From Oscillospiraceae bacterium (GTDB lineage Bacteria; Bacillota; Clostridia; UMGS1810): a DNA stretch of 34,377 nucleotides. A program made the translations under genes and the position numbers. Numbering within the stretch: the first letter of the stretch is position 1; the number at the start of each line of letters is the position of its first letter. The notes under the pieces are model-generated. The model did no database searches, had not been told where the DNA came from, and was given only the letters and a program-made list of their open reading frames with translations. The DNA lies in assembly GCA_015068985.1 (NCBI GenBank), contig SVJL01000007.1, positions 1 to 34,377 on the forward strand. Reading direction: 5' to 3'. This document shows, in pieces, positions 1 through 34,377 of this stretch.

Positions 1-66
1 GTAAAGTGGCGGTGTTAAAAGGTTTGTGGGAGTTCGGCTGGATACTTGCGAATTGGTTAGTATCGT

Positions 67-106
67 GTCCCGAACGAAGCGCGCTACCAAACTGCGCTAT
101 ATCCCG
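67..106 (-). pseudogene. 5' half of a tRNA-Pro(CGG) gene, 3' half missing
   Basis: Read on the minus strand, the 7-nt acceptor arm (CGGGATA), TA at positions 8-9, a GCGC/GCGC D stem with a GG-containing loop, and an anticodon arm with loop TTCGGGA (anticodon CGG) are all intact. The sequence should then continue CGAAG to close the anticodon stem, with a T arm and a TATCCCG acceptor strand. Instead it departs from the tRNA pattern just after GGGAC, and no T arm can be folded in the remaining 66 bases before the window edge. A strong promoter lies directly upstream. Possible explanations are a broken gene, an integration or rearrangement breakpoint, an intron cut by the window edge, or an assembly join. 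The 5' half itself is clear; its status is not. Confidence 0.6.
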
Positions 107-122
107 AAACGAACCGAAGAAT

Positions 123-151
123 ATTGTATCACGATTTCGTTATTTTGTCAA
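123..151 (-). promoter_or_regulatory. Sigma-A promoter of the tRNA-Pro remnant
   Basis: TTGACA (146-151) and TACAAT (123-128) are separated by exactly 17 bp. Transcription would begin near 116, about 10 nt before the tRNA 5' end. The -35 half lies inside the 3' end of the upstream TPM-domain gene. Confidence 0.7.
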
Positions 152-854
152 TATCAAGTTGATGCTTTCTCTTTTGTTTGCGTCTTTCATTTTTTCTCAT
201 TCTGAGCTCGTAGTCACGCTTCATTTTGAGTCCTGCAATCAATAAAACAACACATACAACAAGTGCTACCCATATCCAGATTTTACTTTCTATGATTTCA
301 GTGTCTTTTTCTTTCATACCATAAATATAATAGCTGATATTTTCATCAAGACCTAAAGACAAATCGTTATAGTGTGACTCATACCAACGGCCAAAAGCAT
401 TGTAAAGTGACATAACTGCCCTGTCATGACTCCCATTATCGTAGTGAGGTTCAAAAAAATCAACAAAATATTTATATATCTCACTTTCAGGAAATGCGTA
501 TCTTATATTTTTGCCACAAACAAAGCTATAATCGTCTTTATGTGTATCAATAACAACAAAGATGCTGTTTTTTCTGCCAATATAGCCAATATCCCAGTCG
601 TCATACAGCTTCTTTGCATAGTCATCTACAGACATGCCTTCTGTGCTTTCTGTGGTCACAAAGATGATTTTCGCCTCTGTTTTTTCAAAAAGAATATCAT
701 TTTTTGACTTTATATAATCTTTTACTGTATCGGAAAGAACACCCGAAAAATCACTGATGCTTATATTTTCAGGTTTGGTATGAGCAAAAGCTGCCAATGA
801 CGCCATAGATGTAAGACAAATTATGAAAATCAAAGTAAATATAAATTTCTTCAA
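129..854 (-). CDS. TPM-domain membrane protein
   Basis: This 241-aa protein has an N-terminal signal or anchor segment (residues 1-25), an extracytoplasmic TPM-type domain (about 30-170) and one transmembrane helix (about 192-211). A strongly basic cytoplasmic tail of about 30 residues follows. The TPM assignment rests on the family pattern: an ISDFSGVLSD-like opening, a central strand with IIFVTTEST, the DDYAKKLYDDWDIGYIGRKN segment, and a strand like SIFVVIDTHKDD. TPM proteins are linked to membrane-protein or photosystem quality control in plants and are poorly understood in Firmicutes. The start is TTG, chosen because AGGGGAG lies at normal distance in front of it. It follows a PP2C-like membrane protein by about 18 bp, so the two are probably co-transcribed. 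The biochemical role is unknown. Confidence 0.75.
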   Translation of the reverse strand: MKKFIFTLIFIICLTSMASLAAFAHTKPENISISDFSGVLSDTVKDYIKSKNDILFEKTEAKIIFVTTESTEGMSVDDYAKKLYDDWDIGYIGRKNSIFVVIDTHKDDYSFVCGKNIRYAFPESEIYKYFVDFFEPHYDNGSHDRAVMSLYNAFGRWYESHYNDLSLGLDENISYYIYGMKEKDTEIIESKIWIWVALVVCVVLLIAGLKMKRDYELRMRKNERRKQKRKHQLDIDKITKS

Positions 855-872
855 AGGAATATCTCCCCTTTT

Positions 873-1652
873 CTAAATAAGGAAAAACAGTGCCAGAGCT
901 ATGGCAAAAAGTGATGCTCCGAGACTAATCCAAAGCGCCGGAAAAGTCTTTTTAACCATAATATGAAGTGCAGACACCGTGCATGATGAATCAACCATGT
1001 GGGCTTTATCTGCAAGGACAGAAGGCGAGTTAATATGAGAAGCAGAAAGCACATCACAAACCGCATCATCACCCAACAAAGACTGAAGATATGAGCCTAC
1101 TATAAGATATTCATCCTTTGCATTGAGCTTACCAAGACATCTTGACCAGGTATTTACCGAGCGCTCATCTGCTTCGGAATCTTCGCCGTCTGATATGATT
1201 GCATCGGAAAGAGTCGGAAGCTGAAATGTAACCTTTGTTGCCTTGGTAGAATTTTTGGATATGTGATATATGTGAGTGTCACCAAAGCCTGAGGCGTATA
1301 TATTTGAACCGTCTATATAGAGCATAGACATACGAGAGTCATCTTCTTTGCCTGTCATAGCATAAATTTCGTCTGTTATGGCTCTCAGGGCATATTGAAC
1401 CTTTATGCGGACCTTATCATTGTTGCGCTTCATAAGCGCATGGTAAAGATAGTCACAAAGCATGCTGAAATGCTCGCGACAGGAAATGACAGAGAAGATA
1501 TGCTTTCTGCCTTTGCATATGTTGCGGGTTCTTACGCTGTTGCAAGCATTCTTTATGACAGAGGTGAGCCCGTCGGCAAAATAGAATTCATCTGATTTCT
1601 GATGGGCATCACCCACGCTTGAAACAGCGGTTAAAATAAATTTGTAAGACAA
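873..1652 (-). CDS. Degenerate PP2C-like protein with C-terminal membrane anchor
   Basis: This 259-aa protein follows the PP2C (PPM) phosphatase layout in weak form. The N-terminal SDEFYFADG stretch (residues 20-28) takes the place of the NED...ADG metal site. SNIYASGFGDTHIYHISKN (116-134) matches the 'IANVGDSRVYLI' strand pair. DEYLIVGSYLQSLL (180-193) sits where active enzymes have LLLCSDGL. The last aspartate motif is therefore lost (G186-S187-Y188 instead of SDG), and the GMGG of the first site is absent, so it is probably catalytically dead. Residues about 237-259 form a single C-terminal helix, suggesting a tail-anchored cytoplasmic domain. The start is TTG behind GGAGGAATCGGT. It sits 27 bp after nagA and just before the TPM gene. 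The fold assignment is inference from motif order; a regulatory or scaffold role would fit. Confidence 0.55.
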   Translation of the reverse strand: MSYKFILTAVSSVGDAHQKSDEFYFADGLTSVIKNACNSVRTRNICKGRKHIFSVISCREHFSMLCDYLYHALMKRNNDKVRIKVQYALRAITDEIYAMTGKEDDSRMSMLYIDGSNIYASGFGDTHIYHISKNSTKATKVTFQLPTLSDAIISDGEDSEADERSVNTWSRCLGKLNAKDEYLIVGSYLQSLLGDDAVCDVLSASHINSPSVLADKAHMVDSSCTVSALHIMVKKTFPALWISLGASLFAIALALFFLI

Positions 1653-1679
1653 ACCGATTCCTCCGTTTGCATTTTTCTT

Positions 1680-2813
1680 TTATACAAGTTCTCCGCCAAG
1701 GATTACCTTTTTCACGTTGAACATATCATCTACAAAAACAAAATCAGCTCGTTTACCTGCCTCTATTGAACCAATTTCATCATACATACCGATTGCTTTT
1801 GAAGGGTTTGCAGACGCCATCAAGAATGCCTGAGCTATGCCACAGTTGGTGTGAGTCATAATATTACGACACGCCATATCCATAGTGAGCTTGCTTCCCG
1901 ACAGTCCGCCATTGTGGTCGAAGTTGAGATCGTTTATGTGAGCATATTTTTCGGGTGACGGATTTTCAAGACTTGTACTATCTGTTATCAGAACGGTTTT
2001 GTCAAGACCTTTATTTTTGAGAACAAATCTTTGCATAAATGGGGCAACATGAATTGCACAGGAGTCACATATCATTTCGCAATAAATATCGGAACTCGAA
2101 AGTGCATATTCATCAGGGCCGCATTGTCTTACACCGCTCCATTTGTTAGGACCTGTGGCGTTTGTTACATGTGTCATCAAAGTGGGAATGTAGCTTCCAA
2201 GAGCACGTATCTGCTCAATGGTTGCTTCTGAATGACCAAGGGCGAATTTTACTTTGGGATTAACTTTTCGTGCATACTTCATAAAATCAAGTATGCCTTC
2301 CCTTTCGGGTGCCACAGTCCACACAGTTGCAAATTCACCCGCTTCATCAACCAAAGCTTTGTATTCGGTTGGGTCAATAGGATGACGCCAGGGGTTAACA
2401 TCGCTATGTGAACCGTAGTTACAGTTTGTATAGGGACCTTCCATATACATACCGCGGATGTTTGGAGCCTTTGACATATTTTCTTTAACTGTTTTTATGG
2501 CTTTCAAAAAGTCTTGAAAATTATAGTTATATGATGGTGTGGCAAGAATTGTTGTTTCGCCGTGTTTCAAAAAATGAGCTGCAGCTTCAATAGGATTTTC
2601 AGCGGTGTGATATTTGTCACCGCCGTGAACGTGAATGTCTACAAACCCGGGACCAACATATGCACCATCAGCATCGATTATTTCTGCACCTAAAGGAATA
2701 GAAACATTATCTTTTTTGCCTACGGCTTCAATTCTGCCGTTTTCTAAAAGTATTACTCCGTCCCAGATTATACCATCAACGGTTACAACACGTGCATTTG
2801 TTATAGCTTTCAT
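1680..2813 (-). CDS. nagA: N-acetylglucosamine-6-phosphate deacetylase, copy 1
   Basis: This 377-aa amidohydrolase-superfamily enzyme should hydrolyse GlcNAc-6-P to glucosamine-6-P and acetate in amino-sugar catabolism or cell-wall recycling. The NagA signature residues are all present: the DIHVHGG metal motif (H61, H63), MEGP (E125), GHSEAT (H194), THVTNAT (H215) and the catalytic aspartate in LITDST (D278). These correspond to E131, H195, H216 and D273 of the E. coli enzyme. The start has GGAGGG seven bases upstream. It is the downstream member of a tandem nagA pair and ends normally at the family C-terminus (GGELV-stop). After the HVHGG motif it reads DKYHT instead of the usual GGFHF-like run found in copy 2, so its substrate range may have shifted. 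No nagB or sugar transporter is in the window. Confidence 0.85.
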   Translation of the reverse strand: MKAITNARVVTVDGIIWDGVILLENGRIEAVGKKDNVSIPLGAEIIDADGAYVGPGFVDIHVHGGDKYHTAENPIEAAAHFLKHGETTILATPSYNYNFQDFLKAIKTVKENMSKAPNIRGMYMEGPYTNCNYGSHSDVNPWRHPIDPTEYKALVDEAGEFATVWTVAPEREGILDFMKYARKVNPKVKFALGHSEATIEQIRALGSYIPTLMTHVTNATGPNKWSGVRQCGPDEYALSSSDIYCEMICDSCAIHVAPFMQRFVLKNKGLDKTVLITDSTSLENPSPEKYAHINDLNFDHNGGLSGSKLTMDMACRNIMTHTNCGIAQAFLMASANPSKAIGMYDEIGSIEAGKRADFVFVDDMFNVKKVILGGELV

Positions 2814-2828
2814 TATATTTCCCTCCGA

Positions 2829-3004
2829 TTAGAGTTCGAGTGCCTTTTTGTATCTTGCAATTTCACTATCTATTACATATCTTACCTGACGGATTTTCCA
2901 TTCGAGATGTCATTTATCGGTCATATAAAGCATTGACGGTTCCCAACCAAGACGAGAATCCTTTTCTACAAGAGGAATTGGTGTCATTTACATTTACAAG
3001 TTCT
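2829..3004 (-). repeat. Relict 3' end of the 703-aa glycosidase gene (duplication scar)
   Basis: These bases between the two nagA copies are a diverged second copy of the last ~170 bp of the glycosidase gene (compare 4140-4311). They include its stop codon and the short gap before nagA. One base is inserted near 2980 relative to the intact gene, destroying the reading frame. At the upstream edge the three sequences (glycosidase tail, nagA copy 1 end and this junction) share the 10-base string AGAACTTGTA on the minus strand, marking the recombination point. This is therefore a scar of a tandem duplication, not a gene. Confidence 0.9.
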
Positions 3005-4125
3005 CCGCCAAGGATTACCTTTTTGACGTTGAACATATCATCTGTGAAAACAAAATCGGCACGTTTACCTGCCTCTATTGAACCAATTTCATCATCCATA
3101 CCAATTGCTTTTGAAGGGTTTGTGGATGCCATCAAGAATGCCTGAGCAATGCCGCAGTTGGTGTGAGTCATAATATTACGACACGCCATATCCATAGTGA
3201 GTTTACTGCCTGAAAGTCCACCCTTTGGGTCAAAGTTGAGATCGGTTATGTGAGAATATTTTTCGGGCGAAGGATTTTTATGGGCTGTGCTATCAGTTAT
3301 CAACATTATTTTGTCAAGACCTTTATTTTTCAGAACAAATCTCTGCATAAAGGGTGCAACGTGAATAGCACATGAATCACAAATCATTTCGCAATACATA
3401 TCGGAAGTGTAGAGTGCATATTCATCGGGACCGCATTTTCTCACACCTCTCCAGCTATTTGGGCCGGTGGCATTGGTTACATGGGTCATTATGGTGGGTG
3501 TGTAGATTCCGAGTGACTGAATTTCTTCAATTGATGCCTCACTGTGACCAAGTGCAAATTTTACATTTGGATTAACCTTGCGGGCATATTTCATAAATTC
3601 AACAAGTCCTTCTCTTTCGGGTGCGACTGCCCACACTTTAACAATTTCTCCCGCTTCTTCAACCAACGGCTTGTATTCATCGGATTTTATAGGATGACGC
3701 CATGGATTGATATGGCTGTTGGCACCATAGTCAGGATTAATATAGGGGCCTTCCATATATATGCCACGGATGTTTTTAGTCACTGCCATGTTTTTCTTAA
3801 TGGTCTTTATGCCATCGAGTAATGCTTCAAAATTCAGGCGTGGTGACAATGTTGCAAGAACGGTTGTTTCGCCATGATTCAGAAAATGCTCTGCTGCTAT
3901 GACAGGATTTTCTTCAAAATGGAAACCCCCACCTCCGTGGACGTGGATGTCGACAAAACCCGGACCTACATAGGTACCACATGCATCAATTATTTCGGCA
4001 TCGGAAGGGATTTCAATCTCTGACTTTTTACCTACAGCGGCAATTCTATCATTTTCTATGAGAATCACGCCGTCCCAGATGATTCCATCTGTTGTTACAA
4101 CGCGTGCATTTGTTATAGCTTTCAT
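2914..4125 (-). CDS. nagA: N-acetylglucosamine-6-phosphate deacetylase, copy 2, with recombinant C-terminal tail
   Basis: This 403-aa paralogue of the downstream nagA aligns to it without gaps over 377 residues. All metal and catalytic motifs are kept: DIHVHGGGGFHF, MEGP, GHSEAS, THVTNAT, LITDST. It lacks the normal stop. After GGELV the frame runs into the relict glycosidase tail, adding NVNDT (the glycosidase's own frame) and then 21 out-of-frame residues ending in NALYDR. The extra 26 residues are a by-product of the duplication and probably not functional; whether they affect folding is unknown. The start has GGAGGA eight bases upstream, and that ribosome binding site begins right after the stop of the glycosidase gene, so the two are translationally close. 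The GGGGFHF segment makes this the more canonical NagA of the pair. Confidence 0.85.
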   Translation of the reverse strand: MKAITNARVVTTDGIIWDGVILIENDRIAAVGKKSEIEIPSDAEIIDACGTYVGPGFVDIHVHGGGGFHFEENPVIAAEHFLNHGETTVLATLSPRLNFEALLDGIKTIKKNMAVTKNIRGIYMEGPYINPDYGANSHINPWRHPIKSDEYKPLVEEAGEIVKVWAVAPEREGLVEFMKYARKVNPNVKFALGHSEASIEEIQSLGIYTPTIMTHVTNATGPNSWRGVRKCGPDEYALYTSDMYCEMICDSCAIHVAPFMQRFVLKNKGLDKIMLITDSTAHKNPSPEKYSHITDLNFDPKGGLSGSKLTMDMACRNIMTHTNCGIAQAFLMASTNPSKAIGMDDEIGSIEAGKRADFVFTDDMFNVKKVILGGELVNVNDTNSSCRKGFSSWLGTVNALYDR

Positions 4126-4139
4126 TACAGCTCCTCCAA

Positions 4140-6251
4140 TCAGAGTTCCAAAGCTTTTCTGTATTTACCGATTTCTGTGTCGATTACATATCTTACCTGA
4201 CGGATTTTCCATTCGAGATGCCATTTGTCGGTCATGTAAAGCATTGACGGTTCCCAACCAAGACGGGAATCCTTTTCTACAAGAGGAATTGTGTCATTTA
4301 CATTTACAAGTTCTTCTTCCAGAAGAGCTTCCATATTGTCATAAACTTCAGACATAGCTTCTTTTGTAGTTGTAACATTCATCTGACAAATGAGCATAAA
4401 CCATTTTTTTGCATTAATGCCCGTTTTTACGCAGTTGGTCATAAAGTGACCCAGGTTTTTAAGTTCATCGGTCTTTGCATTTGCATCAGGAAGGTCAGAA
4501 AGCAAGGCTGTACCCTTTTCCATAAGTCCGAGCATTTTTTCGAGAGATTTGATTTCTTCACCAATTCTTAAACCTACAGGCGAAATTCGGTGGTCGCATA
4601 CATTTCTATAGGTCATCTCAATAATTCGATTGCCAAAATACGCATCAGGATCAGCGGGTATCATACAACCGAGAGGCTGTGGCAAAGCTTTGCCCACTGA
4701 CATATTGAAAGGATATGATGGACCTACTCTGAATGCACCATACTGATCGGAATCGCTTGGAATATAATATCTTATAGCTTCGCTGTAGCATTTTAAAGCT
4801 TCGTTGACTTTGTCATAGTTTGTTTCGCCAAATTCGGAAACAAGCACTTTTTTGAGAATGACCTCCATAGGTTCTCTTGGTTCTAAGAATGCGTGCTTAC
4901 CAAACTTACTGATAAATGATGGGGTGAAGCCATAATGGTGACATTCCATAATGCCGGAAAGACCCCATTCATCATGGGCCTTGAGCATATTTTCATAACG
5001 CTTCATCCACTGATAAGGCATGGGGAGATATGGAACTACGCCAAAATCCCATGTGAGACCGCCTGAGTTTGTCATAGAATAAAGCGGTATGCCGTTCTTT
5101 TTGGCCGCAACAGCTTCGCTCTTGAAATATTTACCGGGACCTTCAAAGGAAAGTGTGTAATCACAGCATCTGCCTTTTGCACCATTTGCATATGGGATGT
5201 GTTCGGCCTGCTCAAAGGTTGCCTGAACGCTTATGTCATCCGGAAGACTTTCGATGAGTTTTACTCTTATGTCTTCAGGCTGACTGCCCCAGTTGTAGGT
5301 CCAGAAAACGATGTCGGCATCGGGGCGATATTTTCTGATGATTTTTTTGATGAAATTAAGCCAGATGGGATAGTCATAGCAAGGATACCAACCCGAACTT
5401 AATTTGCCTGTGGGAATGCCATCGACGGTTGTTTCAAAATATCTGCCTTTTGAAACATGAGGATCTTTACTTGGAAATTCAACCGATTCGCCAACCAAAG
5501 TGACACCTTTAAGGCCGGGGCATTCTCTGAAAAGTCTGCCGTAGGTGTTTTCGTAATAGGCTTCGGCTTCGGGATCTTCGGGGCTTTTCTCACTCAAAAG
5601 CTTACTGTAGGCATACACATCGAGACCGTATTTTGCGGCACGCTGTATGAGATCATTAAAATTTAAATAACCAAAGGAAGTTTGATTAATATCTTTTGTG
5701 AAAACCAAAATCGCATCTCTGCCTTCGTGAGCAACGCGGGCAAGATATTCGTCGGGATACTCATCAAGGCCATAGCCTGAGTGAACCATCTGTGGTGAAA
5801 AAACCGGTTTTTTCTTTATAATGCCGTATTCCATGACGGGAGCTTTGGCAAATGTCATGAGATCTTCTATGTAATAGAGAGCTTGTGCTGCACCGCGTTC
5901 ATCGAAGGCGACGATTTTGATGCCGTCTTTGTCGGTGTTTATCATAAAGCCTTTATATGTGGCATATTCATCCAATTGAACACCGCAGTTTTCAGCTAAG
6001 TCGATACAGATTTCTGCATCATCGCCAAATGTGATGCCTGCTCCTATTTTCATTGAGGTTTTAAGATAATCTGCGAAATCTTCGCCAGCGGTCGTCAAAA
6101 CCACTCCGGCGTCTTGCGGAATTTTGATATGAACAATATCTTTAAGTTCAAATTCGTTATCATTTGCTTTGCGGGAAACATTTCGAATGTCCGGCTCATG
6201 AACTTTGAGAAGTCTTTCTCTGAACTGATATTTAGTTTCAATTTTTGTCAT
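4140..6251 (-). CDS. Probable intracellular glycoside hydrolase with GH20/GH67-type N-domain
   Basis: This 703-aa protein has no signal peptide. Residues about 40-135 resemble the non-catalytic alpha/beta domain that precedes the TIM barrel in GH20, GH67 and GH84 enzymes, ending in the typical DERGAAQALYYIEDLM element (117-132). A barrel-like region follows from about residue 145, with conserved-looking GESVEFP (E254-E257), DADIVFWTYNWG and GIMECHHYG strands, then a helical C-terminal part. I cannot assign a GH family. Its position immediately before nagA (15 bp) suggests it releases N-acetylhexosamines or GlcNAc-6-P from an imported or recycled sugar. Its last ~170 bp were duplicated along with nagA. 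The start has AAGGGG upstream and a good promoter 50 bp away. Function is inferred from context. Confidence 0.6.
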   Translation of the reverse strand: MTKIETKYQFRERLLKVHEPDIRNVSRKANDNEFELKDIVHIKIPQDAGVVLTTAGEDFADYLKTSMKIGAGITFGDDAEICIDLAENCGVQLDEYATYKGFMINTDKDGIKIVAFDERGAAQALYYIEDLMTFAKAPVMEYGIIKKKPVFSPQMVHSGYGLDEYPDEYLARVAHEGRDAILVFTKDINQTSFGYLNFNDLIQRAAKYGLDVYAYSKLLSEKSPEDPEAEAYYENTYGRLFRECPGLKGVTLVGESVEFPSKDPHVSKGRYFETTVDGIPTGKLSSGWYPCYDYPIWLNFIKKIIRKYRPDADIVFWTYNWGSQPEDIRVKLIESLPDDISVQATFEQAEHIPYANGAKGRCCDYTLSFEGPGKYFKSEAVAAKKNGIPLYSMTNSGGLTWDFGVVPYLPMPYQWMKRYENMLKAHDEWGLSGIMECHHYGFTPSFISKFGKHAFLEPREPMEVILKKVLVSEFGETNYDKVNEALKCYSEAIRYYIPSDSDQYGAFRVGPSYPFNMSVGKALPQPLGCMIPADPDAYFGNRIIEMTYRNVCDHRISPVGLRIGEEIKSLEKMLGLMEKGTALLSDLPDANAKTDELKNLGHFMTNCVKTGINAKKWFMLICQMNVTTTKEAMSEVYDNMEALLEEELVNVNDTIPLVEKDSRLGWEPSMLYMTDKWHLEWKIRQVRYVIDTEIGKYRKALEL

Positions 6252-6303
6252 ATAGGTTTAGCCCCTTACATATTATGGTTAAATATAATTATAAAGTTAA
6301 TTA

Positions 6304-6333
6304 ATTGTACAATAAAAGCAATCCCGGTGTCAA
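6304..6333 (-). promoter_or_regulatory. Promoter of the glycosidase-nagA operon
   Basis: TTGACA (6328-6333) and TACAAT (6304-6309) with an 18-bp spacer lie in the gap behind the acetyltransferase gene. Predicted transcription start is near 6297, giving a leader of about 45 nt before the glycosidase start. Confidence 0.55.
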
Positions 6334-6361
6334 GATAACATATATGGAAAAGCTATCTGTA

Positions 6362-6793
6362 TCACAGGGAAAAATCCATGCCGACATGCTCTATACTGTC
6401 TTCCAGATATACATCTGTTGTAACAACAAAGCCAAACTTTTCATAAAAGCCTATGGCATACTTTTGAGCACTTATGTGAATAGTTTTGAAATCGAAAGCA
6501 TCTTTTACTGCATCGATGGATTTTTCCATGAGCTTTCTGCCAAGTCCATCACCATGAGAAAGTGTGAGTACTCTGCCAAGCTTTATGGTGTCGTCGTCGA
6601 TGCGGAAGGCTCTCAGATAGGCAAGAATTTTTTCACCTTCACAAAAGAAACAATGAAGAGCATCGTAGTCGATATCGTCAAGATCCTGATAGGCTACCTT
6701 CTGCTCTACGGTAAAGATTTCGAGACGGGATTTTATGATTTCGTATAACTCATGAGTGGTTAGTTCACTGAAGAATTTTGCATTGAATTCCAT
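6362..6793 (-). CDS. ElaA-family GNAT N-acetyltransferase
   Basis: This 143-aa GNAT-fold protein matches the ElaA subfamily. RLEIFTVEQKVAYQDLDDID (residues 23-42) is the ElaA hallmark. KLGRVLTLSHGDGLGRKLMEK (about 71-91) carries the acetyl-CoA-binding strand and Q/RxxGxG/A-type turn (here HGDGLGRK). HISAQKYAIGFYEKFGFV (about 106-123) is the C-terminal strand and helix, and the closing EHVGMDF also matches. Length is close to ElaA (about 150 aa). The acceptor of ElaA proteins is not established. It appears to stand alone: about 70 bp separate it from the flavoprotein gene upstream, and a promoter for the next operon lies beyond its 3' end. Ribosome binding site GGAAAG. Confidence 0.8.
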   Translation of the reverse strand: MEFNAKFFSELTTHELYEIIKSRLEIFTVEQKVAYQDLDDIDYDALHCFFCEGEKILAYLRAFRIDDDTIKLGRVLTLSHGDGLGRKLMEKSIDAVKDAFDFKTIHISAQKYAIGFYEKFGFVVTTDVYLEDSIEHVGMDFSL

Positions 6794-6861
6794 TTTTTCA
6801 CATACTTTCCTGATGGTATAAAAAGCAGGACAAACTCTCTGTTTGACCTGTTTTAATTTTG

Positions 6862-7767
6862 TTAGTTAATGTAGTCGCAGGCAGCAAGAGCTGCTATAGC
6901 ACCATCGGATGCTGCTGTGGCAACCTGACGGATGCGTTTGGAACGGCAATCGCCTGCGACAAATATACCGTCCAGATTTGTTTTGCAAGTTTCGTCGGAG
7001 TCAACATAACCCCAGTCGTTGAGATTGACACATGATGCAAAAGGCTCATTCTGAGGGATGAGACCTATAGCAACGAAAACGCCGTCTACATCGATGGATG
7101 TATCTTCACCATTTGTCTGATTGGTAATGGTTATGCCTTTGAGTTCAGAGTCTGCAATCAGACTTTTCACGGTGGCATTTGTTATAATTTCAACATTGTC
7201 TTTTGAGTAAAGCTGATCGGCAAGTTTTTTCTCACCTGTAAGGTGGTCGAGATTCTGAACTACATATACCTTTTTGCAGGTGTCAGACAAAAGAATTGCT
7301 TCCTGTAGTGCAGAGTTGCCTCCGCCTATTACTGCAACCGTTTTGCCTTCGTAAAAAGCTCCGTCGCACACTGCACAAAAAGATATACCATTGCCGATGA
7401 AATCTTCTTCTCCATCTATGCCGAGAAGTCTGTGCTTTGTGCCTGTGGCAATAATAATTGCCTTGGCAGAAAAATCACCTTCGTCGGTCTTTACGGTTTT
7501 TATATCACCGTCTTCGATGCTGAGTGCTTCGCAGCATTCGACATCGGCACCAAGATTCATAGCCTGCTCGATGAGTTTTTCTGCAAATTCATTGCCTGTT
7601 ACACTGACAAAACCCGGTATGTTTTCAACCTTTGGAGACGAGGTTATCTGTCCGCCAAAGGTACCTTTTTCCAAAACAAGAACCTTTTTATTGGCACGAA
7701 GAGCATATATAGCGGCGGTCAGCCCCGCAGGGCCGCCGCCTATGATTATGATGTCGTATAAATTCAC
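6862..7767 (-). CDS. Thioredoxin-reductase-like FAD disulfide oxidoreductase
   Basis: This 301-aa low-molecular-weight thioredoxin reductase family protein has an N-terminal FAD-binding GGGPAGLTAAIYALRA (10-25), redox-active CAVC (131-134) in the expected CDGAFY context, a second dinucleotide-binding GGGNSALQEA (148-157) and the C-terminal FAD motif GIFVAGDCR followed by QVATAASDGAIAA. The HRRxxxRA motif that grips the NADPH 2'-phosphate in classical TrxB is replaced by QNLDHLTGEKKL, so the electron donor may be NADH or a ferredoxin-type system. It begins with GTG five bases after the stop of nrdD, implying coupled translation. Its likely partner is the glutaredoxin-like domain at the end of that NrdD. 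Length is normal (about 300-320 aa). Confidence 0.8.
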   Translation of the reverse strand: MNLYDIIIIGGGPAGLTAAIYALRANKKVLVLEKGTFGGQITSSPKVENIPGFVSVTGNEFAEKLIEQAMNLGADVECCEALSIEDGDIKTVKTDEGDFSAKAIIIATGTKHRLLGIDGEEDFIGNGISFCAVCDGAFYEGKTVAVIGGGNSALQEAILLSDTCKKVYVVQNLDHLTGEKKLADQLYSKDNVEIITNATVKSLIADSELKGITITNQTNGEDTSIDVDGVFVAIGLIPQNEPFASCVNLNDWGYVDSDETCKTNLDGIFVAGDCRSKRIRQVATAASDGAIAALAACDYIN

Positions 7768-7771
7768 ACTA

Positions 7772-10132
7772 TCACACTTTCAGATACTTTTTGATGTTGG
7801 ATACGCCTGCATATTTGGAAACTACTCCGTTTTCTATGCAAACGAGTGTGGGAGCCTGACGGATTTCAAATTGTTCTGCAAGCTCTTTGTTTTCATTTGC
7901 CAGAATCTTCTCATATACTACACCCTCTTTGTCGAGAATGGAGCATGCAATCTTACAGTTGGGGCAGGTTGCTGTGGTGAAGAGGAAAATGCCATCGGAA
8001 GCATCGACTTTTTCCTGAGTTTTCACTTCAGGAGCAGCTGCCTTTTCGGATTTGTCGAGATGGGATTTGGAAATGTCGTATACTTTTCTTTCGGAATATT
8101 CCTGAGATTTACCATCGTTCCAGTTCTGAACGGGACGATAGTAACCTGTGATACGGCTGTAAACCTCTGTTGTTTCACCGCATTCGGGGCAAGTGAAGGC
8201 TTCGCCTGCGATGTAGCCGTGGTTTTTACATACGGAATATGTGGGAGAAATTGAATAGTATGGCAAAGAGTAGTTTTCTGCAATTTTGCGCACCAAGTTT
8301 GCAGCAGCTTTCCAGTCGGGAAGCTTTTCACCGAGGAATGCATGGAATACTGTGCCTGATGTGTAGAGAGTCTGGAGACCATCCTGAATGTCGAGAGCTG
8401 TGAATACATCTTCTGTGTAGCCAACGGGAAGATGTGAACTGTTGGTGTAGTAAGGAGTATCTTTTTCACCTGCAGTGATGATGCGTGGATAGTGCTTAAG
8501 GTCGTGACGGGCAAGACGATATGCAGTGGATTCGGCAGGTGTAGCTTCGAGGTTATAGAGATCGCCATATTCAACCTGATAGTCGGAAAGTCTTTCACGC
8601 ATATGATTGAGCACTTCTTTGGTGAATTCCTGAGCTTTTTCGTTTGTAAGGTCTTCGCCAAGCCATTTAGCATTGAGACAAGCTTCGTTCATACCAACAA
8701 GACCGATTGTGGAGAAGTGGTTGTCGAAGGTGCCGAGATAGCGTTTTGTGTAAGGGTAAAGACCTGACTCTAAGAGCTTGGAGATAACTGTTCTCTTAAC
8801 CTTTAAGGAACGGGCAGAAATGTCCATCATATGGTCAAGGCGTTTGTAGAATTCCTCTTCGTTTTCGGAAAGGAAAGCGATACGGGGCATATTGATGGTA
8901 ACAACACCAACAGAGCCTGTGGACTCACCGCTACCGAAGAAACCGCCTGATTTTTTACGGAGTTCACGAAGGTCGAGACGGAGACGGCAACACATACTTC
9001 TTACATCGCTTGGTTCCATATCACTGTTGATATAGTTGGAGAAATAAGGTGTACCGTATTTGGAGGTCATCTCGAAGAGAAGACGGTTGTTTTCTGTGTC
9101 GGACCAGTCGAAATCACGAGTGATGGAATATGTGGGGATAGGATACTGGAAGCCTCTGCCGTTGGCATCGCCATCGATCATAATTTCGATGAAGGCTTTA
9201 TTGATAAGATCCATTTCCTTCTGACAGTCTTTATATTTGAAGTCAACTTCCTTGCCGCCAACGATACAGTTGAGTTCTGCAAGGTCATTTGGAACCACCC
9301 AGTCGAGAGTGATGTTGGAAAATGGAGCCTGTGTGCCCCATCTGCTTGGTGTGTTTACGCCGTAGATGAAGGATTCGATGCATTTTTTAACCTGATCGTA
9401 GGAAAGGTTGTCCACCTTAACGAAAGGTGCAAGGTAGGTATCGAATGAAGAGAATGCCTGAGCGCCTGCCCATTCATTCTGCATGATGCCAAGGAAGTTA
9501 ACCATCTGGTTACAGAGTGTGGCAAGATGGCTTGCGGGGGAAGAGGTAATCTTGCCGGGAACACCGCCAAGACCTTCCTGAATAAGCTGTTTTAATGACC
9601 AGCCTGCACAGTAGCCTGTGAGCATGGAAAGGTCATGAATGTGAATATCGGCATTTCTGTGGGCATTGCCGATTTCTTCGTCATAAATCTCGGAGAGCCA
9701 GTAGTTTGCAGTGATGGCACCCGAGTTACTGAGAATGAGACCGCCTACAGAATAAGTAACGGTGGAATTCTCTTTAACACGCCAGTCGTTTATGCGGAGA
9801 TAGTTGTCCACAATTGCTTTATAGTCAACCATAGTGGCGTTGATATTACGGATTTTTTCTCTCTGGCGACGGTAAATGATGTATGCTTTGGCAACATCAT
9901 CATAGCCTGCCTTGATAAGTACAGTTTCGACACTGTCCTGAATGTGTTCTACTTCGATATGATCATTTTCAATTTTTGGTTCAAATTCGGCAGTAACCTT
10001 AAGAGCCAAAAAGTCAATGATATCCTTGTTGTATTGTTTTTGACAAGCATCAAAAGCCTGATATATAGCAGTGCTTATTTTGGAAAGGTCAAAGTCTACA
10101 ATCTTTCCGTCTCTTTTTATTACGTTGTACAT
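7772..10132 (-). CDS. nrdD: Anaerobic ribonucleoside-triphosphate reductase with C-terminal glutaredoxin-like domain
   Basis: This 786-aa class III ribonucleotide reductase makes dNTPs under anaerobic conditions with a glycyl radical. The N-terminal ATP-cone (residues 1-95, starting MYNVIKRDGKIVDF) is the allosteric activity site, followed by the ten-stranded barrel core. A zinc site is formed by C635, H638, C648 and C651, and the glycyl radical is expected at G663 (RITGYYRPVQNWNDGKSQEY). After a charged linker (about 686-712) comes a 74-residue glutaredoxin/NrdH-like domain with redox CPNC (723-726) and the cis-proline motif QAPTL. The fused domain suggests a thiol-driven rather than formate-driven enzyme. 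The start at 10132 was chosen over an in-frame codon 30 bases upstream because AAGGAGG lies directly in front of it. The activating enzyme is upstream and a reductase is downstream. Confidence 0.9.
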   Translation of the reverse strand: MYNVIKRDGKIVDFDLSKISTAIYQAFDACQKQYNKDIIDFLALKVTAEFEPKIENDHIEVEHIQDSVETVLIKAGYDDVAKAYIIYRRQREKIRNINATMVDYKAIVDNYLRINDWRVKENSTVTYSVGGLILSNSGAITANYWLSEIYDEEIGNAHRNADIHIHDLSMLTGYCAGWSLKQLIQEGLGGVPGKITSSPASHLATLCNQMVNFLGIMQNEWAGAQAFSSFDTYLAPFVKVDNLSYDQVKKCIESFIYGVNTPSRWGTQAPFSNITLDWVVPNDLAELNCIVGGKEVDFKYKDCQKEMDLINKAFIEIMIDGDANGRGFQYPIPTYSITRDFDWSDTENNRLLFEMTSKYGTPYFSNYINSDMEPSDVRSMCCRLRLDLRELRKKSGGFFGSGESTGSVGVVTINMPRIAFLSENEEEFYKRLDHMMDISARSLKVKRTVISKLLESGLYPYTKRYLGTFDNHFSTIGLVGMNEACLNAKWLGEDLTNEKAQEFTKEVLNHMRERLSDYQVEYGDLYNLEATPAESTAYRLARHDLKHYPRIITAGEKDTPYYTNSSHLPVGYTEDVFTALDIQDGLQTLYTSGTVFHAFLGEKLPDWKAAANLVRKIAENYSLPYYSISPTYSVCKNHGYIAGEAFTCPECGETTEVYSRITGYYRPVQNWNDGKSQEYSERKVYDISKSHLDKSEKAAAPEVKTQEKVDASDGIFLFTTATCPNCKIACSILDKEGVVYEKILANENKELAEQFEIRQAPTLVCIENGVVSKYAGVSNIKKYLKV

Positions 10133-10162
10133 ACGACAACCTCCTTGCAGTGAATTAATCAC

Positions 10163-10191
10163 ATTGTACCATATATATTGTGGCTTGTCAA
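10163..10191 (-). promoter_or_regulatory. nrdD promoter
   Basis: TTGACA (10186-10191), a 17-bp spacer and TACAAT (10163-10168) lie between nrdG and nrdD, so nrdD and the flavoprotein gene can be transcribed independently of nrdG. Expected transcription start is near 10156, giving a leader of about 24 nt. The spacer is occupied by an NrdR-like box. Confidence 0.75.
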
Positions 10192-10215
10192 GTTAAAAAA
10201 CACAATATATTGAAT
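10168..10215 (-). promoter_or_regulatory. Tandem NrdR-like operator boxes
   Basis: Two 16-bp near-palindromes match the NrdR-box pattern acaCwATATATwGtgt: 10168-10183 (ACCATATATATTGTGG on the plus strand) and 10200-10215 (ACACAATATATTGAAT). Their starts are 32 bp apart, about three helical turns, as is usual for NrdR sites. The first lies between the -35 and -10 of the nrdD promoter and the second just upstream of the -35, ending next to the nrdG stop codon. This layout fits repression by NrdR when dATP is abundant. No nrdR gene is in the window. Confidence 0.75.
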
Positions 10216-10216
10216 T

Positions 10217-10894
10217 TTATCTAATCTTAACAAATTTCACATTGTCGCGAGCACCAAGTGCCATTTCTTCTAGGGTTTCAGGGCTTACGGGTGTCATACC
10301 ACCAGCCAAAATGTTACCCGAATCCACGAAATTTTGTACGAAATACCTTTTTGCTCCTGAAATCCATTTTGAAATCGACACTATATCTTGTGGTGTGTGA
10401 AGTTCGTTTGTGACAGTGGTACGGAATTCATAGTCAACATCTGATGAAAGAAGAAAATCTATGCTTTCCTGAACTTTATCAAGATTTGTCTTTGCACCTG
10501 CGGTGATGTCATATTTTTCAGGTGTGTTTTTTATATCCATGGCAACATAGTCGACAAGCGATGCGTTTACAAGTTCTTTAAGCCGTTCCGGGAAAGTGCC
10601 GTTGGTGTCGACCTTTACATCGTAACCAAGCTCTTTGACTTTTTTTAAAAACTCCCCTATTCCCTGATGCATCAGCGGTTCTCCGCCGGTGACGGACACA
10701 CCGTCTAAAACACCCTTTCGCTTTTTGAGATAGTCTAAAATCTCATCTTCAGTAATTTGTTCGGCACAGTTTTCTACCAAAAACGAATTATGACAGAAAG
10801 GGCAACGGAAATTACAACCCTTTGTAAAGACAATGCAAGCAACATGTGAAGGATAATCAAGCACAGTTAATTTTTGAAAACCACCAAAATCCAT
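10217..10894 (-). CDS. nrdG: Anaerobic ribonucleotide reductase activating enzyme (radical SAM)
   Basis: This 225-aa radical SAM protein generates the glycyl radical on NrdD using S-adenosylmethionine and a 4Fe-4S cluster. The cluster-binding C27-x3-C31-x2-C34 (CNFRCPFC) is present, together with the SAM-binding VTGGEP motif (about 69-74) and DTNG further on. The opening MDFGGFQKLTVLDYPS is typical of the clostridial NrdG2/PflA-like subgroup. The gene lies upstream of nrdD, the reverse of the common nrdD-nrdG order, and is separated from it by a promoter with NrdR-like boxes. GGAGGT sits in front of the start. An inverted repeat lies further upstream. Confidence 0.9.
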   Translation of the reverse strand: MDFGGFQKLTVLDYPSHVACIVFTKGCNFRCPFCHNSFLVENCAEQITEDEILDYLKKRKGVLDGVSVTGGEPLMHQGIGEFLKKVKELGYDVKVDTNGTFPERLKELVNASLVDYVAMDIKNTPEKYDITAGAKTNLDKVQESIDFLLSSDVDYEFRTTVTNELHTPQDIVSISKWISGAKRYFVQNFVDSGNILAGGMTPVSPETLEEMALGARDNVKFVKIR

Positions 10895-10911
10895 AATGAC
10901 CTCCGCTTTTT

Positions 10912-10957
10912 ATGTTATAATAATTTTTTGCAGTTAAAAAATCTATACTTATAACAT
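10912..10957. promoter_or_regulatory. Inverted repeat upstream of nrdG
   Basis: Perfect 9-bp arms ATGTTATAA (10912-10920) and TTATAACAT (10949-10957) flank an A/T-rich 28-base centre. It lies between the symporter gene and nrdG, where the nrdG promoter is expected, and does not match the NrdR-box pattern. It could be an operator or a leader hairpin. Confidence 0.35.
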
Positions 10958-10979
10958 ATATCATTTGGAGATCAAAGTC

Positions 10980-11014
10980 AATAAGAAAAAGCCATAGAAG
11001 CAAAATGCTTTCTA
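10980..11014 (-). terminator. Rho-independent terminator after the symporter gene
   Basis: On the minus strand TAGAAAGC, a short T-rich loop and GCTTCTA form a stem (one bulged base) that overlaps the symporter stop codon. It is followed by TGGCTTTTTCTT. Confidence 0.5.
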
Positions 11015-12775
11015 CAGCTTTATTTTTTCTTCATATACTGACAATATCGGTTTAAGCGGTTTAGCTTTGATTTTGCGATTTACATAGTTTTCTGTTATCT
11101 TAAAAACAGTCGGACACAAAAGAACCAGCGCCAAAAGATTCGGGACTGCCATAAAACCATTAAAAATATCGGAAAGATTCCATACAAGGTCAAGTTTTAC
11201 ATTGGCACCCAGAAAGGTGCAAAGTGAAAATATGGTTTTATAAACAAATCCCGACGAGCCTTTGAATAGATATTGCCATGCTTTAAGTCCGTAAAACGAC
11301 CACCCGACTATGCTCGAAAATGCAAAAAGAAAAATGGCAACGGCTAAAATCCTTACTGCAAAAGGTCCGAATTTTTGTGTAAAAGCAAGTGAAACAAGCG
11401 AAGCTCCCTCTATCTTTTCAAGCTTTACGGCGTTTATGGGGGCATTTTTATCTTTTGTTTCTTTGCCATCGGCATCAAGTGAAATACCCCTTACTGTCAT
11501 TACATTGGTGTGAGTATTGCGGGTGGGTGAAAGGTTTTCCTTTTTTATATATACATCAAAAGGAATACCTGACTCAGGAGAAACCGTGTACCGTTCAGCT
11601 TGATCATCACAAGCGCGGGATGCGACATACTGTGCGGAAAGCGATGAATCTACAAGATATAATTCCTGAGCTTTTTTATCATTACTTATGTTCACAATTA
11701 TCGCATCTTTAGTTATGCCGTTCAAAGCTTTTTCCAATGATACAGCAGGACAAACTGTCGACAAAAGCACGAAAGCAGTGAGGGTGCAAATTATCATGGT
11801 ATCGAAAAACACAACAAATATACCTACCATACCCTGAACACAAGGCTCTTTTGTACCCGATGAAGAATGAGCAAAAACTGCCGAACCAAGACCTGCCTCG
11901 TGGGAGCAAAGACCACGCCTGAATCCGACAGAAACAGCGCGTTTTACTAAAACGCCTCCCCCTGCTCCAGCAACAGAATCAAGAGAAAAAGCCGAAGAAA
12001 ATATGATTTTAAGCACATGAGTAATCTGTTCATGGTTAGAAAAAATTATCCAAAGAGAGCAAAACATATAAAATATTGCCATGGGTGGAACAAGTTTTTC
12101 TGTTGTACGGCCTATCCTGTTTGTGCCACCTATAATGATAATGATTACCCCGATGGCAATTGTTGTGCCGATTTTCAGTGACGAAAAGCCGAAAGTTGAT
12201 TCAAAAGCCATCGATATGGAATTGGCCTGAGCCATATTGCCCATACCAAAAGACACAAGAATGCAACAGATGCAGAATAAAACTGCAAGTGCATTTGAAA
12301 ACCATTTAAAAAATCTGCTCTTAGGAAAACTTTCGCGAATGTAATACATAGGTCCGCCATCGAACTTGCCGTCTGTAATTTTGCATCGATAATATATACC
12401 GAGCACATTTTCAGAATACGCCGTCATCATGCCAAAAAACGCCGACACCCACATCCAGAAAACAGCACCCGGACCACCCATAGCAATAGCGGTGGCTGTG
12501 CCTGTTATATTGCCTGTGCCTATGGTTGACGCAAGGGCAGTACACAGAGCCTGAAAGCGTGAAAGTCCTTCTTTTTGTGAGGATGGCACACTTTTAGAAA
12601 AAATAGTGCCTATGGAGGATTTCAGCCAATGAAAGAGATGAGAAATTTGAAAAAACTTTGTGCCGATTGTCATAAGTATACCAACGCCTAAAAGAAGAGC
12701 TATCATCGGCACTGACCATACAGCATCGCCAAGACAGGCACAAAAGCTGTTTAAACCGTCAAAAAATGTGTTCAT
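11012..12775 (-). CDS. Alanine/glycine:cation symporter (AGCS family) with an internal insertion
   Basis: This 587-aa polytopic membrane protein imports small amino acids with sodium or protons. AGCS signatures are clear: the first helix (about 20-38), ALASTIGTGNITGTATAIAMGGPGAVFWMWV (81-110, given here as two adjoining motifs around TIGTGNI and GGPGAVFW), FDGGPMYYI (138-146) and SHEAGLGSAVFAHSSS (291-306). Family members are usually 450-500 aa. The extra length is a hydrophilic insertion of about 110 residues (about 347-458) between the helix ending LLSTVCP and the next helix starting near residue 470, predicted to face one side of the membrane. No strong ribosome binding site precedes the start, and the sipL stop is only 17 bp upstream, so translation may depend on sipL. 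Confidence 0.85.
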   Translation of the reverse strand: MNTFFDGLNSFCACLGDAVWSVPMIALLLGVGILMTIGTKFFQISHLFHWLKSSIGTIFSKSVPSSQKEGLSRFQALCTALASTIGTGNITGTATAIAMGGPGAVFWMWVSAFFGMMTAYSENVLGIYYRCKITDGKFDGGPMYYIRESFPKSRFFKWFSNALAVLFCICCILVSFGMGNMAQANSISMAFESTFGFSSLKIGTTIAIGVIIIIIGGTNRIGRTTEKLVPPMAIFYMFCSLWIIFSNHEQITHVLKIIFSSAFSLDSVAGAGGGVLVKRAVSVGFRRGLCSHEAGLGSAVFAHSSSGTKEPCVQGMVGIFVVFFDTMIICTLTAFVLLSTVCPAVSLEKALNGITKDAIIVNISNDKKAQELYLVDSSLSAQYVASRACDDQAERYTVSPESGIPFDVYIKKENLSPTRNTHTNVMTVRGISLDADGKETKDKNAPINAVKLEKIEGASLVSLAFTQKFGPFAVRILAVAIFLFAFSSIVGWSFYGLKAWQYLFKGSSGFVYKTIFSLCTFLGANVKLDLVWNLSDIFNGFMAVPNLLALVLLCPTVFKITENYVNRKIKAKPLKPILSVYEEKIKL

Positions 12776-12792
12776 ATACAGAGTTTAATCAA

Positions 12793-14334
12793 TCAGCTTT
12801 TTTGTCTTTTCGGAATTAAAACAGGCTTATCACCCAAGGTAGAACAGGAAGGGTCGAGCGAATTGATTTTTATTATTTCCTCGCATGTGGTGTTATATTT
12901 TTTTGCCACAGCCCAAATATCGGTACCCTTTGTCGGATAAAAAACAACTATACCTGCCTGAGAGTTTTTCCGAATCGGAGTGGTCTGATCCACACTGAAA
13001 TCAGTAATGATATTTACTTCTTCCATAAGGGTCAGTTTTGCATTTGCTTTTACAACAACACGGGTTTGTATTTCCCTTGAAGATGCAAGAGCAAAGCTAT
13101 GGCTTACTAAGCTTACAAATGCATCGATTGAAGAGTTTAAATCTTTTGACAGACAGGGAATCTGCATTTCAAACGGAGTGGTATGTTTTTTGCGGTTAAG
13201 GCAATTCTCCTCATCGGTATAGATAACGACATTTTCAACATTACCTTTAAGATTGATACAGGTTTCATCTTTATTTACCGACAAACATGAAACCATAGCA
13301 TCCATATAATGTATTTTAGAAATCTGTGCATCTGAATTTGAAAGTGATATGGTATCTTTAACTGTTGTTTCAAAAGGATTGCATTTTTCTATGTGAAGAA
13401 GATGTACCTTTCGGCTTTTCACATTATAGCTATAGTCTGGGCTGTAAATATCGGAAGCGAAAATAAAGTCTTTGTTTTCATAGGCAGAAAGGTTACCTTT
13501 CAGTTTGAAATCTACATCCAGTCTTACCCCTGAATCTGATGGCACAGTACTGCAGGAGGAATCTGCAACCTCAAAACTTGAAATGACAGACTGCTGTGCC
13601 TGCATTGCATTGATATCAACTATTTCTGTAAAGGCTGATTCTGTTTCATATGTAGAAATTTCACCGTCGGACGAATAAAAAACGGAAATGTTGGCGTTGC
13701 CTTTTACTATAGCTTTATTATTGACGGTTTTTATATCGGAGACATCGGGACGAATGTCGATGTCAAAAATTTCGCAATTGTCTTCTGTCACCGGAAGAGT
13801 AAGGCTGTCGGACAAATTAATTTCAAAATTTTCTGAAGCTACGAGAATGTCAAAATTGTATTCTTTCGATTTTGACGGAATGTCAGAGTTTTCGCCGGTA
13901 CCGCTTATGGCATCTATATCCGACCCTCTATACGCATCAACACAAAGGTCAAGAGTGGCACCTACTGAAAGTTTTCTTGAATTTCTGACATCAAAGCTTG
14001 TGTCTGAGACATTGCATAAGCTCCTGGGGACGGTGTTTTCATCAGCACCCGGCATATCAGCCTGGTGATTAAAGGGAAGAGAGTATTCGATAGAATAAAT
14101 CTTATTCATATCACCCTCACCCACATAAAGTATGGTAAATTTTGTTTTGCCCGAAAAGATAACCTTGTCCTTTCTCATATAACACTCATTCACATCGGCT
14201 AAGGCTTTGACATTTAAAACTCTCACGATGTCGGGACGGGTGTCGGGAACGATTACATCGGCTTCGAGATTTGTCTTTGTTCTGAGTGTCTTTTTATACT
14301 CACATACGGAAACGGGGCTTTTGGTAAACTCCAT
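12793..14334 (-). CDS. sipL: SipL-type spore morphogenesis protein (DUF3794 + LysM)
   Basis: This 513-aa protein is composed of DUF3794/SPOCS-type beta-rich repeats over about residues 1-455 and a C-terminal LysM domain (about 463-513: TKGTDIWAVAKKYNTTCEEI then INSLDP and PVLIPKR). That architecture is SipL, the clostridial partner of SpoIVA that localises coat assembly at the forespore surface through its LysM domain. The N-terminal ADVIVPDTRPDIVRVL segment is a strong DUF3794 marker. The start has GAAGGGATG at good distance. A sigma-E-like promoter is visible upstream, fitting mother-cell expression. The gene follows the rplT terminator and is directly followed by an amino-acid symporter. 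Confidence 0.85.
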   Translation of the reverse strand: MEFTKSPVSVCEYKKTLRTKTNLEADVIVPDTRPDIVRVLNVKALADVNECYMRKDKVIFSGKTKFTILYVGEGDMNKIYSIEYSLPFNHQADMPGADENTVPRSLCNVSDTSFDVRNSRKLSVGATLDLCVDAYRGSDIDAISGTGENSDIPSKSKEYNFDILVASENFEINLSDSLTLPVTEDNCEIFDIDIRPDVSDIKTVNNKAIVKGNANISVFYSSDGEISTYETESAFTEIVDINAMQAQQSVISSFEVADSSCSTVPSDSGVRLDVDFKLKGNLSAYENKDFIFASDIYSPDYSYNVKSRKVHLLHIEKCNPFETTVKDTISLSNSDAQISKIHYMDAMVSCLSVNKDETCINLKGNVENVVIYTDEENCLNRKKHTTPFEMQIPCLSKDLNSSIDAFVSLVSHSFALASSREIQTRVVVKANAKLTLMEEVNIITDFSVDQTTPIRKNSQAGIVVFYPTKGTDIWAVAKKYNTTCEEIIKINSLDPSCSTLGDKPVLIPKRQKS

Positions 14335-14369
14335 AACTGTTCATCCCTTCATTATTATAATGTTTATAC

Positions 14370-14398
14370 AATATATGAAGAGAAAAATGAAAAAATAC
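14370..14398 (-). promoter_or_regulatory. Candidate sigma-E promoter of sipL
   Basis: GTATTTT (14392-14398) and CATATATT (14370-14377), 14 bp apart, resemble the sigma-E pattern (-35 ATATT-like, -10 CATAcaaT). A TATAAT closer to the gene has no good -35 partner, which favours a sporulation sigma factor. The assignment is by pattern only. Confidence 0.4.
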
Positions 14399-14430
14399 CA
14401 CACTTTGTATTCAAAGCATGGCATATACAA

Positions 14431-14468
14431 AAAGTGCAATCATCCAAAAGTTTTGAATGATTGCACTT
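14431..14468 (-). terminator. Terminator of the infC-rpmI-rplT operon
   Basis: A 12-bp perfect stem (AAGTGCAATCAT pairing with ATGATTGCACTT) with a partly paired 13-base loop lies 11 bp after the rplT stop. It is followed on the minus strand by a short T run. Confidence 0.85.
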
Positions 14469-14479
14469 AAAGTTTAAAA

Positions 14480-14836
14480 TTATTTGAGAGCTGCTTTTGC
14501 TGTTTCAACAAGCTGTGTGAAAGCAGCGGGATCTGCGATAGCAATTTCGGAGAGCATCTTTCTGTTGATGTCTACGCCTGCTTTTTTAAGACCGTTCATA
14601 AACTGAGAATAGTTGATTCCGTTGAGCTTTGCAGCTGCACTGATTCTGGTGATCCAGAGTCTTCTGAAATCTCTCTTTCTCTGTTTTCTGCCGATGTATG
14701 CATATACAAGTGATTTCATTACTGCCTGTTTAGCAGTTCTGAAAAGTTTACTTTTTGCGCCTCTATAACCTTTTGCAAGTTTTAAAACTCTTTTACGTCT
14801 TTTTCTTGTAGCCATAGCGCCTTTAACTCTAGCCAT
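14480..14836 (-). CDS. rplT: 50S ribosomal protein L20
   Basis: This 118-aa basic protein begins [20 protein letters not shown] and matches L20 at full normal length, including the [14 protein letters not shown] segment (about 57-70) that contacts 23S rRNA. L20 binds early in 50S assembly and in Bacillus represses its own operon through the infC leader. GGAGGCG precedes the start. It is the last gene of the infC-rpmI-rplT operon and is followed by a strong terminator. Confidence 0.98.
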
Positions 14837-14856
14837 TTTAAAACGCCTCCTCTATA

Positions 14857-15054
14857 TTATTTATACAATATCAGTCTCTTGATTGTTGCTGCATTTGCAC
14901 TTGCTGCATATGTGTGCTTTCTTAAAGCTCTCTTTCTCTTTGTGGATTTTTTAGTAAGAATGTGTCTTCTGAAAGCTTGGTTTTTCTTAACCTTTCCGTT
15001 TTTGGTAAGACCGAATCTTTTTGCCGCACCTCTATGAGTTTTGATTTTAGGCAT
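14857..15054 (-). CDS. rpmI: 50S ribosomal protein L35
   Basis: This 65-aa, highly basic protein starts [20 protein letters not shown], the L35 signature, and contains [18 protein letters not shown]. It has normal length. It lies 20 bp upstream of rplT and about 45 bp after infC, the standard bacterial order. GGAAGGAG precedes the start. Confidence 0.98.
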
Positions 15055-15099
15055 TCTGTTTACACTCCTTCCAAGTATTTTGAATACATACGTTTTTAA

Positions 15100-15609
15100 T
15101 TATTTCGGTGCTACTGTCATAGCCATGTTTCTGCCTTCGAGCTTTGCGGGCTTCTCAACCGAGCCAACCTCGGAGATAGCATCTGCAAATTTTGCAAGAA
15201 GCTCATTGCCGAGCTGAGTGTGGTGAAGCTCTCTGCCCCTGAAGCGAACCGTGATTTTGACTTTGTCACCCGAACTTAAGAACTTTTTGGTGTGATTAAC
15301 CTTAGTATCAAAATCGTGAACATCGATTGAAGGACTCATTTTGATTTCCTTGATGCTAACGGTTTTCTGATTTTTTCTGGCTTCCTTTTCTCTTTTTGCC
15401 AACTCAAAGCGATATTTGCCATAATCCATTATTTTGCAAACGGGGGGCTTAGCCTGAGGAGCAATCTTAACAAGATCCATACCTCTTTCTTCAGCCTTGT
15501 TCATAGCAAAGTCGAGACTGACAACGTCGAGCTGAGTGCCGTCGTGATCGATTAATCTGACCTCTTTGTCTTTGATTTCTTCATTAATCAACAATTCTTT
15601 GTTACTGAT
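15100..15609 (-). CDS. infC: Translation initiation factor IF-3, apparent AUC start
   Basis: IF-3 binds the 30S subunit, prevents premature 50S joining and enforces start-codon fidelity. The N-terminal domain (LLINEEIKDKEVRLID), the PVCKIMDYGKYRFE linker region and the C-terminal KEIKMSPSIDVHDFDTK and RFRGRELHH segments are typical. From the AUC at 15609 the protein is 169 aa. This start was chosen because GGAGGTG ends seven bases upstream, and because the resulting N-terminus (M)SNKELLINEE aligns with Bacillus MSKDFIINE. The first conventional start, a TTG at 15594, lies too far from that site. A non-AUG start is a known route for IF-3 autoregulation. It is the first gene of infC-rpmI-rplT. 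Confidence 0.93.
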   Translation of the reverse strand: MSNKELLINEEIKDKEVRLIDHDGTQLDVVSLDFAMNKAEERGMDLVKIAPQAKPPVCKIMDYGKYRFELAKREKEARKNQKTVSIKEIKMSPSIDVHDFDTKVNHTKKFLSSGDKVKITVRFRGRELHHTQLGNELLAKFADAISEVGSVEKPAKLEGRNMAMTVAPK

Positions 15610-15765
15610 GACAAAACACCTCCATAAATTTTTAGCAGTCGCAGATTTCGCACAAAAAAATTAAGTGGGCGAAATCCACCCACTTATACATTGCAAGAAT
15701 AAGTATTAACCTTACTGATACCTTTAAACCGTAAGGTGAGAGGTGGACCTCTGCTTTGCTTTACC
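15610..15765 (-). promoter_or_regulatory. infC operon leader with transcription attenuator (L20-leader type)
   Basis: The ~155-nt leader holds a perfect AGAGGT-CC-ACCTCT hairpin (on the minus strand), a CCTTAC...GTAAGG stem, and an intrinsic terminator (15663-15685: nine pairs including one G-U, then a run of seven T). The upstream ACTTAT can instead pair with ATAAGT at the foot of the terminator, giving mutually exclusive structures. This matches the layout of Firmicute L20 leaders, where excess L20 promotes termination. Binding of L20 here is inferred. Confidence 0.75.
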
Positions 15766-15770
15766 AGGAT

Positions 15771-15799
15771 ATTATATCATTATCATTTGATTTTGTCAA
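15771..15799 (-). promoter_or_regulatory. infC operon promoter
   Basis: TTGACA (15794-15799), a 17-bp spacer and a perfect TATAAT (15771-15776). It lies just downstream of the pseudouridine synthase gene. Confidence 0.85.
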
Positions 15800-15832
15800 C
15801 ACAAAAATTACTAAATTTTAATTTATTTTACA

Positions 15833-16474
15833 TCATATATTAAACAAATTCCACGGATAATTCTCTTTTGGCGGATAAGAAACTGCTTCGATGCTACCTT
15901 CGCCATCTGAAAGAGATATTTTGTGTGACCAGAGTGACACCCGACAGCCATTATCTTTGCTGCCGTATTTACCGTCGCCGCAAAGAGGCATTTTGCGTGA
16001 TGAAAACTGCACTCTTATCTGGTGGGTTCTGCCTGTGTGAAGTTTGATTCTAACAAGAGACAGAGTTTTGCCGCCATAAACTATGGTTTCAAGAACCTCA
16101 TACTCTAACGAAGCTTTTTTGACTCCCTTGCGTTCTCTCTTTACCACGAAAGACTTGTTTTTTCCTGAGTCCTTAAAGAGCAAATCTTTATACACTCCCC
16201 TATCCTCTGTTGGTTTACCCTCAACCACAACAAGGTAGGTTTTGTTTATTGATTGCTCTGAGGCAAGCTTTGAAAGTTGTGATGCACTTTTTTCATTTTT
16301 TGCAAAGAGAACTGCACCGCCAACGGCAGTGTCGAGGCGGTTGATGATAGCTGCATAACCAAAGAGTTGTGCTGCCATATCGGTAAAGCCTCTGCCATCG
16401 GGCGTTGATTGGGACACAATTCCTATGGGTTTTTCACAGATTGTCAGATTGCTATTTTCATACAAAACATTCAT
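15833..16474 (-). CDS. RluA-family rRNA pseudouridine synthase
   Basis: This 213-aa protein belongs to the RluA/RsuA-type TruB-like superfamily that isomerises uridine in rRNA. The catalytic aspartate is D48 in INRLDTAVGGAVLFAK. The second signature LVRIKLHTGRTHQIRVQFSSR is present, as are KTYLVVVEG and MPLCGDGKYG. It lacks an S4 domain and is shorter than classical RluC/RluD (about 300 aa), like the small single-domain RluA group. An in-frame start 36 bases upstream exists, but AAAGAGG sits correctly in front of the codon chosen. It lies between the rpoC terminator hairpin and the infC promoter. The modified position in rRNA cannot be predicted. Confidence 0.85.
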   Translation of the reverse strand: MNVLYENSNLTICEKPIGIVSQSTPDGRGFTDMAAQLFGYAAIINRLDTAVGGAVLFAKNEKSASQLSKLASEQSINKTYLVVVEGKPTEDRGVYKDLLFKDSGKNKSFVVKRERKGVKKASLEYEVLETIVYGGKTLSLVRIKLHTGRTHQIRVQFSSRKMPLCGDGKYGSKDNGCRVSLWSHKISLSDGEGSIEAVSYPPKENYPWNLFNI

Positions 16475-16496
16475 ACTGTACCTCTTTAGGCTAAAC

Positions 16497-16523
16497 CAAA
16501 GGCAGTGCAAAGCACTGCCTTTG
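16497..16523 (-). terminator. Hairpin terminator after rpoC
   Basis: A 12-bp perfect stem (CAAAGGCAGTGC with GCACTGCCTTTG) with a 3-base loop lies 11 bp after the rpoC stop. The T run is weak (TTTGGTTT), so read-through into the pseudouridine synthase gene is possible. Confidence 0.65.
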
Positions 16524-16533
16524 AGAATGTTAA

Positions 16534-19500
16534 TTATTTTGTTTCCAGATAGTCATCGGCATGAATGATTGGTGTAACCACTTCAACATTCTGATATACC
16601 GGCAGACCTGTTCCGGCAGGAATAAGCTTACCGATGATAACGTTTTCTTTAAGACCGATGAGGGGATCCTTTTTGCCCTTGATGGCAGCGTCTGTAAGAA
16701 CTCTGGTTGTTTCCTGGAAGGAAGCAGCAGAGAGGAACGAATCTGTTGCAAGAGCTGTTTTGGTAATACCAAGAAGAACGGGTTTGGAAACGGGTTCTGC
16801 CAAGCCTTTGGAAGCCATTTCTTCACAAACATGATTGAACTCGCTGCGGTCAACCATTGAACCAATGAGGAGGTTACTGTCACCGGGATCTTCGATGCGA
16901 ACCTTGCGGATCATCTGACGAACGATAACTTCAATATGTTTATCATTAATGTCGATACCCTGGAGACGGTATACTCTCTGAACCTCTCTGGTGAGATAGT
17001 CGGTAACAGCTGTGAGACCTGCCTGATCGGAAATTTTGCCCTTGATAGCAAGGAGATCCTGAGGATAGATTGAACCCTCTGTGAGTTCGTCACCTGCAAC
17101 AACTTCCTGACCGTCGGCAACCTTGAGTCTGGAACCATAGGGAATGAGATAGTTATTTGCAACACCGTTTTCATCAGTGATGATAACTTCTCTTTTCTTT
17201 TTGTTTTCTTCAACCTTAACGGTACCGTTTTCGTTGGCAAGAATTGCAACACCCTTGGGTTTGCGTGCCTCGAAGAGTTCTTCAACTCTGGGGAGACCCT
17301 GAGTGATATCGTCACCGGCAACACCGCCTGTGTGGAATGTTCTCATTGTGAGCTGTGTACCGGGTTCACCGATAGACTGAGCCGCAATGATACCAACAGC
17401 TTCACCTGCATTAACAAGCTCTGCAGTTGAAAGGTTGGAGCCATAACATTTTGCACACACGCCAATGCGAGCCTTACAAGTGAGGATACTTCTGATTTCA
17501 ACTTCTTCTATGCCGGCATCGCAAATCTCCTTGGCGATGTCTTCATTAATAAGAGCATCGGCTGCAACGATAACTTCGCCGGTTTGAGGATTAACAACGT
17601 CTTTGAGAGCAACTCTGCCGTTAAGACGGTCTTTGAGACCTTCGATAACTTCGTTGCCATCGGTGATTGCTCTGACTGCAACACCCGTTTTGATGCCGCA
17701 ATCTTCTTCACGGATGATAACATCCTGAGATACGTCGACAAGTCTTCTTGTGAGGTAACCGGAGTCGGCTGTACGAAGAGCTGTATCGGCAAGACCTTTA
17801 CGTGAACCGTGAGATGAAATGAAGTATTCCAGAACGTTAAGACCTTCACGGAAGTTAGCCTTGATAGGAACTTCGATTGCACGACCTGAGGTATCGGCCA
17901 TAAGACCACGCATACCTGCAAGCTGTTTGATCTGATCTTTACTACCACGGGCACCGGAGGTTGCCATCATATAGATTGGGTTATACTGATCGAGGTTGTC
18001 GATAAGGTCATCAGATATGGCGTCGACAGCTTCGTTCCATGAGCTGATTACTCTGTTGTATCTTTCCTCGTCACTTATGAGACCTCTCTTATACTGCTTG
18101 GTAATTTTGTCTACCTTGCCTTGTGCTTCATCGAGGTGCTGCTGCTTTGTTTCGGGGATGATGATATCGGATACGCTGATGGTTAAAGCGCCTCTTGTTG
18201 AGAACTTATAACCAAGAGCTTTGATATGGTCAAGAACACCGGCGGTAACTGTGGTACCGTGTTCCTTGATGCAATAATCAAAGATTTTGCCAAGGCCTTT
18301 TTTGTCGGCAACAAAGTTCATACCAATTTCGAGAGTGAGGGGACCTTCAACATTTCTGTTAACAAGGCCGATATCCTGAGGAATATTTTCGTTGAAAATA
18401 ATCTTACCTGCAGTTGCATCGATGATGCCTGTAACAGTTTCGCCGTTTACCTCTTTGGTATTAACAACTTTGATTGGAGCGTGGAGTCCAAGAACACCAC
18501 TATCATATGCCATAAGAACTTCGTCGAAGCTTGAGAAGCCTTTTCCTTCGCCCTGTTCACCGGGGAAGCAGCCCTCTTCGGTGAAGGTGGCAGGAGTTTT
18601 GCCTGCGGCTTCAAGCTCGAGGTTAATCCAATGGAGACCTTTGCCTGATTTGATTGCTTTTTTGTTGTTTTTATTAAATTCCTGATTGGAAAGATAACAT
18701 ACAACATCGCCTGCTTCAAAACCTGAATCACCGGGTTCGAGGATTTTAACTTCCTTGGGTTTGATGATTGTGAGGTAGTAACTACCAAGAACCATATCCT
18801 GAGTAGGAACGGTTACCGGTTTACCATCCTGAGGTTTGAGGAGGTTGTTTGCAGAGAGCATAAGGAATCTTGCTTCTGCCTGAGCCTCTGGTGAAAGAGG
18901 CACGTGAACAGCCATCTGGTCACCGTCGAAGTCGGCGTTGAACGCTGTACATACAAGAGGATGGAGCTTAATTGCTCTGCCCTCAACAAGCACGGGTTCA
19001 AATGCCTGAATACCAAGGCGGTGAAGTGTGGGAGCACGGTTGAGGAATACGGGGTGCTCTTTGATAACGTCTTCGAGCATATCCCAAACCTCGGGTCTTA
19101 CTCTTTCTACCATACGTTTTGCACTTTTGATATTGTGGCAGAGTCCGTCTTCAACGAGCTTCTTCATTACGAAGGGCTTGAAGAGTTCGAGTGCCATTTC
19201 TTTAGGCAAACCGCACTGATATATTTTAAGGTTAGGACCAACAACGATAACGGAACGGCCTGAATAGTCAACACGTTTACCGAGAAGGTTCTGACGGAAA
19301 CGTCCCTGCTTACCTTTGAGCATATCGGAGAGAGATTTTAAGGGGCGGTTGCCGGGGCCTGTTACCGGGCGGCCTCTGCGGCCGTTGTCGATGAGGGCGT
19401 CAACTGCTTCCTGAAGCATTCTCTTCTCGTTTCTAACGATAATGTCGGGTGCTTCAAGCTCTAAAAGTCTTTTAAGACGGTTGTTTCTGTTAATAACTCT

Positions 19501-20280
19501 TCTGTAGAGGTCGTTGAGGTCGGAGGTGGCAAATCTGCCGCCATCGAGCTGAACCATAGGTCTGATTTCGGGTGGGATTACGGGAACAACGTCCATAATC
19601 ATCCACTGGGGATCATTGCCCGAAAGACGAAATGCTTCAACAACTTCAAGTCTTTTTGCAACACGGATTTTTTTCTGACCCTGAGAAGAATCGAGCTCTT
19701 CTTTGAGTTCTTTTGAAAGAACTTCAAGATCTATTTTGGCAAGAAGCTCTTTAACAGCTTCAGCACCCATGCCGGCTTTGAAACCGTCACGACCGTATTT
19801 TTCGGTGTAGTCTCTGTATTCTTTCTCGGTAAGAGTCTGTTTTTCTTCCAGATCTGTTTTACCGGGATCGATTACAACATAGGCTGCAAAATAGAGGATT
19901 CTTTCCAAGATTCGGGGTGACATATCGAGGATGAGACCCATACGGCTTGGAATGCCCTTGAAATACCAGATGTGGGATACAGGGGCAGCAAGCTCAATGT
20001 GACCCATACGCTCTCTACGAACTTTGGAGCGTGTTACTTCTACGCCGCATCGATCGCAGACAATGCCTTTGTAACGGATTCTTTTGTATTTACCGCAATA
20101 ACACTCCCAGTCTTTCTGAGGTCCGAAGATTTTTTCGCAGAAAAGACCGTCGCGTTCGGGTTTTAAGGTTCTGTAGTTTATGGTTTCGGGCTTTTTAACT
20201 TCGCCGTGTGACCATTCCCTGATTTTTTCGGGAGAAGCCAAACCAATCTTTATAGATTCAAAATCATTAAATGCTGACAT
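16534..20280 (-). CDS. rpoC: RNA polymerase beta' subunit
   Basis: This 1248-aa catalytic subunit of RNA polymerase contains the N-terminal zinc ribbon (CYCG...CDRCG, about residues 60-78), the catalytic NADFDGD triad loop, the [18 protein letters not shown] switch region, the trigger-loop region [21 protein letters not shown], and the second zinc site [13 protein letters not shown]. Length is close to Bacillus RpoC (about 1200 aa). AAGGAGATAG precedes the start, 15 bp after rpoB. A hairpin follows the stop. No frameshift or unusual substitution was seen. Confidence 0.98.
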
Positions 20281-20295
20281 AAGCTATCTCCTTTC

Positions 20296-23200
20296 TTATT
20301 GATCACCAAAATCATCTTCAATTGAGTCTATCGAGCTGTCAAGATCGTCAATATCATCAAAATCTACAATGTAGTCTTCGCCCATATCCAACACGTCGGG
20401 AGCTTCAAGATCGTCAAAATCATCAGCTGCAAGAATATCGGAGAAGTCAAGTTCGTCTTCGTCGGAATCACCGAATGAATCGGGTTCGTCGAAGTCATCA
20501 TCACCGGCAATATCATCATCGGACACATCTTCTTCGGAGTCGGTATCCTCGTCAACATCGAAGCCGTCGTAATAGTCGGTTTCGTTGCCTTCGAGATTGA
20601 GGCGGAGTTCTGTATCGTCATCGTCATCGTCGGATTCTCTGATGGGAATAACCTCATCGTTGGCATCGAGCACCTGAACATCGAGTCCAAGACTCTGAAG
20701 CTCTTTGATGAGAACTTTGAAGGATTCGGGAACACCCGGCTTGGGAACGTTCTCGCCCTTAACAATTGCTTCGTAGGTTTTAACACGACCAACAACGTCG
20801 TCGGACTTAACGGTGAGGATTTCTTGCAGTGTGTAGGCTGCACCGTAGGCTTCGAGAGCCCAAACTTCCATCTCACCGAATCTCTGACCGCCAAACTGTG
20901 CCTTACCGCCGAGAGGCTGCTGTGTAACCAGTGAGTAAGGACCGGTGGAACGAGCGTGGATTTTGTCGTCTACGAGGTGGTGGAGCTTGAGGTAATACAT
21001 ATAACCAACAGTTACCGGACTATCGAACGGATCACCTGTGCGGCCGTCGTAAAGAACGGTTTTGCCATCGAGGGATTTGCCTGCAAGCTTGAGTGTTTCA
21101 AATATATCTTTCTCGGTTGCACCGTCAAATACGGGGGTAGCAATCTTCCAGCCAAGAGCTTTTGCTGCATAACCCAAGTGAACTTCGAGAACCTGTCCGA
21201 TGTTCATTCGTGAAGGTACGCCGAGGGGGTTGAGCACTATCTGGAGAGGTGTGCCATCGGGAAGGAAAGGCATATCCTCTTCGGGGAGAATACGGGAAAT
21301 AACACCTTTGTTACCGTGACGTCCTGCCATTTTATCGCCGACGGAGATTTTTCTCTTCTGAGCGATATAACAGCGTACGAGCTGGTTAACTCCGGGAGGA
21401 AGCTCGTCGCCATTTTCACGGGTGAAGATTTTGATATCAACAACGATACCGGACTCACCGTGGGGAACTCTGAGAGAGGTGTCTCGCACGTCTCTGGCTT
21501 TTTCGCCAAAGATTGCACGAAGAAGTCTTTCTTCGGCAGAAAGCTCGGTTTCGCCCTTGGGAGTAACCTTACCAACGAGAATGTCTCCCGCTCTGACTTC
21601 TGCACCAATGCGCACGATACCTCTTTCGTCGATATCTTTGAGAGCATCTTCACCAACGTTGGAAATGTCACGTGTGATTTCTTCGGCACCAAGCTTGGTG
21701 TCACGTGCTTCACACTCGTATTCTTCTATGTGGATTGATGTGAATACATCTTCTTTTACAAGGCGCTCATTAATAAGGATAGCATCCTCGTAGTTATAAC
21801 CTTCCCATGTCATAAAGCCGATGAGAATGTTTTTACCGAGGGAAATTTCGCCGTTGGCTGTTGAAGGACCATCGGCAATGATATCTCCTTTTTTAACTCT
21901 TTCGCCATTGGAAACGATAGGCTTCTGGTTGATGCAGGTGCTCTGGTTGGAGCGGAGGAATTTGATGAACTTATAGCTGCGAACGTTGCCATCGTCTTCA
22001 CGAACGAGAACTTCGTCGGCACCTACTCTGATAACTTCACCGTCTTCTTTTGCAAGAACACACACACCTGAATCTTTTGCTGCTTTATATTCCATACCTG
22101 TGCCGACAATGGGAGATTCGGTCTTGAGCAGAGGAACCGCCTGACGCTGCATGTTGGAGCCCATGAGAGCACGAACGGCGTCATCGTTTTCGAGGAAGGG
22201 AATCATTGCTGTTGCAACAGATACAATCTGTTTGGGAGAAACGTCGACATAGTCAACCTTTGAGGGGTCAACTTCAACAAATTCATCTCTGTATCTTACA
22301 ATAACCTTGGGGTTAACGAACGAGCCGTCTTCTGCGAGCTTTTCGCTGGCAGGTGCAACCATAAAGTTATCTTCAACGTCGGCTGTCATATAGGCAATTT
22401 CGTCGGTAACCTTTAAGTTTTCTTTGTCGAACTTCCTGTAAGGAGCTTCAATGAAGCCATATTCATTTATTCTTGCATAGCACGCAAGGGAGTTGATAAG
22501 ACCGATGTTAGGACCTTCAGGAGTTTCGATAGGACACATTCTGCCGTAGTGAGAATGGTGAACGTCTCGAACTTCGAAGCCTGCTCTTTCTCTGGAAAGA
22601 CCGCCGGGACCGAGAGCCGAGAGACGTCTTTTGTGAGTGAGCTCAGCTAAGGGGTTGGTCTGATCCATAAACTGAGAAAGCTGTGATGAACCAAAGAACT
22701 CTTTGATTGCGGAAACAACAGGTCTTGAGTTTATGAGAAGCTGAGGTGTTACGGCATCGAGATCCTGAATGGTCATTCTTTCTCTTACAACTCTTTCAAG
22801 ACGTGAAAGACCAATGCGGAACTGGTTTTGCAAAAGCTCACCAACTGCACGGAGACGACGGTTACCCAAGTGGTCGATATCGTCGGTTGTGCCTATGCCG
22901 TAAACGATGTTGTTGTGATAGTTAATGGAAGCATAAATATCTTCTGTGATGATGTGTTTGGGAATGAGGTCGGTCATTCTTTCTTTGATGAGCTTTTTGA
23001 GCTCTTCCACATCATCTGTGGATGCTAAAATTTCTTTAAGCACGCTGAACTTAACTTTTTCGTTAATGTCGAACTCTGCAATTGCTTCGGCAAGTTCGGA
23101 AGAGATGTGGTCAAAAATGTTGACCATATCGTTGGTGAAAATTTTGATTTCTTTATCTTCAACCTTAACCCACACAGTGTTGATGCCCATCTTTTCGAGC

Positions 23201-24147
23201 TCGCGGGCTTTATCGGCAGAAACAACCTCTCCTGCTTCGGCAAGAATTTCGCCGGTTTCTTCATCAACAACAGGACGTGCTAAGACTTGATTTTTGATGC
23301 GGGCAGAAAGTGAAAGCTTTTTGTTGAATTTGAAACGACCAACTCTGGACAAATCGTAACGCTTTGCATCGAAGAAAAGTCCGTTAATAAGAGTGGTGGC
23401 ACTTTCGACCGTGGGGGGTTCGCCGGGACGAAGCTTTTTGTAGATTTCGATAAGAGCTTCTTCGGCATTGGTGGTGAAATCTTTTTCTAAGGTTGTGTTG
23501 ATCTTTTCATCATAGCCGAACATTTCGAGAATTTCGGCATTTGTGTTAAGACCGAGTGCACGGATCAAAACAGTTACAGGCAGCTTACGGGTTCTGTCTA
23601 TACGCACGGAAAAAACGTCGTTGGAATCGGTTTCATATTCCAGCCACGCACCGCGGTTTGGTATAACGGTAGCATCATAGAGCTCTTTACCGGTTTTGTC
23701 ATGCTGCATTGCAAAGTAGATGCCCGGAGAACGGACAACCTGGCTTACGATAACACGCTCGGCACCATTGATAATAAAGGTACCCTGATCGGTCATGAGC
23801 GGAAATTCTCCCATGAAGATTTCCTGTTCCTTAACTTCGCCGGTCTCTTTGTTGATAAGCCTTACTTTAATCTTGAGGGGCTTTGAGTAGGTGGCATCAC
23901 GTGCCTTACACTCCTCGATGGAATACTTGGGATTTTCATCCAGATAGTAGTCATCAAATTCCAAGATAAGGTTACCGGAAAAGTCGCAGATTGGAGATAC
24001 ATCTTCGAGAACCTCCTTGAGACCTTTGTCGATGAACCACTGGTATGAATTCTTCTGCACCTCAATTAAGTTTGGCATTTCGAGAACTTCGTCAATTTTG
24101 GAATAACTCATTCTTTCGTTTTTACCAAGCTTGATAGGATGTACCAT
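20296..24147 (-). CDS. rpoB: RNA polymerase beta subunit with long acidic C-terminal tail
   Basis: This 1283-aa subunit forms one pincer of RNA polymerase and the rifampicin pocket. The rifampicin region reads [18 protein letters not shown] then [20 protein letters not shown], the normal Firmicute wild type. The C-terminal core ends normally ([20 protein letters not shown], then [19 protein letters not shown]). Residues 1171-1283 then form a tail of 113 residues, 56 of them Asp or Glu with a single Arg, rich in DDD and DE clusters and presumably disordered. GAGGTGATAG precedes the start. rplJ and rplL, which usually precede rpoB, are not adjacent; instead luxS is upstream and rpoB has its own promoter and structured leader. 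Confidence 0.98.
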
Positions 24148-24315
24148 GTTTCTATCACCTCATATTTTTTTTTTGCTGCGGAAGGATTTTTCATCCTTTT
24201 GTAACAAGGATGACCTGTGCAATCACAGTAATAGTGCATAATTGCAAAGAAAATCACGCACAAAAAACCGTGATTATGCACAATCGAAAATCCATAAAAA
24301 CGGCTATAACTGCAA
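24148..24315 (-). promoter_or_regulatory. Structured 5' leader of rpoBC
   Basis: The ~168-nt leader contains several perfect hairpins: GTGCATAAT/ATTATGCAC (24234-24242 with 24273-24281), enclosing a CACG/CGTG helix; CTGTG/CACAG (24215-24228); and TCATCCTT/AAGGATGA (24191-24213). The AAGGAT/ATCCTT helix (24182-24198) reuses ATCCTT bases of the previous helix, so these two exclude each other. The second lies about 35 nt before the start codon. This could be a regulatory switch, perhaps replacing the absent L10-type leader. No known riboswitch class was recognised. Confidence 0.5.
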
Positions 24316-24321
24316 TTTATA

Positions 24322-24350
24322 ATAATAGCACAAAATATTTTGAATGTCAA
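24322..24350 (-). promoter_or_regulatory. rpoBC promoter
   Basis: TTGACA (24345-24350), a 17-bp spacer and TATTAT (24322-24327), about 170 bp before the rpoB start and behind luxS. Confidence 0.8.
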
Positions 24351-24415
24351 GTAAAATTTTAGAAATTTTTTTAGCTTTTTCCAGATTATTTTTTAAATGT
24401 GCAAATTACATTTTT

Positions 24416-24447
24416 GTGATAAATATATTATTTCATATAATTATCAC
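24416..24447 (-). terminator. A/T-rich stem-loop at the luxS stop
   Basis: GTGATAA and TTATCAC pair around an inner TATAT/ATATA stretch, spanning the luxS stop codon, followed on the minus strand by AAAAATG rather than a T run. It is a weak terminator or mRNA-stabilising end at best. Confidence 0.3.
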
Positions 24448-24907
24448 TAAGGCCTTTATCAAGAACATCTTTTGCATACTTTTTTGCAAGGGGCAAAGAA
24501 TGAAGCCTGTAGTTACCACACTGAATTTCATTATTTGCAGGAATTGAATCGGCTACAATAACAAGCTTTAAGGCCTCAGTAAGCTTTTGAGCAATAACCG
24601 ACTCATCCCACTCTCCCCATATTGTCATATAAAAGCCTGTTCTGCATCCCATTGGTGAAATGTCGATTATTTTTGAAGCAAAGGCTTCGTCGGCATCTCT
24701 GAGATAAGTGGCAAGAAGATGCTCTAAGGTGTGAATGCCTTCAGATTGCATTTCGGATTCGTTTGGTTGGGTGAAGCGAAGGTCAAACTTTGTGACAATA
24801 TCTCCTTTGTCACCTGTTAGGACTGTGCATTTGCGTACAAAAGGTGCTTTGACTTTTGTGTGATCCAGCTCAAAGCTTTCAACTTTTGAAAATTTACTTT
24901 CGTTCAT
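24428..24907 (-). CDS. luxS: S-ribosylhomocysteine lyase
   Basis: This 159-aa metalloenzyme cleaves S-ribosylhomocysteine to homocysteine and DPD, the precursor of autoinducer-2, as part of S-adenosylmethionine detoxification. The HxxEH zinc motif (H59-T-L-E-H63) is present, with the third metal ligand C130 (EIQCGNYRLHSL) and the catalytic cysteine C88 (SPMGCRTGFY). Length is normal (about 157 aa). AGGAGGT precedes the start. It follows the DUF523 gene by about 37 bp. No mtnN/pfs or methionine-cycle gene is next to it. Confidence 0.95.
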   Translation of the reverse strand: MNESKFSKVESFELDHTKVKAPFVRKCTVLTGDKGDIVTKFDLRFTQPNESEMQSEGIHTLEHLLATYLRDADEAFASKIIDISPMGCRTGFYMTIWGEWDESVIAQKLTEALKLVIVADSIPANNEIQCGNYRLHSLPLAKKYAKDVLDKGLSDNYMK

Positions 24908-24944
24908 AGGTTACCTCCTGAATATACAGACTTTATCATACAGA

Positions 24945-25433
24945 TTAATGATGGTGATTGTGGGGGTCACCGTCGGCAAGAAGCTTGGCTAAATTTGCTT
25001 CTGTCTCATCGAACACGGGAATTCCATTTTCAATTAGTTTGCGAACAGTTATGCCCTCACCGGTTATTTTGGTTCCGGTGAAGGTGCCGTCATAGATTCT
25101 TTTGCAGCCGCAGGAAGGACTCCCCTGCTTCATTATTGCAACTCTGACGCCGTTTTTGCGAGCGATTTCAAGTGCTTTTTCGGCACCAAGTTCAAACTGA
25201 GCCGTCACATCGTCGCCTTCCTTGTTATACACTCTGCCCTCTTTTATTTCTGAGGGGACACGAGGAGTTGAAAGTCCTCCAAGCTCTTCGGGGCAAACAG
25301 GAATAAGGCGACCGGTGTTTTTGAGAATCTGGAATGTTTTGTCACGAAGGAGATTGTTTGTGCCGTCATATTTACAGCAATGACCATATAGGCACGCCGA
25401 AACTAAGATTTTGCTTTTGGGTTTGTTTGTCAT
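24945..25433 (-). CDS. DUF523 family protein
   Basis: This 162-aa protein of the DUF523 family has the hallmark KILVSACLYGHCCKYDG (residues 8-24), PVCPEELGGLSTPRVPSEI (about 44-62) and MKQGSPSCGCKRIYDGTFTG (about 97-116). The family's conserved cysteines (SACL, CxYDG, CPE, SPSCG) suggest metal or cluster binding, but the function is unknown. The C-terminus ends with GDPHNHHH, a histidine-rich tail that could bind metal. The start has AAGGAGG nine bases upstream. It lies between a palindromic repeat and luxS, in the same direction as luxS. Confidence 0.85.
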   Translation of the reverse strand: MTNKPKSKILVSACLYGHCCKYDGTNNLLRDKTFQILKNTGRLIPVCPEELGGLSTPRVPSEIKEGRVYNKEGDDVTAQFELGAEKALEIARKNGVRVAIMKQGSPSCGCKRIYDGTFTGTKITGEGITVRKLIENGIPVFDETEANLAKLLADGDPHNHHH

Positions 25434-25456
25434 ATTGGCCTCCTTAAATTAACAAC

Positions 25457-25522
25457 GTAGGGGCGATTCACGAATTTCCGAACTACAAATTTGCTCTCGG
25501 ACGATTCGTGAATCGCCCCTAC
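25457..25522. repeat. Dispersed palindromic repeat, two-arm form
   Basis: Two perfect 19-bp arms (25457-25475 and 25504-25522, core GGGGCGATTCACGAAT) flank a 28-base centre that has its own short TCCGA/TCGGA pairing. It lies between the aminotransferase and DUF523 genes. The same core recurs at 26701-26722, also 3' of a gene and also preceded on the minus strand by AATAAAGCGTAA just after the stop. Confidence 0.85.
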
Positions 25523-25553
25523 AAAAATCATAAAAGGCGAATTTTACGCTTTA

Positions 25554-26579
25554 TTATTTAATAACCTTTATCCAGCCCTCGGGTGCAGGAATTCTGCCCA
25601 TCTGAATACCGGTGAGAGTGTCGTAGAGCTTTTTGGTTACAGGGCCCATTTCTGTCATACCGGAGGGCAGGCAGATTTCTTTGCCGTGGTCAACAATTTT
25701 GCCAACGGGCGAAATAACCGCTGCTGTGCCGCAAAGGCCACATTCTGCCATTTCGGGAAGCTCTTTAACATCGATTTCTCTTTCTTCTGCCTCCAAACCA
25801 AGATACTCTTTTGCAACATACATAAGAGAGCGACGTGTGATAGAAGGAAGAATGCTGTCTGATTTAGGAGTTACAATCTTACCTTCTTTGGTTACAAAGA
25901 GGAAGTTTGCACCGCCGGTTTCTTCAACCTTAGTGTGGGTTGCGGCATCGAGATACATATTTTCATCGTAGCCCTGATTGTGAGCATCAACGATATTATA
26001 AAGACTCATTGCATAGTTAAGACCAGCCTTAACGTTACCTGTGCCTTTTGGAGCAGCACGGTCGAGATCGGACACTCTGATGGTGAGGGGTTTTACACCG
26101 CCTTTAAAATAAGGACCAACAGGTGTTGCAAAAATGCGGAACTGATATTCGGTTGCAGGTTTAACACCAATAACGGGGTTTGAACCAAACATAAAGGGGC
26201 GAAGATAAAGAGTTGCGCCTGAACCAAAGGGTGGAACATAGGCTTCATTTGCAGCAACAACTTTTTCTACGGCATCTATGAATCTGTCCTTTGGAAATTC
26301 GGGGATTTCAAGACGTCTTGCAGAATCGATCATTCTGTCGGCGTTGAGGTCGGGACGGAACACTACAATATGACCGTCTTCGGTGGTGTAGGCTTTGAGA
26401 CCTTCAAAGCAGGTCTGAGCATACTGAAGCACACCGGCACACTCGCTGATAACAACTGTTGCATCTGTGGTGAGCTTGCCCTCATCCCATGCACCGTCTT
26501 TGTATTCTGAAACATATCTCTGCTCGGTGGGTATGTAGCCAAAGCCGAGATTGCCCCAATCGATATTTTTCTTTTCCAT
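25554..26579 (-). CDS. ilvE: Branched-chain amino acid aminotransferase
   Basis: This 341-aa class IV PLP enzyme transfers the amino group between glutamate and the 2-oxo acids of leucine, isoleucine and valine. The PLP lysine is K184 in GTGNVKAGLNYAMSL. Other BCAT features are YAQTCFEGLKAY, FRPDLNADRM, YLRPFMFGS and the CGTAAVISPVG motif near the C-terminus. The eukaryote-like, longer type-II BCAT form is indicated by the length and the WGNLGFGYIPTE opening. The start was placed at the ATG with AAAGGATG in front; in-frame starts 9 and 27 bases further upstream lack a proper ribosome binding site. It is monocistronic in appearance, with its own promoter, and is followed by a palindromic repeat. 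No T-box was seen in the short leader. Confidence 0.92.
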   Translation of the reverse strand: MEKKNIDWGNLGFGYIPTEQRYVSEYKDGAWDEGKLTTDATVVISECAGVLQYAQTCFEGLKAYTTEDGHIVVFRPDLNADRMIDSARRLEIPEFPKDRFIDAVEKVVAANEAYVPPFGSGATLYLRPFMFGSNPVIGVKPATEYQFRIFATPVGPYFKGGVKPLTIRVSDLDRAAPKGTGNVKAGLNYAMSLYNIVDAHNQGYDENMYLDAATHTKVEETGGANFLFVTKEGKIVTPKSDSILPSITRRSLMYVAKEYLGLEAEEREIDVKELPEMAECGLCGTAAVISPVGKIVDHGKEICLPSGMTEMGPVTKKLYDTLTGIQMGRIPAPEGWIKVIK

Positions 26580-26624
26580 TGGAATCATCCTTTCGTAATA
26601 TTGCAAATTTATATTAATTAAGAT

Positions 26625-26653
26625 ATTATATCACAAATGACAATGTTTTGCAA
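26625..26653 (-). promoter_or_regulatory. ilvE promoter
   Basis: TTGCAA (26648-26653), a 17-bp spacer and a perfect TATAAT (26625-26630), about 45 bp before the start codon. Confidence 0.75.
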
Positions 26654-26700
26654 GGTGTTTTTGACAAACAAAATCTATATTTTATAAATAATCATTAAAA

Positions 26701-26722
26701 TGGGCGATTCACGAATCGCCCA
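26701..26722. repeat. Dispersed palindromic repeat, single-arm form
   Basis: TGGGCGATTC and GAATCGCCCA form a perfect 10-bp hairpin with an AC loop, 17 bp after the mscL stop. It carries the same GGGCGATTCACGAAT core as the larger palindrome at 25457-25522. It may act as a terminator or 3' mRNA end. Confidence 0.8.
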
Positions 26723-26739
26723 TACAATAAACTTACGCT

Positions 26740-27156
26740 TTATTTATTTTTTAAATCAACCAGAGCATCTTTAATCTGTTCGAGCAAAACAACTTCATCG
26801 CTCTTTTCGGGTTCGGCTTCTTCTTGAGCTTCTTCAACAACTTCTTTGCGTTTTTTGAATGTGTTGATTGCCTTTACAACCATAAACAAGCTGAGTGCTG
26901 TGAGAAGGAAGTTGACAATGTTCTGAATAAGAAGACCGTAGTTTAACGATGCAGCTTCTTCACCTGAGCCAAATTTGATTGCAAGACTTGCAAAATCGTA
27001 GCCTTTGAGCAAGAGTGATATGATTGGCATAATTACATCTGCAACCAATGAATCGACAATTGCTTTGAAAGCCTGAGCAATAACAACACCTATTGCCATA
27101 TCAAAAGCGTTACCTTTGATGGCAAACTCTTTAAATTCTGCAAAAAACTTTTTCAT
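26740..27156 (-). CDS. mscL: Large-conductance mechanosensitive channel
   Basis: This 138-aa MscL forms a membrane-tension-gated pore that releases solutes on hypo-osmotic shock. The N-terminal amphipathic helix and first transmembrane helix (KEFAIKGNAFDMAIGVVIAQ, then AFKAIVDSLVADVIMP) are typical. A short periplasmic loop (about 48-72), a second helix (about 73-97) and a charged cytoplasmic helix rich in Glu (about 103-138) follow. It has its own near-perfect promoter, and the start follows a GGAGGT ribosome binding site. Confidence 0.95.
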   Translation of the reverse strand: MKKFFAEFKEFAIKGNAFDMAIGVVIAQAFKAIVDSLVADVIMPIISLLLKGYDFASLAIKFGSGEEAASLNYGLLIQNIVNFLLTALSLFMVVKAINTFKKRKEVVEEAQEEAEPEKSDEVVLLEQIKDALVDLKNK

Positions 27157-27193
27157 TTGTTACCTCCAAGAAATACTATTTAATTATGAAAAT

Positions 27194-27222
27194 ATAATAT
27201 ACCAAAAGTTATTTATTGTCAA
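27194..27222 (-). promoter_or_regulatory. mscL promoter
   Basis: TTGACA (27217-27222), a 17-bp spacer and TATTAT (27194-27199). The -35 lies inside the 3' end of the upstream GTPase-NYN gene, so mscL can be transcribed separately. Confidence 0.75.
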
Positions 27223-29752
27223 TAGTTGTCGAAATAAAACGCCGCATTTCTTTTTCGACCAAGTCCAGCTCTGCTCTGAATTCATCGGCACTGACACGCA
27301 CGCCTCCGTTGCCGAAAACAATCATCTGCTCTTCCCTGTCGGAGGTGGCAACGCGAACACGATAAGTTTTGCTGAGTTCCTTCGAAGTTTTTTCGATGTA
27401 TGTGTCGGCAGTTTCGGCTTCTTTAGTGTAGACAACAGTGACATTGCCGACTCGTTCAACCTCGCCGATGTTACCTTTGACTTTGTAGGCATCAAAAACT
27501 ACGATAACGTTATTTTTCTTCATTGCCTGATAGTTGCACAAACGGTTTATGAGGATGTTTCGTGCGGCATCGGGGTTATCGTCGGAAATCTTTTTAAGTT
27601 CGTCCCAAGCATAAATTATATTGTAGCCATCTATCAAAAGATATTCGAGACCAAGATTGATTTGCTGACTTTTGTAGGGCTTTGCCGTGCGCTCAGCAGC
27701 ATAGTTTTTTGGTTTGTCGGTCTTTATTTTACCATAGGTTTGCTCAAAAATACGCATAAGCTCATCGTCGCTTGCTGTGATTGAACCACCAAGGTGACCG
27801 GAAGCTTTAGGAACATACTCTGCATGGGCAGAATCTGCAAGGGGAAGGTGCATATGGTCAAACACCTCATCCCAACTAACCACAAAACCTGCTCCGTGAG
27901 CACAGAAAACAGAGTCGGGGGTGTTGTCCTGATCGGAAAGAGGATTATAGCCAATCTGCCCGATTACCTCATCGGCATTTTTGCAAGGCTCATAGCCCGA
28001 AAAGCTGAGGCTAAGTCTGCCTGTGCCGTGAGTGTAGGCAACAACTTCTTTATGATAGCCGCTTATTGCCGAAACAGGTGCCTTCCCTTTTATTCGTGTA
28101 ATATCACCACCCGAAACAGGAGGCTCAAAGTCTGCACCCATTTGTTGAAAATCGGTGAGTGCTCTGCCCGTTGATGAGGTGGGCAGTTCTAACACGAAGC
28201 TATAGTATGGCTCAAGCAGCACGCTTTTCGCCTGCATAAGTCCTTGACGAACGGCTCTGTAGGTCGCCTGACGAAAATCGCCGCCGTCGGTGTGTTTGTT
28301 GTGGGCTCTGCCATTTACGAGAGTTATTTTTATGTCGGTTATTGGCGAACCTGTTAAAACTCCAAGGTGGTCTTTTTCGGAAAGGTGAGTCAGAATGAGT
28401 CGTTGCCAGTTGCGTGCAAGCACATCTTCACTGCATTTTGAAGATATGCTAATACCCGAACCCGGTTCTCCGGGTTCCATAAGAAGATGAACCTCCGAAT
28501 AGTGACGAAGAGGCTCATAGTGCCCCACTCCCTCAACCGAATTGGAAATTGTCTCTTTATAGAGAATACTGCCCTCTTCAAACTCCACCTCAAGACCAAA
28601 TCTGTCGGCAAGAACACGTTTTAACACTTCAAGCTGAATTTCGCCCATTATGCGAACGTTTATCTTTTCGGGAATGCCGCCAAGACGTACCTGCATTTGG
28701 GTTTCTTCCTGCTCCAGACGTCTGAACATGGGGAGAGCACGGGTGATATCCATATTATCGGGCAAACGCACCGAATAGGTAAACACCGGTTCCGAGAAAA
28801 AACGTTCTTCGCCAACATCCTCACCAATGCCGTCACCTGCTGATATTTTGGATAGGCCGGTAACTGCACATACCTCACCTGATGAAACCTCCTGAACGGA
28901 GGTGTATTTATTTCCGGAATATATGCGGATTTCATTAATCTTTTCGCTCCAGCCGTCTTTGGTTATGAGGGTTTTAACCTTCAGGGAACCGCCGGTAATT
29001 TTGAGATGAGCAAGACGAGTGCCTTTTTCGTCTTCAGTGATTTTGAAAACTCTTGCTCCAAAGGCCTCGGGATAAGTTTTTTGGAGAGTATAGTCGTTGA
29101 TGGCTGCAAGAAACTCCTTGACACCCTCGTTTTTCAGAGCAGAGCCAAAGAAACAAGGGAAAATCTTTCGGGAATTAACAGCTTTTATCAAAGATTCGGA
29201 GCAAATGGTGCTATCTTCAAGATATTCGTTCATAAGGCTGTTGTCGAGAAGTGCTGCATTTTCATAAAACTCGTCATCTAAGGCGGAAAAATCCACACAT
29301 CCCTCCGACAAGCCTGTTTTTAAATTGTCTATAACAGCTTCCTTGCCCTCGTTTGGCAAGTCCATTTTGTTAACAAAAATAAAGACGGGAATATTGTAGT
29401 GAGAAAGCAGACTCCAAAGGGTGCGGGTGTGGCTCTGAACTCCGTCAGTGCCGCTGACAACCAAAACCGCATAGTCAAGAACACAAAGAGTACGCTCGGT
29501 TTCGGCAGAAAAATCTACGTGACCTGGAGTGTCGACAAGAGTTATACGGGTGTTATCAATATTGAACACTGCCTGCTTGGAAAAAATGGTTATGCCACGG
29601 TCACGTTCAATTTCGTTGGTATCGAGAAAAGCATCGCCATGGTCCACTCTGCCAAGCTTTGATATCTGACCTGCATTATATAAAAAACTTTCGGAAAGGG
29701 TTGTCTTGCCAGAGTCTACATGAGCAAGAATACCGATGGTTATTTGCTTCAT
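27209..29752 (-). CDS. Tet(M)/EF-G-like translation GTPase fused to a YacP/Rae1-type NYN domain
   Basis: This is an 847-aa two-part protein. The first ~640 residues are a ribosomal-protection-type translational GTPase: P-loop AHVDSGKTT (10-18), RGITI (52-56), DTPGH (74-78), NKMD (128-131), then EF-G domains II-V. The domain IV tip reads NGRAHNKHTDGGDFRQAT where Tet(M) has its YSPVSTP drug-displacing loop, so tetracycline resistance is doubtful. After a linker, residues about 702-847 form a NYN/PIN-like ribonuclease domain of the YacP family (LLIDGYNIIYAW with D708 and N711; VVFDAYK with D754; ETADTYIE with D783; VATSDREEQ with D805). B. subtilis YacP (Rae1) cleaves mRNA in the ribosomal A site. 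The fusion implies a factor that enters the A site and cuts the message. Own promoter; ribosome binding site GAGGCGAT. Confidence 0.88.
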   Translation of the reverse strand: MKQITIGILAHVDSGKTTLSESFLYNAGQISKLGRVDHGDAFLDTNEIERDRGITIFSKQAVFNIDNTRITLVDTPGHVDFSAETERTLCVLDYAVLVVSGTDGVQSHTRTLWSLLSHYNIPVFIFVNKMDLPNEGKEAVIDNLKTGLSEGCVDFSALDDEFYENAALLDNSLMNEYLEDSTICSESLIKAVNSRKIFPCFFGSALKNEGVKEFLAAINDYTLQKTYPEAFGARVFKITEDEKGTRLAHLKITGGSLKVKTLITKDGWSEKINEIRIYSGNKYTSVQEVSSGEVCAVTGLSKISAGDGIGEDVGEERFFSEPVFTYSVRLPDNMDITRALPMFRRLEQEETQMQVRLGGIPEKINVRIMGEIQLEVLKRVLADRFGLEVEFEEGSILYKETISNSVEGVGHYEPLRHYSEVHLLMEPGEPGSGISISSKCSEDVLARNWQRLILTHLSEKDHLGVLTGSPITDIKITLVNGRAHNKHTDGGDFRQATYRAVRQGLMQAKSVLLEPYYSFVLELPTSSTGRALTDFQQMGADFEPPVSGGDITRIKGKAPVSAISGYHKEVVAYTHGTGRLSLSFSGYEPCKNADEVIGQIGYNPLSDQDNTPDSVFCAHGAGFVVSWDEVFDHMHLPLADSAHAEYVPKASGHLGGSITASDDELMRIFEQTYGKIKTDKPKNYAAERTAKPYKSQQINLGLEYLLIDGYNIIYAWDELKKISDDNPDAARNILINRLCNYQAMKKNNVIVVFDAYKVKGNIGEVERVGNVTVVYTKEAETADTYIEKTSKELSKTYRVRVATSDREEQMIVFGNGGVRVSADEFRAELDLVEKEMRRFISTTIDNK

Positions 29753-29780
29753 TTTATCGCCTCATAAAAGTAATGAAATT

Positions 29781-29809
29781 ATTATATCACACATAACAGA
29801 ATTTGTAAA
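29781..29809 (-). promoter_or_regulatory. Promoter of the GTPase-NYN gene
   Basis: TTTACA (29804-29809), a 17-bp spacer and a perfect TATAAT (29781-29786), about 28 bp before the start codon, so the leader is very short and there is no room for a tet(M)-style attenuator. Confidence 0.7.
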
Positions 29810-29911
29810 ACAAAATGTGCATGAAAAGGTGATGATTTTTGATTTGCAGCAAAAGCATTTCACAAGAAAAGCTTTGCTTTTCAAAAAAATTTGCACGGCA
29901 ATATAATCAAA

Positions 29912-29956
29912 GTTTTTTACTGTATAGGAAACGAAGTTTCCTATACAGTAAAAAAC
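29912..29956. repeat. 45-bp perfect palindrome (21-bp arms)
   Basis: Arms 29912-29932 and 29936-29956 are perfect reverse complements around the loop GAA. The outer ends are T-rich and A-rich, so either strand would give a hairpin flanked by U residues. It may work as a bidirectional terminator or be a small mobile palindrome. It follows another hairpin in the same gap. Confidence 0.85.
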
Positions 29957-29958
29957 AT

Positions 29959-29984
29959 AGCCGAGAACTTTGGTGTCCTCGGCT
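29959..29984 (-). terminator. Terminator after the transporter-kinase operon
   Basis: AGCCGAG pairs with CTCGGCT. On the minus strand it is followed by ATGTTTTTT and on the plus strand by TTTTTTA, so it may work in both directions. It lies about 24 bp after the stop of the cytidylate-kinase-like gene. Confidence 0.75.
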
Positions 29985-30007
29985 TTTTTAGTGTTTATGA
30001 TTTTAAA

Positions 30008-30616
30008 TTACTTAACGTCTTTAGCTTTTTTGAAGCTTTCTGCATACTGACACAACAAATCAACAGCTGCATCAATGCCTATAACGCTTGTGTCGATGCA
30101 AAGGTCATAGCCTCTCGAATCGCCCCATTTCATTTCGGAATAGGAGTTATGATAGTTACGGCGCTTCTTGTCGTGACGTTTTATTTTGTCGATAGCAGCC
30201 TCTCGGGAGAGAGAATACACATCCATAACACGTTCAATCTTTTCTTCAATGTGACCTGTAATGAAAATCTTGGCTGTGTTGTGATTGTTGCGGAGAATCT
30301 CGTCGGAGCATCTGCCAACAATAACAAATGACTCACCGCTTTCGGCACGTTTCAGAATAAAGTCGGTAACCTTGTCTTGCACGTGGGCTTCGATGGAGTT
30401 GGTGTGGTTACGGATTTTTTTGGATGTGAGAATGTTTCTGGCTTTTTCGTCATATTTTTCCATAATCTCTGCACTAAAACCAATCTGATCGTGACATTCT
30501 ATGAAAAATCTTTTATCATAAAGCGCAATGCCAAGTCTTTCGGCGAGCTTTCCGGCGATGTGATGTCCGGCACTGCCGAACTCTCTGCCTATAGAAAAAA
30601 TTATCTGGGTTTTCAT
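30008..30616 (-). CDS. Cytidylate kinase-like family protein
   Basis: This 202-aa P-loop kinase of the cytidylate-kinase-like group begins IIFSIGREFGSAGHHIAGKLAERLG (about 5-29), in which GREFGSAG replaces the usual GPxGSGKS nucleotide loop. ALYDKRFF follows, and VIVGRCSDEILRN (about 97-109) and the basic lid IKRHDKKRRNYHNSYSEMKWGD (about 144-165) match the family pattern. It is distinct from the essential Cmk, which has a longer NMP-binding insert. The true substrate of this widespread Firmicute group is not known. AGAGGTGG precedes the start. It lies 30 bp after the transporter gene and is probably in the same transcript, followed by two strong hairpins. Confidence 0.8.
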   Translation of the reverse strand: MKTQIIFSIGREFGSAGHHIAGKLAERLGIALYDKRFFIECHDQIGFSAEIMEKYDEKARNILTSKKIRNHTNSIEAHVQDKVTDFILKRAESGESFVIVGRCSDEILRNNHNTAKIFITGHIEEKIERVMDVYSLSREAAIDKIKRHDKKRRNYHNSYSEMKWGDSRGYDLCIDTSVIGIDAAVDLLCQYAESFKKAKDVK

Positions 30617-30646
30617 TTGGAACCACCTCTTAAAAATTTTTGACTA

Positions 30647-32005
30647 TCAAATGTATCTTACAAATATGCAAACCATAGAAATGAGAAGAACCATAACTGT
30701 TGCAGGCATGCAATATTTGCAATATTTGCCCCAGCTTATGGGATAGCCTGCCTTAGCACTTACCGATGTGCCGACAACGTTTGCAGAAGCACCTATGGGA
30801 GTTGCGTTTCCGCCAAGGTCGGTACCCATGGCAAGAGTCCATGCAAGAGTGCCCTCGGGCATTGTGGCAGAAAGAGCACGGATAACGGGAACCATTGTGG
30901 CTGCAAAGGGAATGTTGTCCACAAAAGCACTGGCTATAGCCGAAAGCCAGAGTATGATAACAACAACCATCACAAGGCTTCCACCACTAATTGTCTGAAT
31001 AAATGATGCAAGTATTTCCAACACACCTGTTTGCTCCAGACCACCGACGGATATAAACAAACCGATAAAGAAAAGAATTGTTTTGTAGTCGAGACTTTTG
31101 AATATGTGAACAACATCTTTTTTGCCCGACGAAACCAAGGTTGAAACCACCGTAAGCACTGCGGCAATAACACCAATGGTTGCAACAGAGAGGGTTGTTT
31201 GAGCATGGGTTATCAAAAGAATAACAGCAACCCCAAACACAAACACCGACAAGCCAAATGAGAGCTTATTGCTTATGGCGGAGGAAGGCTCAGGAACCTT
31301 AATATTGTCGCCTCTGGTTTTTTCGCTCTCTTTAAGTTCCTTGCGGAAGCAGAAATAAAAATACACTGCAGCAAAGATAAAGCAGATAAGAGCAATCACA
31401 CCTGTGTTTGAAAGAAAATCGAAGAAAGAATAATGAAGAGATGTGCCGATGATGATGTTTGGAGGATCACCGCACATTGTTGCCGAACCGCCGATATTGG
31501 CACAGAAGATTTCGGAAATTATCATCGGAATCGGATTGAATTTTAGAATATGAGCAAGCTCTGTTGTTACGGCTGCAAGGAACAAAATAACGGTGATACT
31601 GTCGATAAACATTGAAAGAACCGCCGACATAAGCATAAAGCAAACAAGCAAAGGAATGGTTTTATATTTTACCATTTTTGCCATAGACAGGCAAAGCCAT
31701 TTAAAGAAACCGGACAACCCCATACCCTCAACCATAACCATCATTCCTATGATGAATATTATTGTTGACCAGTTAACTCCGGCGGAGGATTCGCCGCCCT
31801 CACCGTACCAGAAGCCTGAGGTAAAAATGCTGCCGATGTTGAGAGTTGCAAGTGCTGCCGACACATCACGCATGCAAAGACCAAAAACAACAACTAATAC
31901 ACAAGCACCGCTTGTGAGAGTTACGATATGACGTTCAAAAACTTCGACGACAATCATAACAAACATTGCAATAAAAATTAATACTGCAAAAATCTGCGCT
32001 ATCAT
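30647..32005 (-). CDS. ArsB/NhaD-type ion transporter
   Basis: This 452-aa polytopic protein of the ion transporter superfamily (ArsB/NhaD, SLC13/P-protein-like) has about 11 hydrophobic helices. Family marks are NWSTIIFIIGMMVMVEGM in the first half, FIDSITVILFLAAVTTEL, the re-entrant loop ANIGGSATMCGDPPNIIIG, and its counterpart AFVDNIPFAATMVPVI with LGGNATPIGASANVVGT in the second half, reflecting the inverted repeat fold. It probably exchanges Na+ and H+ or exports an anion; no arsenic genes are nearby, so ArsB proper is unlikely. GGAGGT precedes the start. It is the first gene of a two-gene operon with the kinase-like gene and is divergent from murI. Confidence 0.85.
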   Translation of the reverse strand: MIAQIFAVLIFIAMFVMIVVEVFERHIVTLTSGACVLVVVFGLCMRDVSAALATLNIGSIFTSGFWYGEGGESSAGVNWSTIIFIIGMMVMVEGMGLSGFFKWLCLSMAKMVKYKTIPLLVCFMLMSAVLSMFIDSITVILFLAAVTTELAHILKFNPIPMIISEIFCANIGGSATMCGDPPNIIIGTSLHYSFFDFLSNTGVIALICFIFAAVYFYFCFRKELKESEKTRGDNIKVPEPSSAISNKLSFGLSVFVFGVAVILLITHAQTTLSVATIGVIAAVLTVVSTLVSSGKKDVVHIFKSLDYKTILFFIGLFISVGGLEQTGVLEILASFIQTISGGSLVMVVVIILWLSAIASAFVDNIPFAATMVPVIRALSATMPEGTLAWTLAMGTDLGGNATPIGASANVVGTSVSAKAGYPISWGKYCKYCMPATVMVLLISMVCIFVRYI

Positions 32006-32117
32006 GATGAAAGACCTCCATAAAACTTATCGTTTGTTATTAAAACATTTGTTTTATACGTAATCGCAAAAGTATATTTTTGCGTAAAAAAGTAAATAAT
32101 AAATTCCAAACGTTCTT

Positions 32118-32146
32118 ATATTAATCCCAATCAAAGCTTTTGTCAA
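32118..32146 (-). promoter_or_regulatory. Promoter of the transporter-kinase operon
   Basis: TTGACA (32141-32146), a 17-bp spacer and TAATAT (32118-32123), with a leader of about 105 nt. Confidence 0.7.
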
Positions 32147-32152
32147 TATGCC

Positions 32153-32181
32153 TTGTAAATTTTTGTTAATTATGCTATAAT
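32153..32181 (+). promoter_or_regulatory. murI promoter
   Basis: TTGTAA (32153-32158), a 17-bp spacer and TATAAT (32176-32181). Its -35 is only 6 bp from the -35 of the divergent promoter, so the two polymerases would compete. Confidence 0.7.
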
Positions 32182-32316
32182 GGTTTCATCTTCGATGAAA
32201 TCAGCTAAAAAAATCATTCTGATAAATCAGCTTATTCATTCCCTACAAAATTTGTGGCATCTTGAACGAAACGACCACTAATTTTATTATAAATCAAATC
32301 ATTCAGGAGAACAGCA

Positions 32317-33105
32317 ATGAACAACAATCAAATGCCTATAGGCGTTTTTGACTCCGGCGTTGGCGGAATATCTGTGCTCAAGGAGCTATCCTGCCTTATG
32401 CCCCACGAAAATTTCATATATTATGGCGACAGTGCCAACGCACCCTACGGCACAAAGGATGACGCAAAAATAAAAAAGCTTACCGAAGATGCAATCGATA
32501 AGCTTTGCTCCCTTGGAGTTAAGGCTATTGTTATTGCCTGCAACACCGCAACCAGCATTGCCGCCCACTCTCTGCGCAAAAGGCTTAGCATTCCCGTGAT
32601 TGGCATTGAGCCTGCAGTTAAACCGGCTGCAACAAATCACCCCGGCAAAAACATTGTTGTTATGGCAACTCCGGTAACCTTAAAACGAAAAAAGTTTTTG
32701 GAGCTGACGAGCAATTTTTCAAATATGGCAAACATTATTCCCCTGCCCTGCCCGGGCCTCGTTGAGCTTATAGAATCCCACAGTGATGACACGCAAAAAA
32801 TCCGCACTTACCTGAAAGACTTGTTTGCACAGTTTGAAAACACCAAAATATCGGTTGTTGTGCTTGGATGCACTCACTATCCTCACATTGCCAAAATCAT
32901 TAAAGAAGCCTTTGACTATGAGGTGGAAATTCTCGACGGAGGAGAGGGCACAGCACGTGAAGCCATGCGACAGCTCGAAGCCATTGGCGAACTGAATAAT
33001 TCGGAAAACAAGGGTAAAATAGAATTTTTGAGCAGTAAAAGCGATGAAAAAGAAATTGAATTTATGAAAAAGTTTTTTGAAAGCTACCAGCCGAGAGGTG
33101 TTTAA
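32317..33105 (+). CDS. murI: Glutamate racemase
   Basis: This 262-aa cytoplasmic enzyme converts L- to D-glutamate for peptidoglycan. The cofactor-free two-cysteine mechanism is supported by C75 (VIACNTATS) and C185 (VLGCTHYP). The FDSGVGG opening (D12), YYGDSANAPYG (35-45) and the GxEPAVKPA motif (97-105) are also present. CAGGAG precedes the start. It is the only plus-strand protein gene in the window, with its own promoter divergent from the transporter. It converges with the gene for an unknown membrane-anchored protein. Confidence 0.95.
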   Translation: MNNNQMPIGVFDSGVGGISVLKELSCLMPHENFIYYGDSANAPYGTKDDAKIKKLTEDAIDKLCSLGVKAIVIACNTATSIAAHSLRKRLSIPVIGIEPAVKPAATNHPGKNIVVMATPVTLKRKKFLELTSNFSNMANIIPLPCPGLVELIESHSDDTQKIRTYLKDLFAQFENTKISVVVLGCTHYPHIAKIIKEAFDYEVEILDGGEGTAREAMRQLEAIGELNNSENKGKIEFLSSKSDEKEIEFMKKFFESYQPRGV

Positions 33106-33119
33106 AAACACATTTTTGG
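33098..33119 (+). terminator. Possible murI terminator
   Basis: GTGTTT and AAACAC form a 6-bp stem with an AA loop overlapping the murI stop codon, followed by ATTTTTGG. It is short and A/T-rich, so efficiency is doubtful. Confidence 0.35.
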
Positions 33120-33121
33120 CA

Positions 33122-34129
33122 TTACCTCAAATTCACACATTCTTTTAAGCGAGAAAACGCCTCCCCCATTTTGGAAAGCTCTCCGATGCTCATCTCTTCT
33201 GCTTTTTTGAATGCAGACGGCTTTGGAAGATTGGACTTGCTTTTTGAAAGAGTGATAAACAGATGGGGTTTATCTGACAAACTTTTGCGAAAGCTTATGT
33301 GAGCGGTGCCGTTTTGGGCACTCACTTCAAAGACTGCCTCAGGCGGTCTTTTTTTGCTTTGTACAATCTGTGCAGAGGCAATTTTACCGTTTAAAATCTC
33401 GAATGTAAATGTAAAGTTACCATCGTAATTGCGAGTTGCAAGAAAGTCAGAAACGGCTTTTTCCGACCCGCCTGTTCCAATCCGGAGCTTTTCAAGCTCA
33501 GCCTTTAAGTCTGCCAATTTGATTTGAAAGCTATATTTGTTGCCTGATTTTGAAAAGTTGTGGCTTTGCAAAATCAGGCTTTTAAAAATTCCACTGATTT
33601 CCTCATTATTCAAAAGTGACTGAGAAGCAACAATAAGTGCGGCACACCCCTTGATTGCAGGGACATTTTCTTTTATGCTTTCAGCAAGGTTATATCCATT
33701 GAAAAGCGATGATGAACCAAGGCTTTTTTGAGGGAATGTATAGAAAACTGCCTTTGAAGCATCAGCACAAATTCCAAGGTCGTTTTTGTCGGCAAAAATG
33801 CAAACCTCAGGGTTTTTGAGTCCTTTGGCGTTGGAGAGTATGCCGGCATAGATTCGGGAGTTGTCGGTGTCGAATTTCAGATTCAAGTATATTGGCGAAG
33901 AAAGGCTTTTTGAATTGATGGTAAGCAAATATGCTGAATCGGTCAAAGGATTTGAAACAACCGATGCAAAAGAATAGAGGCTATTGCCCGACAATGTGCT
34001 TATTGCAGCACGTGAAATAACAAGAGCACAATAAATTTCGGACACAAAGCTAATTACACAAAGGGTAACAACAATCAAATATATTACTTTAAATGCGGCA
34101 TATGTTTTGCCGCTTTTGTTTTTTTGCAT
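33122..34129 (-). CDS. Membrane-anchored protein of unknown function
   Basis: This 335-aa protein has one N-terminal transmembrane helix (about 15-38) and an extracytoplasmic domain of about 295 residues. I do not recognise the family. The domain is serine- and lysine-rich, with alternating beta-like segments (for example YLNLKFDTDNSRIYAGIL, VCIFADKNDLGIC) and a later strand-rich part (FTFTFEILNGKIASAQIVQS), broadly reminiscent of cell-surface lipoprotein-like domains. The ATG was taken as start; a TTG directly before it is also in frame. The ribosome binding site is weak (TGGTGAT). A terminator lies about 40 bp upstream with a paired element before it, so expression may be controlled by attenuation. 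It converges with murI. Confidence 0.65.
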   Translation of the reverse strand: MQKNKSGKTYAAFKVIYLIVVTLCVISFVSEIYCALVISRAAISTLSGNSLYSFASVVSNPLTDSAYLLTINSKSLSSPIYLNLKFDTDNSRIYAGILSNAKGLKNPEVCIFADKNDLGICADASKAVFYTFPQKSLGSSSLFNGYNLAESIKENVPAIKGCAALIVASQSLLNNEEISGIFKSLILQSHNFSKSGNKYSFQIKLADLKAELEKLRIGTGGSEKAVSDFLATRNYDGNFTFTFEILNGKIASAQIVQSKKRPPEAVFEVSAQNGTAHISFRKSLSDKPHLFITLSKSKSNLPKPSAFKKAEEMSIGELSKMGEAFSRLKECVNLR

Positions 34130-34155
34130 CAAATATCACCAAAAGATATTGTTTG

Positions 34156-34191
34156 CAAAAAATAAAAAATCATCCAACTTAGGTTGGATGA
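34156..34191 (-). terminator. Rho-independent terminator upstream of the unknown membrane protein gene
   Basis: TCATCCAA and TTGGATGA form a perfect 8-bp stem with a 6-base loop. On the minus strand it is followed at once by TTTTTTATTTTTT. It lies about 27 bp before the gene start, in a position suited to attenuation. Confidence 0.8.
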
Positions 34192-34290
34192 CGATACGGA
34201 AGATAACACGCCATTCATATGCTTTTCTTTGCTCTTGGTGCTTATCTTGCCTTGGGTATTAGAGGATTATTTGACCTTAATTATAAGATA
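34192..34290 (-). ncRNA. Candidate leader RNA element (unclassified)
   Basis: On the minus strand GGcAAGATAAgCAC (ending at 34238) pairs with GTGTTATCTTCC (34209-34198), giving 12 pairs with two single-base bulges around a 28-base, purine-rich loop. The terminator stem follows a few bases later. A TATAAT-like -10 lies near 34280 but no convincing -35 was found. No open reading frame longer than about 45 codons crosses it. No known riboswitch class was recognised. Confidence 0.3.
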
Positions 34291-34310
34291 AATTATTGTT
34301 TAGAGGTGTA

Positions 34311-34362
34311 AAGGCTCCCCTGTGTAAGGGGAGCTGTCAGCGAAGCTGACTGAGGGGTTGTT
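34311..34362. repeat. Dispersed double-hairpin repeat
   Basis: Two adjacent hairpins are present: GCTCCCC/GGGGAGC (34314-34334) and GTCAGC-GAA-GCTGAC (34336-34350), followed by TGAGGGGTTGTTTTT. This arrangement resembles a REP/MITE-like element I recognise from gut clostridial genomes. It lies 50-60 bp from the right edge, with nothing coding around it. Copy number cannot be judged here. Confidence 0.65.
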
Positions 34363-34377
34363 TTTGAAAATTTCATT

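Follow-up and report, generated by a model that had tools for sequence, protein, structure and literature searches.

NrdR is described as a repressor of whole ribonucleotide reductase (RNR) operons, and NrdR control of nrdD is already known. The locus described here raises a narrower question, i.e. whether NrdR could govern a class III reductase gene while the gene for its activase lies outside the controlled unit. The locus is found in the window, a 34,377-nucleotide stretch (contig C49) of an Oscillospiraceae genome of 2.02 Mb (145 contigs, 82.9% complete), where the - strand carries, in order, agcS (an amino-acid carrier), nrdG2, nrdD and trxB.

A boxed promoter between nrdG2 and nrdD

The domains of the nrdD product and the adjoining activase gene mark a class III RNR (Table 1). 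In an ordinary nrdDG operon nrdG is downstream of nrdD and one promoter serves both genes; here nrdG2 is upstream of the boxed promoter and is separated from nrdD by a gap of 84 bp. The ATG at which nrdD starts is preceded by GGAGG; the GTG at 10162 given in the list of open reading frames was rejected as a start, as it lies upstream of the start expected from the TTGACA-17-TACAAT promoter. trxB begins 4 bp past nrdD, so the controlled unit is probably nrdD-trxB; trxB had been absent from the first-pass annotation. The glutaredoxin-like domain fused to NrdD (7772-8070, - strand) lies beside trxB, which suggests a built-in electron donor for the class III RNR; the domain is apparently absent from some relatives at 73-76% identity.

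Table 1. Features of the nrdG2-nrdD locus, listed from upstream to downstream on the - strand (window positions).
Feature	Position	Strand	Match or score
Intrinsic-terminator-like hairpin with T tract, between agcS and nrdG	10980..11024	-	-15.1 kcal/mol, z -4.5; 0/200 shuffles as good
Weak candidate nrdG promoter, TTGACT-17-TATGTT	10953..10981	-	9/12; no better than chance matches in the scan
nrdG2, radical-SAM activase, upstream of the control point	10217..10894	-	TIGR02495, 219.5 bits (cut-off 131)
Candidate NrdR box 1, ATTCAATATATTGTGT, ends 8 bp upstream of -35	10200..10215	-	14/16 to the consensus (2 mismatches)
nrdD promoter, TTGACA-17-TACAAT, with TG ahead of -10	10163..10191	-	11/12
Candidate NrdR box 2, CCACAATATATATGGT, within the -35/-10 spacer	10168..10183	-	13/16 to the consensus (3 mismatches)
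nrdD, class III RNR with ATP cone and C-terminal glutaredoxin-like domain (CPNC)	7772..10132	-	PF13597, PF03477, PF00462; NF006126, 1135 bits
trxB, thioredoxin-reductase-like protein	6862..7767	-	TIGR01292, 331 bits (slightly below the cut-off of 343); PF07992

Boxes were scored against ACACWATATATWGTGT, which we take to be the NrdR box consensus. The first-pass annotation had described two NrdR-type 16-mers 32 bp apart on a TTGACA-17-TACAAT promoter, and we recovered exactly this arrangement: start to start, the boxes are 32 bp apart (i.e. a 16-bp spacer), and they begin at -24 (box 1) and +8 (box 2) relative to the -35 element of the nrdD promoter. The spacer falls within the NrdR ranges of 14-17 or 24-27 bp given in PMC12051234, where binding to the 14-17 bp class was observed for four NrdRs and high affinity required two boxes. 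The promoter ties for best among 22 promoter-like sites in 6000-13000, a number little above that in shuffles (mean 16.1, sd 4.1), and the TTGAC of its -35 element is invariant in a 12-row alignment.

The pair exceeds chance and single sites do not. At an allowed spacer the window pair sums to 27/32; the best sum per shuffle was 20-24 in 200 dinucleotide shuffles of the whole window, and a sum of 27 was reached in none of 5000 shuffles of 10101-10260 (largest 25). Single sites with at most 3 mismatches are not significant genome-wide, occurring at 55 places compared with 87 for a reversed control pattern. A third NrdR-like 16-mer, with 2 mismatches, lies inside nrdG at 10378-10393, 178 bp away from box 1. 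It was rejected as a member of an array; it is little conserved and is probably a by-product of the coding sequence, because only 3/17 nrdG copies (window included) score at least 13 at the matching codons. An RNA structure in the nrdG-nrdD gap was likewise rejected, the folding energy being no better than that of shuffles (z -0.05).

Placement of the box pair among related loci

We compared placement of the pair in the nrdG-nrdD gap and in front of nrdG among relatives of the locus. The first set comprised 84 loci (the best 80 of 594 confirmed public loci and four from the family of the window, its own included), of which 69, with the window among them, were scored for both placements, counting a pair at a sum of 22/32 or more and a gap as long at 80 bp or more. 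The 15 loci dropped (12 with no nrdG found upstream, some of them on short stretches, and three with gaps of more than 700 bp) all have a pair of at least 22 within 400 bp before nrdD. In the 69 scored loci, drawn from that best 80 of 594 and the window's family, the gap holds a pair in 47 of the 49 long-gap and 0 of the 20 short-gap loci, the latter count being partly forced by length because short gaps partly cannot hold a pair; the 300 bp upstream of nrdG, where counts are not forced by length, hold one in 19/20 short-gap and 13/49 long-gap loci. Control windows contain a pair in 0/336 cases inside nrdD and 4/332 further upstream. The core pattern published in PMC12051234, applied to the same 69 loci with short and long spacers only, is found in the gap of 34/49 long-gap and 0/20 short-gap loci (again partly a matter of length) and upstream of nrdG in 6/49 and 15/20 respectively; its control counts are 16/336 inside nrdD and 8/332 further upstream. 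Among five loci followed by name it passes in L023 and fails in the window, L021, L025 and L028.

A second set of 66 further loci was drawn from the class; near-copies were the only redundancy screened for, and some of its loci belong to the clade of the window itself. Forty of its stretches were hand-picked, i.e. 28 of 29 close-type matches with an nrdD start and no locus (G139 was omitted) and 12 of 58 of a type with roughly 50% identity. Thirty-four loci were scored by the same rule as before, the others being one near-copy (L117), two with nrdG cut by a contig end, 17 with no nrdG upstream and 12 with nrdG downstream. The gap holds a pair in 16/18 long-gap and 0/16 short-gap loci (the zero being partly forced by length, as above), and the region upstream of nrdG does so in 2/18 and 11/16 respectively. 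Among the excluded loci, a pair of at least 22 precedes nrdD in 16 of the 17 with no upstream nrdG and in 10 of the 12 with nrdG downstream. All the NrdDs fetched for the type with roughly 50% identity (12/12) have nrdG downstream, and their match ends before the glutaredoxin domain. nrdR was found in 30 of the 34 genomes tested; of the four in which it was not detected, G130 (L131) has no pair and G115, G028 and G279 have one, incomplete assemblies being a possible but uncertain explanation. The window type of NrdD is a patchy cassette, present in 4/16 genomes of the window's family, and an order-level search returned the same 16 genomes.

When no spacing was imposed, neighbouring sites (at least 12/16) were 31-33 bp apart in 31/59 cases and 40-43 bp apart in 11/59; three- and four-turn spacings are both bound by NrdR in vitro (PMC12051234). 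A promoter of at least 10/12 is present in 46 of the 47 loci with a gap pair, and box starts cluster at -24 from its -35 element, with 19/46 loci having a site of at least 12/16 exactly there and lesser clusters near -56 and +8; in 6/46 the five registers tested all lack a site of at least 11/16. In the front class, 6/17 loci have the -24 register before nrdG, and no register stood out on the nrdG side of the 12 loci with both placements. Because boxes recur at -24 in both the gap and the front classes, the controlled promoter looks alike in the two, and it is its place in the gene order that differs.

A quick tree was built from 132 NrdD proteins, of which 99 were scored; on it the gap-box state requires 14 changes, and branches of SH-aLRT support 95 or higher force at least 6 of them. 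The clade containing the window has 25 members and a support of 99, and a gap box is present in each of its 23 scored rows. A trade-off between gap and front placements was not significant in phylogenetically independent pairs. We tentatively propose, as a possibility somewhat short of an even chance, that evolution has used the NrdR-controlled promoter of this NrdD subfamily as a switch point, moving it repeatedly between a position before nrdG and one in the nrdG-nrdD gap, so that lineages change what dATP sensing governs, total RNR or the ratio of reductase to activase. Four records labelled Lentisphaerota (L063, L075, L076, L081) carry an nrdG-nrdD cassette that is nested among Clostridia in the tree and has a pair before nrdG, which suggests either horizontal transfer together with its regulation or misbinned contigs.

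Proposed control of nrdD-trxB and competing explanations

We consider it likely that the gap holds an NrdR-repressed promoter that drives nrdD-trxB only, with nrdG2 outside it, so that NrdD shifts relative to its activase. The anatomy of the promoter, the conservation and register of its boxes, the alternative placement in relatives and the presence of nrdR in the genome all support this reading, from which NrdR binding at this DNA, the transcript ends and a change in the ratio of NrdD to NrdG protein are predicted. The nrdR gene, a requirement of the first-pass annotation, is present on contig C139 (TIGR00244, 212 bits against a cut-off of 124.65). By eye, its translation has D15, R17, RRRR at 26-29 and R37, and has K rather than R at position 12; D15, R17, R26-R29 and R37 are residues named for DNA contact in PMC9110341. 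No pair indicative of NrdR autoregulation was found in the 160-bp stretch at the nrdR start (best sum 18).

At high dATP, an NrdR tetramer with ATP and dATP would grip both boxes, three helix turns apart, and with one box just upstream of -35 and the other in the -35/-10 spacer it would exclude RNA polymerase. When dATP drops, NrdR would release, and the near-consensus extended -10 promoter would yield extra NrdD and TrxB, the latter being the presumed electron-supply partner of NrdD. nrdG2, as its own unit after a terminator with a weak promoter candidate and no NrdR pair, would be weakly and steadily made. Its transcript, not being ended before nrdD, would probably give a basal nrdG-nrdD-trxB message, and NrdR would move NrdD above this basal level at roughly constant NrdG. 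Variable NrdD at constant NrdG would fit an activase that acts catalytically, and activated NrdD is reported to perform many turnovers without NrdG (PMC11226230).

The transcription signals around nrdG2 bear on how far the two genes are separated. The T-tract hairpin located past agcS makes it probable that nrdG2 begins a separate unit. Within 300 bp upstream of nrdG in the window we found no box pair (best sum 19), which, together with the near-consensus promoter before nrdD, places the activase gene outside the NrdR control point, and the first-pass annotation is borne out to this extent. Its further claim, that NrdR changes the NrdD:NrdG ratio, holds less firmly; the activase gene does lie outside the control point, but the ratio itself is a prediction and, as no terminator was found after nrdG and before nrdD in the window, basal read-through is likely and nrdD may partly depend on the nrdG transcript.

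An explanation that gives read-through the larger part is that nrdG, nrdD and trxB form one operon driven mainly from upstream of nrdG, with the gap boxes acting as a roadblock or marking a minor internal promoter, and NrdG and NrdD mostly co-varying. This would suit genes 84 bp apart with no terminator found between them in the window, as well as the pair in front of nrdG in nearly all short-gap loci of the first set (19/20), as in a true nrdGD operon, and the Thermotoga maritima locus, in which the two genes overlap and NrdR is listed for each (PMC4493059). We nevertheless think it unlikely: the strong promoter of the window is in the gap, the best candidate upstream of nrdG matches at only 9/12, and nrdG lacks an NrdR pair in front. 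Among the 35 loci with a pair in the gap only, a promoter of at least 11/12 is present in the gap in 26 (0.7% in shuffles) and before nrdG in 8 (0.4% in shuffles), and a terminator-like gap hairpin (-6 kcal/mol or better) is present in 13/35, compared with 1/12 loci of the both class, some of these hairpins being the box palindromes themselves. trxB is within 150 bp of nrdD in 62/84 loci of the first set (best 80 of 594 public loci included), and a box pair between nrdD and trxB was considered and rejected, a single pair (sum 22, in L038) having turned up among the loci with more than 60 bp there.

It is also improbable, in our judgement, that box 1 alone is real and box 2 is simply an AT-rich spacer plus an extended -10, with weak NrdR binding and partial escape from control. 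Box 1 has the conserved C-N8-G core; box 2 is without its G and has C-N9-G instead, and the published core pattern (PMC12051234) fails on the pair of the window, as a T occupies the core G position of box 2. The right half of box 2 bears the TG of the extended -10, and this sharing of bases may be why it is imperfect; a promoter-like TG is common at the +8 register across loci (T 29/46, G 28/46). In Streptomyces coelicolor, inverting the conserved GC pairs of one box lowered binding about 50-fold (PMC9110341), and loci without a -56 box show no significant improvement of the +8 site that would point to substitution (p 0.29 for the left half, 0.09 for the whole). The left half, ACACAA, is however not needed by the promoter, and it is kept in L021, L024, L025 and L031 and nearly so in the window and L028; furthermore, the pair sum lies beyond the shuffles, and a second nrdD promoter of this genome (contig C108) has the same TATATATGGT element 32 bp from a perfect box. 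That the match arose by chance in AT-rich DNA, or is the site of another palindrome-binding repressor, is very improbable given the pair statistics, spacing, register, controls and replication in the second set, even though, across the genome, single sites with at most 3 mismatches do not outnumber matches to the reversed pattern.

Other reductase loci, known systems and minor features

Three NrdD genes are encoded in the genome, and its assembled part yielded no match to the class I/II large-subunit family PF02867. The NrdDs on C108 and C135, like that of the window, have an adjoining nrdG, here of the TIGR02491 type; unlike in the window, nrdG follows nrdD, so that one promoter can serve both genes. 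The C108 perfect box is 32 bp from a 12/16 box on what appears by eye to be a TTGACA-17-TTAAAT promoter; the C135 unit, a possible NrdR target, has a consensus promoter, also by eye, but only a weak pair (10+12 = 22/32). The genome therefore holds the ordinary nrdDG layout beside the nrdG2-nrdD layout. The contrast with the usual nrdDG operon drawn in the first-pass annotation stands within this genome; among scored loci of the NrdD subfamily, however, the gap layout is the commoner one and no oddity.

NrdR pairs before nrdDG in Escherichia coli, Listeria and Streptococcus, and before nrdRJ and nrdAB in Streptomyces, are likewise two palindromic boxes, separated by a whole number of helix turns and lying at an RNR promoter in a genome encoding NrdR. 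The window differs from these in that the promoter is between the activase and reductase genes and has trxB, not nrdG, downstream. Thermotoga maritima shares the nrdG-first order and predicted NrdR control, but its genes overlap by 35 bp (PMC4493059), whereas those of the window are separated by the boxed promoter. We found no description of an NrdR promoter between nrdG and nrdD in the literature searched by title and start of abstract. According to PMC12051234, a 2025 NrdR survey joined RNR-annotated genes up to 300 nt apart and took 500 nt upstream of each group, so that gap sites would be passed over if nrdG was counted as an RNR gene, and scans of operon fronts may undercount NrdR sites. 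If NrdR does act on nrdD-trxB and spares the activase, dATP sensing in many anaerobes would tune the amount of reductase and not of activase, and the gap, front and both layouts among relatives would form a natural comparison set for coupling and uncoupling of the activase.

Several other features of the window were noted. The AgcS-like symporter (11012-12775, - strand) has 587 aa compared with a 424-position model, apparently owing to a long insertion midway through the family domain. Two tandem amidohydrolase genes (NagA-like by eye; 1680-2813 and 2914-4125, - strand) derive from a duplication; the repeat period is about 1312 bp, the copies are 79-89% identical over four pieces, and the 3' end of the neighbouring 703-aa gene is also part of the repeat. 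An 847-aa protein (27209-29752, - strand) has an EF-G-like translation GTPase (PF00009, EFG_IV, EFG_C; Tet(M)-like by eye) and a C-terminal YacP-like NYN domain (PF05991), a fusion of a translation GTPase with a possible ribosome-linked RNase.

Follow-up and report, generated by a model that had tools for sequence, protein, structure and literature searches.

A Rae1-type nuclease joined to a translational GTPase, and the loss of free yacP from the Clostridia that carry it

Tet(M) and EF-G enter the ribosomal A site, and Tet proteins use a loop of domain IV to dislodge tetracycline. The locus studied here raises the question of what a relative of these proteins does when a nuclease is attached to it. 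One gene in the window (the whole 34,377-nt stretch of DNA that was analysed) encodes an EF-G/Tet(M)-type GTPase joined to an NYN nuclease of the YacP/Rae1 family, and Rae1 has been described as an endonuclease that attacks mRNA within the A site of the ribosome (PMC12320835, PMC6613710). The first-pass annotation had placed both halves in a single open reading frame at 27209-29752. These coordinates proved correct and the strand is minus: in an ORF check of the window the frame runs uninterrupted from 29752 to 27209, while the plus strand over this interval contains many stops. A GAGG precedes the ATG, and the protein's start lines up with those of TetM and TetO. The gene and its parts are as follows.

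27209..29752, minus strand: fusion gene, 847 aa, EF-G/Tet(M)-type GTPase plus YacP/Rae1 NYN nuclease (ORF, Pfam, homologues)
27977..29752, minus strand: GTPase body, residues 1-592, G domain plus EF-G domains II-V (Pfam, alignment, model)
28274..28309, minus strand: domain IV tip loop, residues 482-493, RAHNKHTDGGDF (alignments)
27833..27976, minus strand: residues 593-640, extending the body at its C-terminal side and modelled as ordered (alignment, model, body tree)
27659..27832, minus strand: tether, residues 641-698 (alignment, AlphaFold model)
27212..27658, minus strand: YacP/Rae1-like NYN nuclease, residues 699-847 (Pfam, alignment, model)

Within the 847-aa protein, Pfam recognized GTP_EFTU (residues 3-222), EF-G_D2 (232-309), EFG_III (319-392), EFG_IV (395-509), EFG_C (511-592), and NYN_YacP (705-841, 157.8 bits vs. 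a cut-off of 24.6). The GTPase half had been called complete and Tet(M)/EF-G-like, and this was upheld by the domain order and by the P-loop, DTPGH, and NKxD motifs (G1, G3, and G4), which are invariant in 112 of 112 homologues, with only the x of NKxD varying. Together with domains II-V, these motifs place the body in the EF-G/Tet superfamily. The nuclease assignment likewise held, as the NYN_YacP match lies within the C-terminal ~146 residues where it was expected, and the four acidic residues singled out earlier (D708, D754, D783, and D805) are unchanged in all 112 homologues and remain invariant when 22 free YacPs are aligned with them. The Pfam cut-off, this four-Asp acidic site, and a Rae1 fold define the half as a member of the YacP/Rae1 NYN family, and the alignments support a catalytically intact nuclease of the Rae1 type.

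Homologues came from a one-genome-per-species collection and cover at least 80 loci, the best 80 of 589 confirmed relatives. Among the matches listed, more than 100 sequences of 834-918 aa share the identical architecture, and their hosts include Ruminococcus, other Oscillospiraceae, Monoglobus, Lachnospiraceae, and further Clostridia. A frameshift joining two genes is therefore ruled out. More broadly, we found no point in favor of an assembly or annotation artefact, and the probability of one is negligible given more than 100 independent homologues of like length and the presence of fusions in three single-contig genomes (G039, G134, and G149).

The AlphaFold model of the full fusion (mean pLDDT 85.9, pTM 0.66) contains three confident, ordered parts, namely the body (1-592), its extension (593-640), and the NYN domain (703-846). 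In structure comparisons, residues 1-605 matched ribosome-bound EF-G over 602 residues (Z 41.8), with an rmsd of 10.9 Å that is owed to domain movements, and the body matched TetM (3j9y) over 610 residues (Z 32.3). Because the whole-chain VIA comparison barely tests the NYN part, this domain was folded and searched alone. The resulting model (pLDDT 91.6) superimposed on Bacillus subtilis Rae1 (5mq9) with a TM score of 0.84, an rmsd of 1.7 Å, and about 38% identity. Between the extension and the nuclease, two low-confidence, disordered stretches (642-659 and 677-698) flank a short helix (662-673) that the alignment finds in fused proteins and not in their unfused sisters. In the model, the nuclease thus hangs on a predicted tether of ~60 residues, and nothing suggests that it is docked rigidly to the body. 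As a separate observation, C590 in domain V and C617 and H635 in the extension (window 27833-27985) are conserved, also in the unfused sisters, and could possibly form a metal site or a structural pair.

The domain IV tip sets the body apart from the drug-resistance proteins in the alignment. The columns that hold YSPVSTPADF in Tet(M) hold HNKHTDGGDF in the fusion protein, so the earlier statement that HNKHTDGG stands in for the drug-loop motif was borne out, and for the same loop. Across the fusions in the 112-sequence alignment, the tip is near-invariant as G-x-A-H-x-K-H-T-E-G-G-D-F, and H484 falls in the column of EF-G's conserved tip His.

All 41 fused bodies in the body tree form one clade (SH-aLRT 99), whose sister consists of six unfused proteins with the same type of tip motif. 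This tree, a quick one, separates the fused and unfused sister clades from the Tet proteins (SH-aLRT 100). In a tree of NYN domains from a quick search, a branch with moderate support (92) has the fused ones all to one side. The simplest reading of these trees is one fusion event within an EF-G/Tet-like GTPase family that has unfused members. The alignment and tree find both the tip motif and the extension in unfused proteins of 647-654 aa, so these features probably predate the fusion. The unfused family (L186-L188 and L272-L274) carries a KHTSGGDF-type tip and occurs in two copies in one genome (G121); its members share 41-45% identity, the tip motif, and the C-terminal extension with the fusion but are without the nuclease, and scoring may class them with tetracycline-resistance proteins. 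In family f37, genomes with the unfused GTPase keep a free yacP elsewhere in the genome. Separately, NYN_YacP was also seen in a 308-aa open frame that is longer than free YacP (G189:C4:35531-36007), possibly another fusion.

A further pattern concerns what is missing where the fusion is present. Of 137 genomes surveyed in the class, almost all with a completeness of 90% or more, 51 have the fused form, 41 have a free yacP, 45 have neither, and none has both. If the two were independent, both would be expected in 15 of the 137, although this figure ignores relatedness and the counts are not independent given the shared ancestry of the genomes. The two forms were also never found together in 129 phylum-wide genomes. 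Both kinds occur, in different genomes, within four families (f20, f21, f25, and f104), one genus (g32) included. A second YacP in G134 was considered and set aside as chance, being a weak match in a frame that by eye resembles an AsnC/Lrp-type regulator.

The locus itself bears on the loss of free yacP. In 18 of 19 loci the free gene has rlmB on one side and sigH on the other, and in most it is downstream of cysS and a gene for an MrnC-like protein (RNase III). In 14 of the 29 fusion genomes where sigH was found, rlmB adjoins sigH without an intact yacP. The single-contig genome G039 retains a yacP with several in-frame stops exactly between the two genes, while shorter remnants persist at the locus in G112 and G130, and a weaker one in G091; a reversed-protein control for these remnants gave no match. 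The fusion itself sits elsewhere in the genome. These gaps and decayed remnants indicate that genomes with the fusion have lost free yacP, in some lineages recently. The fused form has replaced the free Rae1 gene in its gut-bacterial hosts, and the two almost never coexist. In the window's own genome we found no other NYN_YacP, in answer to the earlier proposal to look for a free copy, and we did not find the sigH site; as this genome is only 82.9% complete, the absence there is not proof.

Most fusions also show a change in the nuclease itself. From the TSD motif to their last residue, free YacPs have 64-71 residues, a stretch that contains a basic helix, whereas 98 of 128 fusions, the window's protein among them, are shorter and without this basic C-terminal tail. 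R166 of B. subtilis Rae1 falls in the tail, and R166P was isolated there as a suppressor and classed with loss-of-function alleles (PMC6613710). One possibility is that the GTPase body took over the job of the tail. Still, tail loss clusters on the tree, with at least five state changes, and is not universal; one large fused clade keeps the tail, and fusion therefore does not require its loss. Because the tail is a feature of the free form and not of the NYN_YacP family, its absence bars the window's protein only from being filed as a free, stand-alone Rae1.

How, then, should the fusion be read? Atkinson 2015 suggested a role in resistance to tetracycline or another A-site drug, with the nuclease adding a new resistance step (PMC4342817). 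The body is indeed a member of the Tet(M)/EF-G superfamily; among proteins of known structure, TetO and TetM are nearest to it in sequence, and tet_protect is its best NCBIfam model. However, its score under that model is 417 bits vs. a curated cut-off of 775, which two Tet genes in the same test passed with 876 and 1001 bits. The YSPVST drug-loop motif is replaced, the clade is separate from the Tet proteins, and the gene is chromosomal, widespread in its genus and family, and surrounded by housekeeping genes, among which no mobile element was seen. We therefore regard a resistance role as very unlikely, and the first-pass view that this is not a tetracycline resistance protein stands as far as the score, tip loop, and clade can tell.

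Two other readings were weighed. The body could merely mark ribosomal particles for a nuclease that acts on rRNA or tRNA in maturation or decay, making the protein an assembly or turnover factor. Such targets would suit the company of free yacP, which travels with rlmB (an rRNA methylase gene) and the MrnC-like RNase III gene, as well as the non-additive yacO and rae1 mutations in B. subtilis (PMC6613710) and the proposal, in the portion of PMC4342817 that cites Anantharaman and Aravind, that NYN domains mature rRNA and tRNA. Yet Rae1 is reported to be an A-site mRNA endonuclease (PMC12320835, PMC6613710), and the fusion has left the rlmB operon, so we consider these targets unlikely. The chain might also hold two independent functions, in which case the body would relieve stalls or serve as a backup EF-G, and the NYN domain would simply be carried along. 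The long disordered tether would permit separate action, and the same-tip bodies of f37 do exist unfused, with a free yacP encoded elsewhere in the genome. Against this, the fusion arose once and has been retained in many families, with free yacP decaying meanwhile, and the tail loss suggests dependence on the body, which makes independence fairly improbable in our view.

We think it likely that the fusion is the cell's Rae1 (YacP), equipped with a translational GTPase that carries it to the ribosome. That free yacP was displaced strengthens the reading of the protein as a ribosome-dependent mRNA cutter. Most likely, the fusion would focus the activity of Rae1 on those ribosomes in which a translational GTPase can enter the A site. 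A narrower version, in which the protein is a GTP-gated, no-go-type decay factor of Clostridia that couples A-site inspection to cutting and has displaced a diffusible Rae1, is conceivable but somewhat doubtful.

The earlier proposal that the factor binds, cuts the message, and leaves needs one qualification, in that binding and cutting probably cannot be one simultaneous A-site event. Judged by the known placements of Tet(M), EF-G, and Rae1, the domain IV tip and the nuclease would need the same space at the decoding site and should not fit there together, so sequential action is expected. In such a sequence, the GTP-loaded EF-G/Tet(M)-like body would enter ribosomes with an accessible A site, and its domain IV tip (AHxKHTxGG) would probe the decoding site. 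The tethered NYN domain would then cut the message at or beside the A site after the body withdraws or turns, or alternatively just outside the mRNA entrance with the body still bound. GTP hydrolysis, expected before the body leaves or swings aside, would reset it, and tmRNA would resolve the cut message. A truncated message should be resolvable in this way because tmRNA is present in 15 of 15 genomes tried. We infer ribosome entry, any action on stalled ribosomes, the order of events, the role of GTP (including departure by hydrolysis), and the substrates; the literature searchable here yielded no experimental test of any fused protein.

The domain fusion itself is already published, and the window's gene is a further member. 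Atkinson 2015 described Tet proteins with an added YacP-like NYN (RNase) domain in ten Clostridiales and guessed at an rRNase or resistance role (PMC4342817). Those proteins and the window's are alike, as matched by description, in joining an EF-G/Tet-type GTPase to a YacP-like NYN domain in Clostridia. That study counted them as Tet resistance proteins, whereas here they fall outside the Tet clade, have a single origin, and replace free yacP. What the present analysis appears to add is the replacement of free yacP, the pseudogene remnants, the loss of the tail, and the placement apart from the Tet clade; no later paper on the fusion was found in the searchable literature, and other papers may hold parts of these findings.

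Each better-known relative shares only part of the architecture. Rae1/YacP of B. subtilis (5mq8, 5mq9) has the NYN fold and the four catalytic-site Asp but is a free 170-aa protein with a basic tail, whereas the window's protein is tailless and joined to a GTPase. Tet(M) and Tet(O) (3j9y, 4v6v) share the domain order, fold, and similar length of the body, and differ in the domain IV loop, C-terminal extension, NCBIfam score, and clade. EF-G shares domains I-V and the tip His aligned with H484, but has ~25% identity over domains II-V and neither extension nor nuclease.

In the literature covered, the A-site model of Rae1 rests on B. subtilis. A Rae1 welded to a relative of A-site factors, with free Rae1 decayed, offers independent evolutionary support for this model, and the fusion provides a testable system for asking whether a GTPase decides when Rae1 cuts. 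Where members in gut bacteria carry a tetracycline-resistance annotation, they may instead be mRNA quality-control enzymes, and if so, resistome counts would be inflated.

Finally, we examined the surroundings of the gene. Its neighbors include luxS and genes for a DUF523-type protein, an aminotransferase, mscL, a cytidylate-kinase-like protein, and a CitMHS/ArsB-type transporter, with rpoB nearby, and the genome encodes other EF-G-type GTPases. No conserved operon for the fusion was found among the fusion loci compared. Two putative control sites lie upstream of the gene.

29781..29809, minus strand: promoter-like TTTACA-17-TATAAT, with a TG that makes it an extended -10 site, by consensus match alone
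29959..29984, minus strand: terminator-like hairpin between the fusion gene and the cytidylate-kinase-like gene (sequence)

At the other end, a promoter-like TTGACA-17-TATTAT for the downstream mscL (27194-27222) overlaps the 3' end of the fusion gene. Also upstream of the fusion, positions 29912-29956 hold a near-perfect 20-bp inverted repeat (TTTTTTACTGTATAGGAAAC / GTTTCCTATACAGTAAAAAA) with a tight loop. A second paired copy is found on contig C140 and single arms occur elsewhere in the genome, and by this pattern the repeat is a small dispersed hairpin element.
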